Assembly: GCA_022447205.1 (NCBI GenBank)
Contig: JAKVBQ010000005.1
Span: forward strand, 1 to 64,000
Source: Phycisphaerales bacterium
GTDB taxonomy: Bacteria; Planctomycetota; Phycisphaerae; Phycisphaerales; SM1A02
Length of the DNA: 64,000 bases
Direction of reading: 5' to 3'
Below, piece by piece: positions 1-64,000 of the stretch; the stretch's first letter is position 1, and each line of letters starts with the position of its first letter. A program made the position numbers and the translations under genes. The notes beneath the pieces were generated by a model, which was given only the letters and a program-made list of their open reading frames with translations, did not search any database and had not been told where the DNA came from.

Positions 1-105
1 GAGACCATCTCCACCGTCGGGCGCATCGTTCCGCACGTAGGCGACGTCGGCCGCTGCGGAGCAGGCACAGGCCAGACCAAGTACGACCAGGAGGAACCTG
101 TGCAT
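1..105 (-). CDS. Secreted beta-helix-type protein, N-terminus only (partial)
   Basis: Reading leftwards from an ATG at 103-105 gives an open frame to the window edge. It starts with a signal peptide (MHRFLLVVLGLACACSAAA) followed by DVAYVRNDAPDGGDGL. The mature start is nearly the same as that of the next gene upstream (GDVAYVRAGAAPGGDGL), so the two are tandem paralogs. The ATG overlaps the stop of that gene by one base (TGATG), so the two are probably translated together. Only 35 residues are visible; whether it also ends in a dockerin cannot be seen. Confidence 0.75.
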   Translation of the reverse strand, partial: MHRFLLVVLGLACACSAAADVAYVRNDAPDGGDGL

Positions 106-2441
106 CAGGAGCAGCCTCCCCACAGACCAAGAAGCAGAGAGAGATCCGCACCGTTGACACCAGGGGCCCCATCGAGGTCGACTTCGGAGTCCACGCTGCC
201 CCAGGAGCCGAGCAGGCGTGAGAGATCGGCACCGTCGACAGCACCGCTCTGATCGAAGTCGCCGGCACAGGCGGCATCGCCGCATTCGTCGGGAACACCG
301 TCACCATCGCCGTCTTCGGCGCCGTCAGCGATGTCGCAATCGTCAGGACGAAGATTCCCGTTGCAATCGTTCTCGACCGGCACACCCGGGATCATGCGAA
401 TCTGCCAGCACCCCGGCAGGTTGTAATCACGGATCCGGCCCAATTCACCCTGCTCGCCGAGGTTTTCGGGAGAGGTGCCTCCGAAGGCGATCCAGGCCTC
501 GGGCGAGTCGATGCTCTGGTCGAGGGGCACGGGGTATTCACCCGGCTGCTGGTCATAGACCACGCCGGCGAAGACGATGTCTCCGGGCGAGAAGGTCAGG
601 GCTTCGTCAAGCCAGGCGCGGGTGTACATGTCGTTGGCGGGCCAGCGAATCACGCTGGAGGTCAATGCGAGCAGTTCGGCATTGGTGGGATCACGATCAC
701 CATCGGAATCCAGCCAGATCCCGACCGAGCAGTCGCCGCCCCCGGCGGCGAGGCCCATGATGTACTCGACCGCACCGATCGTCTCGCGTCCCTCCTCGAT
801 CTCGAATCCCTGGAGCCAGATGATGGTCGGGTCGGTGTTCTCGGCAATGAAGAGCTCGCTACTCCCGTCGCTGATGCCGTAGACCGCATCCTCCGGGGTG
901 ATGATCTCGCACTCGTCGGGGACCCCGTTGTCGTTGCAATCCACCGAGAACCCGACCGAGATGTCGAGTGTGTCCGGACGTTCGTTGTCGTTGCAGTCGG
1001 GCTGACAGGAGTCCGGAACCCCGTTGCCGTCCCGGTCGAGGTCTCCCCGGGCGACGTCGGTCGCATCCAGGATGCCGTTTTCATTGCAGTCCGGTTCGTC
1101 GCCCGCGAGGATCTCGCAGATGTCCGCGACACCGTCGCCATCCCAATCGAGCTCGCACTCGTCGGGAATCAGGTCCCCGTCGCAGTCCGGTGCACCGGCC
1201 TGGATGTCGAGGATGTCCGAGATGCCGTTTCCGTTGCAGTCATCGTCGAACTCATAGGCGCCACGATCGAGCGCGATCGGGTTGAAGGGATCTGGTGGCC
1301 CCTGATCGGCGACGACCGTGGCATCCACGAAACGGGCCCGACCGGAGCAGTCGAGGGGGACAGGCTCGAGGTAATCACCGTCACGATCGAGATCGAACTC
1401 GTCCGCAGGCAGGTACTCGGGGTTGGCGGAGTCGACCGCCGGCGAAAAGACCTTGGGAAACGTCCGTTCCGGGCTGTCATCGAGTTCCGGATGCAAGGAA
1501 AGGGTGCTCACGCCTTGGAACTGATCCCAGTCCACGATCGACCAGTTGTAGACAGGGGTGTTTTCCGGCGGATAGTAGCCATGCTCGGGGAAGGGATAGG
1601 CCGAAGAGGCAACGGCGCCGGTGTTGCCCCAGACGATGCAGTTGTCGAGCCGACAGTCGCCTCGGTAGTCCATGATCGCCGAGCCGGAGTTGTAGCCGTC
1701 CCCGACGTCGCTGCTGATCTCGTTCCTGAACAGCGTGCAGTTGATGAGATGGGGTCCGTTCTCGTAGACGGCGATGGCGCCCCCGGAGCCGTTGGCCTTG
1801 TTGTTCCGGAACCGGCAGTTCACGAAGGTCGCCAGGCAGTCATACCAATCGATGGCGCCACCGCTGCCCCCCGCTTCGTTGCCGCGAAAGTCGCAGTTCA
1901 CGAAGAGTCCTGCGCCCTCGTAGATCCAGATCGCACCGCCATCGCCACCGGTGGCGATATTCCCGCGGAAATCACAGTTCACGAAGATCGGATTCGCGTC
2001 GTAGGCGTAGAAGCCACCTCCCTGGGTCGCTCGCCCACCGGTGATGACGAAGCCGTCGACGAGAAGCTCGCCGAACGCCCAGTCACCACCGCCCTCGAGG
2101 ACACCGCTCTGGCCATTGGCATCGAGGGTGGTCTGATTGAGGTGGGGATCGCGCTCCGACCACTCCGTCTCGACCCCTGTGAAGCCACCGTACATCGGCA
2201 CGCCCCGGGGCAGGAGGTAGGCCGATCCACCACACGGGTAGGTGCCGGCGGCGACCCAGATCTCGGTCACGTCGGGGTTCGCCGTGGCGACGTTGATGCC
2301 ACCACGAATCCCAGGCTTCGCGGTCGCCCAGGAGAGACCGTCCCCTCCGGGAGCCGCACCCGCCCGAACATAGGCAACATCCCCACAGGCGACGCCAGAG
2401 GCGAAGACCAGAACGAAGCAGGCGATCAGGCAGCCACGCAT
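105..2441 (-). CDS. Secreted right-handed beta-helix protein with Ca-binding repeats and C-terminal dockerin-like domain
   Basis: A 778-residue exported protein. The ATG at 2441 is preferred because it directly precedes a hydrophobic signal peptide (MRGCLIACFVLVFASGVACG) and lies 2 bp after the stop of the upstream gene. Residues about 20-340 carry repeats of the type NCDFRGN and GGAIxxY, typical of parallel beta-helix / polymorphic outer-membrane repeat proteins. Residues about 400-515 hold Asp/Asn/Cys-rich repeats (DCNDNGVPDECE) of the thrombospondin type 3 kind, expected to bind calcium. Residues about 520-686 are a beta-rich module also found twice in the protein encoded at 4190-7813. The end holds two dockerin-like repeats (GADLSRLLGSWG, GADLSLLLGLWG) and finishes GGCS. 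A surface adhesin or matrix role is inferred; no catalytic motif is seen. Confidence 0.85.
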   Translation of the reverse strand: MRGCLIACFVLVFASGVACGDVAYVRAGAAPGGDGLSWATAKPGIRGGINVATANPDVTEIWVAAGTYPCGGSAYLLPRGVPMYGGFTGVETEWSERDPHLNQTTLDANGQSGVLEGGGDWAFGELLVDGFVITGGRATQGGGFYAYDANPIFVNCDFRGNIATGGDGGAIWIYEGAGLFVNCDFRGNEAGGSGGAIDWYDCLATFVNCRFRNNKANGSGGAIAVYENGPHLINCTLFRNEISSDVGDGYNSGSAIMDYRGDCRLDNCIVWGNTGAVASSAYPFPEHGYYPPENTPVYNWSIVDWDQFQGVSTLSLHPELDDSPERTFPKVFSPAVDSANPEYLPADEFDLDRDGDYLEPVPLDCSGRARFVDATVVADQGPPDPFNPIALDRGAYEFDDDCNGNGISDILDIQAGAPDCDGDLIPDECELDWDGDGVADICEILAGDEPDCNENGILDATDVARGDLDRDGNGVPDSCQPDCNDNERPDTLDISVGFSVDCNDNGVPDECEIITPEDAVYGISDGSSELFIAENTDPTIIWLQGFEIEEGRETIGAVEYIMGLAAGGGDCSVGIWLDSDGDRDPTNAELLALTSSVIRWPANDMYTRAWLDEALTFSPGDIVFAGVVYDQQPGEYPVPLDQSIDSPEAWIAFGGTSPENLGEQGELGRIRDYNLPGCWQIRMIPGVPVENDCNGNLRPDDCDIADGAEDGDGDGVPDECGDAACAGDFDQSGAVDGADLSRLLGSWGSVDSEVDLDGAPGVNGADLSLLLGLWGGCS

Positions 2442-2443
2442 CG

Positions 2444-4132
2444 TCACGGGCAGGCACCCCAAACTCCGAGCAGGAAAGCGAGATCCGCACCATCGACACC
2501 CGGCTGACCGTCGAGATCGACTACGGGATCATCCGTTCCCCAGGAACCGAGCAGGCGCGAGAGATCGGCGCCGTCGATGGATCCGTTCTCATCATAGTCA
2601 CCCGAACAGTCCTCGGCGGGCGGGCAGTCCTCGACCGACGTCGTCCGATCAAGCATCGCGTGCATCGGCAGGACACCTCTGATGAGTCGGAGTTCGTCGA
2701 TGTTGCCGTCGAACTCCTGATCGATGGCACCGCTTGATGTGCTGTGCGCACCGATTCGGAGCGCGCCCTGACCCGGCACGTGCCCGAGACCGGGCAGGTC
2801 CTGCCACTCGATGTCGCCATTGACCTCGAAGCGGACCCGCTGGTTCTCCTGGTCCACCGCGATGCTCATGTGCTGCCAGTCGGCGCACTTGAGAAGCTGG
2901 AGCCGGCTGATCAGGGTGTAGGAGATCGAACCGTTGCCGAATCGGATCGCAAGCTCGTTGCCGCCACGGTTGCCGGGCTTGCCATACCAGTTGCCGGCGG
3001 CGGCGATGTTGCCGCATTGGGCGAGGATCTGGAAGCCTGCGTTCACGTCACCACTGGCGTTCTTCTTCTGGAGGAGGTACTGACGCTGGTCCGCGCTGTC
3101 GGTGCTTCCTTCCCCATCAATCCGAATCCAGGCCTCGACGGTGAAGCTCTGGTCACCGATCGCGAAGACACCGTCCGGATCGGGATAGCGCAGATGACCT
3201 GAATTGCGGAAGGCAGCACTCCCGAAATTGGGTTCACCGGTCCGGGGGATCGAGCTGACGGCTCGGTCGACGCTGAAGACGATGTCATCACTGCCGATGA
3301 GGTGACGGTCGTTGCCGGAGGAGTCGATCACCAGCAATGGGTTGCTCTGGAATCGGTACCAGGCCAGCACATCCGGCTCGAGCGGGTCGCAGTCGTCCGG
3401 GACGCAGTTCCCATCGCAGTCCTGGGCAAGGCCGGTGCCGATCTCCACCGCATCGGACATGCCGTCTCCATTGCAGTCCTCGACATCATGGTCGGGATAC
3501 CCGTCACCATCGATGTCGGTGCTCGGAGCGAAGGCCGAGGATGGAATCGCGACGTAGTCGTCGTCCTCCCCCGCCGAAGGCTTGCGCCACTTGATCTCGC
3601 AGAAGTCGCTGCCGCCGTTCTCGTAGTAGTCGGCGAGGATCATGACCGGGACCCCGGCCTCGAGCTCGATCGTTGCGAGCAGCTGGTCGCTTCCACTGCT
3701 GTCAGCCCAGTCCTCGATGACGTATTCACCGTTGATCATCAGGCGGAAGCCATCATCACTGCGGGCCCGAAGTTCGTGCGCCCCGGTTTCGTCCGAGGTG
3801 AGCGTTCCCGTCCAGCGAACCACGAAGTGGTCACTGGGGACGCCGGCCGGGGGGAAGTCCGGATCGCTCTCGAAGTCGATGTTCGCATCGATCTTCGAAA
3901 GGAGGTACTGCAGTCGATACTCGCCTCCGGGAGGCGCGCTGTCGCAGCTTCGGTAGTACATCCCGATCAGGCCGTTACCGAGCGTGGCGACGTTCTGGCA
4001 GGCATCGGTGACTCCGTTGCCATCGAAGTCCTCACATGGGCCGGGGGAGAAGCAGTCTCCCTGTCCCGAGAGGGAGGCCCCGCAGAAGGAGGCCAGAACG
4101 AGGCCGGTCATGGTGGCAAAGCGAATGTCCAT
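2444..4132 (-). CDS. Secreted PA14-LamG protein with dockerin-like C-terminus
   Basis: A 562-residue exported protein with a signal peptide (about 1-23, ending near SLSGQ). Residues about 55-190 match a PA14 domain: GLIGMYYRS at the start, then FVVRWTGTL and the SDDGFRLMINGE core. Residues about 200-245 are DCNGDGMSDAVEIG-type Ca-binding repeats. Residues about 250-500 form a LamG/concanavalin-like domain (AWYRFQ, FTVEAWIRID, NIDELRLIRGVL). The last 50 residues are a dockerin-like pair (GADLSRLLGSWG, GADLAFLLGVWG) ending GACP. The domain order repeats that of the N-terminal half of the 4190-7813 protein, so the two are paralogs. PA14 and LamG both usually bind carbohydrate, which makes glycan binding at the surface the best guess. 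Confidence 0.87.
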   Translation of the reverse strand: MDIRFATMTGLVLASFCGASLSGQGDCFSPGPCEDFDGNGVTDACQNVATLGNGLIGMYYRSCDSAPPGGEYRLQYLLSKIDANIDFESDPDFPPAGVPSDHFVVRWTGTLTSDETGAHELRARSDDGFRLMINGEYVIEDWADSSGSDQLLATIELEAGVPVMILADYYENGGSDFCEIKWRKPSAGEDDDYVAIPSSAFAPSTDIDGDGYPDHDVEDCNGDGMSDAVEIGTGLAQDCDGNCVPDDCDPLEPDVLAWYRFQSNPLLVIDSSGNDRHLIGSDDIVFSVDRAVSSIPRTGEPNFGSAAFRNSGHLRYPDPDGVFAIGDQSFTVEAWIRIDGEGSTDSADQRQYLLQKKNASGDVNAGFQILAQCGNIAAAGNWYGKPGNRGGNELAIRFGNGSISYTLISRLQLLKCADWQHMSIAVDQENQRVRFEVNGDIEWQDLPGLGHVPGQGALRIGAHSTSSGAIDQEFDGNIDELRLIRGVLPMHAMLDRTTSVEDCPPAEDCSGDYDENGSIDGADLSRLLGSWGTDDPVVDLDGQPGVDGADLAFLLGVWGACP

Positions 4133-4189
4133 GTCTCTACTCCAATCTCATGGTTCATCGGCCGGCACGAGGGCGGCCGAAGTCCTGCA

Positions 4190-7100
4190 TCAGCGGCACT
4201 GCCCCCAGTTGCCGAGCAGCAGCGTCAGGTCACCTCCGTCGACGAGGCCGTTGCCGTCCAGGTCGAAGTCGGGGTCATCACTGCCCCAGGCGCCGAGCAG
4301 TTCGGTCAGGTCCGCGCCGTCGATGCGGTCGTCACCGTTGCTGTCACCGGTGCATCCGCCTCCGGTACAGTCGTCGGGTATCCCGTCTCCGTCGGCATCG
4401 TTGTCACGGGTGCCGTCGAAGACCAGTGCGTCAAGAAGATAGTTGGCGTCAGCGATGAGCTCACCGAGCTTCGTGAAGACCTCGGCGGTCCCTGAGATGT
4501 CCTCGGGATCGATCTCATCGACCAGGTCGTAGGCGAGCCAGGCGAGTCCACGGACATCGGTCCGGTCGAGCGAGATCGGTCGATTCCAGCCGGGTGTTTC
4601 GTCATAGAACTGAGCACCGATGTAGTACGTGGTCCCCACCGTTCCGATGAAGGTGTCCGGCAGATCGATGTCGATCGGTTCACCGACGCTCGTGACCAGC
4701 CGGTCCCCGATCGAGAGGATGTCCAGCTCGCCCGGAGTCCCGTCACCACCACCGATGTCGCCTCCGTCCACAGGGACACCGAGGAACAGGTTGATGTCGG
4801 AACCGACCGGCACGGAGGGGATCGTCAGGCGAACGCCGTCGAGGTACTGTCCGCCGGCCTCCACGGTGAGACCCTCCATCCAGAGGATCCACCCCGGCTG
4901 ACCGATGGTGAGGGACCCTTCCTCGGTCCCGTCATTGTTCCCGACCGCAATGATGTCCGCGGCCCCGAGTTCGCAGGAGTCGGGAACGAGGTCGCCGTCA
5001 CAGTCCGGTTCGTCACCGTTGGGAGGAACGTCGAGACCGTCGGGGATGCCGTTGCCGTTGCAGTCCTCGCATTCGTCGGGCACGCCGTTCCCATCGATGT
5101 CCTCGGCCTCGCCGGATGCGATCTCGCAGTCGTCGGGCAGGCCGTCACCATCGCAGTCCGGCACGCAATCGTCCGGGATGCCGTCGGAGTTGCAATCACC
5201 CACGAGGATCTGGCATTCATCCGGCACGCCGTCGGGCTGGCAGTCGAGACTGGTGCCGTCGGCGATGTCGAACCCATCGACGATGCCGTTCCCGTTGCAG
5301 TCCTCGCACTCGTCGATGACCCCGTTCTCGTCGATGTCGGCGGCCTCACCGGCCTTGATCTGGCAGATGTCGATCCTGCCATCGTCATTGCAGTCACCGG
5401 TGGGCTTCAGCGTGATCGCCTGGATGTCCCAGTTGCCCGAGAAGATGATCTGGTCGATCGGTCCGAACTCGGTGGAGTTGGCGGAGACGTCGGCAGGATC
5501 GAGCGGTCCTTCGGTGCTGATGTGCCATGAGCGACCGTCATACGTCGGGGGACTGATGTCATAGGCGGCCGGGAAGTCGTCGGGAATGCTGAACCGAAGC
5601 GATGTTCCAACGAAGTAGACGCTTCCGTCGGGACCGAGGTCGATCGGCTCCGGGAAGGTCACCAGCTGTCGACGCCAACCTTCCGTGAGGTCGGGCATGT
5701 CGACGACCGATGACAGCGCCGCGATCGGGACCGCATCGGTCGGATCGAAGTCACCGGTCGGATCGGCCCAGACGTAGATCGTGGCCGGTGTGTTCCGGGC
5801 GATGTAGACGTAGGAGATCTCCATCGCGACCAGCTTGTTGGCGCCGTCCACGACCCGGTACCCGTTCATCCAGGTGTAGTGCGTGCCCGAATCGGGCCGG
5901 ACCCCGTACTCCGGGAAACCGTCGGTGTACTCGTACGTCACGATCTCGTTGAGCTGGCAGTCGTCCGGGATGTCGTCTCCCTGACAGTCCTCGACGGTTC
6001 CGCTGGCGATGTCGCAGCTGTCGACGACACCGTTGAAGTTGCAGTCCTCCTCGGGAACCTGGCAGTCGTCGGGGATGCCGTTCTGGTCGCAGTCATTGCC
6101 CACGAGATCGCACTCGTCAGGAAGCAGGTTCCCGTTGCAGTCGGGTGCGAGACCCAGTTCGACCTCGTACTCGTCCGGAAGTTCGTTGTTGTTGCAGTCC
6201 TCGCACTCGTCCGGGACGAAGTTCTCGTCCACATCGCTGCTGGTCCCATCGAGGATGTCACAGCGATCCAGCTGTCCGTTGCCGTTGCAGTCGATCGCGC
6301 CGAACTGGTGCAGCAGCCTCGGGAAGCGCTTGAAGCCCCTCGAGATTCGAACCTCGTCGATGCTGCCCTTGAGGACCTGATTGATCAGTCCGGAGCTGTT
6401 GCTGTGACCGCCGATGCGCAGGGCGCCAGAGCCGATCGCCCGATCGAAGTCGTAACAGGTCACCGTCTCGATGCGATCGTCGAGCACGAAGCGGGTCTCG
6501 GCAGCCTCCTCGTCCCAGGCCACGCTGACGTAGTGCCAGTCGTTGTCGTTGATCTCGAGCGAACTGGTGACCGACCAGCTGCTCGAGGAACCACCGCCGT
6601 CGCCGAGGCCGAAGCGAAGCACGAGCTCGCGCCCGCTGAACCCGGACTGCTTGCCGAAGTTGTACTGGGAGACCTGCGCGATGTTCCCGCCCTGGGCCAT
6701 GAAGGCGTAGCCGAGCTCCGAGTCGAAGGAAGCCAGGGGCTTCTTCTGGAGGATGTACTGTCGCTGACCGTTGTCGTCGGAATTGGTGCTGAGGACGTCG
6801 ATGCGGATCCACGCCTCGATCGTGAAACTTTCGTCGGGGAACCGGAGCAGTCCCCCGGGATCGGGAACCGAGACCGTGTCGTCCTGCATGGCAATGGAGG
6901 TGGTGTTGGTCTCCCCGGTCTGCGGGATCAGGCGACGATCGACGTCGAGCTGGCGAATGGCGTCACCCGTGGTCCCGACCAGGCCGAAGGGCCCGGAATC
7001 GACGGCCACCCCCTCGTACTCCCCTTCGAAGCGCCAGTAGCCGGCGATGTCCTTCGGATACTCGTCACACTCGTCGGGCGAACAGTTTCCATTGCAGTCG

Positions 7101-7813
7101 TCGACGAGGCCGTCACGAATCTCGACCTGGTCATTGACTCCGTTGTCGTTGCAGTCGGCGTAACAGGCGTCAGGGAAACCATCTCCATCGATGTCGGTGT
7201 CGGGGCGAAGCGCGGACTGGGGGACGGCGGAGAAATCGACCTCCCCGAACAGTCGCCACTCGAGACGGGCGGTGGCCTCCCCGCCGTTCTCGTAGTACTC
7301 CATGCGGATCGGCACCCGCTCGCCAGCCGTGAAATCGTAGAGTCCGATGTTGCGGGTACCCGACTGGTCCTCCCAGGCATCCACCACCAACTGCCCCCCC
7401 ACCCAGAGTCGTGCACCATCGTCGGAGTAGGTGGCGATCTCCTGCAGGCCGGACTGGGGAACCTCGATGGTGCCGGTCCAGATCACGGCGAAGTTGTCGG
7501 TAGGAAGACCGAATCCGGGGGAGCTGCCACCCCAGTTGAAATCGACCTGCGCATCCACCTGGATCAGGAGGCGCTCATCGAACCGCTCCGAGCCATTGGA
7601 GCGGAAGTACTGCCCGATCAGCCCATCAGGCAGGTCGGTCTCACAGACATCCCGGACCCCGTTGAGATCGCAATCACTGCAGGGTGGCGTGTACCCGTCG
7701 AGATCACAGTTGTCCCCCTGGGCGATCAGCTGCGACGAGGGCACCACCAGCAGGCAGGCCGCAAGCTGAAAGAGAAAAGGCAGACGCCGAGGACGTCTGC
7801 CTTCATGGATCAT
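4190..7813 (-). CDS. Large secreted PA14-LamG multimodular protein with dockerin-like C-terminus
   Basis: A 1207-residue exported protein. Order: signal peptide (1-31), PA14 (about 62-200), Ca-binding repeats, LamG (about 255-495), a long series of DCNGNGxPDxCE repeats (about 508-620), a beta-rich module (about 622-804), more repeats (807-950), a second copy of that module (953-1134), and a dockerin-like pair ending WGQCR. The start at 7813 gives a normal signal peptide (RRPRRL then LPFLFQLAACLLVV). Upstream in-frame ATGs would run through the neighbouring gene, and no later ATG keeps the signal. No clear Shine-Dalgarno sequence is seen, and a strong hairpin lies within codons 4-14. Likely a cell-surface, calcium-stiffened binding protein. 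Confidence 0.86.
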   Translation of the reverse strand: MIHEGRRPRRLPFLFQLAACLLVVPSSQLIAQGDNCDLDGYTPPCSDCDLNGVRDVCETDLPDGLIGQYFRSNGSERFDERLLIQVDAQVDFNWGGSSPGFGLPTDNFAVIWTGTIEVPQSGLQEIATYSDDGARLWVGGQLVVDAWEDQSGTRNIGLYDFTAGERVPIRMEYYENGGEATARLEWRLFGEVDFSAVPQSALRPDTDIDGDGFPDACYADCNDNGVNDQVEIRDGLVDDCNGNCSPDECDEYPKDIAGYWRFEGEYEGVAVDSGPFGLVGTTGDAIRQLDVDRRLIPQTGETNTTSIAMQDDTVSVPDPGGLLRFPDESFTIEAWIRIDVLSTNSDDNGQRQYILQKKPLASFDSELGYAFMAQGGNIAQVSQYNFGKQSGFSGRELVLRFGLGDGGGSSSSWSVTSSLEINDNDWHYVSVAWDEEAAETRFVLDDRIETVTCYDFDRAIGSGALRIGGHSNSSGLINQVLKGSIDEVRISRGFKRFPRLLHQFGAIDCNGNGQLDRCDILDGTSSDVDENFVPDECEDCNNNELPDEYEVELGLAPDCNGNLLPDECDLVGNDCDQNGIPDDCQVPEEDCNFNGVVDSCDIASGTVEDCQGDDIPDDCQLNEIVTYEYTDGFPEYGVRPDSGTHYTWMNGYRVVDGANKLVAMEISYVYIARNTPATIYVWADPTGDFDPTDAVPIAALSSVVDMPDLTEGWRRQLVTFPEPIDLGPDGSVYFVGTSLRFSIPDDFPAAYDISPPTYDGRSWHISTEGPLDPADVSANSTEFGPIDQIIFSGNWDIQAITLKPTGDCNDDGRIDICQIKAGEAADIDENGVIDECEDCNGNGIVDGFDIADGTSLDCQPDGVPDECQILVGDCNSDGIPDDCVPDCDGDGLPDDCEIASGEAEDIDGNGVPDECEDCNGNGIPDGLDVPPNGDEPDCDGDLVPDSCELGAADIIAVGNNDGTEEGSLTIGQPGWILWMEGLTVEAGGQYLDGVRLTIPSVPVGSDINLFLGVPVDGGDIGGGDGTPGELDILSIGDRLVTSVGEPIDIDLPDTFIGTVGTTYYIGAQFYDETPGWNRPISLDRTDVRGLAWLAYDLVDEIDPEDISGTAEVFTKLGELIADANYLLDALVFDGTRDNDADGDGIPDDCTGGGCTGDSNGDDRIDGADLTELLGAWGSDDPDFDLDGNGLVDGGDLTLLLGNWGQCR
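7777..7803 (-). terminator. Terminator-like hairpin inside the 5' codons of the 1207-residue protein
   Basis: On the minus strand a perfect 10-bp inverted repeat (AAGGCAGACG / CGTCTGCCTT) with a 7-base loop is followed by TTTTCTCTTT, the usual form of a Rho-independent terminator. It begins 11 bases into the reading frame that starts at 7813 and encodes the basic part of the signal peptide. It may end transcripts from the small dockerin gene upstream, act as a translation-sensitive attenuator, or be chance; the sequence alone cannot decide. Confidence 0.6.
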
Positions 7814-7892
7814 CTGAGTGGTCAATTGCGTGTCCCTTCCATGGACCGACGCTGTTCGACAGGACCTGGAAGTCGCTAGATCAGGGCTCGGG

Positions 7893-8249
7893 TCAGGAGC
7901 AGGGGCCCCATTCTCCAAGGACGATCGAAAGATCGGCACCGTCGATGAAGCAAGCACCACCAGCGAGGTTGTAGTCGCAGTTGTCCGTTGCCCAGGCACC
8001 GAGGATCAGGCTGAGGTCAGCGCCATCCACGATCCCGTCATTGTTCAGGTCAGCAACGCAGGGGTCAGCACCAGTGCCTTGCTGCATCATGCGATTGCCG
8101 GAAGATCGGAAGTCGTCGTTCGGGGGGGAGGTGAGGTCACCACCACCGGAGAAGCCGCCGTCACCCTTGGTATCAGCGATGAGGATGGCCGAAGCCGCGC
8201 TCAAGCCCAGCACAACGGTCATTCCGATTTGAAGCGTGTTACGTCGCAT
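7893..8249 (-). CDS. Small secreted, nearly dockerin-only protein
   Basis: A 118-residue protein. It has a signal peptide (MRRNTLQIGMTVVLGLSAASAILIA), a short Gly/Ser/Asp-rich linker, then only a dockerin-like pair (DGADLSLILGAWA and DGADLSIVLGEWG) ending GPCS. The second repeat has an extra Cys-containing insertion (about NLAGGACFIDGADL). The ATG at 8249 is chosen because purine-rich GGAAAGAAGAAAG precedes it and the signal peptide starts there; in-frame ATGs at 8264 and 8315 would only add a basic extension. It is the first gene of the tandem of dockerin-bearing surface proteins and has its own promoter. With no other domain, it may be an adaptor or a competitor for whatever receives the dockerins; that is inference. 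Confidence 0.8.
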   Translation of the reverse strand: MRRNTLQIGMTVVLGLSAASAILIADTKGDGGFSGGGDLTSPPNDDFRSSGNRMMQQGTGADPCVADLNNDGIVDGADLSLILGAWATDNCDYNLAGGACFIDGADLSIVLGEWGPCS

Positions 8250-8349
8250 CTTTCTTCTTTCCATATATGCAGCTGAGTGCCTGCAGATGCCCCTAAGGAG
8301 CCGTTTGCCCGCCAAGAACAGCTGCCGGGCTGAAGTTTCTGGAAATTCA

Positions 8350-8377
8350 AGAATACTGCGTCACCATGCGATGTCAA
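8350..8377 (-). promoter_or_regulatory. Sigma-70-type promoter for the small dockerin gene
   Basis: On the minus strand a perfect -35 TTGACA (8372-8377) is followed by a 16-bp spacer and TATTCT (8350-8355). The start would be near 8343, giving a leader of about 95 bases before the ATG at 8249. It lies in an AT-richer stretch (8340-8430) than the surrounding DNA. The interval 8250-8427 holds no other recognised feature. Confidence 0.55.
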
Positions 8378-8427
8378 GACACTTATCTAAAATGTTGGTT
8401 AGGCCTAAGTTCTTATAATTCAGATTC

Positions 8428-9654
8428 TTAGGTGTAATAATGCCGGTTCTGGCGAGCCAGTTCCTCAATGAGGGACTCCGCCTGAAGGTCGGCATTGTAG
8501 GCACGCTCGACCAAGGCCCTGCCCGCCCGCCCCATCGCGATCCGCCGTTCCCGATCCTCACAGAGGGTTTTCATCGCACCCGCCAAGGCGTCTGGATCCC
8601 GTTCAGGAACGATCAGGCCGGTCTCACCGTCGATGAGAATCTCGGGAATCCCGGAATGGTCGGTCCCGACCAGGGCAAGTCCGGTCGAGGCGGCCTCCAC
8701 CAGGGTCAGGGGCAGGCCCTCGGTATCACCGTCCCGAGCGGTGACGCTGGGCACTGCCATCAGATCCGCGGATCTGAGCAGATGGGACACCGCGTTGGAA
8801 TCACACCATCCGGGAAAGTGCACCAGGTCCTCGAGCTCGAGTCGCTTGACCTGTTCCTTGAAGCTGCCATCGAGGGGACCATCGCCGGCGATCTCGAGTC
8901 GGAAGGCGACCCCCCCGTCCCGGAGGAGGGCGGCAGCATCGATGAGATCGGTGAAGCCCTTCTTCTCGACGAACCGCCCCACCGCGACGATTCGTGGTGG
9001 ACCGGCATGACCATCGCGATCCACATACGGGAAGACATCGATGTCGACTCCGAGACGATGCAGAACGGTGCGGTCCTCCGGTGCACCGTTCTCGAGCATG
9101 CGCGCCCGCAGGAAGTTCGAGTTCGGCTGAAAGAGCTCCCCGTTCTGGAAGAGCCTCCGATACACCGCAGGCCCATGCAACATGATCTCCCTCGAGATGT
9201 CGTACCCGAGGAAGCTGGTCACGATCGGACCATCGATCAACCCGACGTCGCGCAACGCCTCGGCCGAGACCCCGGCAGGGCCGAACGCCGCGAAGATCGC
9301 ATCGAATCGACCGAGGCGACCGAGGACATCGACGGCGGCGGCCATCTGCCCTCGGTAGGAACGTTTCCCGTACCGCAGGGGAGCCAGTGCACGTGGGTGA
9401 CGAAGCAGGGCCTTCAGCACACCCCGAATGGTCTCCGGGATCCGACCGGACAGCGGCTTGCCGAACGAAGTCGCATCGATCACCCGATCAGGCAGCCCGT
9501 TGCGGATGGAGCGCTCGTCATAGGCCCCGGGATCCTGGCCGATCAGGACGAGGATCGTGAGCTCGTGCCCGCGCTCCACAAGCGCGTTGGCCTGCTCGAG
9601 GATGAACGTCTCGCCGAATCGTGGGAAGAAATTGGCCACCATGAGGATCTTCAT
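8428..9654 (-). CDS. Glycosyltransferase, GT4 family
   Basis: A 408-residue GT-B fold glycosyltransferase. The N-terminus (MKILMVANFFPRFGETFILEQ) resembles the acceptor domain of colanic-acid-type transferases. The C-terminal donor-binding part holds IVAVGRFVEKKGF and EGLPLTLVEAASTGLALVGT, with the two glutamates of the GT4 E-x7-E signature, then GIPEILIDGETGL. It probably adds a sugar from a nucleotide donor to a lipid-linked or surface glycan. Its ATG overlaps the stop of the preceding sulfotransferase gene (ATGA, 9651-9654), and it is last in a four-gene block. Acceptor and sugar are unknown. Confidence 0.9.
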   Translation of the reverse strand: MKILMVANFFPRFGETFILEQANALVERGHELTILVLIGQDPGAYDERSIRNGLPDRVIDATSFGKPLSGRIPETIRGVLKALLRHPRALAPLRYGKRSYRGQMAAAVDVLGRLGRFDAIFAAFGPAGVSAEALRDVGLIDGPIVTSFLGYDISREIMLHGPAVYRRLFQNGELFQPNSNFLRARMLENGAPEDRTVLHRLGVDIDVFPYVDRDGHAGPPRIVAVGRFVEKKGFTDLIDAAALLRDGGVAFRLEIAGDGPLDGSFKEQVKRLELEDLVHFPGWCDSNAVSHLLRSADLMAVPSVTARDGDTEGLPLTLVEAASTGLALVGTDHSGIPEILIDGETGLIVPERDPDALAGAMKTLCEDRERRIAMGRAGRALVERAYNADLQAESLIEELARQNRHYYT

Positions 9655-10490
9655 CCGGGCGCTCCCGTTTCCGATCGGTCGTAGCCGAATTCCCCGGCAA
9701 GCGGCCAGCAGATGTCGTCGATGAGGGCGAGGTTGCCGCCGAACACCTCGGCCGGAGTGCGACCGCGGACACCGGCGGGCTGGAACTGGTGGTCGACCAG
9801 GTGCTCGATGCTCGAGAGCGGTTCGAAACCGACCTGACGAACGAGGTCCTTGATGACGCCGACCTTGTCACGCTCGAAGTCCTCGTAGCGCGCGAGGACC
9901 ATGCGATCCCGGAGGTCGAGGTAGACACGGGCCGCCAGCACCCAGCGCCATGCGAGCTGTTCGATGTAGTGCTCGGACTCGACCCCGAGCCAGCGGTTGT
10001 CGAGCACGGTCATCCAGGCGGGATTCGCCTCGTCCAGGGATTCGGCCGGTGGCACCGACAGGTCGCCCGAGATGCGGAGCCGGTCGAGGATGCTGCGAAT
10101 GTTCTCGTAGGGATGGCGCATGACGAAGATGGAAGGCGAATCCCGCCAGTGCTCCAGGATCATCCCCGCCAGGAAGGTCAGTGCGGGCTCCTTGATGACC
10201 GGATGGGAGAAACCCAGTCGATTCCTGCGGATGAACCAGTCGAGCGTCCGCCTGCCGGCATGCACCTCCGGCACGGTGGGTGCCATCACCTCCCGTGGCA
10301 GGTCGACGAGCACCTCGAGATCCGTGGAGGCACCGATGAGTGCGGCGATCGCGGAGGTTCCGGACTTCTGGTTCCCGAAGATGAAGAGCGGGTTCGGATG
10401 GACGCGACTGACCGCGGTTCGAACCGAGACCTCCAAGCGCTTCAGCATCCTGTAGGTTGCGAGCCTGGGATTGTGAAGGACCTGCATCAT
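9651..10490 (-). CDS. Sulfotransferase family protein
   Basis: A 279-residue PAPS-dependent-type sulfotransferase. The 5'-phosphosulfate loop is at about residues 38-55 (IFGNQKSGTSAIAALIGA), and the 3'-phosphate-binding region looks like IFVMRHPYENIRSILDRL. No signal peptide or membrane segment is clear, so cytoplasmic action on a nascent glycan is likely. The start is ATGATG at 10490/10487 with AGGA upstream; the preceding stop is only 10 bp away. Placed between another sulfotransferase and a GT4 gene, it probably sulfates the glycan made by this block. Confidence 0.88.
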   Translation of the reverse strand: MMQVLHNPRLATYRMLKRLEVSVRTAVSRVHPNPLFIFGNQKSGTSAIAALIGASTDLEVLVDLPREVMAPTVPEVHAGRRTLDWFIRRNRLGFSHPVIKEPALTFLAGMILEHWRDSPSIFVMRHPYENIRSILDRLRISGDLSVPPAESLDEANPAWMTVLDNRWLGVESEHYIEQLAWRWVLAARVYLDLRDRMVLARYEDFERDKVGVIKDLVRQVGFEPLSSIEHLVDHQFQPAGVRGRTPAEVFGGNLALIDDICWPLAGEFGYDRSETGAPG

Positions 10491-10500
10491 GGGAGGCTTC

Positions 10501-11316
10501 CTAGCTATCGGCCAGCCCGTACCTGGAAAGCCAGTCGTTGACGGGAGAACCGTAGCGTTCGTGCAGGCGTCTCAGGCCGACGGCATTCTCACCGACGAGG
10601 AACTCCCTGATCCGATCCGGCATCGGCGTACCGACCCCGGGGCGTATCCGCTCACCCGCACGATCGAAGACCGCGTCGTCCAGGACATCCAGCCCGAGGA
10701 AGGCGAGGATGCCCTGCAACAGTTCGACAGGACGATCGACGACATCCTCGAAGAACCCGACGTGAAGCCGGTCCTCGCCGAACGCACCGGACCAGCGATC
10801 GATGATGCCGACATAGTCGTTGCGGAGTCGCACCCTGGGCTGGGCGAGATGTTCGAGGAACGCCTCCTCGGGAATCCGGTCCGCGGGGACCCCCGCGATC
10901 TCCACCATGTTCATCACCGCCTGGGACCAGGCCCGCTGGACCGGATCGCGCAGGAGCAGGATGATTCTGAGGTCGGGCGCGATGCTGCGGATCCAGTGGA
11001 CCCGCCGGTCATCGATGGTCGCGTACCCGGGTGTGATCTCTCCCCGAAGTCGGTCGCCGGCCATCTTGAAGTGCGCGAGGTACTCGGCCAACGGGCGGTG
11101 GAAGTTCCAGTCGAAGTAGTGGAGCTCCTTCGTCTCCGGGAGGAACACCGAGGGATGGCGGGAGAGATTCTCGTGAAGCCAGGTCGTTCCGGACTTCTGG
11201 GCACCGATCCCGAGAAAGGCGGGAAAGGCGGCTCGATCCACGGGAATGACGCCCATCTTCTGGAGCGGCTTCTCCAGGAGGGAACGGAGTCGGATGACCG
11301 GTTGTCGCTCGCTCAC
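10501..11316 (-). CDS. Sulfotransferase family protein
   Basis: A 271-residue sulfotransferase starting at a GTG that overlaps the stop of the upstream glycosyltransferase (GTGA). A longer in-frame extension to 11571 lies wholly within that gene and is rejected. The 5'-phosphosulfate loop is FLGIGAQKSGTTWLHENL and the 3'-phosphate motif is RIILLLRDPVQRAWSQ, both close to textbook. ETKELHYFDWNF follows the loop, as in heparan-type N-/O-sulfotransferases. It is the more canonical of the two adjacent sulfotransferases and belongs to the same block. Confidence 0.9.
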   Translation of the reverse strand: MSERQPVIRLRSLLEKPLQKMGVIPVDRAAFPAFLGIGAQKSGTTWLHENLSRHPSVFLPETKELHYFDWNFHRPLAEYLAHFKMAGDRLRGEITPGYATIDDRRVHWIRSIAPDLRIILLLRDPVQRAWSQAVMNMVEIAGVPADRIPEEAFLEHLAQPRVRLRNDYVGIIDRWSGAFGEDRLHVGFFEDVVDRPVELLQGILAFLGLDVLDDAVFDRAGERIRPGVGTPMPDRIREFLVGENAVGLRRLHERYGSPVNDWLSRYGLADS

Positions 11317-12398
11317 CGGGAGCCCCCTGTCGGTACGGGGCGAGGCATCTCGCAGGCGAAGGTGTCGTCGATCCGATCGAGCCGATCGAGCCCGAGGAGA
11401 AGCTGCAACCTGCGCCGGAGATAGCCCACGAGTCGCAGGTGGTAGTACAGAACGAGTACCGGTGCGACCCGCGCCAGCTCGGCGACCGACTTGCCCTTGC
11501 GAGCGGTCTCGTTCCAGGCGACCGCCCCGCACTGGGCGAACAGGAAGAACCCGGGCACGACGAGACCCCACCAGGTGAACAGGACTCCGACCACCACCGC
11601 CACCGGCAGCAGGAGCCAGAAGAGCCCCAGTGGCAGGAGGTCGAGTCGATCACGAAGACGGAACTTCCAGACCAGTTCCGCCGCCGCTCCACCACCGTGG
11701 AACGCCTGGAGGCAGAGCGATCGCCGATCGTAGGGATGATCATGGACCACCTTCGCATCAGGGCCCGAGATCACCTGCCAGCCTGCTGCACGAATCGCGA
11801 GGTAGAGTCCCTCCTCGTCGCACCGGCCGGAGAAGCTGGTGTCCACCACGCCATCATCGCCAACGGCATTGTCACTGAAGTCCTCCTCCATCCGGTGCGC
11901 CAGCAGAAGTGTCCGTCGGATGCAGACGTTCGCGGAGCAGATCCTGGTGATCGGCCCGGGCGTGCCGAAGCGATGGGTCCCTCGGAACATCAGCTCCCAG
12001 ACGTTGCGAGGCGGCGTGTCCTCCACCAGGCCCGAGACCGCACCGACCTCGGGATCCTCGAAACACGGCAGGTAGCGCTCCATGCAGTCCGGCGCCGCGG
12101 TGCAGTCGGAATCGAGGAACACCACCAGGTCCGCGGAGGCACGAAGCGCTCCACGGTTGCGGCTCCCGTTGGCTCCGATGTTTCGTTCGTTGGCGACCAC
12201 GATCAACCTGGGGTCGGCAATCGCCTCGAGTGCACCGACGGTCCCGTCCCTGGATCCGTCGTCCACCACGATGACCTCGATCCTGGAAAGGGACTGCGCA
12301 AGCACCGAGGCCACGCAGGACAGGGTCTTCTCGCGTCGGTCGCAGGTCGGAATGACGACACTGACCAAGGGTGGTGCGCCGGTGGCTTCATCGGTCAT
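11313..12398 (-). CDS. Glycosyltransferase, GT2 family, with C-terminal membrane segments
   Basis: A 361-residue GT-A protein. The catalytic domain starts VSVVIPTCDRREKTLSCVAS with VIVVDDGSRDGTVGALEA, and the metal-binding region is LVVFLDSDC. Residues about 255-300 are strongly hydrophobic (LLPLGLFWLLLPVAVVVGV), so the enzyme is membrane-bound. It is the first gene of the block glycosyltransferase - sulfotransferase - sulfotransferase - GT4. The start at 12398 is supported by TATGCT ending 6 bases upstream, with no Shine-Dalgarno sequence between. Confidence 0.9.
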   Translation of the reverse strand: MTDEATGAPPLVSVVIPTCDRREKTLSCVASVLAQSLSRIEVIVVDDGSRDGTVGALEAIADPRLIVVANERNIGANGSRNRGALRASADLVVFLDSDCTAAPDCMERYLPCFEDPEVGAVSGLVEDTPPRNVWELMFRGTHRFGTPGPITRICSANVCIRRTLLLAHRMEEDFSDNAVGDDGVVDTSFSGRCDEEGLYLAIRAAGWQVISGPDAKVVHDHPYDRRSLCLQAFHGGGAAAELVWKFRLRDRLDLLPLGLFWLLLPVAVVVGVLFTWWGLVVPGFFLFAQCGAVAWNETARKGKSVAELARVAPVLVLYYHLRLVGYLRRRLQLLLGLDRLDRIDDTFACEMPRPVPTGGSR

Positions 12399-12410
12399 GG
12401 GTTCAGCATA
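12399..12410 (-). promoter_or_regulatory. Leaderless-type -10 box of the GT2/sulfotransferase block
   Basis: On the minus strand TATGCT (12405-12410) is followed by GAACCC and then the ATG. A transcript starting 6-7 bases after a -10 box would begin at or next to the start codon. The TATGCT is also one arm of AGCATA-N17-TATGCT (12405-12433), which may be an operator or chance. No TTGACA-like -35 is seen. Confidence 0.5.
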
Positions 12411-12431
12411 ACCCAGCGGTGTAGGGATATG

Positions 12432-12578
12432 CTACGGGCATGAGTGGCATGCCACCAAAGCGACCGATCGATGTACGACTTCCGGAACGACATCGATGCC
12501 GGGATGGCCGGCAAGACTGCTGACGAGATAGGAACTGCCCGTCCGGCCCGGGATGAGGATGACGAAGGAACCTGCCAT
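12432..12578 (-). pseudogene. Truncated sulfotransferase (N-terminal stump)
   Basis: A 48-codon frame from an ATG at 12578 to a TAG at 12432. The peptide carries a clear sulfotransferase phosphosulfate loop (FVILIPGRTGSSYLVSSL, then AGHPGIDVVPE) and stops right after it; the catalytic and 3'-phosphate parts are missing. It points the same way as the downstream glycosyltransferase/sulfotransferase block and ends 33 bp before it. TACCGT stands 6 bases before the ATG, as at several intact genes, which suggests this was once the first gene of the block. It could also be a live micro-protein, but the loop alone would not be an enzyme. Confidence 0.7.
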
Positions 12579-12590
12579 GTCGACACGGTA
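12579..12590 (-). promoter_or_regulatory. Leaderless-type -10 box of the sulfotransferase stump
   Basis: On the minus strand TACCGT (12585-12590), then GTCGAC, then the ATG at 12578: the same TANNNT plus 6-base arrangement seen at other start codons here. The divergent HTTM gene starts only 12 bp away at 12602. Confidence 0.45.
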
Positions 12591-12601
12591 ACAAGTGGAG
12601 C

Positions 12602-14326
12602 ATGACAGTCGAAGACGTCGATGAAGAGACAGTCACTTCGGCGCAGAAGTCGCCGCAGGATACGGACGGAGCCATGCACGGATCAACCAACCTGGGCAGG
12701 GATTGCCTGCTGGCAGCAGGTGCACTGGTGGTCGTTCCTGCAGCGGGCGCTCTCTTCCACGCCTGGTACGCAAGCGGCCTGATCGATGCCGCCCACGCCG
12801 GGCAGTCGGGGCTTGACTGGCTCAACCGGTTCTTCGCAGCACGCATGGAAGCGGACCCCGGCACCTACGACCTCGAGCACTTCCACTGGATGGGTCGGAC
12901 CATGGCCACCCGGCTGGTGATGCTCTGGGCGGTCCTGATCGGGTGCTGGCTCGGCTGGCGCCATCGAAACGCACTCGGACGCGGCCTGAAGGGCTTCATC
13001 ACCGAACGGGACCTCCCGTTCAACCTCGGCATCTTCAGGATCGTCGTCTTCTGGATGTTGTTGAGCTTCGGAACCGCGGACGACCTCGCGCTCTACAGCA
13101 GCCTGCCGGCCAGCATGCACTTCCCTCCGGTCGGACTCGGCCCGGTGCTCGCGAAGCTGCCTGCGAACCCCGACCTCGCCGCGATGCTGACGATCATCTT
13201 CCGGATCGGTTGCGTGCTCGGCATGCTCGGCTTCCTGACCCGACCTGTCGCGGTGGTGGTCACGATCCTGGCGCTGTACCTGCTCGGGCTGCCACAGATG
13301 TTCGGCAAGGTGAACCACTCCCACCACCTGGTCTGGTTCGCGGCGATCCTCGCCACTTCGCGCTGCGGCGACGCACTCTCGATCGACGCCCTCATCCGAC
13401 GATGGCGTGGTCGGCCCGATCCGGTTCCTGCACTGGGCTACGCACTGCCCCTGCGGATCACCTGGATCCTGCTCGGACTGATCTACTTCTTCCCGGGCTT
13501 CTGGAAGCTCTGGGGCGGTGGCATGGACTGGATCTTCGGCGATCACCTGCGATACCAGATGTACCACCTGTGGTCGACGCATGAAGACTACCGAACGATG
13601 ACCTGGCTCAGCGAGTCGAAGCTGCTGGTGACGCTCGGAGGCATCGGGACCATCGCCTTCGAACTGCTCTTCATCGTGCTGGTGCTCGGACGCAGGACCC
13701 GGCTCATCGCGGCACTGGCCGGCATCTGTTTCCACGCATCGATGGCGATCGTGCTGCGCATCGGTTTCTTCACCCTGCAGATCAGCTACATCAGCCTGAT
13801 CGACTGGCGTCGCCTGTTCGAACGCATCGGGCTCCTGACCTCACGACCCTTCGAACCCGGAGGAGCGACACGAGCGGGCGCACCCAGCCCGATACCGGTC
13901 GCGATCATGGGCGTCATCATCGTCGTCCCGGTGCTGCTGTTCGGATTCCGAGGCGAGAACAACGGCTGGCCGTTCGCCTGCTATCCGCGCTTCTCCTACC
14001 CGATCTTCGAACCCGAGCGTGATCGCATCGAATACGAGGTGGTCGATGCGACCGGGACGATCAAGGATGACGACGGCCTGGAAGAGGTGCGTCGACGCTT
14101 CCGGACCGCACGATGGATCGGCCTGCTGCGTCGCACCCTGCAGACCAGCGGAGAGGACCTGCAGCAACGTCTCGGCGCGCTCTACCGGCTGGGCGATTCC
14201 GAACCGGATCCCGGCGACACCATCCGCTTCTACCGGACGACCTACTCGACGATTCCCGAGAACTGGGGCGATCCTCCGATCCGCAGGGAAATCCTCGCCG
14301 AGATTCGGATGAATCCGGATCGATGA
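12602..14326 (+). CDS. HTTM-domain multi-pass membrane protein
   Basis: A 574-residue integral membrane protein with about ten hydrophobic segments (for example RIVVFWMLLSFG, IIFRIGCVLGMLGFLTRPVA, ITWILLGLIYFFPGFWKLWG). The pattern of the HTTM family, distantly related to vitamin-K-dependent gamma-carboxylase, is visible: NHSHHLVWFAAILA and FPGFWKLWGGG. A soluble C-terminal tail follows (about 440-574). Its ATG could be at 12602 or at the in-frame ATG 12674; the residues between are acidic and not conserved-looking. A glycosyltransferase follows 9 bp after the stop. HTTM proteins have no settled role in planctomycetes; here it may serve glycan export or modification. Confidence 0.75.
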   Translation: MTVEDVDEETVTSAQKSPQDTDGAMHGSTNLGRDCLLAAGALVVVPAAGALFHAWYASGLIDAAHAGQSGLDWLNRFFAARMEADPGTYDLEHFHWMGRTMATRLVMLWAVLIGCWLGWRHRNALGRGLKGFITERDLPFNLGIFRIVVFWMLLSFGTADDLALYSSLPASMHFPPVGLGPVLAKLPANPDLAAMLTIIFRIGCVLGMLGFLTRPVAVVVTILALYLLGLPQMFGKVNHSHHLVWFAAILATSRCGDALSIDALIRRWRGRPDPVPALGYALPLRITWILLGLIYFFPGFWKLWGGGMDWIFGDHLRYQMYHLWSTHEDYRTMTWLSESKLLVTLGGIGTIAFELLFIVLVLGRRTRLIAALAGICFHASMAIVLRIGFFTLQISYISLIDWRRLFERIGLLTSRPFEPGGATRAGAPSPIPVAIMGVIIVVPVLLFGFRGENNGWPFACYPRFSYPIFEPERDRIEYEVVDATGTIKDDDGLEEVRRRFRTARWIGLLRRTLQTSGEDLQQRLGALYRLGDSEPDPGDTIRFYRTTYSTIPENWGDPPIRREILAEIRMNPDR

Positions 14327-14335
14327 TGCCGATCC

Positions 14336-15280
14336 ATGAGGGTCATGGTGGACACCTCCGAAACCACGAGAATCGCCGTCTGCATCATCACCCGACGGCG
14401 CCCCAAGGGCCTGGCCAGGACCCTTGCCTCCCTTGATCGGCTCGAACTCCCCGGCGGATGCCGGCTCGAGGTGATCGTGGTCGACAATGATGAACCCGAT
14501 TCGGCACGGGAGCAGGAGACACCACTGGTCCTGGGCCGACCGGTTCATCGCGTCGCCGAACCCAGGGCAGGCATACCGTTCGCACGCAACCGTGCGATCG
14601 AGGAAGCGATCGGCAGGTCGGATCTCCTTGCCTTCATCGATGACGACGAGACGGTCGAACCGGACTGGATGGCGCGACTGCTTGCAGTCCGTGAGGAACA
14701 TGATGCGGATGTGGTGACCGGCCCCGCACTTCCACGACTGCCCGATGACTCGCCCGCATGGGCCTCCGAGAGCGGCGTCTATGGGTGCCATCGGTTCCCG
14801 ACCGGTACGTCACGACCCTGGGCGTACACGCACAACGTGCTCGCCCGGACCGCGCTGTTCGAAGGGGATGGTTTCAGGTTCGACGAAGGGATGCGCTTCA
14901 CAGGAGGAAGCGACACCGAACTGTTCCGAAGGATCGGGGAGGCGGGACATCGGATCGTCTGGGCGGATGAAGCGATCGCCTGGGAGTGGTACCCCGCATC
15001 ACGCGTCTGCTTCAGGTGGGCGTTCTCACGCAGTTACCGCATCGGAGCGACCGATGCGAAGATGCAGGCGGCCAGGAGTTCGAGACTCGTGGCCGCACCG
15101 GGGCTCTTCTGGCTGGCCTTCCGGTACCTGGTCCGAGGTGTCCTCCGTCTCCTGACGGGATTGGCCTCACCACGCCGGGCATTCGCGCGATTCGGCTGGG
15201 ACGCCGCTCGCGCGACAGGGCTGGTGTCAGGCCTCGCCGGCGTCCAGTACGACGAATATCGCAGGATCCACGGCGAATGA
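14336..15280 (+). CDS. Glycosyltransferase, GT2 family
   Basis: A 314-residue GT-A transferase. It starts IAVCIITRRRPKGLARTLAS, with VIVVDNDEPDSA, the DDDET metal-binding region (LLAFIDDDETVEPDWM) and a C-terminal hydrophobic part (LVAAPGLFWLAFRYLVRGVL) that suggests membrane association. It forms a two-gene unit with the HTTM protein (9-bp gap). It resembles the transferase encoded at 29643-30575: both have IDDD, a GADVVTGP or DADVVTGP element and PFARNRAI or FPRNRAI. Start 14336 or the ATG at 14345 are both possible. Confidence 0.87.
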   Translation: MRVMVDTSETTRIAVCIITRRRPKGLARTLASLDRLELPGGCRLEVIVVDNDEPDSAREQETPLVLGRPVHRVAEPRAGIPFARNRAIEEAIGRSDLLAFIDDDETVEPDWMARLLAVREEHDADVVTGPALPRLPDDSPAWASESGVYGCHRFPTGTSRPWAYTHNVLARTALFEGDGFRFDEGMRFTGGSDTELFRRIGEAGHRIVWADEAIAWEWYPASRVCFRWAFSRSYRIGATDAKMQAARSSRLVAAPGLFWLAFRYLVRGVLRLLTGLASPRRAFARFGWDAARATGLVSGLAGVQYDEYRRIHGE

Positions 15281-15302
15281 CGGGATCGAGAGCCGCGGCT
15301 CA

Positions 15303-18011
15303 TCAACCTTCGTCGGCCGACTCTTCTCTTGAGGATGCGAGTCGGGAACGCGCCTCCTCCAGGTAGATGGGTGCGTTCACGTGATAGGAATCGAACTCGA
15401 TCGCCATCTCGTAGAGTCGGACGGCTTCAGCCCAGTCCATGGCGCGGTAGGAGATGTTCCCGAGGTTGTAGGCGGCACTCGCCGCCATCGGAAGATCTCC
15501 TGACTCGACTGCGGTCTCGATGGTCTTGTTGTAGATCGCATCCGCCGCATCAGGCATGTCCTGCTGCTGGTAGGCGTTCCCCAGCATGATCAGGGCGTTC
15601 GCATCGTCCGGTTCGAGACCGATGGCCGCCTCGTAGGCCTCGATCGCTCCGCCGGAATCACCCGTCCAGAGTCGGGCGTTGCCGAGTCGGAACCAGATGT
15701 CGGCCCGACCGGGATCCTCGTCGACGACCCGCTCGAAGGCCAGGATCGCGTTGGGGAAGTCGTCCCGGCGCATCGCCTTGATGCCGCGGCGCATGTCCTT
15801 GAAGATCGCGAGGGTGAAGTCCGGCTTGTCCCAGATGGTCGCGATCTTCCACCGTCCGACCCGACCCACTTCCGAGGTCCAGAAGGGAATCCAGTCGCTG
15901 ATGCGGTCACTCATCACCACATGAGTCACCCCGAACTGGTCGAAGAGCTCGGCCCTGCGCTCCTCCTCGGTCTGGAAGGAGAGCATTTCCCGAAGGAGTC
16001 CCTTGCGTACTCCGAGCTTGGGGATGCCCGAACTGCTGCGCTCGGGAGCCACGAAGGAGCAGTCGACGATCATGGCGAGGTAGTCGGCGTTGTAGGGATG
16101 GGTCGCGACGATGGCATCCGGAGGCAACGCGAGTTCGAGCCGATTGCCCAGGTTCAGCAGGGGCAGCAGCGCACGCCTGTGGCGGATCCGCTCCTTCTGC
16201 ATCGCACGGTTCTCGTAGAAGTCCCAGCTGTAGGGCGACTTGAAGTACGCGTGTCGGTACCCGATCGGGAGGAGCGCCAGGGTGAGCAGGCACTGAAGCA
16301 GCCGATTGCGCACCACACGCTCGAGGAGCATCGCGATCGGCGGTATCGCAAGTGCGATCCAGAGCACCTCGCCCATGGTCTCGAAACGAAGCACCATCCA
16401 GAACTCGCCGAGGAATCGGTAGGCCGTGGTACAGAGCTGGGGAACCATCATCACCGTCTGGACCACGGCAAAGGCGACGAGGAGTTCAAGCGGCGCGGTG
16501 CGCCGAAGCATGACCAGCGAGACGATGACGCCAAGCCCTGCGAGGAGGTATCGCCAATAGGGGATCGCCAACCCCCAACTGGTCCGCCAGGCACCGCTCT
16601 GACCACGCCCCGCTGAACGCCAGATCATGGCATCGGCCCTGGTGAAGCCGTCCACCTTGGGCAGCATCGAGGTCCTGATCTGCATGATGATGTCCTGCTT
16701 GCGCGTGGCATCGAGAACGATCGGCTCGGCCTCCTCCGCGGCGGCGGCTTCGTAGTCGACCGCAACCTCCGGCATCACCTCGGGTGCGCCGGTGAAGGGC
16801 TCGTCCGATGGCTCTTCCGCCAGTTCGATCGCGCTGTCGGGGGCACGAAGCTGGTCGAGGGTGACGCCCTGGGCCTCAGCCTTCCTGGCGATGGCCTGCT
16901 CGAACCGCTCGGCCTGCGCTGCGATCTGCCGGGGACCGGGTTTCACCTGGGTGAAGTGGGTGACTCCCGGATAGATCGCACAACCTACGAGCAGTCCGAC
17001 GAGCGCGGCGAGTGGTGCCCGGGCGCCGGCTCGACGCCCCTTCCGGAGCAGCCGCCACCCGGACATGGTCAGCAGCAGAGGAGCCCCGAGTACCACTCCG
17101 AAACCGGCATAGAGACCATGGAACGACCCGACCACCAGTGCGACCGCCATCACCGTCAACAACGACCTCGTCGGAGACCACCCTGATTCAGGGTCCTCCA
17201 CGGGACAGGTCCGTCTGGCCTTCCCGGAGACATCGGAGTCGGTGATGGTTGAAACCTGACTCGACGTGGTGCGCATGCAGACACCGAGCAGCACCGGCAG
17301 CAGGAACCAGGGAGCGAGCTGGTTCGGGTAGGTGCTGAAGGTGATCGGCCCACGCGCCATGACCACGAAGAGGACCGCCACCGCGACCGCCCAACGCGAA
17401 GGCAGGATCGACCAGGTGAGGTAGGCCAGACCCGAGGCGACGAGCACCTTGGCCATGCCCAGTGAGCCGTACCAGACGACCAGCGGGTCGAGTCCCAGCA
17501 GACGGCTCGCCGCAGCCATGAGTGCGTGGTGCAGGTTCGTGTGATAGATGGGATAGAACGCCGAATCGACCACATAGGGATCCTGGTTGGTCAGTCCCGC
17601 CCCCATGAGGAATCGAATCCTCGCGACGTGGACCCGCGCATCGGCGGCAAGGATCGAACCGACCCGCTCGGACATGATCACGTCGATGAGCAGCGCCAGG
17701 ACCTCGATTCCGAGGACCCCGGTGAAGATCCCTGCGAAGGACTTCCAGGAACCGCTTCGCCAGGTGTCCCAGCCTCCCCAGACGATGCCGGCAAGGAGCA
17801 CCGCGGAAAGCACCCAGATCGGCATGCCGATCAGGTACCCGAAGGCAACCACCGGAAGCAGGCAGACCAACAGGCACAGCGCACACACCGCGATTCCGGC
17901 GATCGGGCCGGACGCGAGTTCTCCCGGCGCGAGTCGTCGAGCCAGGGCATGGCCGGGAAGGACCAGCAACGCCCAGAAGAAGAACGGGATCAGTGTGTCC
18001 CACGAACCCAT
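15303..18011 (-). CDS. Large multi-pass membrane protein with C-terminal TPR repeats
   Basis: A 902-residue protein. The first ~600 residues hold many hydrophobic helices with a DARVHVARIRFLMG element in a loop, a layout like GT-C (ArnT/PMT-like) transferases. About residues 320-465 interrupt this with a polar, Glu-rich stretch. The last ~200 residues hold TPR units (DIWFRLGNARLWTGDSGGAI, DANALIMLGNAYQQQDMPDA, AYNLGNISYRAMDWAEAV). The start at 18011 overlaps the stop of the upstream transferase gene by one base (TGATG); a longer frame to 18143 is only overlap. It probably transfers or flips lipid-linked sugars on the outer face of the membrane, but no catalytic residue can be assigned. Confidence 0.72.
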   Translation of the reverse strand: MGSWDTLIPFFFWALLVLPGHALARRLAPGELASGPIAGIAVCALCLLVCLLPVVAFGYLIGMPIWVLSAVLLAGIVWGGWDTWRSGSWKSFAGIFTGVLGIEVLALLIDVIMSERVGSILAADARVHVARIRFLMGAGLTNQDPYVVDSAFYPIYHTNLHHALMAAASRLLGLDPLVVWYGSLGMAKVLVASGLAYLTWSILPSRWAVAVAVLFVVMARGPITFSTYPNQLAPWFLLPVLLGVCMRTTSSQVSTITDSDVSGKARRTCPVEDPESGWSPTRSLLTVMAVALVVGSFHGLYAGFGVVLGAPLLLTMSGWRLLRKGRRAGARAPLAALVGLLVGCAIYPGVTHFTQVKPGPRQIAAQAERFEQAIARKAEAQGVTLDQLRAPDSAIELAEEPSDEPFTGAPEVMPEVAVDYEAAAAEEAEPIVLDATRKQDIIMQIRTSMLPKVDGFTRADAMIWRSAGRGQSGAWRTSWGLAIPYWRYLLAGLGVIVSLVMLRRTAPLELLVAFAVVQTVMMVPQLCTTAYRFLGEFWMVLRFETMGEVLWIALAIPPIAMLLERVVRNRLLQCLLTLALLPIGYRHAYFKSPYSWDFYENRAMQKERIRHRRALLPLLNLGNRLELALPPDAIVATHPYNADYLAMIVDCSFVAPERSSSGIPKLGVRKGLLREMLSFQTEEERRAELFDQFGVTHVVMSDRISDWIPFWTSEVGRVGRWKIATIWDKPDFTLAIFKDMRRGIKAMRRDDFPNAILAFERVVDEDPGRADIWFRLGNARLWTGDSGGAIEAYEAAIGLEPDDANALIMLGNAYQQQDMPDAADAIYNKTIETAVESGDLPMAASAAYNLGNISYRAMDWAEAVRLYEMAIEFDSYHVNAPIYLEEARSRLASSREESADEG

Positions 18012-19024
18012 CAGACGGGCGCTCCGATTCGGCGAGGTGCGATCGGTCCACGACGAAGCACGCGATCGATGACACCCTGCACGAGTCCCGCCGAACGCCA
18101 GAAGGCGCGGACCGTGGCCATGAACACGAAGCCCAGCATCCACGGATCGGAGGTTCGCGAGACCAGGTGCAGTGTTCGCGGCAGTTGGGCGAGCAACAGC
18201 AGGAGCAGACAGGCCACGGGGGCGATCCAGCCCCAGGGCAGGATCGCCAATGGCAGCGACGCGATCACGAGCACGGGAAGGAAGGGTTGCAGGTGATCCA
18301 TGAGACCGCTGTAGGAGTCACCGGTGGAATGACCCGAATGTTCGAGGTGGAGCGCGACGCGCCAGTAGCCCTGGAGGCGCTGGATGTGCAGGTAGCGGGC
18401 GAGTCGTTGCTCATGGTGATGCACCACGATCGAACCGCGATCGAACCGAAGACGGCGGCCGGATTCGAGCACGCGGAAGGCGAACTCCGCGTCCTGGCCC
18501 TTCAGATACCGTTCATCGAAACCATCGAGTTCCTGAAGCACATCGCGTCGGTAGAGAACGTCGTAGGTGGCGAGGAAATCGACGTCACCTTCCATGCAGG
18601 CATGTCGAGAGACGATCTCCTCATGGATCAGTCGTTCGAGGAGGCTTGCACCAGCCTCGATGCCGTAGGTACCACCAACCCCGCCGACTTCCGGATCACT
18701 CATGTGACCAAGCAGGATCTCGAGCGACTCGGGCTCCGGTTCACAGTCACTGTCGACGAACCAGACCAGGGGCGTGGTGGCGTTCCGCCATCCGATGTTG
18801 CGCGCGGCCCCCGCACCTCGACCGCCGCTCTCGAGGATCTCGACGTCATGGGTGCGAACACGATCGAGGGTGTCGTCCCTCGACCCGTCATCGACGACGA
18901 TCACCCGGACCAGTCTCGAACCGGCACGGCTCCGGACCCGGTCGACGGCATCGAGGCACGCATCGATGGTGCCTGCCGCATCTCGGGCGGGAATGACGAG
19001 CGTGACTTCTGGTTCAGTCATCAT
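18011..19024 (-). CDS. Glycosyltransferase, GT2 family
   Basis: A 337-residue GT-A transferase. It starts MMTEPEVTLVIPARDAAGTI, followed by VRVIVVDDGSRDDTLDRV, GAGAARNIGWRNA and the VWFVDSDC metal-binding element. HEEIVSRHACMEGDVDFLAT and DERYLKGQDAEFAFRVLESG are typical of cellulose-synthase-like GT2 proteins. C-terminal hydrophobic segments follow (LVIASLPLAILPWGWIAPVA). The first ATG lies inside the last codons of the upstream TPR membrane gene (10-bp overlap). It is the middle gene of a three-gene minus-strand block. Confidence 0.88.
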   Translation of the reverse strand: MMTEPEVTLVIPARDAAGTIDACLDAVDRVRSRAGSRLVRVIVVDDGSRDDTLDRVRTHDVEILESGGRGAGAARNIGWRNATTPLVWFVDSDCEPEPESLEILLGHMSDPEVGGVGGTYGIEAGASLLERLIHEEIVSRHACMEGDVDFLATYDVLYRRDVLQELDGFDERYLKGQDAEFAFRVLESGRRLRFDRGSIVVHHHEQRLARYLHIQRLQGYWRVALHLEHSGHSTGDSYSGLMDHLQPFLPVLVIASLPLAILPWGWIAPVACLLLLLLAQLPRTLHLVSRTSDPWMLGFVFMATVRAFWRSAGLVQGVIDRVLRRGPIAPRRIGAPV

Positions 19025-20981
19025 CTTGCTGGTCACCGGGACTGGGTTCGAGTGAACGGTTTCTCGAAGCGTCGAGATAGGGTGCGATCCGCTGGCGCTG
19101 CTCCTCGCTGGAGGCGGACTCCATGGCATCCTCGTAGTATTCGGCCGCTTCCGACCAACGTTCGAGTCGAAATGCCGAACTTCCCCGGTTGAGGAGCGCC
19201 GAATACAGCAGTTCCCGGTCCCTGCCACCTCGCAACAGCGCCACGGCCAGATCCTGGTGGTGCAATGACTCCTCGACCCGACCCTGTTCCTGGAACAGGT
19301 TGCCGAGGACGAGGTGGGTGCGTGCATCGCTCGGCTGACGATCGACGACACGCTTGAAGTGCTGCTCGGCCGCTTCAAGATTGCCCAGGGCACGTTCCGC
19401 ATCACCGAGTGCGGCGTGCATCGATGGATGACCGCTGAAGGAGTTCTCCGCGATGCGCAGGTGCTCGAGTGCCTCCACCGGTCGATCGAGTGCGATGAGC
19501 GCGATTCCGGCGTTGACCCGCGCCTCGAGATTCCCGGGATCGACCTCGATGATCGACTCGATGATCGGCAGGGCGTCGAGATGGCGTCCCTGTCGCAGGA
19601 GTTCGCTGGAGTAGTTGACCCGTCCTCTCGTGTTGCCGGTGTCGGACTCCATGACCTGCATCCAGAGACGCGCCGGACTGGCGTAGTCGAGATTCCGTGC
19701 ATGCGTCCTGGTCATCTCGAGCGACACGATGGTCAGGACGAGGAGAACCACCAGGCTGGAAGGCACCCAGGCCGGTCGGAACCCACGCCCGGAGGAGAAC
19801 ATGATGAACCAGGCCAGGCCACCTGCGAACAGCACCGCAAAGGGGGCGAGGGTCAGGTGCAGTCGGTGCTCGACGATGACATCACTGATGGGGATGAACG
19901 AGGAGGTGGGCAGCATCACGAGGACCGCCATCAGCATGACGGCACCCCACCACTTCCCGCGAAGAAGACCGAACCCGCCGAGCCCGACCCAGCAGAGGAT
20001 GAACAGCACACCGGGGAGGAGGGCGACCGACCAACGACCGGCCTGGTCGGGACGGTCGATCAGCAGCTCGATCGGAGCGAACACCAGTCCGAGATAGACG
20101 GGGATGCCCTCGACCTGCGCCAGTGCGTAGGTGAGTGGAGTCTGCCCGCGCACGCCGAGACCGACCCCGACCGCCCGGTCAGGGGTCGCATCAAGAAGTC
20201 CCCCGAAGATGACGTGTCCAAGGGCGTAGGCAAGGACCAGTGACCAGGCGACGAGATGCAGGAGCCACCGTCTTCGGAGCGCGACACGAAGACTTCCGGC
20301 CAGGACCCCCCAGTCGAGGACCAGGAGCAGTGGAGCGACGCAGATCGCCGTCGCCTTCGAAGCGAGCCCCAGCACGACCAGTACCGAGAGCACGACAGCC
20401 CAGCGCAGGTTCCGCCCCCCCTCGAAGGCCAGGACGAGACAGAGCATCGAAAGCAGACAGAAGAGTGCTGCGAGTGACTCCGACCGTTGGACGACGTAGG
20501 AGACGACTTCGGCGTGGACCGGATGAAGGGACCAGACGAGACTCGCCACGAACGCCACGAAGATGGAGATCCGGTCGGTGCCGATCGACTGCATGCCACC
20601 CGCGACAACGTGTCGGACGCAACGCCGGATGAGCTCGAACAGGACCAGGGTGGAGGCGAGATGGAGGAGGAGGTTCGTCCAGTGCCAACCACGTGGATCC
20701 ATGCCATGCCTGCCTGCGTCCATCAGGAAGGTCAGCTCGGTGAGAGGACGTTCCGACCCGATGGCCCTCGCGAGGCCGTCAGGCCCCAGGATGTGGCCCT
20801 CCTGCTCGACGATCACGAGATGGTCGTCCAGGACGAACGCCGCATCCAGCGCACCCTGCCAGCAGAGCAGCACCGAGACGACGAGGGCGCCTGCGGCGAG
20901 AAAACCATGCACCGACCTCGCTCGAACCTGCGTATCCTGTTCCGAGGATCCCATAACAGACTGTATCGCAGAATTCACCAT
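19014..20981 (-). CDS. TMTC-like membrane protein with C-terminal TPR repeats
   Basis: A 655-residue protein. Around ten membrane helices span about residues 20-420, with FVLDDHLVIVEQEGHI and RPLTELTFLMDAG in the first loop. A Y-x-DD or LDD acidic loop followed by R-P-[LV]-x-x-x-[ST] is the usual start of the planctomycete TPR/DUF1736-type (TMTC-like) family. The last ~200 residues are TPRs (LEARVNAGIALIALDRPVEA, HPSMHAALGDAERALGNLEA, ARTHLVLGNLFQEQGRVEES). ATG 20981 or 20954 are both possible. Eukaryotic TMTCs are protein O-mannosyltransferases; a GT-C role here is inference. It heads a block with the next two genes downstream. Confidence 0.75.
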   Translation of the reverse strand: MVNSAIQSVMGSSEQDTQVRARSVHGFLAAGALVVSVLLCWQGALDAAFVLDDHLVIVEQEGHILGPDGLARAIGSERPLTELTFLMDAGRHGMDPRGWHWTNLLLHLASTLVLFELIRRCVRHVVAGGMQSIGTDRISIFVAFVASLVWSLHPVHAEVVSYVVQRSESLAALFCLLSMLCLVLAFEGGRNLRWAVVLSVLVVLGLASKATAICVAPLLLVLDWGVLAGSLRVALRRRWLLHLVAWSLVLAYALGHVIFGGLLDATPDRAVGVGLGVRGQTPLTYALAQVEGIPVYLGLVFAPIELLIDRPDQAGRWSVALLPGVLFILCWVGLGGFGLLRGKWWGAVMLMAVLVMLPTSSFIPISDVIVEHRLHLTLAPFAVLFAGGLAWFIMFSSGRGFRPAWVPSSLVVLLVLTIVSLEMTRTHARNLDYASPARLWMQVMESDTGNTRGRVNYSSELLRQGRHLDALPIIESIIEVDPGNLEARVNAGIALIALDRPVEALEHLRIAENSFSGHPSMHAALGDAERALGNLEAAEQHFKRVVDRQPSDARTHLVLGNLFQEQGRVEESLHHQDLAVALLRGGRDRELLYSALLNRGSSAFRLERWSEAAEYYEDAMESASSEEQRQRIAPYLDASRNRSLEPSPGDQQDDD

Positions 20982-21022
20982 ACTCTCTGTACATTGTGTC
21001 ACAGGTGTTCGATAAGGAAACC

Positions 21023-21718
21023 GTGAGTCAGCAGGAACGCAGCGACATCTTCGTGATCGTGCCGGCATACAACGAAGGACCCATGCTGGGCGATGTCCTT
21101 TCGGAACTGGCGAAGACCGGCCATCAGGTCGTGGTCGTCGATGACGGCTCGATCGACGAAACGCATGCGATCGCGAAGAGACACACCAGCCATGTGCTCA
21201 AGCACCTCGTGAACCGTGGGCAGGGCGCGGCCCTGCAGACCGGGATCGACTACGCACTGGCTCATGGCTGCAACATGGTTGCCACCTTCGATGCGGACGG
21301 TCAGCACCGAATCGAGGACATGGAGCGCATGATCGATCGAATCAGGGACGGGGAGTGCGACGTCGTCCTCGGCTCGAGGTTCCTCGACAGGGAGACCCGG
21401 GAATCGATCCCTGCCGGTCGCCGACTCCTGCTTCGATGCGCCACCGCGACCCAGAGAATCCTGACCGGTGCGAAGCTCACGGACGCCCACAACGGACTCC
21501 GGGTGCTGTCGAGCAAGGCCGCCTCCCGAATCGAACTGACCAACGATCGCATGGCCCATGCGAGCGAGATCATCGACCAGATCTTTGCGACGGATCTCGT
21601 CGTCAAGGAGCACCCGGTGCACATCGAGTACACCGAATACTCAATGGGCAAGGGGCAGAGCTGGATTGATGGCTTCAGGGTGCTGTTCCACTACATCATC
21701 TCGAGGGTCTTCGGATGA
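21023..21718 (+). CDS. GT2 glycosyltransferase, dolichyl-phosphate-mannose synthase-like
   Basis: A 231-residue GT2 enzyme: IFVIVPAYNEGPMLGDVL, VVVVDDGSIDETHAIA, HLVNRGQGAALQTGI and MVATFDADGQH, all characteristic of DPM1/DPG-synthase-like transferases that charge polyprenyl phosphate. The GTG at 21023 is chosen because AAGGAAA (21014-21020) stands right before it; an upstream in-frame GTG at 20996 lacks such a site. Its stop overlaps the start of a DUF2304 gene (ATGA), a frequent partnership. It would supply a polyprenyl-phosphate sugar for the GT-C-like membrane proteins encoded divergently. Confidence 0.9.
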   Translation: MSQQERSDIFVIVPAYNEGPMLGDVLSELAKTGHQVVVVDDGSIDETHAIAKRHTSHVLKHLVNRGQGAALQTGIDYALAHGCNMVATFDADGQHRIEDMERMIDRIRDGECDVVLGSRFLDRETRESIPAGRRLLLRCATATQRILTGAKLTDAHNGLRVLSSKAASRIELTNDRMAHASEIIDQIFATDLVVKEHPVHIEYTEYSMGKGQSWIDGFRVLFHYIISRVFG

Positions 21719-22077
21719 CGACATTCCAGATCATGGCGATCGCGAGCATGGGAACGTTCCTGGCACTGACCATGCTGGCCGCGGGAACGGGTCGACTCGG
21801 CCGGGTCCCCGGCCTGATCTGGATCCTGATCTGGAGCACCGGAATCGTGGCGGTCCTCTTCCCGGGCTGGACCACGACGATCGCGAATTCGGTGGGCATC
21901 CATCGAGGCGCCGACCTGTTGCTCTACATCGTGGTCATCATCATGACCGCCGGCTTCTTCTCGATGTACCTCAGGCTCCGACAGGTCCGAAGGGAGTTCA
22001 CGCTCCTGGTCAGGAAGATCGCGATCATGGAGGGCAGATCCATGACCGGTGAAGAGGAAGACGGCGGAAACGTCTGA
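21715..22077 (+). CDS. DUF2304 small membrane protein
   Basis: A 120-residue protein with three hydrophobic segments (MAIASMGTFLALTMLA, VPGLIWILIWSTGIVAVLF, LLLYIVVIIMTAGFFSMY) followed by a charged helix (RLRQVRREFTLLVRKIAI) and an acidic tail. This matches DUF2304 proteins, which are commonly encoded directly after polyprenyl-phosphate GT2 enzymes. It probably anchors or assists the upstream transferase. It overlaps both neighbours (ATGA before, TGATG after), so the three genes are coupled. Confidence 0.85.
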   Translation: MTTFQIMAIASMGTFLALTMLAAGTGRLGRVPGLIWILIWSTGIVAVLFPGWTTTIANSVGIHRGADLLLYIVVIIMTAGFFSMYLRLRQVRREFTLLVRKIAIMEGRSMTGEEEDGGNV

Positions 22078-23012
22078 TGTCCGACCTGCTCGTACATGTC
22101 GGGCTGCATCGAACAGGTTCCACGTGGCTCCAGAAGGCCGCATTGCCCTGTCCGGACGTCCCGATCGACGATGTCTGGTCGGATCGCGCGGACCTTGCAC
22201 GCAAGATCATCACGCCGACCGATGCCGACTTCTCCTGCGAAGTCGTTCGCATGGAACTCGAGTCACGTTGCGCTGGAATCAGGTCGGAGGAGATCCGTCC
22301 GGCGATCTCGCATGAACGCCTGTCGGGGAACCCGAGTTCGGGCGGCTTCGACATGAGCAGGACCGCGGAACGGATCGAGCGGATCGCACCATCCGCCAGA
22401 ATCCTCATCGTCCTGCGGGAACAGCAGTCCGCACTTGAATCGATCTGGTGCCAGGCGGTTCGGATCGGCCTGTACTGCTCGGCCCGAGACTATCTCCGCA
22501 TGTACGACCCCGGCGACCAACGCATCCCGCATTTCGAACCGAGCTACCTGCAGTACGACCGGGTCGTCGAGGAATACGCCAGGCGATTCGGTCGGGAACG
22601 GGTGCTGGCGATCGACTTCGAAGTGCTCAGGAGGGATCCACTCCTCTACATGAACGAGATCTGCAGGTTCACGGGTGCGGGAACCGTCACCAACGTGCCG
22701 AAGGAGGCACGGTACGCGCGCCCCCACCCACTCGAAGCGGCGATCCTCCGCCGAGGCAATCTCCTGCACAGGCGAAGCAGCATGAACCCCGGCCCCCCCT
22801 TCGAATCGAAATGGACGTGGCGACAGTGGTCGAATGCCTCGGGGTTCCTGTCGAGACACGCACCGGCATGGCTCAAGGAGCGCTTCCAGAATGATCTTGC
22901 GGAAACGGTCGCCGGCCTGCTCGACACCCACGACGAGATGATTCGTGCCAGCAATCGAAGGCTTCGCGATGAGTTCGAGGTGGATCTGAAAAGCGACGAC
23001 TGGCGGGTCTAG
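22077..23012 (+). CDS. Sulfotransferase family protein
   Basis: A 311-residue sulfotransferase-like protein. The phosphosulfate loop is LVHVGLHRTGSTWLQKA at residues about 5-21, and the 3'-phosphate region is ILIVLREQQSALESIWCQAV (R, then S, then W). Downstream VLAIDFEVLRRDPLLYMNEI is typical of the family. It is last in the GT2 - DUF2304 - sulfotransferase unit, starting on the previous stop (TGATG). It is the third intact sulfotransferase within 14 kb, so a sulfated surface glycan is likely. Its substrate is unknown. Confidence 0.86.
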   Translation: MSDLLVHVGLHRTGSTWLQKAALPCPDVPIDDVWSDRADLARKIITPTDADFSCEVVRMELESRCAGIRSEEIRPAISHERLSGNPSSGGFDMSRTAERIERIAPSARILIVLREQQSALESIWCQAVRIGLYCSARDYLRMYDPGDQRIPHFEPSYLQYDRVVEEYARRFGRERVLAIDFEVLRRDPLLYMNEICRFTGAGTVTNVPKEARYARPHPLEAAILRRGNLLHRRSSMNPGPPFESKWTWRQWSNASGFLSRHAPAWLKERFQNDLAETVAGLLDTHDEMIRASNRRLRDEFEVDLKSDDWRV

Positions 23013-23030
23013 ATCCGCCGGGGATCGGGA

Positions 23031-24275
23031 TCAGGAATCCTCGAGCGCCACTTCATAGACCAGGCTCGACGGGACCGCCGGGTAGGGCACCGTGATCCGC
23101 TGATACCGGAAATCACCGAGCGACCAGTTGGTCCTGCTGAAGGCGATGTCGAGCAGTCGTCGATACTTCTCGGGATCCATCCCATCGGGCACCGGAAGAT
23201 CACCGGCCGGTTCGATGTTCTCGATCGGAATCGAGATCGGCATGCGATCGGTCTCGCGGTAGTTCGCCGCACTTCGCTCACCGAAGAGATCCGAATACAG
23301 GATGGCACGGGGATCCCCGGAGGCCTCGAAGACGTCACGGTGCATCAGGACATCCATGACCGCGGATTCCATCGGGGTGCGCAGACGCATCACCTGGTGG
23401 ATCCCGTGATGTGCATCCGTGGCCACCGCTGGTTCCGCGGAACGGAGGACCTCGCCGATGGCGATGGTTCGCGTCGAATCCGGGCCGATGAGCTGGTCCT
23501 CGAATCCGTACTCGACCGCACCGGGTTCGGAGTTGATCGGAAGGAAGTTCACGTCGGGCCCCTCGCAGAGCTCGGAGACCAGTGGTGGTTGGTCCGCGTG
23601 TGTGCGCCCGCCCGAATCCTCCATTGGTTCACAGTTGACCGGTCGGGTTCGCGTGCCCGAATCATCAAGCACGGCGGGAAGCCGGACTCGCCATGGAGCC
23701 GAGACGTGGAACCTGACCAGGTCGATCGTCATCCGGATGGTCGCATAGTCCAGGGTGCCGTCCACCGCTGAAGGGCCGAGGATGTCCAGTCGATAGCTGG
23801 ACCGGCACTGGCTTCCGCAGATCGACCGGGCACCATTGAAGAACTGTCGGCGATGCTCGATGGCGAGTGGGGTGTCGACCTCGGAGTCGAGGCCGGTGAT
23901 CATCGTCTCGAAGAGGGTGCGTGACCCGGAGAGTGCGACGATCTCCTCGTTCAATGCGTCATAGGACCGCTGGAGCCGGTCAAGTGATTCCCCTGATGCG
24001 CCGGCACCGGAACTCGCCAGGAGAAGCTTCTTGACGCCCGGGCGTCCCGGCAGTTCATTGAGGATCTCCGCCGGATTGACCGAACGAACCAGTCGCGAGG
24101 CCTTCCAGGCAAGCTTCATGTCGATGCCGAGGGTGTTCGAGAGGTCGATGGGACGCTGCCCCTTGAGCTCCTCTATGGATTCGAGGACCGCAAGAAGGGA
24201 GAAACGAACCTCCTGCAGGGCGTTCGTGGCCCGGTTCGCGAAACTGTCATCGATGCGGATGTTCTGGGCGCCCAT
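23031..24275 (-). CDS. Conserved-looking protein of unknown function
   Basis: A 414-residue protein I do not recognise. There is no signal peptide or membrane helix. The first ~90 residues are helical, and LSNTLGIDMKLAWKASRLVR could be a winged-helix or helix-turn-helix element (weak). The middle has a Cys pair (ICGSQCRS, near residue 155) and a region rich in Pro and acidic residues; the C-terminal half is alpha/beta. It converges with the sulfotransferase gene (18-bp gap). The start is set by the only ATG after a TATCAT hexamer 9 bases upstream. A transcriptional regulator is one possibility, not shown. Confidence 0.65.
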   Translation of the reverse strand: MGAQNIRIDDSFANRATNALQEVRFSLLAVLESIEELKGQRPIDLSNTLGIDMKLAWKASRLVRSVNPAEILNELPGRPGVKKLLLASSGAGASGESLDRLQRSYDALNEEIVALSGSRTLFETMITGLDSEVDTPLAIEHRRQFFNGARSICGSQCRSSYRLDILGPSAVDGTLDYATIRMTIDLVRFHVSAPWRVRLPAVLDDSGTRTRPVNCEPMEDSGGRTHADQPPLVSELCEGPDVNFLPINSEPGAVEYGFEDQLIGPDSTRTIAIGEVLRSAEPAVATDAHHGIHQVMRLRTPMESAVMDVLMHRDVFEASGDPRAILYSDLFGERSAANYRETDRMPISIPIENIEPAGDLPVPDGMDPEKYRRLLDIAFSRTNWSLGDFRYQRITVPYPAVPSSLVYEVALEDS

Positions 24276-24290
24276 GGTTCATCCATGATA
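24276..24290 (-). promoter_or_regulatory. Possible -10 box close to a start codon
   Basis: On the minus strand TATCAT (24285-24290) is followed by 9 bases and the ATG at 24275. This is slightly wider than the 6-7 base spacing seen at the better cases, so the transcript would have only a few leader bases, if any. Confidence 0.35.
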
Positions 24291-24291
24291 C

Positions 24292-24338
24292 AGCAAAGAA
24301 GAGCCCGCCACTCCGGCCGTGACACCGGAAGCCCGGGC
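24292..24338 (-). terminator. Terminator of the DUF1553/DUF1501 operon
   Basis: Downstream of the DUF1501 stop (24351), the minus strand folds as GCCCG...TCCGG / CCGGA...CGGGC with a small internal loop, followed by TCTTCTTT. It sits just upstream of the next gene's -10 box. The stem is imperfect. Confidence 0.45.
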
Positions 24339-24350
24339 ATGAACAGGTGA

Positions 24351-25865
24351 TCAGGCGAGGATCGGCGTGATGACCTTGCCATGGACGTCGGTGAGTCGAT
24401 AGTCGCGACCCTGATGGCGATGGATCAGCGCTCGATGATCGATCCCCATGAGGTGAAGCATCGTGGCATGGAGGTCATGAACCTCCACCGGGTTCTCGAC
24501 GATGTTGTACGAGTAGTCGTCGGTCTTCCCGTAACTGATGCCGGGCTTCACGCCACCGCCGGCCAGCCAGATCGAGAAGCATCGGGGATGGTGATCCCGT
24601 CCGTAGTTGTCCCTGGTCAGCGTGCCCTGGCTGTAGACGGTCCGCCCGAACTCACCGGCCCAGAGGATGAGGGTGTCATCGAGCATGCCACGCTGCTTCA
24701 GGTCCTTGATCAGGGCGGCCTGGGCCTGGTCGACCGACTTGCACTGCGCCCGGATCTCGGAAGGCAGGTTCCCGTGCTGATCCCAACCCCGCATGTAGAG
24801 CTGGACGAACCGGACTCCACGTTCGGCAAGCCGTCGCGCGAGGAGACAGTTGGCGGTGAAGGTTCCGGGCGTGTTGACGTCGTCGCCATACAGTTCGAGC
24901 GTCGACTTGCTCTCACCCGAGAAGTCCGTCAGCTCGGGAACCGACATCTGCATTCGGTAGGCCATCTCGTACTGGGCGATCCGGGCACGCACCTCGGGAT
25001 CGAGGCTCTGCTCGAACTCCTCCTCGTTGAGATGGGAGACGAGATCGAGCATGCGACGTCGGTCATCACGCGAGACCCCGTCGGGGTTGCGGAGATAGAG
25101 CACCGCATCACGACCGGCTCGCAACTTGCACCCCTGGTGCTCGCTGGAGAGGAAGCCGCTCCCCCAGAAACGCGCACTCAGCGCCTGCATGTTTCCCTTT
25201 CCCTGGGTGATCATCACCACGAAGGTCGGAAGATCGGAGTTCATGCTTCCGAGACCGTAGCTCGCCCAGGAACCGAAGCATGGACGACCCGGCTGTTCCG
25301 TCCCGGTCTGGAAGAAGGTGATCCCCGGTTCGTGATTGATCGCCTGAGTGTGCATCGATCGAATGAAGCAGATCTCCTTCGCAACGCTTCCGGTGTGCGG
25401 CAGCAGTTCGGAGAGGTGGATGCCATCCTCGTTGTTCTCGTGCCGGTCGAAACGGAACATCGTCGGCGCGACGGGCAGTCTGGCCTGACCGCTGGTCATG
25501 GTCGTGATGCGCTGGCCGTTGCGGATCGATTCCGGAAGATCCTTGTCGTAGGACTCCTGGAGCTTCGGCTTGTAGTCGTAGAGATCGAGCTGACTGGGCG
25601 CACCTTCCATGTGCATGTAGATGACGCGCTTCGCCTTCGGTGCGTAATGCGGGAGATTCGCGAGGATCCTGCCCGGCTCGCTGTCGGGATCGACCGGAGC
25701 TGGTGTCGTTGAGCCGGTGTCCATGATCGAACCGAGAGCGAGGGAACCGAGTCCGGCACCCATCGTCGAGGCCATGGCGCCGAAGAACCTCCTGCGCGTC
25801 AGGTTGCGGAGGTACTCCTCGAGCGGGTCCGCCGTCGCTTCTCGAATCTTGCGTGAATCGGTCAT
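24351..25865 (-). CDS. DUF1501 domain protein (Tat-exported)
   Basis: A 504-residue planctomycete DUF1501 protein (sulfatase/alkaline-phosphatase-like fold). A twin-arginine signal is visible (LTRRRFFGAMASTMGAGLGS), so it is exported folded. Family blocks include KRVIYMHMEGAPSQLDLYDY, HEPGITFFQTGTEQPGRPCF, MRGWDQHGNLP and WAGEFGRTVYSQG, with HPRCFSIWLAGGGVKPGISY near the end. It starts 10 bp after the stop of the DUF1549/DUF1553 gene, the usual pairing. The pair is amplified in planctomycetes and thought to act in the periplasm on complex organic matter; the substrate is unknown. Confidence 0.93.
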   Translation of the reverse strand: MTDSRKIREATADPLEEYLRNLTRRRFFGAMASTMGAGLGSLALGSIMDTGSTTPAPVDPDSEPGRILANLPHYAPKAKRVIYMHMEGAPSQLDLYDYKPKLQESYDKDLPESIRNGQRITTMTSGQARLPVAPTMFRFDRHENNEDGIHLSELLPHTGSVAKEICFIRSMHTQAINHEPGITFFQTGTEQPGRPCFGSWASYGLGSMNSDLPTFVVMITQGKGNMQALSARFWGSGFLSSEHQGCKLRAGRDAVLYLRNPDGVSRDDRRRMLDLVSHLNEEEFEQSLDPEVRARIAQYEMAYRMQMSVPELTDFSGESKSTLELYGDDVNTPGTFTANCLLARRLAERGVRFVQLYMRGWDQHGNLPSEIRAQCKSVDQAQAALIKDLKQRGMLDDTLILWAGEFGRTVYSQGTLTRDNYGRDHHPRCFSIWLAGGGVKPGISYGKTDDYSYNIVENPVEVHDLHATMLHLMGIDHRALIHRHQGRDYRLTDVHGKVITPILA

Positions 25866-25875
25866 GGAGCCTCCG

Positions 25876-28800
25876 TCAATCCTTCACGATCGTGGCATCG
25901 GTCGCCATCAGTGCATTCGCCAGCATCGTCCAGGCGGCGAGCTCCGATGGAGGAAGATCGTCCGGGACCGGCGACATGCCGACGGCCAGGAGCGACTTCG
26001 CATCCTCCGGTTCCTGCGCATAGCGTTCCAGGTAGGCGACGATCGCGTCATGCATCGCGGCCGCCGAACCCGGACTCGGTCGCTCGCCGGTGAGTCGACG
26101 GCACATGAGATCGATCCGAGAACGGGTCGTCGTGGCCTCCCGCAACGTCCGTTCCGCAAGCATCCGGGCGGCCTCGACGAACTGCACGTCGTTCCAGAGC
26201 ACCAACGCCTGCAGTGGCGTGTTCGTGGTGATCCGCCTGGTCGCTGCACAGTACTCCCGGGTCGGCGCATCGAGCGTCAACATGGAAGGCGGCGGTGACG
26301 CACGCTTCCAGTAGGTATAGAGGCTTCTCCGCCAGAGGCCGTTGCCGGCCGACTCTTCGTAGAGTCTGGTGTTGGACTGGGGCATCGCGACCTCGCGCCA
26401 GAGTCCCTCCGGCTGGTAGGGCTTGACGCTGGGACCACCGGTCTCCTCGACAAGCAGTCCCGAGACGTAGAGCGCCTGGTCGCGAATCTGTTCCGCGGAC
26501 AACCTCTGGCGCGGATACCAGCCAAGGAGCGCGTTGGCGGGATCGACCGCACGCACCGACTCGTTGACCGCGGATGACTGCCGGTAGGTGGCGCTCGTCA
26601 GGAACTCGCGCACCAGTCGATCGAGATCCCAGCCCTGGTCCCGGAAGGTGACCGCGAGATGGTCAAGCAGCTCGGGATGGGTCGGCCAGCTCCCCTGCAT
26701 GCCGAAGTCGTTGCTGGTCTCGACCAGCCCACGACCGAAGAAGAGTTCCCAGAATCGATTCACGGCCACGCGTGCCGTCAGGGGATTCTCCTCCCCGACG
26801 AGCCATTCCGCGAGATCGAGTCGGTTGGGAACATGGTCGGTGACGATGGCGCCAAGGGCCTCGGGAACCGCGGTCGAGACCTTGCGGTTCGGGTCGGGCT
26901 TGTCGTACTGGCCTCGAGTCATCACGAACGTCTCGCGCGGCATCGCGCGTTCCTTCATGACCATCGTCCGAGGCACGCTTTCGACGAGCGTCTTGTACTG
27001 GGCCTCCGCTTCGGCGAGCTGAGCGGTCAGCTCGAGGAAACGCGAGGAGTACTTCGATCGCCAGGCGTCGTTCGCCCTTGCCATGAGCGTCTCGTCGAGT
27101 CGATCGTCGGGGAACGTGAACAGGACGGCATCGGAGGGCATCTCCTCCTCGCCGGGAATCGCACGATGGTAGAACCCCCCCACTGCACCGGTGTTGACGA
27201 TCTTGCAGACCAGCGTGTTGAGTCCGGGTTCCAGCTGCAGTGTCACCTGCTCCTGGTCCGGGGCCACGCCACGATCGATCCGTCGTTCGTGAACCAGTGC
27301 TCCGTTGTGGTAGACCTGGATGCCGTCGTCACTGCCGAGCGAGAGGTCGAGCGTCCGGGCGGTCGGGACATAGATCTCACGACCGACGTATTCCGCACCG
27401 ATTCCCTGGGCCAGCGTCACCGGCTGCGCCTCGACGACACCGGGTGCATACCGCCACTCGAAGGGGCCGTACCGTTTGCCGAATGCCAGCGGTCCCGCCT
27501 CCTCCGGGCCGTACGCGGTCTGGTAGGCCTCGGCGCCGTTGGACGTCACGAAGGGTCCGGCGATGTACCAGTTGGTCACCGCATGGGGGACACGTGCGAG
27601 CGCCTCCTCGCTCACTCGTCCGAGACGAACGCGAGCACGGCCGATGGCATGCTGTTCATAGGGCGTGTCGTAGTCGAGACGAACCACGACCTCGCTGCCA
27701 CCCTCGTAACCGAATGGAGCATCCGCCACGAAGATCGCGTTTCGATCGCCCGGAACCTGGTGTGCGTTCACGGCCCAGACCCGGCCATCGTCGCTGCGAA
27801 GGGCGTTGGTCACCCTGAAGTCGCCATCAGGCTGCTCGATGTCCGCCCATGCCCATGTGAATCGAAGCGTCCTTCGCTTCGTCGGATCCTGCTTCGAGAC
27901 GACTTCCGCGCTGACCCCCCGAAGCACGGCATTCCCGTTGCGCGCACGGCCGACCCGCTCCTCGAAGAACGACTCGTCACCGAGCGCTTCGAGCATCAGG
28001 GTGCGCAGGCCGGTGGATTCCGTGGTGAGGGTGTAGGTGTAGGTGTCCTTGCCGGGATTCTCGCCGGAAGCCAGCACCGATCGATCCGGCTGGATCGCGA
28101 GCTCGGCACCGTTGCTGCTGACGGCCGACACCACCTCGGGCGTCTCCCAGCTCCAGTCACCACCGGAACGAAGTTCCTCGATGAACGGCGCGATCCGGGC
28201 CGACTCCTCGGCGGTCGGCTGGTCACGTTCCGCACGCAGCGCCGCGAGGGTCGTCGAAAGCGCGTCGATCTTCACCTGGTCGGTCGCACTCGGCACCTCG
28301 ATGTACGGTTCGAGTGCACGGTAGGGATCGGGAACCTGGGAGTAGATGCCCGGTTCCTCGTTGTTGTTGAAGAAGGCGATGAGACTGTAGTAGTCCTCGG
28401 CGGTGATGGGATCGAACTTGTGATCGTGACAACGAGCACATCCGACGGTCAGCCCGAGGAAGACCTCGCCGGTGGTGTTCGCCCGGTCCACCGCATATTC
28501 CAGCAGGTACTCCTCGCTGATCGCTCCGCCTTCATCGCTCGTGACGTGGTTCCGGTTGAACCCGCTGGCCACGATCTGGTCCACGGTGGCATCGGGCACG
28601 AGGTCACCGGCGAGCTGGTGGATGACGAACTCGTCGAAGGGCAGGTTGTCATGGAAGGCGTTGACGACCCAGTCCCGATAGAGCCAGATCGATCGGCCCG
28701 CATCCATGTGGATCCCGGAGGTGTCCGCATAGCGGGCGAGATCGAGCCACGGGGTCGCCATGCGCTCGGCGTACCGGGTGCGATACGGCTCCTCGGTCAG

Positions 28801-29463
28801 GAGCCGTTCGACAAGCCGTTCATAGGCATCCTCGGCAGGATCCTCGAGGAAGGCCTTCATCTCCTCGGGCGTGGGCGGGAGGCCGGTGATGTCCAGGAAC
28901 ACCCGGCGGGCGAGTGTCGTCTGGCTGGCTTCCGGTGACGGGTCGAGTCCCGCGGCATCGAGACGTTCGAGGATGAATCGATCGACGTCGTTCCTGCTCC
29001 AATCATCCTCATCGATGACGGGAACCTGCTGGACGACTGGAGCGTCGAACGCCCAGTGGTCCTCGTACCGGGCACCTGACTCGATCCAACGACGGACGAG
29101 ATCCACCTGATCCGGCGTGAGCGACCGCTTGCCACTGTCCATCGGTGGCATGCGATCCTCGGGATCATGATGCGAGATCAGTTCGATCAGCAGGGACGCA
29201 TCGGGATCACCGGGAACGATCGCGGACACGCCTCCCAGGTCACGAGTCGCCTCCTCGAAGGAGTCCAGTCGAAGCCCGGCCTTGCGCGTCGCACGGTCCG
29301 GACCGTGACAGAGGAAGCAGCGGTCGGAGAGGATCGGGCGGATGTCACGCCCGTATCGAATCTCGGGAGGTGCTGCCTCGGCCCGAAGGTCGAGACCAAG
29401 CAGGACCAGGACGAGGACCGACGAAGGTCGAATCGCTCTCCAGATTCGATGAGTCATGGTCAT
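25876..29463 (-). CDS. Planctomycete cytochrome C (PSCyt1)-DUF1549-DUF1553 protein
   Basis: A 1195-residue exported protein. The signal peptide ends near AEA (about 30). PSCyt1 holds a heme-binding motif CFLCH at residues 49-53. DUF1549 follows at about 140-360 (RNDVDRFILERLDAAGLDPS, FLDITGLPPTPEE, GCARCHDHKFDPI: a second CxxCH). Residues about 450-830 are a long beta-rich insertion (NWYIAGPF, SLGSDDGIQVYHNGALVHER, LNTLVCKIVNTGAVGGFYHR) that looks like a carbohydrate-binding jelly roll. DUF1553 closes the protein (NRLDLAEWLVGEENPLTARV, NRFWELFFGRGLVE, RPSPGSAA). It probably acts with the DUF1501 protein. Start 29463 carries TAGGAT 6 bases upstream. Confidence 0.93.
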   Translation of the reverse strand: MTMTHRIWRAIRPSSVLVLVLLGLDLRAEAAPPEIRYGRDIRPILSDRCFLCHGPDRATRKAGLRLDSFEEATRDLGGVSAIVPGDPDASLLIELISHHDPEDRMPPMDSGKRSLTPDQVDLVRRWIESGARYEDHWAFDAPVVQQVPVIDEDDWSRNDVDRFILERLDAAGLDPSPEASQTTLARRVFLDITGLPPTPEEMKAFLEDPAEDAYERLVERLLTEEPYRTRYAERMATPWLDLARYADTSGIHMDAGRSIWLYRDWVVNAFHDNLPFDEFVIHQLAGDLVPDATVDQIVASGFNRNHVTSDEGGAISEEYLLEYAVDRANTTGEVFLGLTVGCARCHDHKFDPITAEDYYSLIAFFNNNEEPGIYSQVPDPYRALEPYIEVPSATDQVKIDALSTTLAALRAERDQPTAEESARIAPFIEELRSGGDWSWETPEVVSAVSSNGAELAIQPDRSVLASGENPGKDTYTYTLTTESTGLRTLMLEALGDESFFEERVGRARNGNAVLRGVSAEVVSKQDPTKRRTLRFTWAWADIEQPDGDFRVTNALRSDDGRVWAVNAHQVPGDRNAIFVADAPFGYEGGSEVVVRLDYDTPYEQHAIGRARVRLGRVSEEALARVPHAVTNWYIAGPFVTSNGAEAYQTAYGPEEAGPLAFGKRYGPFEWRYAPGVVEAQPVTLAQGIGAEYVGREIYVPTARTLDLSLGSDDGIQVYHNGALVHERRIDRGVAPDQEQVTLQLEPGLNTLVCKIVNTGAVGGFYHRAIPGEEEMPSDAVLFTFPDDRLDETLMARANDAWRSKYSSRFLELTAQLAEAEAQYKTLVESVPRTMVMKERAMPRETFVMTRGQYDKPDPNRKVSTAVPEALGAIVTDHVPNRLDLAEWLVGEENPLTARVAVNRFWELFFGRGLVETSNDFGMQGSWPTHPELLDHLAVTFRDQGWDLDRLVREFLTSATYRQSSAVNESVRAVDPANALLGWYPRQRLSAEQIRDQALYVSGLLVEETGGPSVKPYQPEGLWREVAMPQSNTRLYEESAGNGLWRRSLYTYWKRASPPPSMLTLDAPTREYCAATRRITTNTPLQALVLWNDVQFVEAARMLAERTLREATTTRSRIDLMCRRLTGERPSPGSAAAMHDAIVAYLERYAQEPEDAKSLLAVGMSPVPDDLPPSELAAWTMLANALMATDATIVKD

Positions 29464-29475
29464 GGCACCATCCTA
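29464..29475 (-). promoter_or_regulatory. Leaderless-type -10 box of the DUF1553/DUF1501 operon
   Basis: On the minus strand TAGGAT (29470-29475), GGTGCC, then ATG at 29463. No Shine-Dalgarno-like sequence lies between. A second in-frame ATG follows two codons later. Confidence 0.5.
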
Positions 29476-29642
29476 CCCACCACATGAGGGGATCAGAAGG
29501 GTCGAAACCGAGAGATCCGGGGCTTCTGCCCGGCAAGGACGACTCCGGCGAAGTGGTGCCGAAGCCCCCGTCGTCAGGCAGAAACGCCTGCCCTCTGTCA
29601 TGATGCGCCCGGACGGACCCGCCCACCACGGAACCCTGCTCC

Positions 29643-30575
29643 ATGCAGCACGTACCGAAGATCGCAATCTGCTGTTCCACCTTCAGGCGCCATGACGGCC
29701 TGAGGTCGCTCCTCGAGAGTCTCGGCCGCCTCGTCTTCAAGGACCATGCTCCGGAGATCACGGTCGTCATCACCAACAACGACACCGAGGACGCCGTCCC
29801 GAGAACGATCGCCGACCAGGCCTCGAACTCGCTCCCCTTTCCCGTCGACTACCTGGAGGAGGAGCAGCGCGGCCTCTCCTTTCCACGCAATCGCGCGATC
29901 GACCACGTCCGGGATTCACACGACTACATCGCGTTCATCGACGACGACAGCACCGCACGGCCTGACTGGTTGCAGCAACTCCTTGACGTGATGTTCGAGA
30001 CGGGAGCCGATGTGGTCACCGGTCCCGTCGCACCGGTGTACGAGACCACACCGCCGGATTGGATCGTCCAGGGTGGCTTCTTCGCGCCGAAGCAACGGAC
30101 GACCGGACAGGAACTGGACCGGGCGTTCACCAACAACGTCCTCATCAGCACCGAGGTCCTCAAGCGGACCGGCGTCCGGTTCCCTCCCGAGTTCGCCTTG
30201 TTCGGAAGCGAGGACACCTTCTTCTTCCGGAACATGCACAAGAAGGGTGCCAGGATCCTCTGGGCCTCGGATGCCGTCGTCGACGACGAGGTACCGGCCC
30301 AGCGCGCGACGGAGGAGTGGCTGACGATGCGTCACAGGCGCACCGGCATGTGCACGAGCGTCCAGGAGCGAAGGCTGCGCGGATCGATCTTCGCAGTCCC
30401 CCTGCTCACGGCGAAGGTGATCGCCTGGATGATTCTCGGGACGGGTCTCTACATTGCAGGCCTCTTCATGGGTCGGGCGACACGCGTGCGTGCTCGCTGC
30501 TGGCTCGCATGGGGGCATGGTCTCGCCCTGGGCATGCTGGGCAGGAACTATGCTGAATACCTGCATGAACGTTGA
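29643..30575 (+). CDS. Glycosyltransferase, GT2 family
   Basis: A 310-residue GT-A transferase starting KIAICCSTFRRHDGLRSLLE. It has FPRNRAIDHVRDSHDYIAFI leading into DDDS, ETGADVVTGPVAPVYE, and FGSEDTFFFRNMHKKGARIL with the acidic pair of the acceptor site. It ends in a hydrophobic region (FAVPLLTAKVIAWMILGTGL). It is closely similar in layout to the transferase at 14336-15280, though it lies outside the glycan island and stands alone. The 179 bp before it hold only the divergent promoter of the DUF1553 gene and weak hairpins. Confidence 0.87.
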   Translation: MQHVPKIAICCSTFRRHDGLRSLLESLGRLVFKDHAPEITVVITNNDTEDAVPRTIADQASNSLPFPVDYLEEEQRGLSFPRNRAIDHVRDSHDYIAFIDDDSTARPDWLQQLLDVMFETGADVVTGPVAPVYETTPPDWIVQGGFFAPKQRTTGQELDRAFTNNVLISTEVLKRTGVRFPPEFALFGSEDTFFFRNMHKKGARILWASDAVVDDEVPAQRATEEWLTMRHRRTGMCTSVQERRLRGSIFAVPLLTAKVIAWMILGTGLYIAGLFMGRATRVRARCWLAWGHGLALGMLGRNYAEYLHER

Positions 30576-30657
30576 ACCGACCTGACCGTCGTGCACCCAT
30601 GCAGGATCACACGAGACCTGTCATGATGGGCATTCCAACCCCGGACCAGGAGCAACC

Positions 30658-31557
30658 ATGACCTTCGAACTTGCAGCACACAACTGGATGCGACCCGAAC
30701 CCCTCGAGGTCACCCTCCAGCGACTCTCCCGACTCGGCTACTCCGGCATCGAGATCATGGCGGAACCCACGCGGTACGACCCCGCGGAAGTCAGGCCGCT
30801 GCTCGAGAAGAACAGGATCCGGTGCTGGGGCGGCGTCTCGATCATGCTTGCATCACGTGACCTGATCCACGGCGACAAGTACATCAGGATCGGAGCGATC
30901 GAGTACCTCAAGGACTCGATCACCCTGGTCCACGAACTCGGCGGCGAGATCATGACGATCGTTCCGAGCGAGGTCGGCAAGGTCGTGGCGATGGCGGATC
31001 CGGAGGTCGAGTGGAGCTGGGCCGTCGAAGGACTGAAGCGGGTCGCGGACCATGCCCGTTCCTGCGGGGTCAGGATCGCCCTTGAACCACTGAACCGGTT
31101 CGAGACCAACTTCCTCAACCGACACGACCAGGCACTCACGCTGGCCGAGCACATCGGGGAGGACATCGGGGTCTGCCTCGACGCGTTCCACATCAACATC
31201 GAGGAGGCCGACCCGCTGCAGGCGATCCGGAACACCGGGTCCAAGCTGTTCGACTTCCACATCGCGGACACCAATCGACGAGCACCGGGCGAGGGACACT
31301 GGGACTGGGCGAAGCTCCTGCAGACGCTCAAGGACGTCGGCTACAACGGCATGCTCACCACCGAGTTCGTGGTGCCGATGGACCGTTCACCACTGGCCGG
31401 TGCACGCGAGGAGTCCGGAACCGAAGCGAGTGCGGAGGAACTGAAGTTCATCCGGGACCACGGCAGCGATCTCATGAGTGATGCCGAGTACAGCATCCAC
31501 TTCGAGAACTGCATCAAGCACATCAGGGCATCGGAAGCGGCCGAAGTCGGAGCCTGA
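30658..31557 (+). CDS. Sugar phosphate isomerase/epimerase-like TIM-barrel protein
   Basis: A 299-residue AP-endonuclease-2-type TIM barrel. Metal-ligand segments can be placed: IALEPLNRFETNFLN (Glu), VCLDAFHINIEE (Asp and His), FDFHIADTNRRAPGEGHWDW (His and Asp) and MLTTEFVVP (Glu). This order is that of tagatose/psicose 3-epimerases and related isomerases. The start follows AGGAG at a normal distance. It probably isomerises a keto-sugar or inositol derivative in the cytoplasm. It converges with a VOC gene (14-bp gap). Confidence 0.85.
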   Translation: MTFELAAHNWMRPEPLEVTLQRLSRLGYSGIEIMAEPTRYDPAEVRPLLEKNRIRCWGGVSIMLASRDLIHGDKYIRIGAIEYLKDSITLVHELGGEIMTIVPSEVGKVVAMADPEVEWSWAVEGLKRVADHARSCGVRIALEPLNRFETNFLNRHDQALTLAEHIGEDIGVCLDAFHINIEEADPLQAIRNTGSKLFDFHIADTNRRAPGEGHWDWAKLLQTLKDVGYNGMLTTEFVVPMDRSPLAGAREESGTEASAEELKFIRDHGSDLMSDAEYSIHFENCIKHIRASEAAEVGA

Positions 31558-31571
31558 ACCGGGACCGAGGT

Positions 31572-32069
31572 TCACTCCCCGTGGTAGAGGCTGGCGTCTC
31601 CGCCACGGTCACCACGACCATCCGCGCGACCCGAGTTGTAGAGCGCGCCGGGATCGGTCTCGACCTGCTCGTCATCGAAGATGCGGTCGGACACCGGACA
31701 CTCCGGGCGACAGGTGATCTCGACGAGATTCCCGGATGGATCGCGGATGAACATCTGCATCGCACCATCGGGCAGGCGGCGGACCTTGCCCCAGGGCCGG
31801 GTGTCGATGGCATCGAGCGCCTTCGCGCGATCGAAGATGGTGTCGAAGTCGTCCACCTCGAGACAGACATGACCACGGAACGAAGGCGTGTCCTCCCATT
31901 CCGTCAGGTGGATCTGCTGGTCGTCGTTCACGCGGAAGAACTGGGCGGGGAAGTCCAGGTCGAACGCCGGGAGCGGCTCGAGGCCGAGCTGGTCCCGATA
32001 GAACTCGACCGCCGCCTGGAGATCCTCGACGACCAGTGTCGCGTGATTGATTCGAACAACCCTTGCCAT
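31572..32069 (-). CDS. VOC family protein (glyoxalase/bleomycin-resistance fold)
   Basis: A 165-residue single VOC domain starting RINHATLVVEDLQAAVEFYR, with PAQFFRVNDDQQIHLTEWE, HVCLEVDDFDTIFDRAK and MQMFIRDPSGNLVEITC; the His and Glu positions of a metal site are present. The C-terminal ~35 residues are an extra Asp/Gly-rich tail. The ATG at 32069 follows GGAGA. Substrate unknown; such proteins act as dioxygenases, glyoxalases or epimerases. Confidence 0.85.
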   Translation of the reverse strand: MARVVRINHATLVVEDLQAAVEFYRDQLGLEPLPAFDLDFPAQFFRVNDDQQIHLTEWEDTPSFRGHVCLEVDDFDTIFDRAKALDAIDTRPWGKVRRLPDGAMQMFIRDPSGNLVEITCRPECPVSDRIFDDEQVETDPGALYNSGRADGRGDRGGDASLYHGE

Positions 32070-32098
32070 GACCGGTTCTCCTGCTTCAGACCTGCCTG

Positions 32099-32104
32099 AT
32101 CATA
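32099..32104 (-). promoter_or_regulatory. -10 box of the VOC gene (leadered)
   Basis: TATGAT on the minus strand, 29 bases before the ATG at 32069. The leader of about 22 bases contains AGGAGA, an ordinary Shine-Dalgarno site. It contrasts with the genes whose TANNNT box almost touches the ATG. Confidence 0.4.
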
Positions 32105-32149
32105 CTCTTCTCCCCGTTGCAGAAGAAGGAAGATCCGGAACAGGCGGGT

Positions 32150-32953
32150 TCATCCCTCGCCGGGGTCCCTGCCATCGATCGTGAGCCGGGCGGGATGACC
32201 GAACCAGGCGTGTTCCTTCGCACCCGCGGGATACTTCTCCTCGAGCACGCGCGTGACATCCCCCATCGTCGCACCCGCATCGACCCAGCCCCCGTCGAGA
32301 TCCGGGAAGTCCTGCCTGCAGTTGGCGCACTTCTTGCTCGAGTCGAAACGGATCGGACACCAGAAGCTCTCGACGTTCCGAAGCATCTCGGTCCCGAGGA
32401 CCCACACTCCGGTCATCCAGTCGCAGTAGAGACACCAGATGAGGTCGTGCCCGACCAGTCCGTCGAACTTCTGGCGTGAACAGTTCACCCAGTCACGCTG
32501 GCGATACCGGGGGAAGCGGACGAGGACGATCAGGAACGGATAGAGGAAGATCTCCGCCATGCGGACCAGCCAGAAGATCGGCACGACGACGGCGGTCGCC
32601 CAGAGCGCGGCATGGTTGCGGAACCGACCGACGCGCCGGTTGATCACCTTGACGATCCTCGGTCCACGCCGTGCTTCCGGATGCGCCAGTTCGTGAAGGA
32701 AACCCCAGATCACGGTCCCGACCATCTGAGCGGCGATCGCGGCGAGCAGGCCGCGCCAGCCACCGACGATCGGGCCGACGATCATCGGGGCGGCCGTGAA
32801 GTAGGTGACCACGAGATCCAGCATCGGGGCGCGGCAGAGCAGTTCCCCCAGCTTCCGTCCCGGTGCCCCAAGCGACACCACGAGATGGAGGATGCCGACG
32901 CCGAGCAGGAGCGCGGCAAGGGTCACGAGGAAGATGGTGATGAAGATTTCCAT
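32150..32953 (-). CDS. Unknown membrane protein with HELAH and CxxC motifs
   Basis: A 267-residue protein I do not recognise. Hydrophobic segments lie at about 1-28, 46-64, 67-84, 117-130 and 132-146. HELAH at residues 87-91 fits the HExxH zinc-protease pattern at the end of a membrane segment, as in site-2 proteases, but the family's second motif is not obvious. The C-terminal soluble part has C174-x2-C177 and C199...C209-x2-C212, which could bind zinc or iron-sulfur. It is divergent to the zincin at 33063 (109-bp gap). Function undetermined. Confidence 0.65.
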   Translation of the reverse strand: MEIFITIFLVTLAALLLGVGILHLVVSLGAPGRKLGELLCRAPMLDLVVTYFTAAPMIVGPIVGGWRGLLAAIAAQMVGTVIWGFLHELAHPEARRGPRIVKVINRRVGRFRNHAALWATAVVVPIFWLVRMAEIFLYPFLIVLVRFPRYRQRDWVNCSRQKFDGLVGHDLIWCLYCDWMTGVWVLGTEMLRNVESFWCPIRFDSSKKCANCRQDFPDLDGGWVDAGATMGDVTRVLEEKYPAGAKEHAWFGHPARLTIDGRDPGEG

Positions 32954-33062
32954 GAAGTTTGCGAGCTCCGGTCGTGCACGGTCTGGATGAACCGTTCATT
33001 ATGCATGCGGAGCCCCCGACAAGGGGGAAACGACGCGACTTCTGCACGAAGAGGAACTCCTC

Positions 33063-34967
33063 ATGACCAACCAGCGCATGCTCGTCCTTTCAACCTCGAT
33101 CCTGTGCACGGTGCTGACCGCTGCGGTGGCGAGCGCCGCCGTGACGGGCCTGCCGATCGAACAGGAGATGCCCGAACCGTCGGATGGCTATGCAAAGCGA
33201 CTCGATGCCTACGGGGTGGCGATCGAAGCCACCGACCAGGTGAGGAGCGACTGGCTGTACTTCTCCGCACTCGTCTACGAGCACATGACCGACCACGAGA
33301 CTGAATACGACATCCGGACCCAGCTCCGTGATCGAGGGTTCAGGATCCTGCTGGCCGGACCCCACCAACTGCTGACCGAACTGCCCGAGTACGCGGATGA
33401 CCCCGAGGTCGCGCATGCCGCCGGCCTCGGCGGCAATCCCGATGAGTACCGGATCGCGGTTCGCACGATGCACCCGCACATCCTCGTCCACGAACTCGCC
33501 CACGGGATCTACCACTCCGCGATCCAGTATCAGGAGAATGACGGTTCCATCGATCCCGAAGTGGTCGAAGCCCCACCGAGGCCGGGCACCTTCACGCATG
33601 CACTGCACGAAGCGTACGACTCGGCCATCGATGCCGGCACCTGGAACGGGATGTACTTCGAGGCGCACGCGGACGAGTACTGGGCGGAAGGCGTCTCACT
33701 CTGGTTCAGGACCATGCCGCAGGACGTCATCGAGGAACTCGAGGCCGAACTGGACCCACGCGACAGGCGGCTTCTCGAAGCGGATCCACGAGCGTTCCTG
33801 CGCAAGCACGACCCGACGCTCCATGCCCTGGTCGCGGGCATCTTCCCCGACACCGACTGGTGGCCGATGGACATGCAGGTGTCCGGGCCGGATGAGATGC
33901 CGCTCGAAGAGGAGGAGGAGGGCATCATGGGCCTCGCCCGTGAACTCCAGACCATCGCGGGCGAGAACATCGACGAGGCGATGGAGATGATGTCGGACAT
34001 CCGGTTCGACATCATGCGCGAGGAGGGCATGCGTGTCGCCAGCGAGGTGTTCGCCGACCTTTCGGACACCCTCGAGAACCCCGAACTCCACGCCTACGCG
34101 GAACGGATCCTGGGCGAGCTCGCCGACCTCAAGGATGCCGCACTGGCGAAGGTCGAACTGCCGACCGACCTGCCCGACTTCGTGGTCCGACCGATCCCGG
34201 CGGAGGGCGATCTCTCGGTGTTCAGGCCCGGCTTCAGCAAATACACGGAAGTCTTCGGGGTGCACGTCTTCGCGACCGAGAGGACGCCCGATCCAAAGGT
34301 GCTCCATGCGGCACGGGTCCTCGCCGAGTATCTCGACAACGACGAGAACGGACGCGTGGACGACGAGGCCGTGCACCGGGTCCTCGTGGAGGGCCGGGCG
34401 TTCCTGGTGATGTTCGCGACGGAACGCGACGCTCGACGCGCCCGGTTCGACCACCGAAGAATCGAGGAGGCCGGGTTCCTCATCGGGCAGGATCTCTATG
34501 GCGAGGAGACGATCCCCGACGGACCGCCCCACGTGCGTGAACCGGGTCGATTCGACGCCTCGCTCGAAGAGGTGCTTCACCTCGTGTCGAACGGCTGGCG
34601 GGACGCATACCCCGACGACTTCGGCTACGAACCCGGTTCGCGCCTCACCGATGCGATGGACCTCGCACGTGGCGGTCGCTTCCAGCGGGTCCCCCGCCGC
34701 TATCCGGACGACGCCTGGTACCACTACGACGACGAGACCTGCGACTATGAATGCATGGCCGCGGAATACCTCTACTGGGCACTGACCTCGCTCCTTGACG
34801 GCCAGTCCTACCCCGGACGCGCCCGGGAGATCGCGGTCGAATGGCAATGCCCGACACCGGAGCTGCTCCGTGAACGTGACGCCGCGGTGCACGAGCTCCT
34901 GACCGACGAACGGATCGCCCTGCCACGACGACTGCCTGACGGCCGGTATCAACCGGGTGGTTCCTGA
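33063..34967 (+). CDS. Exported zincin-like protein with duplicated metalloprotease domain
   Basis: A 634-residue protein with a signal peptide (about 1-26). The first half holds HELAHGIYH (His143, Glu144, His147) and, further on, EAHADEYWAEG, which supplies a plausible third ligand: a zinc metallopeptidase-like fold. The second half repeats the layout: EEVLHLVSNGW at 502-512 in place of HELAH, then ECMAAEYLYWALTSLL in place of the Glu element. There the first His of the motif is Glu, so the second copy is probably inactive. GAGGAACTCCTC precedes the ATG. The substrate is unknown; an extracytoplasmic peptidase or wall-bound protein is likely. Confidence 0.75.
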   Translation: MTNQRMLVLSTSILCTVLTAAVASAAVTGLPIEQEMPEPSDGYAKRLDAYGVAIEATDQVRSDWLYFSALVYEHMTDHETEYDIRTQLRDRGFRILLAGPHQLLTELPEYADDPEVAHAAGLGGNPDEYRIAVRTMHPHILVHELAHGIYHSAIQYQENDGSIDPEVVEAPPRPGTFTHALHEAYDSAIDAGTWNGMYFEAHADEYWAEGVSLWFRTMPQDVIEELEAELDPRDRRLLEADPRAFLRKHDPTLHALVAGIFPDTDWWPMDMQVSGPDEMPLEEEEEGIMGLARELQTIAGENIDEAMEMMSDIRFDIMREEGMRVASEVFADLSDTLENPELHAYAERILGELADLKDAALAKVELPTDLPDFVVRPIPAEGDLSVFRPGFSKYTEVFGVHVFATERTPDPKVLHAARVLAEYLDNDENGRVDDEAVHRVLVEGRAFLVMFATERDARRARFDHRRIEEAGFLIGQDLYGEETIPDGPPHVREPGRFDASLEEVLHLVSNGWRDAYPDDFGYEPGSRLTDAMDLARGGRFQRVPRRYPDDAWYHYDDETCDYECMAAEYLYWALTSLLDGQSYPGRAREIAVEWQCPTPELLRERDAAVHELLTDERIALPRRLPDGRYQPGGS

Positions 34968-34975
34968 CCGATCGC

Positions 34976-36895
34976 CTAGTCGGCGAGGAAGCGATCGAGG
35001 ATCGGATCGGCGATCTTCATGAAGTCGTAGTCGGTGACGATCCCGACCAGCTTGCCCTTGTCGACCACCGGCAGCGAACCGACCCGCTTCTCACGCATGA
35101 GCTTCAGGGCATCCCTCGCCGTCGTCTCCGGGGTGACGGTGATGACATCTCGCCGCATGATCTTCGAGACCGGAACCGACTGCTCCTCCTCCTCGGTGCT
35201 GCGACCCAGTCGCCGAAGATGGTGGATGAGATCCCGGTGGGTGACGAGACCCACGAGCGCGTGATCGTCATCCTCCACGGGAATGTGCCGGACGTGCTTC
35301 CAGTCCATCAAGTTGGTGACGAGATCGACGATGTCGTTCTCATGAACCGTGAAGAGTTCGGTCGCCATGAACTGACCGACGGTCCTGACATGACGACTGT
35401 CGCCCTCGAACTCGGCGGCACCGAGCGGTTCCCAGGTGTGGACGGGTGCGTTGTGCAGCTGGCGATCCGCCATCCCCGCGGTGAGCCGGGCCATGAGGGG
35501 CCCCCGCTTGCCGTCGAGCTTCGCACCACCCATCGACTTGAGCACCCATGCGGCACCGGTACGACCCGAGGCCACCCGAGCCTCGATCACACCGAGATAC
35601 CGTTCGATGTCCGCGGAATCGATCCCGCTTGCGGCGAGCCCCTCGCGTGCGAGCGGAAGCACCTTGGTCAGAAGCAGTTCGCCTGCAGGATGGGTCTGGC
35701 CGTCGAGCCAGTGAAGCTGTGCGTCGAGACCGTGCCTTGCAGCGGAGTCAAAGCTCTGGAACACGTCGTCGAATTCGATGACCGAGGTGATGTCCTCCAC
35801 CGAATCATGGAGTCCCCGCATGAGACCGAGCCAGAATGCCGCGTTCGCGACCTCGTCGACGGGAGTCGGCCCCGCGGGAAGCACCCTGTTCTCGATACGC
35901 AGATGCGGCTTGCCGTTGGAGATGCCGTAGCACGCCCGGTTCCAGCGGTAGACGGTCCCGTTGAACAGTTTCAAGGCGTCGAGGTTGGGTATGCGACCGG
36001 AACGGAGCGCCTCGATGGGATCCTCACCCGGCACGTCGTAGAAGAGCGGCTTGAAGCGGGCGATGTCCTCCTGGAAGATCTCGAGCACGCCGTCCTTCAC
36101 CCATGAGGATCCGAACGTCACGCGCGGAGGGAAGCGGCGCGTCCCGTCATCACTCATCCGGGTGTCGATCGACTGCTGGAACAATGCGATGCGCGTCTCG
36201 CGCCAGAGTCGACGCCCGAGGAGCAGCGGTGAATTGACGGCTGCCGCCAGCACCGGACCGGTCGCCACCTGTGCGAGGTTGTACCAGTTGGCGAACTGGT
36301 CCGGATCGACCTGGAAGTGGACCTGGAAGCTGGTGTTGCAGGCCTCGAGCATGATGTTGTCGTGCTGGACGACGAGGTCGTCGACCCCGGCGATGTTCAG
36401 TTCGTAGGGTCGACCGCGGGAGCGGGAGAGCGCCTCGTTCATCTGGTGGTAGCGAGGCCGGTCACTCAGGTTCTCGAGGACCAGGTCCCCCTTGGTCAGG
36501 GTGGGCAGGATCCCGGTGAGCACCAGCAGTGCGTCGTGCTCGCCGGCAACGGCCCGAACCTGGGCGAGGTGGGCATGGATCTGGTGTTCGAGGTCACGGA
36601 GCGCACTCCCGCCGAAGGCCAGAGGCTCGAGGTTCATCTCGATGTTGAAGCGTCCGAGCTCGGTGGTGAAGTTCGACTTCGGCAGGCGCGCAAGGAGCGT
36701 CTCGGAGATCGGGGCGGGCGCTCCCGAGGGATCGATGATCGCGGCTTCCTGCTCGGCACCGATGCGACGGACACCGGATTCGAGGACACCGTCCGCGAGC
36801 ATCGTCTCGAGCGCCTCGACATCCCTGAGGAGTGCCCTCAGGTAGGCGCGTCGCTGCTCGTCACTGTCGGCTTCGTGTGCGTCGGCAAGTCCCAT
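34976..36895 (-). CDS. GCS2-like (glutamate-cysteine ligase) domain fused to two CBS domains
   Basis: A 639-residue cytoplasmic protein. Residues about 1-470 match the glutamate-cysteine ligase GCS2/YbdK-like family (RRIGAEQEAAIID, SNFTTELGRFNIEMNLEP, VHFQVDPDQFANWYNLAQ, ISNGKPHLRIENRVLPAGP). Two CBS domains follow at about 505-560 and 580-632 (HIPVEDDDHALVGLVTHRDL; SLPVVDKGKLVGIVTDYDF). CBS pairs bind adenosine nucleotides, so ligase activity may respond to energy state. The ATG at 36895 is chosen for GAAGGG 8 bases upstream. It converges with the zincin gene (8-bp gap). Confidence 0.83.
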   Translation of the reverse strand: MGLADAHEADSDEQRRAYLRALLRDVEALETMLADGVLESGVRRIGAEQEAAIIDPSGAPAPISETLLARLPKSNFTTELGRFNIEMNLEPLAFGGSALRDLEHQIHAHLAQVRAVAGEHDALLVLTGILPTLTKGDLVLENLSDRPRYHQMNEALSRSRGRPYELNIAGVDDLVVQHDNIMLEACNTSFQVHFQVDPDQFANWYNLAQVATGPVLAAAVNSPLLLGRRLWRETRIALFQQSIDTRMSDDGTRRFPPRVTFGSSWVKDGVLEIFQEDIARFKPLFYDVPGEDPIEALRSGRIPNLDALKLFNGTVYRWNRACYGISNGKPHLRIENRVLPAGPTPVDEVANAAFWLGLMRGLHDSVEDITSVIEFDDVFQSFDSAARHGLDAQLHWLDGQTHPAGELLLTKVLPLAREGLAASGIDSADIERYLGVIEARVASGRTGAAWVLKSMGGAKLDGKRGPLMARLTAGMADRQLHNAPVHTWEPLGAAEFEGDSRHVRTVGQFMATELFTVHENDIVDLVTNLMDWKHVRHIPVEDDDHALVGLVTHRDLIHHLRRLGRSTEEEEQSVPVSKIMRRDVITVTPETTARDALKLMREKRVGSLPVVDKGKLVGIVTDYDFMKIADPILDRFLAD

Positions 36896-36931
36896 GTGAA
36901 ATGCCCTTCTCAATGTCAGCCCGATGCGGGT

Positions 36932-37666
36932 TCAGCAGGACCGGGCGATGTGCTCGAGAAAACGTGGAAGGATCATGGCCGCTTCAGGGGTCGGACGCAT
37001 CCGGGACTTCAGGTCCTCGAATTCCGCATCGTCCGGCATGTACTGGCGAAACTGGGTGAGTCGTTCGATCAGTCGACCCGGAGTCAGTTCCGAGTGAAAC
37101 TGGGTGCCGTAGACCGGGACCCCCTCCATCTTGAAGGCCTGGTTGCGACAGATGTCGGAATGAACGAGTTCGGTCGCCCCCGGAGGCAGTTCAAGAACCC
37201 GATCATGATGTCCCATGAGGACCGGGAAGCTCGCCGGGAGATGCCCGAAGAGCGGGTCATCGAGGGTGGCGTCGAGAGCGTGTGCCTCCAGGACGCCGAC
37301 CTCGGCATGCTCGGGATCGTGGATCACGGTCCCACCGAGGGCACGCGCGATGAACTGGTGCCCCCAGCATGAACCGAGCAAGGGCCTGCCTCGATCAGCC
37401 AGGCGACGCACATCCGCGGCAAGCCAGTCGGTGAAGGGGTCGTCGTCGACGACCGAGTGTGAACCGGAACCACCGATGATGATGCCATCCGCACCGTCGT
37501 AGCGTTCGGGATCGATGCCATCGACGTCGACCACGTTCACCGAGTCCAGCTGGGCGGGATCGAGACCGGACATCTCCAGGACGCACTGCTGCTCATGCGT
37601 GGCGGAAAAGTCGTCTCCACGGATCTGGACGAGCAGGATCTTGATGGTTGCCGGTCCGGTGGTCAT
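36932..37666 (-). CDS. Class I glutamine amidotransferase (GATase1) protein
   Basis: A 244-residue GMP-synthase-like amidotransferase. The nucleophile elbow is LLGSCWGHQ with Cys100; His191 and Glu193 lie in YGTQFHSE, completing the triad. An intact triad suggests glutamine or a gamma-glutamyl compound as substrate. The start at 37666 is supported by TACCAT 6 bases upstream; longer frames have no signal. It stands directly upstream of the GCS2-like gene (36-bp gap), so both may act in gamma-glutamyl metabolism; that link is inference. Confidence 0.86.
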   Translation of the reverse strand: MTTGPATIKILLVQIRGDDFSATHEQQCVLEMSGLDPAQLDSVNVVDVDGIDPERYDGADGIIIGGSGSHSVVDDDPFTDWLAADVRRLADRGRPLLGSCWGHQFIARALGGTVIHDPEHAEVGVLEAHALDATLDDPLFGHLPASFPVLMGHHDRVLELPPGATELVHSDICRNQAFKMEGVPVYGTQFHSELTPGRLIERLTQFRQYMPDDAEFEDLKSRMRPTPEAAMILPRFLEHIARSC

Positions 37667-37678
37667 GCAGGAATGGTA
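37667..37678 (-). promoter_or_regulatory. Leaderless-type -10 box of the amidotransferase gene
   Basis: On the minus strand TACCAT (37673-37678), TCCTGC, ATG. No ribosome-binding sequence lies between. Confidence 0.5.
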
Positions 37679-37739
37679 ACAGGCCGCCATGCGACGACGT
37701 ACCATGCTCATGCCGATCACAGCTGATTTGGGAGACACG

Positions 37740-37907
37740 ATGGACGAATGGACCACACGAAGACTCACGACCAGTGATGGTGCCCGCCTCGAACTCATCG
37801 AGTCGGATTCGGGACCACCCTTGGTGATGATCCCGACGGCACGAGCATCCCCGATGCACTCCCCTGTATCCTGTCACCAGAACGAGATGACACCGATCAA
37901 CCGATGA
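37740..37907 (+). pseudogene. Truncated alpha/beta-hydrolase N-terminus
   Basis: A 55-codon frame with a good ribosome-binding site (GGGAG, 5 bases before the ATG). The peptide reads TTSDGARLELIESDSGPPLV followed by MIP, the usual first two strands of an alpha/beta-hydrolase. It then changes abruptly to unrelated sequence and ends at 37907, 10 bp before zwf. An internal deletion that removed the catalytic domain is the simplest reading. It may still be translated; the upstream control region seems intact. Confidence 0.6.
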
Positions 37908-37917
37908 GAAGGCAACG

Positions 37918-39363
37918 ATGACTGCAGCGACCGGCAACGCCATGACCCCGACGAACGAGATCACCCGAAGCGACGCGATCGTCCTGTTCGGCGCATCGGG
38001 CGATCTTGCACGGAAGATGACCTTCATCTCCCTCTACCACCTGGCGAGGCGCGGCCTCCTCGACATGCCGATCATCGGCGTGGCGTTCAGCGACTGGGAC
38101 GACGAGACCTTCCGAGCGAAGGCACTTGCCGCCATCGAGGCGACGGGAACCAAGGTCGATGATGCCACGTGGAAGTCGATGGCTTCCCGAATGACCTTCG
38201 TCCAGGGCGACTACACGAAGCCGGACACCTATGAACGGGTGAAGTCGGCACTGGCGGGATCCAGCAACCCCCTCTTCTATCTCGAGATCCCACCGGGCCT
38301 CTTCCTGGTGACGGTGCAGGGACTCCACGGCGCGGGACTCGTGAAGAACGCGAGGGTCGTGATCGAGAAGCCGTTCGGGCACGACTACCAGTCCGCGGTC
38401 GACCTCTACGCGGAACTGATGAAGCTGATCGACGACGATCAGCTGTACCGGATCGACCACTACCTCGGCAAGAACGCGGTGCAGGACATCATGGTCTGGC
38501 GTTTCGCCAACCGGATGTTCGAACCGCTCTGGAACAACAACAACATCGAGAGCGTCCAGATCACGATGTCCGAATCGTTCGACGTCTCCGATCGAGGGTC
38601 GTTCTACGACAAGGTCGGTGCACTGAAGGACGTGATCCAGAACCACATCATGCAGGTCATCGGCCTGCTTGCCATGGACCCGCCTTCGAAGGCCGAACCG
38701 GAACCGATCCACGCCCAGCAACTCGAGGTCTTCCAGTCGATGCGACCCGTCCAGCCCGGGGACTACATCCGCGGCCAGTACGAGGGGTACCTCGATGTCG
38801 ATGGCGTCGAGGAAGGCTCGACGACCGAGACGTTCGTCGCACTGAAGGTCCACATCGATTCCTGGCGATGGGCGGGCGTTCCCTTCTTCATCCGTGCGGG
38901 CAAGAGCCTCGCGGACACCGCGACCGAGGCGGTCGTGGTCTTCCGAAGGCCCCCGCTTCGACTCTTCGAGGAGACCGACTGCCCGGACCCCGAGCGGAAC
39001 CGACTTCGTTTCCGCCTCGGGCACAATGATGGTGTGCAGATGCAGGTGCAGGCACTCGACCCCTCCTCGCACATGGCTTCCAAGGCGGTCGTCCTGAACG
39101 TCGACTTCAACGAAGCGCTCGGTGAGGAGAAACTCCCCTACGAGCAACTGCTCGGTGACGCCCTGGAAGGCAACGCAACGCGCTTCGCGACGCAGAGGAT
39201 CATCGAAGGCACCTGGACCGCACTTGCCCCGATCCTCGAGAACCCGGGACCGGTCGAGGTCTACAAGCCGGGAACGATGGGACCCGAAAGTGCGGACGAG
39301 ATGATCCGGGAATACGGCGGGTGGATCCAGCCGATCGGACCTGCATCGGACATGCCGGCCTGA
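37918..39363 (+). CDS. zwf: Glucose-6-phosphate 1-dehydrogenase
   Basis: A 481-residue enzyme that oxidises glucose 6-phosphate to 6-phosphogluconolactone with NADP+, the entry to the oxidative pentose phosphate pathway. The nucleotide-binding loop is LFGASGDLA (residues 23-31), IEKPFGHDYQSA carries the conserved EKPFG, and the substrate-site signature is YRIDHYLGK. The length is normal for the family. AGAAGG precedes the ATG. The hydrolase stump lies immediately upstream; 6-phosphogluconolactonase and 6-phosphogluconate dehydrogenase are not adjacent. Confidence 0.97.
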   Translation: MTAATGNAMTPTNEITRSDAIVLFGASGDLARKMTFISLYHLARRGLLDMPIIGVAFSDWDDETFRAKALAAIEATGTKVDDATWKSMASRMTFVQGDYTKPDTYERVKSALAGSSNPLFYLEIPPGLFLVTVQGLHGAGLVKNARVVIEKPFGHDYQSAVDLYAELMKLIDDDQLYRIDHYLGKNAVQDIMVWRFANRMFEPLWNNNNIESVQITMSESFDVSDRGSFYDKVGALKDVIQNHIMQVIGLLAMDPPSKAEPEPIHAQQLEVFQSMRPVQPGDYIRGQYEGYLDVDGVEEGSTTETFVALKVHIDSWRWAGVPFFIRAGKSLADTATEAVVVFRRPPLRLFEETDCPDPERNRLRFRLGHNDGVQMQVQALDPSSHMASKAVVLNVDFNEALGEEKLPYEQLLGDALEGNATRFATQRIIEGTWTALAPILENPGPVEVYKPGTMGPESADEMIREYGGWIQPIGPASDMPA

Positions 39364-39364
39364 G

Positions 39365-40906
39365 TCAACCGGTCCAGTTGCCCAGAAGCATGGACAGGTC
39401 CGCACCCTCGACGGTGCCGTTCCCATCCAGGTCGGAATCGGCTCCCGAAGTGTTCCATTCCGCGAGCAGCACGGCGAGGTCGGCGCCATTGATGCGACCG
39501 TCGGCGTTGAGATCACCGAACATGGTGATCGCAAGTGCATCCTCGGGAGCGACGAGGATCGCTCCCTGGGGCACGATCGGAACCGAAGTGGCAGGCACCA
39601 CCTCCCAGGTCCCGAGCCGGGTGTCCACCACCGCGATCTCGGACACGCCGAGCTGAAGGGAGAGGTCGGCGATCACGCCGTTCCCGTGCGTGGTGTAGAC
39701 CACATGCAGGTCGAAGGCATCAGCCTCCTCGCTCGAGAGCAGTCGATGCATCCTGATCGGCCCGGACGGAGGCAGGTCGACGACATGCTCCGCCTGCGCG
39801 AGATACCTGACCGCCCCGACGAGGTAGGGATAGGCCGACCAGTCGGCCTCGAGCGGCTGGTAGTCGAAGCCATCCGCCCCGGGATTTTCGGCTTCCCACT
39901 CGAGGAACTCGGTTCTGACCTCCTTGATCGTCGAGAAGACGCCGGCGTCATGTCCGCCCACCGGAATGTCGACGAAGGTGTCGTCCAGCCAGGCGATCAG
40001 CGGCTCCCAGGCGTCCCGGGTCGAGGTGCCCTCGATGACGTCGTGGCAGTGCGCGGCCCATCCGGTGACCCAGATCCGATCGTTGCCCGTGACCTTGATG
40101 TCGTGCAGCCAGTTCAGCAGCTCCATGAGGAACCGCGCCTTGAATGCAGGGAGTCGCATGTCCTGAAGGACCCCGAAGTGGACCTCGTTCTTCCCGAGAA
40201 CAGGGCCGAAGGGAACCAGCACGACGGGACCGTCGAGATCGCTTCGAAGAATTCCATCACGTGCCGGTCGCCACGGATTCATCGCATAGTGATCGAAGAA
40301 GGAGGTGAAGATCTCCTCCGGACCCTGCTCATGGCCGACGAAACCGTAGTCCTCCAGCATGTCGATCCGCAGGGTGTCGTCGTTGGGGACGTGTGCGCCG
40401 AGGACGTCGTTGATGGCTCGAACGGCAGCGGGATCGGTGACACCCAGGACCTGCTCGACGACCTCGTCGACCATGGCCACATGACTGTCCCAGAGCGCCT
40501 CGATCTCCTCCTCGCTGGTGGCTCCCGTATCGACCCAGACGAAGGGTGCGACCTGTGTGCGGTTGTGGAGGTGGGTCCCGATCTGATCACCGTGTTCGTG
40601 CAGACGCTCGATCAGCGGAAAGCCGGATTCCGGCTTCTCGAGCACCCACTCCATGAACTGCCCGGTGGAGAGGAAGCTGATGCGAGCACCATGAGCCTCC
40701 GCCTCGTCAAGCGCCTCGTCGACCGCGACGACCCACTCGTCGTAGAGCACCTCCTGCAACGAGGGGGAGCCGAACCACATCGGATCGCAATGGATCTCGA
40801 TGACGACATGAATCGGTCGAGGGGCGTCCTCCTGGGCACGGACGTGCGAAGACATCCCGAAGAGGAGGAGCAGGAACGTGAGCGTGGTGATGATCGAATC
40901 GCGCAT
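39365..40906 (-). CDS. Secreted polysaccharide-deacetylase-like protein with dockerin-like C-terminus
   Basis: A 513-residue exported protein. The start at 40906 directly precedes a signal peptide (MRDSIITTLTFLLLLFGMSS). The N-terminal domain has strands and motifs like NodB-type deacetylases (HVVIEIHCDPMWFG, ARISFLSTGQFMEWVL, HGDQIGTHLHNRTQVAPF), although the acidic pair is not exactly placed. The end holds a dockerin-like pair (GADLAVLLAEWN, GADLSMLLGNWTG). Unlike most others here, it has no terminal Cys. It probably modifies or senses a polysaccharide outside the cell. It converges with zwf, with no gap to speak of. Confidence 0.72.
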   Translation of the reverse strand: MRDSIITTLTFLLLLFGMSSHVRAQEDAPRPIHVVIEIHCDPMWFGSPSLQEVLYDEWVVAVDEALDEAEAHGARISFLSTGQFMEWVLEKPESGFPLIERLHEHGDQIGTHLHNRTQVAPFVWVDTGATSEEEIEALWDSHVAMVDEVVEQVLGVTDPAAVRAINDVLGAHVPNDDTLRIDMLEDYGFVGHEQGPEEIFTSFFDHYAMNPWRPARDGILRSDLDGPVVLVPFGPVLGKNEVHFGVLQDMRLPAFKARFLMELLNWLHDIKVTGNDRIWVTGWAAHCHDVIEGTSTRDAWEPLIAWLDDTFVDIPVGGHDAGVFSTIKEVRTEFLEWEAENPGADGFDYQPLEADWSAYPYLVGAVRYLAQAEHVVDLPPSGPIRMHRLLSSEEADAFDLHVVYTTHGNGVIADLSLQLGVSEIAVVDTRLGTWEVVPATSVPIVPQGAILVAPEDALAITMFGDLNADGRINGADLAVLLAEWNTSGADSDLDGNGTVEGADLSMLLGNWTG

Positions 40907-41030
40907 GACAGGCCCTTCGTCGGACGTAGACCGGGATCGGATCGGAACGAACACCATGTTCGGCGGAGACGCGTCGAAAGACAATGGAAAAGGGCGAATG
41001 GTCGAAAATGCGGGATGCGGCGGCACCGGG

Positions 41031-41042
41031 TAGAGTCATGAC
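41031..41042 (+). promoter_or_regulatory. Leaderless-type -10 box of the NHL-repeat gene
   Basis: TAGAGT (41031-41036), CATGAC, then ATGATG. An ATG inside the spacer runs straight into a stop, so the start at 41043 is preferred. No ribosome-binding sequence is visible. Confidence 0.5.
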
Positions 41043-42041
41043 ATGATGAACACCGCAAGAACACTGATTATCGCCGCCCTGTCCCTCCCGACCCTCGTTC
41101 TGTCCGCAGCCGGAACCGGCCATGACGAAGCGGACGAATGGACCCCGGTCGCGGGGTTCGCTCGCGGCGAGGACACCGGCCGGCTCGGCAACACCCATGG
41201 TGGCGTGGTGATCGACAAGGCGGGACTCGTCTACTCGAACACCGACACCCCCCGCTCGATCATGGTCCACCAGCCCGACGGCACCTTCGTGCGGTCGCTG
41301 GGTTCCGCGTGGCCCGGCATCCACGGGATGGCGATCCGGGAGGAGAACGGAACCGAGTACATCTACGCCGCGCACCTCGCCGGCAAGCAGGTGCTCAAGC
41401 TTCGACTCGACGGCACCCTGGTCTGGGCGCTCGGCGTGCCGATGGAATCGGGGAAGTACGACGACAACCCCGGCGCATACAACCCCACCGGGGTCGCGGT
41501 CGGACCGGACGGAACGATCTTCGTGGTCGACGGCTATGGACGGAACTGGGTCCACGTCTTCGGTCCCGACCTCGTCTATCGCAGTTCGTTCGGCGGACGT
41601 GGCACGGAACCCGGCCTGTTCCAGACCTGTCATGGCGTCGCGATCGACGATCGCGGTGATGAACCGATGCTCCTCGTCTGCGACCGCGAGAACCGTCGGA
41701 TCCAGCGCTTCACCCTGGACGGCACGTTCGTCGACGTCCCGGCGACGGGTCTTCGCCGTCCCTGTGCGATGAGCGTGGTCGGCGACGAGGTCGCGATCGC
41801 GGAACTCGAGGGCCGAGTCACCATCCTCGGGCCCGACTTCGAGGTGGTGGCCCACGTGGGTGACAACCCGAACAAGGAGCAGTGGGCACGCAACGGCGTT
41901 CCTGCAAGCGATTGGATCGACGGGGTGTTCACCGCCCCCCACGGATGCTGCCTTGATGCAGACGGCAATCTCTACGTCAGCGACTGGAACGCGACGGGCC
42001 GTCTCAGCAAGATCGAGCGGACTCCTGCAAAGACACCCTGA
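41043..42041 (+). CDS. Secreted six-bladed beta-propeller (NHL-repeat) protein
   Basis: A 332-residue exported protein with a signal peptide (about 1-22). Blades repeat the pattern G-x-x-Y-V-x-D: GGVVIDKAGLVYSNTDTPRS, GVAVGPDGTIFVVDGYGRNW, GVAIDDRGDEPMLLVCDREN, GCCLDADGNLYVSDWNATGR. These are NHL/SMP-30-like units. Such planctomycete proteins are often annotated as peptidylglycolate lyase-like; no catalytic residue can be claimed. It converges with the AIM24-family gene (15-bp gap). Confidence 0.8.
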   Translation: MMNTARTLIIAALSLPTLVLSAAGTGHDEADEWTPVAGFARGEDTGRLGNTHGGVVIDKAGLVYSNTDTPRSIMVHQPDGTFVRSLGSAWPGIHGMAIREENGTEYIYAAHLAGKQVLKLRLDGTLVWALGVPMESGKYDDNPGAYNPTGVAVGPDGTIFVVDGYGRNWVHVFGPDLVYRSSFGGRGTEPGLFQTCHGVAIDDRGDEPMLLVCDRENRRIQRFTLDGTFVDVPATGLRRPCAMSVVGDEVAIAELEGRVTILGPDFEVVAHVGDNPNKEQWARNGVPASDWIDGVFTAPHGCCLDADGNLYVSDWNATGRLSKIERTPAKTP

Positions 42042-42056
42042 GCGGGTGGAGTCGAC

Positions 42057-42764
42057 TCAGTCGGAACTCGGCATGCGACTGGAGATCCAGCCGATGAAGG
42101 CCGGTTGCGCACGCGAAGCGACGAGGATCGAACCGCTTCCCTTGAAGCGGAGCACCACGCCCTCGCCGGTCTTGACCGACCCGACGACCTTGCTCAGCAT
42201 GCCTCCACCCTGACCGGTGGAGAGTGACGCGGACATCTCGGCAGTGCTCGGCCAGGCCACGACATGGCCGCTGTCGACGATGAGTTCGCCGCCGGGGGGA
42301 ATCGCCATCTCCTGGATCGCACCGAGCGCGGAGACCGCGAGGGTCCCGGTGCCACTCACGGACATGATGAAGAAGCCACCGGTGCCACCGAAGAAGGAGC
42401 CACCGATGCTCTTGTTGCGCTTGGTCTCGAGCTTGAGCGACTCCTCGGCACAGAGAAATGCGCCATCGGTCAGGGACCATGACTCGCCCATGACCTCGAG
42501 GATGCGGACCTCCCCCGGATGACCGGGTGCGAAGAGCATGCGTCCGGGGCCCCGTTCCGCGACGGCGTGCTGCATGAAGAAGGACTCGCCGGTGGTGGCC
42601 GCCCTGGCAAGCGACTTCAGGAACCCGCCGCGGGCCTTCCCGGTGAGATCGATCGTGTCCTCCATCGCGGCCATGGCGCCGCCTTCCGCGACGACGGTCT
42701 CGCCCTTGTCGAGCTGGACCGCGAGAAAGGGATCCGTGGAACCTTCGATCGAGAAATCTGCCAT
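42057..42764 (-). CDS. AIM24 / TIGR00266 family protein
   Basis: A 235-residue all-beta protein: AVQLDKGETVVAEGGAMAAM, GSFFGGTGGFFIMSVSGTGT, IVDSGHVVAWPSTAE and a Gly-rich C-terminal half, the pattern of the AIM24/DUF124 (tryptophan RNA-binding-attenuator-like) family. The ATG at 42764 is chosen for AAGGAAG just upstream; an upstream frame to 42827 adds only polar residues. TATCAT at 42808-42813 could be its -10 box. The biochemical role in bacteria is unknown. Confidence 0.88.
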   Translation of the reverse strand: MADFSIEGSTDPFLAVQLDKGETVVAEGGAMAAMEDTIDLTGKARGGFLKSLARAATTGESFFMQHAVAERGPGRMLFAPGHPGEVRILEVMGESWSLTDGAFLCAEESLKLETKRNKSIGGSFFGGTGGFFIMSVSGTGTLAVSALGAIQEMAIPPGGELIVDSGHVVAWPSTAEMSASLSTGQGGGMLSKVVGSVKTGEGVVLRFKGSGSILVASRAQPAFIGWISSRMPSSD

Positions 42765-42941
42765 GCGTTCTTCCTTGCTGATGTCCTGAGGTGAAGTCGA
42801 GGCGTGCATGATACCAGTCCGACTCACCTGCGATCGGTCCCGCGCAGCATGGTGGCCGCAGACCGAGGATCAGCCGCTCGATTCGGGATGAGCAGGGAAA
42901 GGATGTGGGCACGAATACGTTCGTTCATGCCGTTCCGGTCG

Positions 42942-44039
42942 TCAGACGAACACGAAGACCACGTAGCTCGCGAAGAGGACCAGGTGCAAGGCGCCCTTGA
43001 AGACGTTCGTCTCACCCTTGTCGAGATTCACGACGAGGAGCAGGACGGTCATGGTGATGAGCAGCATCTCCTCCGGTTCCAGTCCGAGGGTGAGCTCCTG
43101 CCCCACGATCATGCCGATGATCAGGACCACGGGAATGGTGAGGCCGATCGTCGCCGCCGCCGAACCGAGACAGATGTTCAGCGCACGCTGGAGGTTGTTG
43201 TTCCGGGCGGCATTGATCGCCGCGAGCCCCTCGGGTGCGAGGATGAGGACCGCGACCGCAAGGCCTGCGAGGGCCTCCGGTGCGCCGAGCGTCAGCAGCC
43301 CCGCATCCATCACCACGGAGAGCTGCTTCGCCAGCAGGACGATCGGAAGGAGCGTGATCACGAGCAGCACGACGTGGTAGCCGACTCCGAACGGTGATTC
43401 GGGATGATCGGATGGGACCACGGTGCCGTCCGCATGCTGGTACTCGAAGAAGCCGCGGTGCTCCCGGGTCTGGACCCACATGAAGAGGCCGTAGATCACA
43501 AGGCAGATCACGATGAGGTAGAGCTCGAACATGAAGATCGATGCATCGGGCACGAAACGAGGAACGAAGAGCCCGACACCGATGAGGACGATGATGCAGC
43601 CCAGGTAGGTGTCGGAACTGCGCATGTTGAAGTTCTGGAGCTTGTGCCGGAACGCGCCAAGGAGGATGGCAAGGCCGAAGAGACCGTTGAGGACGATCAT
43701 CAGGACCCCGTACATGGTGTCACGCGCCATGCTGGGGTTCTCCTCCTTGGTCAGCATGACGGTGGCGATCATGAGCGCCTCGAGTCCGATCACCGACAAG
43801 GTCAGGATGATCGTCCCGTAGGGTTCCCCGAGTTTCTGGGCAAGGCTTTCCGCATGGTGGACGACGGAGAATGCGGACAACAGGATCACGACGAAGAGCC
43901 AGGCGAAGATCACGCCGATACGCGTCCCCGAAGCGAGTTCACCGAGTATCGCCTCCGGGGCGATGAAGAGTGCGAGCAACGAACCGTAGCTGAGCAGCAG
44001 CGGCCATTCCTTGCGGAGCAACAGTCGCGGATCGATCAT
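42942..44039 (-). CDS. Ca2+/H+ antiporter of the ChaA type
   Basis: A 365-residue CaCA-superfamily antiporter with about eleven membrane helices. The two inverted alpha repeats are visible: GEPYGTIILTLSVIGLEALM near the N-terminus and LAPEGLAAINAARNNNLQRA with LGSAAATIGLTIPVV near the C-terminus, each bearing the key Glu. This order matches ChaA, which exports Ca2+ or Na+ against protons. The ATG at 44039 is chosen with GGAG upstream; the frame extends to 44168 without helices. The 177 bp downstream (42765-42941) contain only a 34-codon ORF I do not trust. Confidence 0.88.
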   Translation of the reverse strand: MIDPRLLLRKEWPLLLSYGSLLALFIAPEAILGELASGTRIGVIFAWLFVVILLSAFSVVHHAESLAQKLGEPYGTIILTLSVIGLEALMIATVMLTKEENPSMARDTMYGVLMIVLNGLFGLAILLGAFRHKLQNFNMRSSDTYLGCIIVLIGVGLFVPRFVPDASIFMFELYLIVICLVIYGLFMWVQTREHRGFFEYQHADGTVVPSDHPESPFGVGYHVVLLVITLLPIVLLAKQLSVVMDAGLLTLGAPEALAGLAVAVLILAPEGLAAINAARNNNLQRALNICLGSAAATIGLTIPVVLIIGMIVGQELTLGLEPEEMLLITMTVLLLVVNLDKGETNVFKGALHLVLFASYVVFVFV

Positions 44040-44112
44040 CAGGAACTCCGGGATACGTGGCGGGACACGCCGGACATTCTGACGGATATCGGGATTCCAT
44101 GCCGGGAACGCT

Positions 44113-44667
44113 TCAGCAGCGACGACGACGAACGATGCCGGGCAGCAGGAAAAGGACCGGGACCGCACCCGGCGCAGGCACCATGGTGACCGTCCAGCTG
44201 TTCACGAGCAGCGTTTCGGAAGAGCCGTCGGGAAAGATGACCTGCCCGGAACCCTCACCACTGATCGAGTCATGGTTCCATTCCGGTCCGGTCAGCGTCC
44301 AGTCGAGATCCACGGTGACGTCGGGACCGATGAGGTCGGTGATCTCGAGGGTCATCCCGCCCCAACCGAAGGTGGGCCCGTACGCGAGCGAGAGCTGCGA
44401 ACCGCTCAGCGTGAGCATGGGATTCGAGGTCGTGAGCTCCCAGGGTCCGGAGTCTGAAAGGGTGAAGCTCTCCCATGGCTCGTCGGGATCCGAATCATCC
44501 ACTCCCAGGACGAGCGCGGAGAAGAGGACCGGGTCGCCGGCACCATCGATTCCGATCGATTGCAGCTCCATGTCGAACTGAAAGAGCTCTGCAGATGCGC
44601 CGGCGCCGAAACCAAGAAGGAACAGTGCCATGACCGGGAGATTGTGCCGTTGCGTGCTGACTGCCAT
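44113..44667 (-). CDS. Secreted protein with PEP-CTERM-like sorting tail
   Basis: A 184-residue protein with a signal peptide (about 1-26, ending GAGASA) and a beta-rich middle with no known domain. The last 22 residues read VPAPGAVPVLFLLPGIVRRR then RC: a Pro-rich motif, a short hydrophobic helix and an Arg cluster. This is the layout of PEP-CTERM signals handled by an exosortase; the VPAPGA variant is common in Phycisphaerae. The exosortase is not in this window. The protein is probably cleaved at the tail and delivered to the outer surface. Confidence 0.75.
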   Translation of the reverse strand: MAVSTQRHNLPVMALFLLGFGAGASAELFQFDMELQSIGIDGAGDPVLFSALVLGVDDSDPDEPWESFTLSDSGPWELTTSNPMLTLSGSQLSLAYGPTFGWGGMTLEITDLIGPDVTVDLDWTLTGPEWNHDSISGEGSGQVIFPDGSSETLLVNSWTVTMVPAPGAVPVLFLLPGIVRRRRC

Positions 44668-44682
44668 GTGAGATCAAGGGTA
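44668..44682 (-). promoter_or_regulatory. Possible -10 box close to a start codon
   Basis: On the minus strand TACCCT (44677-44682) stands 9 bases before the ATG at 44667, with no Shine-Dalgarno-like sequence. Spacing is a little wide for a leaderless start. Confidence 0.33.
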
Positions 44683-44750
44683 CTGCACGGTGACTGCCGG
44701 GTTGAGAGCGAATTCCAAAGACGGGCCGAATACCACGATCTGGAATGAAC

Positions 44751-44778
44751 AGGACCCCCGACATGCATCGGGGGTCCT
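44751..44778 (-). terminator. Terminator of the LamG/dockerin gene
   Basis: About 32 bases after the stop at 44811, the minus strand has AGGACCCCCG / CGGGGGTCCT (10-bp perfect stem, 8-base loop) followed by GTTCATTCC. The stem is strong but the T-tract weak. Confidence 0.55.
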
Positions 44779-44810
44779 GCGCTGAAGAACAGGAGTGAAC
44801 CGGAATCAGG

Positions 44811-47747
44811 TCACTTGCAGAAGCCCCAGGCGCCCAGAAGGGTCGCCAGGTCAGCACCATCGACGAAACCATCGTCGTTCAGGTCCGCGGGACAGTCGGC
44901 GCACTTGCCCCAGGCGCCGAGCACCACGGCCAGGTCGGAACCGCCGACGATGCCGTCACCGTCGAGGTCGCCGAGGCACGGGACTTCGGTCTCGACGAGC
45001 ACGGTGCGCAGCGGGACGGACGCCAGCGGATAGGCCTGCTGACCTTCGGCATCGAGGGTGAAGAGCACGAGGTCGGAAGGCTCGATGCCCTCGAATGCTT
45101 CGGCGCGGAGCTTCAGGAAGACCTGACCGGTCTCGCCGAGTCGTGCGATCAGCTCGCCCTGGGCGTACTCGCCGGGCTCGTTGCCGTTGACACCGATGTT
45201 GCTGCTGACCTGCATGTCGGAGTCGTAGACCACGGCACGCCAGGTGATGTCGCCGATCGGGTCGCCGGTGTTGGTGATGCCGATCTGGATCTCGAAGTCA
45301 CGATCGGGCACGAGCTCGACCCAGGGACCCACGGGGTCCGGCGTGTCGGGGCAGAGATCCCGTCGATCGATGACCGAGCCACCACAGGTCTGGACCGTAC
45401 CGTTGTCGGTGTTGGTCATGACCACCTCGAAGCAACCGAGGTCGTAGAGGTTGTTCATCATCGCGGGTCGCTCGATGGAGATCTGGACCGAGACGCTGCT
45501 GTTGCCGGGCACGGTGACCGGGTTGCTCGGGGAGAGCACGGTGATCGCCGAAGGTCCGTCGATGTTCCCGCAGTTGGGCGGGGAGAGCGCGTTGAAGGTC
45601 AGGTCGAACGTCGAAGGATTGGGCGAGAAGTTGTTCAGGGTGATGTCGGTGACCACCTTCAGTTCATCCTCGCAGAACGGGATGTCCCAGGGGACCTCGC
45701 AGCTGAACTTGCACTTGCCGCACTCATCGGCGTTGTAGAGGGCCGCGAACTCGGAGGTGTCGAGGACACGACTGAAGATCTCGACTTCGTCGATGATGCC
45801 GGTGAAGAATTCCTCGGCGGTTCCCGGTGCGGAGGAGTAGCGCATGCCACCGATCCAGAGATCGGCATCCGGGTTGCCGAGGCTGCCCAGGACGGTCATC
45901 GGAGAGCTGTCGACGTCGTCGAGGCCGTTGACGATGAACCGGACGCTGTAGCTGGAGGTCCGGTCGACGGCGACGCCGACGTGGACGAACTGGTTCATCG
46001 GGAGGACCTGGACACTCTGCCAGACGGCATTGTTGGTTCCATCACTCATGTAGAGGTGAAGGCGACCGTTCTGGACGTAGAAGGAGTAGCCCGGACCGGT
46101 GTACCAGTCACGCTTGTCGACGATCGGGCCCCAGTCGAAGCTGTCCTGGCTGTCGATCGAGATCCAGGCGTCGATGGAGAAGTTGCCCTGGCTTTCGTTG
46201 GGGCTGGCGGCAGGAACGTCGAAGACCGGGTTGTAGGGGACGAGGACGTAGTCCATGTCACCATCGAGCTTGATGCCGTTCTCGACCTTGCCGGGCGCCG
46301 GGGTGGCGTTGTCCATGTGAGTGCCGTCATTGCCGGCGATCGTCTCGGCGGAAGTCGGGTTGACGAGATCGTCCATCGTCCACCAGCCGATCATCTCCGA
46401 GGGAGGTTCGACGCATTCGCAGCCGGTGGGATCGTCGCAGATGTCGCGATCCACGTATTCGATGAGCGTCCAGTTGGGGTATTCCTGCGCGATTTCCTCG
46501 ATGGGGATCGGAATCAGCTCGACCGTGGGATCCTCGGGGGTGTCCGGGATCAACGGGATCTTGAGGCTCTGCTCGTTGCAACCGCTGATGCCGTTCCAGT
46601 CGGTCATGACCAGGTAGTAGTCCTGGTTGGGAACGAGATCGAACGAACGAGTCGAGCCGAAGATCGAGAAACCGTTCGCGGAGAGCGCGAAGTCGGACGC
46701 ACCGTCATCCTCCTGGCCGCCGTACTCCATGCCCCAGAGATAGGTCTGGGAGGGAGTATCGATCGCGACCAGTGCCATGTTGCTGACGGGGTTGGGGTAG
46801 CCGAGTCCACCCACCAGGTGCGCGGTCTTGTCCGCGTTCTGATAGATCTCCTTGGTGCCCCGGAAGCCGTACATGCCCCGGTACCAGTTGAGATTGAAGT
46901 TGTCATCGACGTGCATCAGGTAGGTGCCGCCGCCCTCTCCGGACTGCTTGGAGTAGCCGGTGACCAGGTAGCCGCCCTCGGCGGCCCGGGTCAGTCCACG
47001 ACCGAAGTCGGTGTAGCCAGGGAAGCCGACCATGCGGGAGAGCATGGGATTGCCGTTGGCGTGGACCCTGGCGAGCAGGGTGTCGACATTGCCGATCTGG
47101 TTTCCGAGACGACCTGCGAGGTTGAAGAAGAGCTCGCCGTCGGCCGTGTATCCCTGCTCGATGTAGGCGAACTCACCAATGAGGTTCGGGATGCCGGGCG
47201 CCTCGTAGTTGTTCATCCAGATCACGTTGCCATCGGGCTTGGTTCGGATCAGCATCGGAATGCGACTTCCGTTCTCATCCAGGTTCTGCAATGCGATCAG
47301 GTACCCCTCGGCGTCACCGACCTCGATCAGGTCGAGCGTCTCGCCGAGGTTGTAGCCTGGGTAGATGTGCATCCAGTCGACGGCGCCGGCAAGGTTGACC
47401 TTCACCAGCATGCACTGGACCGAGCTGCCGTTGATGAGATTGCCTGCAACCGCGATGCCTCCATCGGAGGTACCGATCGAGGCCTGCGGGTAGAACCCCT
47501 CGACGGTGAGCATCCAGTTGACGGCACCACTGGCATCGTGGTGGGATACGACGTCGTTGCCGCAGGAAACCATGTCACCACCCGAGAGGGTGGAGATCCT
47601 GGAGGGCAGGGTGTCGTCGACGTAGGTGCCGAAGACCCGCTGGTCCTGCTGGGCGTTGGCGGAGGCCGCCATGAGGCCGGCAGCGATCAATCCGATCGCC
47701 GAGGTGCGGGTACGGGTGATCGAATCTGAGCTGATGGTCATCGTCAT
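44811..47747 (-). CDS. Large secreted protein: propeller-like repeats, LamG, dockerin-like C-terminus
   Basis: A 978-residue exported protein. The ATG at 47747 precedes a signal peptide ending ASANA; ATG 47741 fits the AGGAG spacing slightly better. Residues about 30-440 are beta-propeller-like repeats (ISTLSGGDMVSCGNDVVSHH, GGYLVTGYSKQSGEGGG). Residues about 470-680 form a LamG domain (GWWTMDDL, NFSIDAWISIDSQDSFD, GIIDEVEIFSRVLDTSE). Next comes a Cys-rich region with a beta-sandwich (about 690-900), then a dockerin-like pair (GGSDLAVVLGAWG, GADLATLLGAWG) ending GFCK. Probably glycan-binding at the surface. Confidence 0.85.
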   Translation of the reverse strand: MTMTISSDSITRTRTSAIGLIAAGLMAASANAQQDQRVFGTYVDDTLPSRISTLSGGDMVSCGNDVVSHHDASGAVNWMLTVEGFYPQASIGTSDGGIAVAGNLINGSSVQCMLVKVNLAGAVDWMHIYPGYNLGETLDLIEVGDAEGYLIALQNLDENGSRIPMLIRTKPDGNVIWMNNYEAPGIPNLIGEFAYIEQGYTADGELFFNLAGRLGNQIGNVDTLLARVHANGNPMLSRMVGFPGYTDFGRGLTRAAEGGYLVTGYSKQSGEGGGTYLMHVDDNFNLNWYRGMYGFRGTKEIYQNADKTAHLVGGLGYPNPVSNMALVAIDTPSQTYLWGMEYGGQEDDGASDFALSANGFSIFGSTRSFDLVPNQDYYLVMTDWNGISGCNEQSLKIPLIPDTPEDPTVELIPIPIEEIAQEYPNWTLIEYVDRDICDDPTGCECVEPPSEMIGWWTMDDLVNPTSAETIAGNDGTHMDNATPAPGKVENGIKLDGDMDYVLVPYNPVFDVPAASPNESQGNFSIDAWISIDSQDSFDWGPIVDKRDWYTGPGYSFYVQNGRLHLYMSDGTNNAVWQSVQVLPMNQFVHVGVAVDRTSSYSVRFIVNGLDDVDSSPMTVLGSLGNPDADLWIGGMRYSSAPGTAEEFFTGIIDEVEIFSRVLDTSEFAALYNADECGKCKFSCEVPWDIPFCEDELKVVTDITLNNFSPNPSTFDLTFNALSPPNCGNIDGPSAITVLSPSNPVTVPGNSSVSVQISIERPAMMNNLYDLGCFEVVMTNTDNGTVQTCGGSVIDRRDLCPDTPDPVGPWVELVPDRDFEIQIGITNTGDPIGDITWRAVVYDSDMQVSSNIGVNGNEPGEYAQGELIARLGETGQVFLKLRAEAFEGIEPSDLVLFTLDAEGQQAYPLASVPLRTVLVETEVPCLGDLDGDGIVGGSDLAVVLGAWGKCADCPADLNDDGFVDGADLATLLGAWGFCK

Positions 47748-47953
47748 TGTCTCCTGGTCTTGGGTCATTCTTGAAGGGTGGATGGACCGTCTGGCCTGCG
47801 GCAGGGTGGTGCCGGGGCCGTCGGACCATGCACGGATGGTCCGTCGAGAGGACTCCGCAGGAAGAGGGTCGATCCTATCAGTGCAAGATCCGGAAATTGA
47901 GAAGATTCTCGGCCAGCCGATGCCAATGGCCCGGAGTGGGTGCCAGGAGCAGG

Positions 47954-47974
47954 AAAAACGGACCCACTCGGGTC
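47954..47974 (-). terminator. Possible terminator of the aspartoacylase/BPL_N gene
   Basis: On the minus strand, 18 bases past the stop at 47992, GACCC-GAGT-GGGTC is followed by CGTTTTT. The stem is short (5 bp). A larger fold with GAGTGGGT at 47934-47941 is possible and would compete. The rest of 47748-47991 shows no clear feature. Confidence 0.45.
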
Positions 47975-47991
47975 TTCAGGCGGGAAACGAC

Positions 47992-49503
47992 CTAGTTCAA
48001 CCCGACACCGGCCGGAACTGCCGTCGGTTCCGAGAGTCGCATCTCCCAACGAACGGCTCGCAGGACGAGCGCCTCGAGGCCCTCGGTCTTTTCCGGATGA
48101 GGGCTGAAGAGAAGAACACGACCGCTGCCGAACTCACCAGCGACGATCGCGGGGGTGTCGACCATCGTCTCAGGATCGGCGCCATTCTTGCCAACGCCGG
48201 TTCGGTAATAGGAAAGGATGCGTGGTTCCGGGAGATCGCTGTCCTTTGACGGGACCATCAGGGGGCCCTGGGCGAAATGGATGTCACATTCGATTCCCGC
48301 CTCCAGGCCGAGAGTCGAGGCACCGGATCCGGTCGCCTCCATCCGAACGGTCCCCTTCCCCCGACGCCAGTGTTCACGATCGAAGCTGTCGAGCGGAAGC
48401 AGCTTCAACCCCCAGGTGTAGTTGTGCAGCGCGAGATACGCCCCGGCACAGACCCCGATGTAGCCACCACCGGACGAAACGAACGACCGGACACGATCAC
48501 GACCGTCCACGCCGAGCGCGCCGCCCTGCTTGCTGCCGCTTCCCCCGGGGAAGAGAACGACGTCGAACTGGCCGAGCACGCCGTCACGAACATCGGCAGC
48601 ACCGATCCGTTCGACGACGCACTCTTCGAGCACGCGCTCGAAGAGTCTGCCCTGCGAGTCCCCCCCCGCTCCGGGTCCGTCATACAGGGCGACGGCCGGA
48701 CGTGTTTCGGAGGGGCGGACCATCCGTGCAGGGCCATGATCCGACATGCCCAGCTCGGCGAGCAATGCAGCCACCATGCGGCGATGCTGGCGGGCCCGGG
48801 TCGAGAGCGGCTGGTCCGCATAGGTCGTCTCGAGGATGTGTGCCTCGATCCCGAGTTGCTCGATCGCCGCACGAGCCAGACTGCCATTGACCACCGAATC
48901 GATCTCGGAGAACCGACGCATCGGATCGTCGATCTCGCTGTTGATCGCGGCAAGCATGACCTGCTGATGGTCCTGATCCTCGTCGCGAGCGGTCAGGACA
49001 CTCGAACCGACGCTCTTGCTCCCGGCAGCACGGACGCCGTAGCCCTCGTGCAGGTCGAGCAGGACGTCGGGCTCACTGTCGAGGACGAATGTCCAGATGC
49101 GGTCGGCCTGTTCACTCCCGGGTGCGTCGACGGCGTCACCACGGCGCGGGAAGTGACGATTCAGGTCACCGGCATCGCCTTCGAGTCCCGGCAGGCGACG
49201 GGTTCGTTCGGCAAGGGCGGGCGGATTGCATCGGGGCACGACGATGAGACGACCACGAGCGACGGTCCAGGAGGCGATCTGCGCCGCCGCTCGTGCGCCG
49301 GCAGGTTCATTGCCGTGAATCCCTCCGGTGACGAGCACGGTCGGGCCGGGCACGCCGCTGTCATAGGCATGCCATGCCGTCTCGAATGGTGTGCCCTCGG
49401 CAAGGAGTCCGTTGCTGCGTTCCTGCCCGTGCAGCGGCGTGGCGAACACCGCCAGGACCAGGAGCAGTGCGGAAGACATCGATCGTGACAGGGCCTGTCT
49501 CAT
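47992..49503 (-). CDS. Exported M14-type aspartoacylase/desuccinylase fused to a BPL_N amidotransferase-like domain
   Basis: A 503-residue protein with a signal peptide (about 1-26). The first domain is a zinc carboxypeptidase/aspartoacylase fold: GGIHGNEPAGA with His63 and Glu66, DLNRHFPR, and LLDLHEGYG with His152. From about residue 270 a class I GATase-like domain of the biotin-protein-ligase N-terminal (BPL_N) type follows (VALYDGPGAGG, VVLFPGGSGSKQGGALG, GGYIGVCAGAYLAL with the Cys, and ILSYYRTGVG). The start at 49503 carries TAGGGT 7 bases upstream. It may remove acyl or amino-acid groups from wall-derived compounds; the pairing is unusual. Confidence 0.78.
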   Translation of the reverse strand: MRQALSRSMSSALLLVLAVFATPLHGQERSNGLLAEGTPFETAWHAYDSGVPGPTVLVTGGIHGNEPAGARAAAQIASWTVARGRLIVVPRCNPPALAERTRRLPGLEGDAGDLNRHFPRRGDAVDAPGSEQADRIWTFVLDSEPDVLLDLHEGYGVRAAGSKSVGSSVLTARDEDQDHQQVMLAAINSEIDDPMRRFSEIDSVVNGSLARAAIEQLGIEAHILETTYADQPLSTRARQHRRMVAALLAELGMSDHGPARMVRPSETRPAVALYDGPGAGGDSQGRLFERVLEECVVERIGAADVRDGVLGQFDVVLFPGGSGSKQGGALGVDGRDRVRSFVSSGGGYIGVCAGAYLALHNYTWGLKLLPLDSFDREHWRRGKGTVRMEATGSGASTLGLEAGIECDIHFAQGPLMVPSKDSDLPEPRILSYYRTGVGKNGADPETMVDTPAIVAGEFGSGRVLLFSPHPEKTEGLEALVLRAVRWEMRLSEPTAVPAGVGLN

Positions 49504-49516
49504 GCATGACACCCTA
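49504..49516 (-). promoter_or_regulatory. Leaderless-type -10 box of the aspartoacylase/BPL_N gene
   Basis: On the minus strand TAGGGT (49511-49516), GTCATGC, then ATG at 49503. The 162-bp gap to the divergent protease gene holds no other confident element. Confidence 0.45.
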
Positions 49517-49665
49517 GCGAACAAGGGATTGGGTGCGGCGCGCAACTCGGGAACCCGCAATTTCAGTCCATCAAGGCCGGTCGAGAAGCACGGGACTGTG
49601 GAGAAGGCTTCAGGACTTCGGTTGGTGGTACAGTGCCCCTCCATCACTTTCGGAGCTCATACCAG

Positions 49666-51705
49666 ATGAAGATCATCACCACCCTGCTCGTCGCAAGCTG
49701 CCTCCTCGGAACCTCGACCACCGCCTTGCATGCCGCCGAAGGCCTGCAGGATCGCGACATCGACCGTGCCAGGGAAGCGGTGTACCCCGCCCTCGTGAAC
49801 ATCTCGGTGGTCGGCAAGCAGTACCAGAACGGCAAGCTGCGTCGATTCCCTGCAGCAGGCAGCGGCGTCATCGTCTCACCGGAAGGTCATGTCCTGACCA
49901 ACTTCCACGTCGCCGGAGACACGACGAGGATCACCTGCAAGCTCCCGGACGGCCGTGTCTTCCAGGCTGATCCGATCGTCCTCGATCCGCTCACGGATCT
50001 CGCGGTCCTGCAGCTCGAACTGGGTGACGGCGCGGATCGGGAGACGGTCCCCTTCGCCGTACTCGGGGATTCCGACGAACTCGAGATCGGTGACGACGTC
50101 TTCGCAATGGGCAACCCGCAGGCGCTCTCCAGCTCGATGACGAGAGGCATCGTCTCGAACCCGGCACGCGTCTTCACCAGCTTCACCGGAAACGAGATGG
50201 ACGAGGTCGATCTCGGCAGCGGCCAGCGAACCGGTCTCTTCACGAGGTGGATCCAGCATGACGCCCTCATCCTCGGCGGCAACAGCGGCGGACCCCTCGT
50301 CAATCTCGATGGCGAAGTCATCGGCATCAACGACCGGGGCGGCAGCGGCATGAGCTTCGCGATCCCCTCGCGGATCGCCTCGGACGTCCTGGAACAGGCC
50401 GTCGAGAAGGGCTTCGTCGAGCGCAGCTGGATGGGCATCTCGGTCAAGCCGGTCGACAAGATGGACCGCAAGGCCGGCGCACTCGTCACCTGGGTGGTCG
50501 AAGGCAGCCCGGCGGACCAGGCCGGACTCCGCGCCGGCGACATCATCGGCGAGATCGACGGCGAGACCGTGAGCGTGACGACTTTCGAGGAGATCCCCCC
50601 GCTGCTGAAGCGGATGGCCGACATCGAACCGGGCGCGCCCGCACCGATCGACTGGGAACGGGACGGCAACCGGATGTCCGGAACCGTCGTTCCCCAGCCC
50701 CTCGAGCAGTACCTCGGGGACGAGGATGAAGCACGCTCCTGGGGGATCACGGTCCGTGACATCACGACCCAGATGGCCCTCGGACGCCGCTACCCGGATG
50801 CGAATGGCGTGATGGTGACCGGCGTTCGGCCGGGTCGTCCCGCTGAAAAGGCACAACCCCAGATCCAGCGAGGCGACGTCATCGTGTCGATCGACGGCAT
50901 CGGGGTCGACGACATCGACAACTTCATGGACGAGGTGACGGACCTGGATGAAGGCCACGAGAGCCTCGTCATGTTCCGCCGCGGTGACGCGGAGATTCTC
51001 ACCGTGATCGAGACCGCAGCACAACGCGACGTCATCGGTGGCGGCGAACTGCCCCGGGCATGGCTCGGTGCCGAGACCCAGGTCCTCACGAAGTCCGTCG
51101 CCAAGGCGATCGGTCTCGAAAGCACGAAGGGCTTCCGAGTCACCCGCGTCTATCCGGGCACCGAGGCGGAAGCCGCCGGTCTTCGCACCGGCGACGTGAT
51201 CACCGCGATCGAAGGCGGTCGGCTTCGTGCCTCACGACCCCAGGATGCCGCGCAGCTCGCCCGTCGGATCGAGTCCCTTCCCGTCGACACGCCGGCTGAA
51301 TTCACCATCGTTCGCGACGGCGAGGAGACCGCCATGTCGATCATGATGGAGGCGACCCCGTCCTCGGTCAGCGAAACGGAATCCGCGGAGTCGGAACTCC
51401 TCGAGTTCACGGTCCGCGACCCGATCTTCATGGACGCCATCGACAAGCGCTGGGGCGACACCGTCCAGGGCGTGGTCGTGACCAACGTGGTCAGTGGCGG
51501 ATGGGCCTCCCTCGCCGGACTCCAGCAGGGCGATCTGCTCATCTCCATGAACGACCAGCCCATCGAGGGCATCCCTTCATTCGAAGCGGAACTCGCACGA
51601 ATCACCGATGAACGACCGTCCGTCGTGAAGGTCTTCGTGCTGCGTGACCACCGAACCAACTTCCTCTTCATCGAGCCGGACTGGCCCGAAGACGATGCCG
51701 CCTGA
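49666..51705 (+). CDS. HtrA/DegP-type serine protease with four PDZ domains
   Basis: A 679-residue exported trypsin-like protease. The signal peptide ends ALHAAEG (about 24). The triad is visible: His81 in LTNFHVAGD, Asp111 in LDPLTDLAVLQL, Ser207 in LILGGNSGGPLVNLDG. Four PDZ-like domains follow at about 235-310, 370-440, 470-550 and 595-670, each with a carboxylate-loop element (for example GLRAGDIIGEIDG, GLQQGDLLISMND). DegP normally has two, so this is a long member. It degrades or refolds misfolded periplasmic proteins. The ATG at 49666 follows GGAG and the signal peptide. A degenerate relative starts 30 bp after its stop. Confidence 0.92.
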   Translation: MKIITTLLVASCLLGTSTTALHAAEGLQDRDIDRAREAVYPALVNISVVGKQYQNGKLRRFPAAGSGVIVSPEGHVLTNFHVAGDTTRITCKLPDGRVFQADPIVLDPLTDLAVLQLELGDGADRETVPFAVLGDSDELEIGDDVFAMGNPQALSSSMTRGIVSNPARVFTSFTGNEMDEVDLGSGQRTGLFTRWIQHDALILGGNSGGPLVNLDGEVIGINDRGGSGMSFAIPSRIASDVLEQAVEKGFVERSWMGISVKPVDKMDRKAGALVTWVVEGSPADQAGLRAGDIIGEIDGETVSVTTFEEIPPLLKRMADIEPGAPAPIDWERDGNRMSGTVVPQPLEQYLGDEDEARSWGITVRDITTQMALGRRYPDANGVMVTGVRPGRPAEKAQPQIQRGDVIVSIDGIGVDDIDNFMDEVTDLDEGHESLVMFRRGDAEILTVIETAAQRDVIGGGELPRAWLGAETQVLTKSVAKAIGLESTKGFRVTRVYPGTEAEAAGLRTGDVITAIEGGRLRASRPQDAAQLARRIESLPVDTPAEFTIVRDGEETAMSIMMEATPSSVSETESAESELLEFTVRDPIFMDAIDKRWGDTVQGVVVTNVVSGGWASLAGLQQGDLLISMNDQPIEGIPSFEAELARITDERPSVVKVFVLRDHRTNFLFIEPDWPEDDAA

Positions 51706-51735
51706 ACACGAACCGGATCAATACGGAGACAACCA

Positions 51736-52593
51736 GTGAAGAAGACCCTTGCAACAGTTCTCACCACCGTTCTCGCCCTCGCCACCACCACGGGCGCGGC
51801 GACCACGAACGATGACAACGCCTACAAGCAGCTGATCGATGATCACGCCTCCTCGATCGTCACCGTGAAGTTCGTCATGAACGTCTCGATGGGCGGCGGC
51901 GGTGGCGGCATGGACCGCGAGATCCCGGTGGAGATCGACGGCATCGTCGTGAGCGACGACGGACTGATCATGATCCCGGGCGCACCCATGGACATGGCCA
52001 ACCAGATGCGCCGCCAGATGCGTGGCCGTCGAGGCGGTCGTGGCGGCGGTGGCGGCGGCGGCATGCCCGACATGGAGATCGAAGCCTCACCGACCGACAT
52101 CCGCGTGGTGATGGGCGATGACTTCGAGGAATACGACGCGGTGCTCGCGGCAAAGGACTCCACCCTCCAGCTCGCATTCGTGATGCTCGAGGACACCGAG
52201 GACCTCAAGCTCTCCCCGCTCAAGCTCGATGCCGACAGCGAGCCGGGAATCGGCGAGGAACTGCTCGCGCTTGCACGTCTCAACGAGGAGTATGACTACG
52301 CCCCCTACTTCGCGACCGTCCAGATCACCGGTTCGGTCAACCAGCCGCGCAGGATGTGGTGCATCTCGACGCAGCTGTTCTCGCCGGGCCTCCCCGTCTT
52401 CAACCATGCCGGTGCGTTCATCGGCATCATGGGCGACGGAACCAGTGGCGGCGATGACGCCGGCATGGGCGGCATGATGGGTGGCCAGAGCGGATATCCG
52501 TTCCTGATTCCCGTCAAGCAGGTCGCACCGATCGTGAAGCAGGCGCATGAACGCGGCAAGGCGATCGTCACCGGAGAAGGCGCCGGCGCCTGA
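51736..52593 (+). CDS. Secreted degenerate trypsin-like protein (pseudoprotease)
   Basis: A 285-residue exported protein starting at GTG after GGAGACAACCA, with a signal peptide (about 1-22). It follows the core of the upstream HtrA: IDGIVVSDDGLIMIPGAPMD aligns with SGVIVSPEGHVLTNFH but has no His; LAAKDSTLQLAFVML aligns with DPLTDLAVLQL but has no Asp; LFSPGLPVFNHAGAFIGI aligns with the Ser loop, where a Ser stands in altered context (SPG, not SGG). A Met/Gly/Arg-rich insert lies at about 85-112. It is therefore probably inactive and may regulate, or present substrates to, the active protease. It is co-transcribed and ends at a strong terminator. Confidence 0.75.
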   Translation: MKKTLATVLTTVLALATTTGAATTNDDNAYKQLIDDHASSIVTVKFVMNVSMGGGGGGMDREIPVEIDGIVVSDDGLIMIPGAPMDMANQMRRQMRGRRGGRGGGGGGGMPDMEIEASPTDIRVVMGDDFEEYDAVLAAKDSTLQLAFVMLEDTEDLKLSPLKLDADSEPGIGEELLALARLNEEYDYAPYFATVQITGSVNQPRRMWCISTQLFSPGLPVFNHAGAFIGIMGDGTSGGDDAGMGGMMGGQSGYPFLIPVKQVAPIVKQAHERGKAIVTGEGAGA

Positions 52594-52615
52594 ACCGACA
52601 CACCATGATCCTTCC

Positions 52616-52646
52616 ACAGCGCGGGCGTCGACGCCCGCGCTGTTTC
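52616..52646 (+). terminator. Rho-independent terminator after the protease pair
   Basis: A perfect 12-bp stem (ACAGCGCGGGCG / CGCCCGCGCTGT) with a TCGA loop, then TTTCATC, 23 bases after the stop at 52593. Confidence 0.8.
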
Positions 52647-52679
52647 ATCGTGGGAACTCATCACCTGCTCGATGACTGA

Positions 52680-52693
52680 TACCATCCCTCTCC
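52680..52693 (+). promoter_or_regulatory. Possible -10 box close to a start codon
   Basis: TACCAT (52680-52685), then 8 bases and the ATG at 52694, without a Shine-Dalgarno sequence. A second in-frame ATG follows at 52700. Confidence 0.35.
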
Positions 52694-53998
52694 ATGACCA
52701 TGAACACCGACCGATTCAATCTTCCCGAACTCGCAACCGAGCTGGGCAGTGGAGAACGATCTCTCGACAGCTTCATCGACGAACTCGAGGTGCGCTTCAA
52801 CGAGATCGAATCGGACATCATGGCATTCGTGGAGGAGCCGAAACGCTTTGAACGACTTCGACGTGACGCCCGCGCGCTGGCCGAACGTCACCCGGACCCG
52901 CAGGATCGACCACCCCTCTTCGGAGTCCCGATCGCGGTGAAGGACATCTTCAACGTGGCAGGCTTCGAGACACGGGCCGGCACCACCCTTCCCCCCGAGA
53001 CCTTCGAAGGGCCGGAGGCCCCGAGCGTCACCGCGCTTCGCGATGCCGGCGCACTCGTCCTCGGCAAGTCGGTGACCACGGAATTCGCCTATCTGGCCAA
53101 CGGGCCGACCCGGAACCCGAACGACCTCGAACACACGCCCGGCGGGTCATCGAGCGGCTCGGCAGCCGCGGTCGCCGCGGGACTGGTCCCCCTCGCGATG
53201 GGTTCACAGACCGTCGGCTCCCTGATCAGGCCGGGCGCGTTCTGTGGAGTCTGCGCGTTCAAGCCGACCCAGGCTCGCGTGCCGACCACCGGCGTCGTGC
53301 CACTGGCGCCTTCCGTGGATCACGTCGGACTGCTCGCACCGGATGTCGCCTCGATCGAGGCGGGTTGCCGCGCGATGATCGACGACTGGAAGAACACGAC
53401 ACCGGACAGGCTCCCCACCCTCGGCATTCCCCACGAGGACTACCTGGCACACGCGGAGGACACCGGGCGTGCCCACTTCGGAATGGTCTGCGAGCTGCTC
53501 GGTTCGGAAGGCGTCGAACTCAGGAAGACCGATGCGCTGGCCGGATTCGACGCCCTCTTCGAACGGCACTTCGACCTGTGCGCCCATGAAGCCGCACGAT
53601 GCCATGAGGCATGGCGAGCGAACTGGCAGAAGAAGTACGACCCACGCACCCTGAAGCTCCTCGACCATGCACGGAACGTGAACGACGCGCGAGCCGCGGA
53701 ATGCCTCGCTTCATGTGATGCACTGCGCGTGGAACTCGAACGGTGCATGGATGAACATGGCATCGACCTGTGGATCGCACCGGCCGCGACGGGGCCCGCA
53801 CCACTGGGCATCGGTTCCACCGGGAACGGCATCATGAACGCACCCTGGACCCATGCCCGAATGCCCACGCTGGGCATCCCGGCCGGCCGGACCGCGGACG
53901 GCCTTCCGATGGGTGTTCAGGTGTCCGGGCGCACCCGAGCCGATGAACACGTCACGGCCTGGGGCAGCCTGATCGAACCCATGCTGGGACGCCACTGA
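52694..53998 (+). CDS. Amidase (amidase signature family)
   Basis: A 434-residue amidase-signature enzyme that hydrolyses an amide bond with a Ser-Ser-Lys triad. The Lys lies in FGVPIAVKDIFNVAGFETRA; the Gly/Ser-rich signature is GGSSSGSAAAVAAGLVPLAM, followed by GSQTVGSLIRPGAFCGVCAF with the nucleophilic and relay serines. It is a stand-alone amidase rather than GatA, because gatB and gatC are not nearby and the C-terminus differs. The substrate is unknown. It converges with the cupredoxin gene (18-bp gap). Confidence 0.9.
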   Translation: MTMNTDRFNLPELATELGSGERSLDSFIDELEVRFNEIESDIMAFVEEPKRFERLRRDARALAERHPDPQDRPPLFGVPIAVKDIFNVAGFETRAGTTLPPETFEGPEAPSVTALRDAGALVLGKSVTTEFAYLANGPTRNPNDLEHTPGGSSSGSAAAVAAGLVPLAMGSQTVGSLIRPGAFCGVCAFKPTQARVPTTGVVPLAPSVDHVGLLAPDVASIEAGCRAMIDDWKNTTPDRLPTLGIPHEDYLAHAEDTGRAHFGMVCELLGSEGVELRKTDALAGFDALFERHFDLCAHEAARCHEAWRANWQKKYDPRTLKLLDHARNVNDARAAECLASCDALRVELERCMDEHGIDLWIAPAATGPAPLGIGSTGNGIMNAPWTHARMPTLGIPAGRTADGLPMGVQVSGRTRADEHVTAWGSLIEPMLGRH

Positions 53999-54016
53999 AC
54001 CGACGGCTGCGGAAGC

Positions 54017-55129
54017 TCAGGGACAGACACCCCAGCTGCCGAGCAGGATCGAAAGGTCGGCACCATCGACCTTGCCGTTGTCGTCGAGGTCGGCGACACA
54101 CGAGCTACCGCCGTCATCGTCGTCATCGTCGTCATCGTCGTTCAGAACGATCGAGAAGAACCCGGCGTTCTCGACGACGATCGTGGAGATTCCGACGGGG
54201 AATACCGTCGCCGGCTCGTCACGTGCCTCATCGGGCATGGTGAATCCGGTGCCCGACACGGCACCCACCCACATCAACGAACGCTCGACGTCGGCACCGG
54301 TCACCTCGAGACCGAGCTCGACTCGCGAAGCCGGATCGTTGGTCGCCCCGATCCAGAGCGTCTCGGCATCCCTGCTGGTCGTCGACCAGATCGAGACACC
54401 GTTCAAGCCGCTGATCGAGTCGACCATCAGGTCACCATCATCCGAGGATCCGGAACCGGATCCCGCATGGTCCTGCCAGTCGAGTTCGATTACATCGACA
54501 TCACCGCTTGCAAGCAAGCCGTGTGCTCCGGCCTCCATGACGATCTCATGGTCGATGCCTGCCCAATATGTCTCGGACACACCAGTGACCAGGTTCCGAT
54601 GGCTCACGGAGCCCGAACCGCTGATCGCGAGCGTCAGCATGGAGAGGCCTTCCTCGACCTCGAACCCCATCGTGAACCGATCCGCATCACCACCGCCGAA
54701 GGTGAGCCTCATCCTGCTGGTTGCAGCCGGATCACCGAATTCCACCGAGGAGGCTTCGATCCCGACGTAGCGGATCCTCGCACCGGTATCGACCAGGATG
54801 CTGCCTTGCATGCCCATGTCACAGTGCGGCACGCAGAAGTATGGAATGGTCCCGGATGCATCAGACGGCACCTCCCACTCGAAGACCGGGGTGTCCTCAT
54901 CCAGGGGGCTGTCGAACAGACCGTCCGCCTTGCAATCGTCGCCAGAGGTCACGGTGTGAACACCGGTCACCCAGGTCCAGCGGATCACGTCACCAGGTCG
55001 GGCCACGACGGTCTCGGGTTCGAACGTCAGCATCTGCACCTCGACGTCGATCGTGTCGGCCTGGAGAGCCGATCCGAGTCCGGAGCAAGCAAGGAGTGCG
55101 AGGAGCAACGAATTCATTTGAGTGCGCAT
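54017..55129 (-). CDS. Secreted cupredoxin with dockerin-like C-terminus
   Basis: A 370-residue exported protein with a signal peptide (about 1-24). Residues about 26-118 are a plastocyanin-like cupredoxin: His58 in TGVHTVTSG and Cys99-x2-His102-x4-Met107 in FCVPHCDMGM give a complete type 1 copper site. A beta-rich domain (about 120-335) follows, then nine consecutive Asp residues and a single dockerin-like repeat (GADLSILLGSWGVCP). AGGAGAGG precedes the ATG at 55129. It could carry electrons at the cell surface. Attaching a copper protein by a dockerin-like end is unusual. Confidence 0.83.
   Translation of the reverse strand: MRTQMNSLLLALLACSGLGSALQADTIDVEVQMLTFEPETVVARPGDVIRWTWVTGVHTVTSGDDCKADGLFDSPLDEDTPVFEWEVPSDASGTIPYFCVPHCDMGMQGSILVDTGARIRYVGIEASSVEFGDPAATSRMRLTFGGGDADRFTMGFEVEEGLSMLTLAISGSGSVSHRNLVTGVSETYWAGIDHEIVMEAGAHGLLASGDVDVIELDWQDHAGSGSGSSDDGDLMVDSISGLNGVSIWSTTSRDAETLWIGATNDPASRVELGLEVTGADVERSLMWVGAVSGTGFTMPDEARDEPATVFPVGISTIVVENAGFFSIVLNDDDDDDDDDGGSSCVADLDDNGKVDGADLSILLGSWGVCP
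54113..54139 (-). repeat. Short tandem repeat, 3 x 9 bp, encoding poly-Asp
   Basis: Three copies of GTCATCGTC (plus strand) encode nine aspartates between the beta-rich domain and the dockerin-like repeat. Slippage here would change the linker length in steps of three residues and keep the frame. Confidence 0.8.
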
Positions 55130-55467
55130 GGACAGCCTCTCCTGATGGATGTTCTGTGGAATCTATCTCCTGCTCCCAGTCTGACCGATATGCGTGAAAT
55201 GACCATGATTCAGCTGCGAATTCCAGAAGATCGGGCCGCCAGACATGACCGGTAACGGCTGAAATCGCAAGGATCCGACAATTCGCCACCGAGTGGCGAA
55301 CACGGCTGGCACCTCCAGAAGGGTCGAATTCTCGTGCGAAGAGGGTGATTTCATCTTTTTCATGGTGTCGATGCATGCCTCGCCCCGCGTGTGCGTTGAA
55401 GACATGGAACAAGGTCCCACGGGGACCATCCGGGCCATCACGCGTTCCCAACACAGGAGACAATTCA
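55130..55467 (+). other. Divergent intergenic region of 338 bp
   Basis: No convincing gene is found between the cupredoxin and the unknown exported protein. It contains a palindrome TTCGCCAC-CGA-GTGGCGAA (55282-55300) and GGTCCC-ACG-GGGACC (55413-55427). Either could be an operator or an RNA hairpin in the leader of the rightward gene. No clear -35/-10 pair was found. Confidence 0.4.
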
Positions 55468-56316
55468 ATGCCCCACTCGAGACTTTCCAAGGCTGTCGTT
55501 CTGTCCATGCTCGTCATTGCCGCTCCCATCCTGGCATCGGGAGGCGTACAGGAGACGCCGCCACCGCCAAACGTGCCCGACATGGACGCACCTGATTCGA
55601 TCGGACTGAAGCAACTGCCACGCCCTGCAAAGGGTGGCACGATGCGACGTGCGATGGCGGTGCAGCGAAAGGACGGCAGCATCGAGTATTCGACCCAGAT
55701 CGACTTTCCAGGCGGACCGCTTGCCGACTACGTCGAGCTGCTTCGTGGCAGCTTTCCCGAGGAGTCCGTGGTGCTGGCCCCCGGAGTGGCGGGTTTCATG
55801 GTCCCCCCCATCAGGATCAATTCCTCATCGATACGTCCTGCGCTCGACGTGGTCTGCAACTACGAAGGCACGCTGGTCTTCGAAGAGGAAGGCCGAAACC
55901 AGACCCGGGCGCTCCTCGTGAACGAATTCATCCATCCGAAGATCCACCGGATCAATGCGGACATCGTCCAGGCGCCGACTCGTTCCAACACCCAGTCACG
56001 GACCAGAAGGGTCAGCGAGCCTGATCAGAGAGTCACCCTGGTGTACTCCGTCCGGACGATGCTCGAGGATGCCGGCATGAGCATCAAGGACATCCAGGGC
56101 ACCCTCAAGGCGGGAGCCGAGATGTCGAAGGGCGCGGAAGTCGAGATCAAGTACTTCGAACCGACGTCGATGCTCTTCATTTCCGGAAGTGGTGAGCAGA
56201 TCGACACGATGGAATCCGCCTTCATGGTCCTGGAGGAGATGGCGGCGGAGCTTGCCGTGGAACGATGGCACGATGAGAACGTCCGCAAGGGGAAGGCGAA
56301 GAAGATCGAGGACTGA
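55468..56316 (+). CDS. Unknown exported protein, possibly with a secretin-N-like domain
   Basis: A 282-residue protein starting at ATG 55468 after AGGAGA. It has a signal peptide (VVLSMLVIAAPILASG) and a Pro-rich early region. Two alpha/beta parts follow. The last (LFISGSGEQIDTMESAFMVL) resembles the N-domain repeat of secretins, where a strand with I-x-G is followed by a helix beginning near E-x-[IL]. GGPLADYVELLRGSFPEESV near residue 75 looks like an STN-type element. No secretin pore is encoded. The assignment is structural guesswork; function unknown. Confidence 0.65.
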   Translation: MPHSRLSKAVVLSMLVIAAPILASGGVQETPPPPNVPDMDAPDSIGLKQLPRPAKGGTMRRAMAVQRKDGSIEYSTQIDFPGGPLADYVELLRGSFPEESVVLAPGVAGFMVPPIRINSSSIRPALDVVCNYEGTLVFEEEGRNQTRALLVNEFIHPKIHRINADIVQAPTRSNTQSRTRRVSEPDQRVTLVYSVRTMLEDAGMSIKDIQGTLKAGAEMSKGAEVEIKYFEPTSMLFISGSGEQIDTMESAFMVLEEMAAELAVERWHDENVRKGKAKKIED

Positions 56317-56363
56317 CCGACACCACCACGAGGGACCGTACACACGGATCCCATCAACCAGGA

Positions 56364-56396
56364 AGACGCCTCGAACGGATCGAGGCGTCTTTCTTC
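56364..56396 (+). terminator. Rho-independent terminator
   Basis: AGACGCCTCG / CGAGGCGTCT (10-bp perfect stem, 7-base loop), followed by TTCTTC, 47 bases after the stop of the unknown exported protein. The rest of 56397-56549 shows no clear element apart from the GGGGAAACG before the next ATG. Confidence 0.75.
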
Positions 56397-56549
56397 GTGA
56401 TGGAAGTGCCGCCATCGAAGCTAAAACCCGATGCGGTCCGTGCATCAGCCCGAAATGGGCAATCACTCGAACTCCTCATGGATACCCGCGTAGCACGATT
56501 GGCGGGGCACGAGCCGCGCGCCTGAAACACGAATCCATGGGGAAACGAA

Positions 56550-57440
56550 ATGAACATCCTCGTCATCGGGGCGACCGGTCTGTTCGGTTCACGCCTCTGT
56601 CCCATCCTTGCCGGGAGCGGCCACCACGTGCTGGCCATGACCAGGTCGCCGGAGACCGCAAAGGACCTCACTGCATTCGACATCACCGGAGTCGTCGGCG
56701 ACCTCGACGACCCCGAGACCCTTCGAGAACACATGATGCTGTCGGACCGGGTCTTCATCGCGAGCCCGATCCATCCCGAACTCGGTCGCCGCGAGGCGGA
56801 CGCGATCCGGATGGCGGAAGCATGCGGTGTCGAACAGGTGGTGAAGATCCATGGCGCGGTCAGGCACGATGACGACCTGCTCGAAAGACAGCACGAGATC
56901 GCGATCAATGCACTTCGCGAATCGAATCTCCACTGGACATTGATCTCCCCCCAGACGGTGATGGAGACCAACCTCCTCGCCCAGATGGAGTCGATCCAGT
57001 ACCTCGGCCAGATGATCGGAGCGGCCGGTGATGGCAGGGTCGGCATGGTTGCCGCAGAGGATTGCGCGGAAGCCGCCGCAGTCGCGTTGACCTGCGATCC
57101 ACCCCTGCTCGACGAACGGGACCTCGTGATCACCGGCCCGGAATCCCTGACCTACGAGGAGATCGCCGGATTGCTTTCCGAGGTGATCGGTCGGCGGATC
57201 CAGTACACGGACTTCGAGGAACAGGAGTTCAGGCAGCTGCTCGTCGACTTCGGCATGCCCGAGGAGGACATCGAACTCCAGGTGCTCTGCCACTTCCGGG
57301 AGATGCGCCGGGGCCATGCCGGACTGGTCACGGACACGTTTGAATGGCTGACCGGGAGCAGACCGCTGTCCGTCCGCGAATGGGCGCATGAACATCGCCG
57401 GGCGTTCATCCCGCATGAAGCAGGCCGCACCGGACACTGA
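56550..57440 (+). CDS. NAD(P)-binding NmrA-like / atypical SDR protein
   Basis: A 296-residue Rossmann protein. The nucleotide loop is MNILVIGATGLFGSRLCPIL (GATGLFG at 7-13), with TRSPETA contacting NADP. DITGVVGDLDDPETLREHM and HWTLISPQTVMETNLLAQME are typical of the NmrA/NAD(P)H azoreductase-like group, which also includes redox sensors. The usual YxxxK catalytic pair is not present, so it may sense or bind rather than reduce. It stands alone on the plus strand. Confidence 0.85.
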   Translation: MNILVIGATGLFGSRLCPILAGSGHHVLAMTRSPETAKDLTAFDITGVVGDLDDPETLREHMMLSDRVFIASPIHPELGRREADAIRMAEACGVEQVVKIHGAVRHDDDLLERQHEIAINALRESNLHWTLISPQTVMETNLLAQMESIQYLGQMIGAAGDGRVGMVAAEDCAEAAAVALTCDPPLLDERDLVITGPESLTYEEIAGLLSEVIGRRIQYTDFEEQEFRQLLVDFGMPEEDIELQVLCHFREMRRGHAGLVTDTFEWLTGSRPLSVREWAHEHRRAFIPHEAGRTGH

Positions 57441-57533
57441 TCCCGGAACGGAAGCGCGTCACGAATCCACCCCAACGACGACCACTCGAGCCATCCGGCC
57501 CGGGTGGTCGTCACGTTGGTGGGCGAAGCCCCG

Positions 57534-59372
57534 TCAGTCCCAGTTGCCAAGGATGATCGTGAGGTCCTCTCCATCGACAAGCCCGTCGGCGTTGAGGTCC
57601 GCAATCTCGTTGTCGGTACCCCATTCACCAAGCAGGATCGAGAGGTCGGCGCCATCGACCTGTCCGTCACCGTTGAGGTCACCGACCTGGCTGATCGTGA
57701 AGGAGGAGATCTCGGTCAGCCAGCCATCCGGCGTGTAGACCTCGCCGACCACCCAGAATCGATTGTCGTTGACGGGATCGACCGCGGCATCGAAGTAATC
57801 GCCCCATCGATAGGAGCTGCCGCCGGTCGGGACCGCGTTCGAGGAGGCGAGCTGTTCCGCGGCACCGAGGGTCCCCGGTGGATCGGAGGGAATGCGCCCC
57901 GCGACGAAGAGGTTCGGGAAGTCGGTTTCGGAACTCATCGTGTAGACCACCGCGGCATGCCCGGCACCATTGACCGCGATCGCGGGGAAACAGGTGTGGG
58001 CGATCGCGGTGGGACGGATCTCCCCGGACTGGACGAGGAACGGCGAACCACCGCCATTGTCCGGCCACTCATCGAGATCGATCTCGTACCAGCGCGCGAT
58101 GGTGTTCGAGATGTCCGGTGTCCGGACGCTGTGACCGGTCCAGAGGTTTCCGTTCCGGATCATCACGTTCATGAGCCTGCCGTCGAGCGAGTTGAGCGGG
58201 ACGCCCCCGGGGGTCGGCGGTCGGTCATCCGGGTAGGCGTACTCGGGAATGTCGACCGACACGAGCTCGGAGGAGGGGTCACCCAGCGGATCATCCACGG
58301 TAACCAGACGAAGCGAGGTGCTGTCACCGGTTCTCGCGAGCACCATCGGCTGTTCGCCGGTGGGCACCTGCGCGACCTGGTGGGAGCCGCCGGAAAGCAA
58401 CAGGTCGACGAAGACCACGTCCTCACCATTCATCGCACCTTCGGGATCGAAGCTCCTGAGCAGCGTGCCCCCGAATCCGGAACCCGGGCCGGACTCACGG
58501 AAGAGGTTCGCCGTCACGTACCAGCCGGTGGCATCGAAACCGAGTCCGGGGTAGTCAACCCAGTAGGTCGTGTCGTCGATCTCGGGAAGTGCCCAGGTGC
58601 GGTACTTGTACCAGATGCCGTCGGGATCATCGTCGTCGCTCACCGCGATGGTGATCCACGATTCCCCGCTGTAGTGCTCGAGAGCGAGCACCACGTAGCG
58701 CTCTCGGATCGTGTCGTAGAAGCACTTCGGGTCGAAGGTGAAGTCGCCCGCACCGAGTTCCTCGAAGAACCCGGGCTCACCGGTCGAATCGAGCGTCTGC
58801 TGGAAGAGGGGCGTGCCGTCCTTGTCGTACCAGGCGATCTCCATGTTCACGGTCTCAAGGACGTGATTCGGTCCGACCGCGATCGCGGGGTCCGGGGGCG
58901 TCCACGGAGACTGGCTGATCGCCGGGAAGAACATCCCGGTCCCCTTCTCGACACGAGGTCGGTCGGTCATGCCACCGGACCGCAGGTCGTTCGGCTTCCC
59001 GGCATGCAGCGTCTTGTCGCGGCCATGCTTCGGAAGGATCTCGCCGGGCCGCTTGGTCTCGCCGCGCCAGGGTTGGCGCTGGATGACCTGGGGATCGAAC
59101 GACCGGGTGTCGATGATCGTCGGACTCGCGCTGCCACGCGCACTGCCTCCGATGCCGGACATCGGGACGGGAGGCGGAAGATCCTCGGGTGCGACCCCGG
59201 ACGGGCCGACGAAGCCGGCGGCGAAGGGATGCACGGGGATGACATCCACGCCCGATGCATGATCCCGGGCCGGATCCGGATTCGGCGCACAGGCAGGAAG
59301 CAGGAGGAGGAGTGCCGTCGCGCAGGACAGTGCCGAACACGTTGGATTTACGTTCATGGTGTTGGTGGTCAT
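57534..59372 (-). CDS. Predicted lipoprotein with dockerin-like C-terminus
   Basis: A 612-residue exported protein. Its N-terminus (ALLLLLPAC) has a lipobox-like Cys28, so it may be lipid-anchored. The middle (about 140-550) is a beta-propeller-like region of the sialidase type (WTPPDPAIAVGPNHVLETVN, CFYDTIRERYVVLALEH, SWITIAVSDDDDPDGIWYKY). The end has a dockerin-like pair (GADLSILLGEWG, GEDLTIILGNWD) without the terminal Cys of most others. A lipidated dockerin protein could be an anchor for the surface complex; that is inference. The start at 59372 carries TAGAAT 6 bases upstream. Confidence 0.78.
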   Translation of the reverse strand: MTTNTMNVNPTCSALSCATALLLLLPACAPNPDPARDHASGVDVIPVHPFAAGFVGPSGVAPEDLPPPVPMSGIGGSARGSASPTIIDTRSFDPQVIQRQPWRGETKRPGEILPKHGRDKTLHAGKPNDLRSGGMTDRPRVEKGTGMFFPAISQSPWTPPDPAIAVGPNHVLETVNMEIAWYDKDGTPLFQQTLDSTGEPGFFEELGAGDFTFDPKCFYDTIRERYVVLALEHYSGESWITIAVSDDDDPDGIWYKYRTWALPEIDDTTYWVDYPGLGFDATGWYVTANLFRESGPGSGFGGTLLRSFDPEGAMNGEDVVFVDLLLSGGSHQVAQVPTGEQPMVLARTGDSTSLRLVTVDDPLGDPSSELVSVDIPEYAYPDDRPPTPGGVPLNSLDGRLMNVMIRNGNLWTGHSVRTPDISNTIARWYEIDLDEWPDNGGGSPFLVQSGEIRPTAIAHTCFPAIAVNGAGHAAVVYTMSSETDFPNLFVAGRIPSDPPGTLGAAEQLASSNAVPTGGSSYRWGDYFDAAVDPVNDNRFWVVGEVYTPDGWLTEISSFTISQVGDLNGDGQVDGADLSILLGEWGTDNEIADLNADGLVDGEDLTIILGNWD

Positions 59373-59384
59373 AATGGCATTCTA
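59373..59384 (-). promoter_or_regulatory. Leaderless-type -10 box of the lipoprotein gene
   Basis: On the minus strand TAGAAT (59379-59384), GCCATT, ATG. It is one of the best -10 matches of this group, without any ribosome-binding sequence before the ATG. Confidence 0.55.
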
Positions 59385-59466
59385 CTCAGGGGTCCTGGGG
59401 AATCATGCGTCGATTCCCCTTTTCGACACAGGACCCCGAAGTTCTCCAGAGGTCACGCGGACAATC

Positions 59467-61188
59467 ATGAGCTGGAATGCCCTGGGCGAAATGCTCTTCC
59501 TGCTGGTCAGCGCGGTGTCCGTCGCGGCCGTTCTGGAACGATTCAGGGTCAGCTCGATCGTCGGCTACCTGCTGGGCGGCATGCTGGTCGGCCCGGGTGT
59601 CCTCGGCCTGGTCGGATCCTCCGCCGACGTGGCGCGCTTCGACGTCATGACCGAACTCGGGGTGTCGCTGCTCCTCTTCACCATCGGCCTCGAGATCACG
59701 CCTGCGAAACTGAAGCTCTTCGGCGCACGGGGCGGGCTCCTCGGAGCCGCGCAGGTGATCTCGACGGTGAGCATCGTCATGACCATGTTCCTCGTCATGA
59801 GGACCCCGCAACTGTCGACCGCCTTCGCGGTCGGGTGCATGGTCACCCTGAGCAGCACCGCGGTCGTGATGCGGATCCTCGCGGACCGGACCGAACTCGA
59901 TGCGCCGCACGGCCGGGATGCGATGTCGATCCTCCTGGTCCAGGACCTTGCGGTCGTTCCCATGCTGATCATCATCGAGTTGCTGGGGAATCCCACCGAC
60001 ACGGCGGAACAGGGCACGAAGATGCAGTCGTCGGGCACGGTGGCGATGCTGGTGGGCATCGTCGCGCTGCTGATCTTCGCCGTCTACATCCTGCCACGGA
60101 TCCTCGGCTCGAACGTGTTCAGGCGAAACCGGGACTTCCCCGTGATCCTCGCGTTGGCGACCGCGCTGGCGGCGGCATGGGTGAGTCATGCCATCGGGCT
60201 GTCCGCGGAACTCGGTGCGTTCGTCGCCGGGATCATCCTCGCCCGAACCGATTTCGCACGGCAGATGCGCGCCGACGTCGCCGTCCTGAAGTCCGTCTTC
60301 CTCACGCTCTTCTTCGCATCGGTCGGCCTGCTCGCGGATGTCGAGTGGATACTGCGTGACTGGCACTGGATCCAGGTGATCGTCCTCTGCTTCGTCGGCA
60401 TCTCGATCAAGGCCATGATCATCGCGGCGATCATCATCTTCTCCGGAGGCAGGATCAGGACCGCGGTCCGCACGGCCATGGTCATCGCACAGATCGGGGA
60501 GTTCTCGTTCGTGGTCGGTGGTGTCGCGTTGAGTCGGGGGCTCCTCAGCGAGAACGGTTTCCAGATGCTGGTCTCGGCGACGCTGCTGAGCCTGCTTGCC
60601 ACGCCGTTCCTGATCCGGATCTCGGAGGATGCAGGGGCGTTCGTGGAACGAACCCTCCAGAGATTCGGGATGCAGATCGCACCCTTCTCCAGGCAGGAGA
60701 AGGAAGCGCGGTTCAACGGGCACGTCGTGGTCGCGGGGTTCGGACCCGCCGGGCAGGAAGCGGCAAACACCGTCAGGGTCGCCGGACTCGAGGTGGTGGT
60801 CGTCGACCTGAACCCATCACTGGTGAGCAAGGCAAGGACCGAGGGCATCCACGCGGAGATCGGCAACAGCGCCCAGCGGGAGATCCTCGAACACCTCGAT
60901 CTCGGCTCGGCATGCGCGATGATCGTGACCGTCCCCGATCCGGCGTCGGTGATCGGGACCGTCGAGCAGGCTCGCGTCATCGCACCTGATCTGTTGATCG
61001 TCGCCAGATCGAGGTACAAGAGGATCACCGAAGCGATCGAACGCGCAGGAGCCGATCACGTGCTTGCCGAAGAAGAGGTCATCGGGACCGTGCTTGGTTC
61101 GACGGTCGCCGCCGCCCATGCTCCGGAATCAACCATCGCCGAGGAGGGAACCGGCGCCGGCGAGCATGCACTCGACGATCACTCGTAG
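59467..61188 (+). CDS. Kef-type K+/H+ (CPA2) antiporter with TrkA-N domain
   Basis: A 573-residue transporter. About twelve helices cover residues 1-385, with VGYLLGGMLVGPGVLGLVG, ELGVSLLLFTIGLEITPAKL and LSAELGAFVAGIILARTDFA typical of CPA2. The RCK/TrkA-N domain begins HVVVAGFGPAGQEAANTVRV with VVVVDLNP, and binds NAD(H). The ATG at 59467 is chosen for AGAGG upstream and because helix 1 starts there; the longer frame to 59356 overlaps the divergent lipoprotein gene. It exchanges K+ for H+ in pH or electrophile stress. Its end overlaps the convergent membrane gene by 10 bp. Confidence 0.92.
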   Translation: MSWNALGEMLFLLVSAVSVAAVLERFRVSSIVGYLLGGMLVGPGVLGLVGSSADVARFDVMTELGVSLLLFTIGLEITPAKLKLFGARGGLLGAAQVISTVSIVMTMFLVMRTPQLSTAFAVGCMVTLSSTAVVMRILADRTELDAPHGRDAMSILLVQDLAVVPMLIIIELLGNPTDTAEQGTKMQSSGTVAMLVGIVALLIFAVYILPRILGSNVFRRNRDFPVILALATALAAAWVSHAIGLSAELGAFVAGIILARTDFARQMRADVAVLKSVFLTLFFASVGLLADVEWILRDWHWIQVIVLCFVGISIKAMIIAAIIIFSGGRIRTAVRTAMVIAQIGEFSFVVGGVALSRGLLSENGFQMLVSATLLSLLATPFLIRISEDAGAFVERTLQRFGMQIAPFSRQEKEARFNGHVVVAGFGPAGQEAANTVRVAGLEVVVVDLNPSLVSKARTEGIHAEIGNSAQREILEHLDLGSACAMIVTVPDPASVIGTVEQARVIAPDLLIVARSRYKRITEAIERAGADHVLAEEEVIGTVLGSTVAAAHAPESTIAEEGTGAGEHALDDHS

Positions 61189-62120
61189 AGCTTCATCATG
61201 TCCTCGAACTCGTCGGTGCCGTCGGAGGAACCTCCGGCCAGCATCGGTACCACCTTGACGAGCACGTAGACGAGTGGCAGGGCGACGAACACCACCCTGA
61301 CCCAGAAGGCGACGAGCGCGGGCAGTCGTTCGAACCACCGGTTCTCGCACGGCACGAGCAGGAGCAGCGAACCCGGGATCATCAGCCAGAACCACCAATG
61401 CAGGTCGTCGGGCGGTGACGTCTTGCACCAGGTCGCGACCGGCAGGATGACCAGCAGCAGCACTGCCGCCATCGCACCACCGATCCCGATCCCGGACGCT
61501 CCGCTGAAACGTCCGATCAACGCACCCGAACCGGAGATCGCGGCGACCACCCCGAAGAGTATGCCCATCGTGATCCAGCCCGCGGCCAGAGCGGTGAGCG
61601 AACCAGTGGTGAAGACGAGGGCGAGCAGGCAGGGCAGCAACGTCCCCTGGCGGGCCTCCTGGAGCCTGGCCATGACGATCGCCGCGAAGGCGATCATGAA
61701 ACCGAGCATCGCGTGATCCGCCCCACTCATGCCCGGGAAGAGGGACTTCGGTGCCGAGGCGGAGGACGCCATCCAGGCGAAGAGCGGCAGGCAGGCCACG
61801 AACGCGCCAAGCAGGATGCCGAAGAGCTCGAGCCGCAGGACACGCGCGTTGTTGACCAGGAGCGATGCAGCCAGGGCGACCACGACCATCAAGGGGCCGA
61901 GCCAGCCGATCCAGGCATCACTTCGCGGGGGCGGGAAGACCGGCAGACCGGACTCCGCATAGAAGGAACCGAGAAGACCGGCCCCGAGTGCGATGCCGAA
62001 CATCGCGACCTGGAGGGTCTTCCGCCGGCGCAGCGGTGGGAGGAACCAACCGAGCGCGAGCAGTCCTGCTCCGAAGAGCGTCGGGATCAGGAATGAATAC
62101 AGGAAGAGTGACAGTTCCAT
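61179..62120 (-). CDS. Unknown multi-pass membrane protein
   Basis: A 313-residue protein with about nine hydrophobic helices (MELSLFLYSFLIPTLFGAGL, GPLMVVVALAASLLV, AMAAVLLLVILPVATWC) and a short acidic tail. I see no known family motif. The ATG at 62120 is chosen because the first helix begins there; no Shine-Dalgarno sequence is visible. It follows the YceI gene after 32 bp, so the two are probably one unit with the sulfatase gene. Confidence 0.7.
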   Translation of the reverse strand: MELSLFLYSFLIPTLFGAGLLALGWFLPPLRRRKTLQVAMFGIALGAGLLGSFYAESGLPVFPPPRSDAWIGWLGPLMVVVALAASLLVNNARVLRLELFGILLGAFVACLPLFAWMASSASAPKSLFPGMSGADHAMLGFMIAFAAIVMARLQEARQGTLLPCLLALVFTTGSLTALAAGWITMGILFGVVAAISGSGALIGRFSGASGIGIGGAMAAVLLLVILPVATWCKTSPPDDLHWWFWLMIPGSLLLLVPCENRWFERLPALVAFWVRVVFVALPLVYVLVKVVPMLAGGSSDGTDEFEDMMKLYE

Positions 62121-62152
62121 GGCGTCCAGTGTCCCCGCTCGGGGCCCGGTTG

Positions 62153-62770
62153 TCACGCGGTCCAGTCACCCTCGAGACCGACGATCAGGCGGACCTCGTC
62201 ACCGAGGGCGCCGTTCTTCACACCCCAGTCCATGCCGAAGTCCGACCGCTTGATCGAGAAGATCGCCTCGAAACCGGCCTTCTTGATGACGGGGTTGCCC
62301 TTGATGCCGGTGAGTTCGACCTTCGCACTCACCTCCCTGGTCACGCCGAGCAGGGTCAGGTCACCGGTGATCGTCCAGCCGCCACCTTCGAGAGGCTTGC
62401 TCCCGGTGGAGGTGAAGGTGATCGCCTCGAATTCCTTCGCGTCGAAGAAGTTCGGACCCATGAGGGTCCGGTCCAGCTTCTCGGTGCCGGTGTCGACGGA
62501 CTCGACGGCGACCGCGACATTCATCGTCGGAGCCACGCTGCCATCCTCCGAAGTGGTCATCGTCCCGGTGACCTCGTTGAACCTGCCCCAGAACATCCCG
62601 GCACCGGCATGATGGATCCGGAAGTTCGCCATGCAGTGCACGGGGTCGAGGGTGAACTCGAGGGCCTCGGCATCCTGGATCGGAGCGCTGGCCTTCGGAG
62701 CCGCGGCGACGAAGAGAACGGAACAGGCCATCACGGCGGCGAGGAGACCAAGGCGGGTCGACGGAGTCAT
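62153..62770 (-). CDS. YceI family periplasmic protein
   Basis: A 205-residue exported protein with a signal peptide (about 1-28, ending AAPKASA). The YceI lipocalin-like barrel is visible: FTLDPVHCMANFRIHHAGAG at its start, FDAKEFEAITFTSTGSKPLE in the middle, GDLTLLGVTREVSAKVEL, and DFGMDWGVKNGALGDEVRLI near the end. These proteins bind polyisoprenoids in the periplasm. AAGGAAGG stands before the ATG. The sulfatase gene ends 21 bp upstream. Confidence 0.92.
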   Translation of the reverse strand: MTPSTRLGLLAAVMACSVLFVAAAPKASAPIQDAEALEFTLDPVHCMANFRIHHAGAGMFWGRFNEVTGTMTTSEDGSVAPTMNVAVAVESVDTGTEKLDRTLMGPNFFDAKEFEAITFTSTGSKPLEGGGWTITGDLTLLGVTREVSAKVELTGIKGNPVIKKAGFEAIFSIKRSDFGMDWGVKNGALGDEVRLIVGLEGDWTA

Positions 62771-62791
62771 CTGGAACCTTCCTTCATGGAA

Positions 62792-64000
62792 TCAAGGCTT
62801 CACTTCGTTCGGGGCGTTCCCGGATGCGTCCGATGATAGCGTGACCCGGTCCGGCCACTCCACGGGATCTCCGGTCATGCGGTCGATCGACATCTGGGCC
62901 CCTGCCTCGCGCATCCAGTCGCCGAGCAGCTCCGCCAACCTGCGAACCACGTCAGGACGCTCTGCGGCGAGATCGTTCGCTTCAGCGACATCCACCGAGA
63001 GGTCGTAGAGCTCGAAACGCCGGTTCGCATGGAAGTAAAGAAGCTTCCAGTCACCGGATCGGATCGCGGTATAGGGCTGGATGCCCGGTCCCTTCGGTCC
63101 CCAGGCATGGGGCTGGTGGAAGACGATCGGACGCTCTGCGAAGTGGTCCGGTGCAAGGCCTTCGAGTACGGGCCGAAGATCCAGACCGTCGATCGTCCGG
63201 CCTGAAGGCACGCCCGACATCCCACCCGTGGCGGCAAGGATGGTGGGAAACAGGTCCTGGGTGACGATCGGAACCGCACTGGCCGAACCCGGTTCGGTGC
63301 GACCCGGCCAGTGGATGATCCAGGGAACCCGGACCCCACCTTCGTACGCGGAGCCCTTGCCACTGCGCAGCGGCTTGTTGTGGGTGTGCGCCTCCCCGCC
63401 GCGTGCATGGGCGGACAGGCCCCCGTTGTCGCTGGTGAAGATGACGATGGTGTCCTCGGCAACGCCGTTGCGGTCCAGGGTGTCGAGAATCTCGCCGAGC
63501 GCGACGTCCATCGATTCGACCATGGTCGCGTAGGCGGCTTCGCGGGGGTGGAGTTCCGCATAGTTCTCGAGGTACCGTCGGTTGGGCATGATCGGGGTAT
63601 GCACCGCATAGGGCGCGAAGTGCAGGTAGAACGGCACGTCGTCGGCGACGGCACGATCGATCTCCTCGACCGCGCGCACCTGAAGCGCCTCGGTCAGGTA
63701 GATGTCCTGGTCATGGAATCGCTCGAGACCGGGCACGTCCCACTTCGTGTCCTTCGAGAAGTCGGTCTCGCTCTTCGCGTTCTTGAATCGATGCTTCCCG
63801 TAGTAGGAGCCCGGTGCACCGGAGGCATGCCCGGCGATGTTCACCTCGAAACCGAGCTTCGTCGGATCTCCACCGGCGGTGTCATGCGTCCCCCAGTGCG
63901 CCTTCCCCGCATGAATGGTGCGGTAGCCCCGATCGGCGAGGAGTTCGGAAAGCGTCAGGTCACCGGGCTGGAGGCCGTTCACGTTCCATGCGGGAGGAAG
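62792..64000 (-). CDS. Sulfatase (alkaline-phosphatase superfamily), partial at 5' end
   Basis: An open frame enters from the right edge and runs 402 codons to its stop. Sulfatase landmarks: GYRTIHAGKAHWGTHD (the Lys that follows the active-site region), YLTEALQVRAVEEIDRAV, YLHFAPYAVHTPIM with the His-bearing motif, DTIVIFTSDNGGLSAHARGG with the metal-binding Asp-Asn, and LRSGKGSAYEGGVRVPWIIH with the conserved Lys. The Cys/Ser formylglycine motif lies outside. It hydrolyses sulfate esters, probably from polysaccharides, and is exported in relatives. It heads a unit with the YceI gene. Confidence 0.93.
   Translation of the reverse strand, partial: LPPAWNVNGLQPGDLTLSELLADRGYRTIHAGKAHWGTHDTAGGDPTKLGFEVNIAGHASGAPGSYYGKHRFKNAKSETDFSKDTKWDVPGLERFHDQDIYLTEALQVRAVEEIDRAVADDVPFYLHFAPYAVHTPIMPNRRYLENYAELHPREAAYATMVESMDVALGEILDTLDRNGVAEDTIVIFTSDNGGLSAHARGGEAHTHNKPLRSGKGSAYEGGVRVPWIIHWPGRTEPGSASAVPIVTQDLFPTILAATGGMSGVPSGRTIDGLDLRPVLEGLAPDHFAERPIVFHQPHAWGPKGPGIQPYTAIRSGDWKLLYFHANRRFELYDLSVDVAEANDLAAERPDVVRRLAELLGDWMREAGAQMSIDRMTGDPVEWPDRVTLSSDASGNAPNEVKP

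Follow-up and report, generated by a model that had tools for sequence, protein, structure and literature searches.

The window, a 64,000-nucleotide stretch of DNA from a Phycisphaerales bacterium (part of contig C45; the genome is 3.25 Mb in 86 contigs), carries an active HtrA-type serine protease gene followed on the same strand by a gene for an HtrA homologue that has lost its catalytic triad. Our proposal is that the gene pair encodes a periplasmic HtrA with two components: the first protein would do the cutting, and the second, apparently a duplicated HtrA whose triad has decayed, would be retained as a regulator or non-catalytic subunit of a heteromeric protease, a reading to which we assign a probability of about 0.6. 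HtrA proteases are usually studied as homo-oligomers, and we found no report of an active/dead HtrA pair in Planctomycetota in the open-access full-text literature. Sequence comparison demonstrates the pairing of the genes, the catalytic loss, the selection on the dead copy and a transfer of domains between the two; physical association of the two proteins is what we infer.

An active protease gene and its dead neighbour

The HtrA gene (49666..51705, forward strand, ATG start) encodes 679 residues with a Sec-type N-terminus, a trypsin-like protease domain (residues 65-221, 49858..50328; Pfam Trypsin_2, 2.1e-29) and four stretches matched by Pfam PDZ models. This agrees with the first-pass annotation, which had described four PDZ domains and an intact triad: alignment with relatives places the catalytic residues at His81 (49906..49908), Asp111 (49996..49998) and, in a GNSGGP motif, Ser207 (50284..50286), each of them invariant in 10 of 10 aligned relatives. 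PDZ1 (residues ~250-345, 50413..50700) is orthologous to PDZ1 of the two-PDZ HtrAs discussed below; PDZ2 (residues ~355-452, 50728..51021), assigned by Pfam and by the PDZ tree, is followed by PDZ3 (residues ~462-575, 51049..51390) and PDZ4 (residues ~578-675, 51397..51690). At 376.4 bits on TIGR02037 (degP_htrA_DO), below the curated cut-off of 416.2, the protein is an HtrA relative outside the curated Do subfamily. The other trypsin-like genes of this genome have no partner within ~1.5 kb.

The partner gene (51736..52593, forward strand) starts with a GTG at 51736, 30 nt past the HtrA stop codon, the spacing originally reported, and behind a GGAG (51725..51728) that, read from the sequence, is its likely ribosome-binding site. 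Its product has 285 residues, a Sec-type N-terminus and no PDZ domain, and profile comparison together with Pfam points to a trypsin-fold HtrA homologue. The only Pfam domain found in the window's partner is Trypsin_2, at 20.8 bits under a gathering score of 27.6. The suggestion that this protein keeps the fold pattern is borne out at the level of the family: 116 partner rows compared as a profile with 109 HtrA protease domains gave a probability of 99.6 and an E of 2.4e-23 over 192 columns, and a smaller comparison, of 9 close partners with 10 HtrAs, gave a probability of 98.0 and an E of 1.9e-13. PDB matches of the partner profiles were nearly all DegP/HtrA chains (best 1.3e-8 and 1.5e-11 for two profiles). 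When each protein was run separately against Pfam, Trypsin_2 (E<=0.01) was found in 15 of 18 partners with PDZ domains and in 68 of 77 without, the latter set being the window's protein plus 76 complete frames shorter than 420 aa and scoring above 100 bits, out of 101 rows without PDZ. AlphaFold2, run on the window's partner with a two-sequence alignment only (itself plus L013), gave a pLDDT of 32.

The catalytic loss goes further than first thought. His and Asp had been recorded as lost; this stands, and in the profile alignment Ser is gone as well, with Ala83 (51982..51984) in the column of the catalytic His, Gln145 (52168..52170) in that of the Asp and Pro217 (52384..52386) in that of the Ser. 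Of the 116 partner rows, 2 have the His, 44 the Asp and 3 the Ser, so that partners often retain the Asp while His and Ser are lost; none of the rows combines two triad residues, and a GNSGGP-like or TNxHV-like motif is absent from all of them. Among the 109 active HtrA rows, by comparison, each of the triad residues is found in 108, and all three wherever the sequence is covered (the incomplete rows are L147, whose frame is cut at a contig end, and L198, whose domain lies in two pieces). Judged by these alignments, the second protein is HtrA-derived and catalytically dead, as are its relatives.

The Met/Gly/Arg-rich insert that had been noticed in the second protein is real by composition: it spans residues ~86-118 (51991..52089), just after the lost His, and a second, Gly/Met-rich insert spans residues ~233-254 (52432..52497), after the lost Ser. 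Because they follow the lost His and lost Ser columns, the two inserts probably flank the former catalytic cleft of the partner, which we would expect them to face. Read by eye, both N-termini resemble Sec signals, as had been claimed, and a rough hydrophobicity count gives a signal-like N-terminus to 95 of the 101 PDZ-free partners and to 64 of the 84 four-PDZ HtrAs; both proteins are presumably exported to the periplasm. Downstream of the operon lies a strong hairpin (52616..52643; folding energy -33.6 kcal/mol, z -5.1), the element first called a strong terminator. The hairpin holds up; the terminator call is less secure, with only three U after the stem, rather than a U tract, and no call by a terminator scan. 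We also considered the hairpin as a repeat element and rejected this, as it is present in a single copy within the 64-kb window.

Pairing and selection across Planctomycetota

The pair is kept across all three of our Planctomycetota samples, in each of which the counts are lower bounds. In an order-level sample (301 genomes), both genes occur in 47, the HtrA occurs with no detected partner in 1 (G345), a partner occurs but no HtrA in 1 (G315), and 252 lack both (Fisher p 8e-53, a statistic that ignores relatedness). This count used partner matches down to ~4e-26; weaker matches (~1e-6 to 1e-11), mostly in longer frames, were taken as ordinary HtrA-like proteins and excluded. Among 181 genomes of the family sample, a single-sequence search found the partner in at least 11, one of these matches being a short weak stretch, and the HtrA was found at E<=1e-60 in at least 11; at least 10 genomes have both genes, adjacent and on the same strand, with one partner split over two contig ends. 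The phylum sample (294 genomes) contains 45 four-PDZ HtrA matches, and a partner adjoins 43 of them; of the two exceptions, one is truncated at a contig end, and next to the second (G597:C146) none was found. One genome-contig scan found a single locus, in the sister genome G068.

The first-pass annotation would have taken separation of the genes in relatives as evidence against a partnership. Within the order sample the genes are adjacent in 35 of the 47 genomes that have both, are at most 2.6 kb apart, on one strand, in 2 (L085, L088) and are unlinked in 10. Both genes are nevertheless retained in those 10 genomes, so that the separation, although it occurs, does not refute the partnership. 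Linked and unlinked members coexist within several genera, and the unlinked partners mostly cluster with linked ones or, by genus, together, so that the two genes came apart on more than one occasion without either being lost. There is no conserved third gene, the largest neighbour cluster spanning 5 fetched loci. Extra solo copies of the partner (L130, L139, L140, L144, L155, L156, L161) and tandem copies (L084, L126, L138, L153) mean that in some genomes partners outnumber four-PDZ HtrAs, which argues against a strict 1:1 unit.

The partner is under purifying selection of much the same strength as that on the enzyme. For five sister pairs with usable dS, dN/dS is ~0.10-0.21 for the partner vs ~0.10-0.16 for the HtrA (in one example, dN/dS 0.039/0.40 vs 0.050/0.47). 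Two deeper comparisons, G146/G147 and G146/G000, show faster divergence of the partner than of the HtrA, and the mean column identity of partners is 20% (77 rows).

Two layouts of four PDZ domains

The pairs come in two architectures: an HtrA with four PDZ domains beside a partner with none (4+0, the type found in the window), and an HtrA with two beside a partner that itself carries two (2+2). Of 88 linked pairs, 68 are 4+0, 18 are 2+2 and 2 look 2+0; one of the latter (L177) is truncated at a contig end, and in the other (L189) the PDZ pair lies in the following frame. The total is therefore four in 86 of 88 linked pairs, and in all of the readable ones.

A tree of 188 PDZ domains, built with 26 randomly chosen four-PDZ HtrAs of 83 and no outgroup PDZ domains, groups HtrA PDZ3 with the first PDZ of the partner (42 of 44, support 0.989) and HtrA PDZ4 with the partner's second (42 of 44, support 0.763). 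PDZ2 of both HtrA types forms one group (50 of 50, support 0.95), and PDZ1 plus PDZ3 are split from PDZ2 plus PDZ4 with support 1.0. BLAST comparisons give the same picture: among the 18 loci with both rows, PDZ1-2 of the window's HtrA score higher on the two-PDZ HtrA in all 18, and PDZ3-4 match the partner better in 16, the exceptions being L182 and L193. The change of architecture also coincides in the trees of the two proteins. The HtrA-domain tree divides four-PDZ from two-PDZ proteins cleanly, with support 0.80 (the sole stranger, L202, is truncated at a contig end), and the partner tree separates by the same layouts with support 0.985, again apart from the cut L177 and the frame-broken L189. 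L191 was excluded from the four-PDZ set in the PDZ, HtrA and partner trees.

This last locus, a frame of 1201 aa with HtrA and partner together, was considered as a natural fusion and rejected; it has a frame change at the HtrA end and then an internal signal peptide. It belongs to the 28 two-PDZ HtrA matches of the phylum sample, 16 of which have a partner by the close-partner profile and 4 of which end at a contig edge. For the remaining 8, read singly, the downstream sequence ends in a PDZ3/PDZ4-like pair, in 7 cases in a separate gene and in 1 (L191) in the same frame through the frame change; in some of those 7 separate genes the pseudoprotease domain is too diverged for the close-partner profile.

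These trees trace PDZ3 and PDZ4 of the HtrA in the window back to the first and second PDZ of the partner, respectively. The simplest history is that the module moved once between the two genes, the total staying at four, and we take the direction to be from partner to HtrA because of the relation of PDZ1 to PDZ3 and of PDZ2 to PDZ4. A whole-gene duplication would have given the 2+2 layout, catalysis would then have been lost in the second copy, and the PDZ pair would later have moved onto the active one. The ancestral complex would accordingly have held two PDZ domains per subunit, and in the window's lineage the dead subunit's pair would have shifted to place all four on one chain. That the pair can sit on either chain with the total unchanged suggests that the two proteins come together in a single complex. 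We give even odds to the broadest form of this proposal, a phylum-wide heteromeric HtrA that needs its dead duplicate and whose four PDZ domains per pair were re-partitioned once, from 2+2 to 4+0.

Function of the pair and comparison with known systems

The idea that the second gene encodes a pseudoprotease partner of the active HtrA, raised at the outset, is strongly supported by the homology, the triad loss, the purifying selection, the co-occurrence when unlinked and the PDZ exchange, taken together; the roles of regulator, decoy and adaptor, also raised then, are not separable by sequence. In HtrA proteins the protease domains assemble into trimers, and the active site is switched by PDZ ligands by way of loops that extend to the neighbouring subunit. 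In its simplest form the complex would be a mixed oligomer with the protease domains packed against each other, a reading favoured because the dead copy has the same fold by profile comparison, is presumably secreted with the HtrA and shares its PDZ modules. The dead subunit would then sit beside the active site and tune activation or substrate handling, and its effect could be activating or inhibiting.

It is also conceivable, if unlikely, that the dead protein acts apart from HtrA, as a periplasmic chaperone, a substrate decoy or a scaffold, the operon reflecting a need for both proteins under the same stress. Triad-less HtrA folds can become scaffolds, as PflC did (PMC12222027), and both the solo partner copies and the 10 of 47 genomes with unlinked genes would fit such a role. 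The near-perfect co-occurrence speaks against it, however, and a PDZ move with the total held at four is most easily understood within one complex. We consider it quite improbable that the second protein binds a metal ion (perhaps copper, through the Met-rich loops) which it would sense or deliver, on the model of the metal site of MamO, a dead HtrA that binds transition metals (PMC4794232). Although Met makes up 9% and 6% of the two inserts vs 3% of the core in partners without PDZ, the inserts of partners with PDZ show no enrichment (1-2%), the loops vary greatly between partners in length and sequence, and the invariant columns hold no Met, His or Cys site besides the start Met. That the gene is a decaying, functionless duplicate is scarcely credible: all catalytic residues are gone and deep divergence is high, but dN/dS resembles that of the enzyme and the gene is retained across the phylum.

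We thus return to the non-catalytic subunit or regulator as the preferred role. Phylum-wide pairing and traded PDZ domains suggest that the dead copy does work within the protease and is not a relic. A dead HtrA beside an active one, with a binding module shuttled between them, offers a directly testable system for the regulation of proteases by pseudoproteases, and the 2+2 and 4+0 pairs provide two natural layouts of the same parts to compare; if our reading is correct, they amount to a natural domain swap between protease and pseudoprotease.

The first gene of the pair has the protease domain, triad and PDZ domains in common with the DegP/DegQ/HtrA (Do) family. Members of that family usually carry one or two PDZ domains, whereas the window's protein has four, falls below the TIGR02037 cut-off and is followed by a dead partner. 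An expansion of PDZ domains in planctomycetes is reported in a survey of PDZ proteins, whose accessible text does not describe a dead partner (PMC6411480). For two different HtrA chains in one complex, the available part of a review names one hetero-oligomeric case (PMC4877387), Arabidopsis Deg5/Deg8, in which two Deg/HtrA chains form one 1:1 hetero-oligomer. This resembles the arrangement that we propose for the window's pair; unlike that pair, Deg5 and Deg8 are both described there as proteases, and that part mentions neither a dead partner nor a PDZ exchange.

PflC of Campylobacter jejuni, a flagellar motor scaffold that forms a lattice with itself, resembles the 2+2 partner in having a protease-PDZ-PDZ HtrA fold without a catalytic triad, and differs from it in that the available text of its description does not place it beside an active HtrA gene as a partner (PMC12222027). 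The closest precedent is MamE/MamO, likewise an active and a dead HtrA encoded in one gene region. MamO is needed for MamE-dependent proteolysis independently of its own triad, and in the accessible text of that study a physical interaction between the two was not detected by its authors (PMC4794232). MamO also carries, at its C-terminus, a TauE transporter domain, has a di-histidine motif that binds metal and functions in the formation of magnetite, and the MamE/MamO pair is described as having independent origins in three magnetotactic groups (PMC4794232). The NCBIfam model of MamO has no match to the window's partner at E<=0.1, and its best place in the window's genome scores 93.1 bits against a cut-off of 800. 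As far as the available text on MamE/MamO allows the comparison, the window's pair is set apart by being phylum-wide and by the PDZ module that has moved between its two genes.

Partner copies and long second genes

Tandem copies of the partner, the pseudoprotease homologue of HtrA, lie downstream of a single four-PDZ HtrA at two loci: four at L126 (3252-8998, plus strand), and three plus a cut one at L138 (1-5511, minus strand). Some genomes also hold solo copies elsewhere. At L198, L220, L221 and L201, a two-PDZ HtrA is followed by a second gene of about 750-830 codons, whose product ends in a pair of PDZ domains resembling PDZ3-PDZ4 of the four-PDZ HtrA and has an N-terminal part with barely or no recognisable trypsin-like character; these second genes are perhaps partners that decayed further or were replaced.

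A chain with two trypsin-like domains

The window's own genome also encodes a 759-residue frame (L215:514-2790, plus strand; contig C23, 148822-149799 and flanks) with two trypsin-like domains. The first is intact, with GHV and GDSGGP present, and the degenerate second, downstream of it and split by a PDZ domain, has lost its His and reads EECGGP where GNSGGP is expected. One chain carries both an active and a dead-looking protease domain.

Other proteins of the window

Three secreted-looking proteins, all on the minus strand, share similar C-terminal tails (GDLDGDG..DGADL..LLG.WG): 44811-47768, 54017-55129, which has a plastocyanin-like copper domain, and 57534-59372, the only one in which Pfam calls Dockerin_1. 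The divergent neighbour of the HtrA gene (47992-49647, minus strand; 551 residues) fuses a succinylglutamate desuccinylase/aspartoacylase-type domain to a BPL_N/ThuA-like domain.
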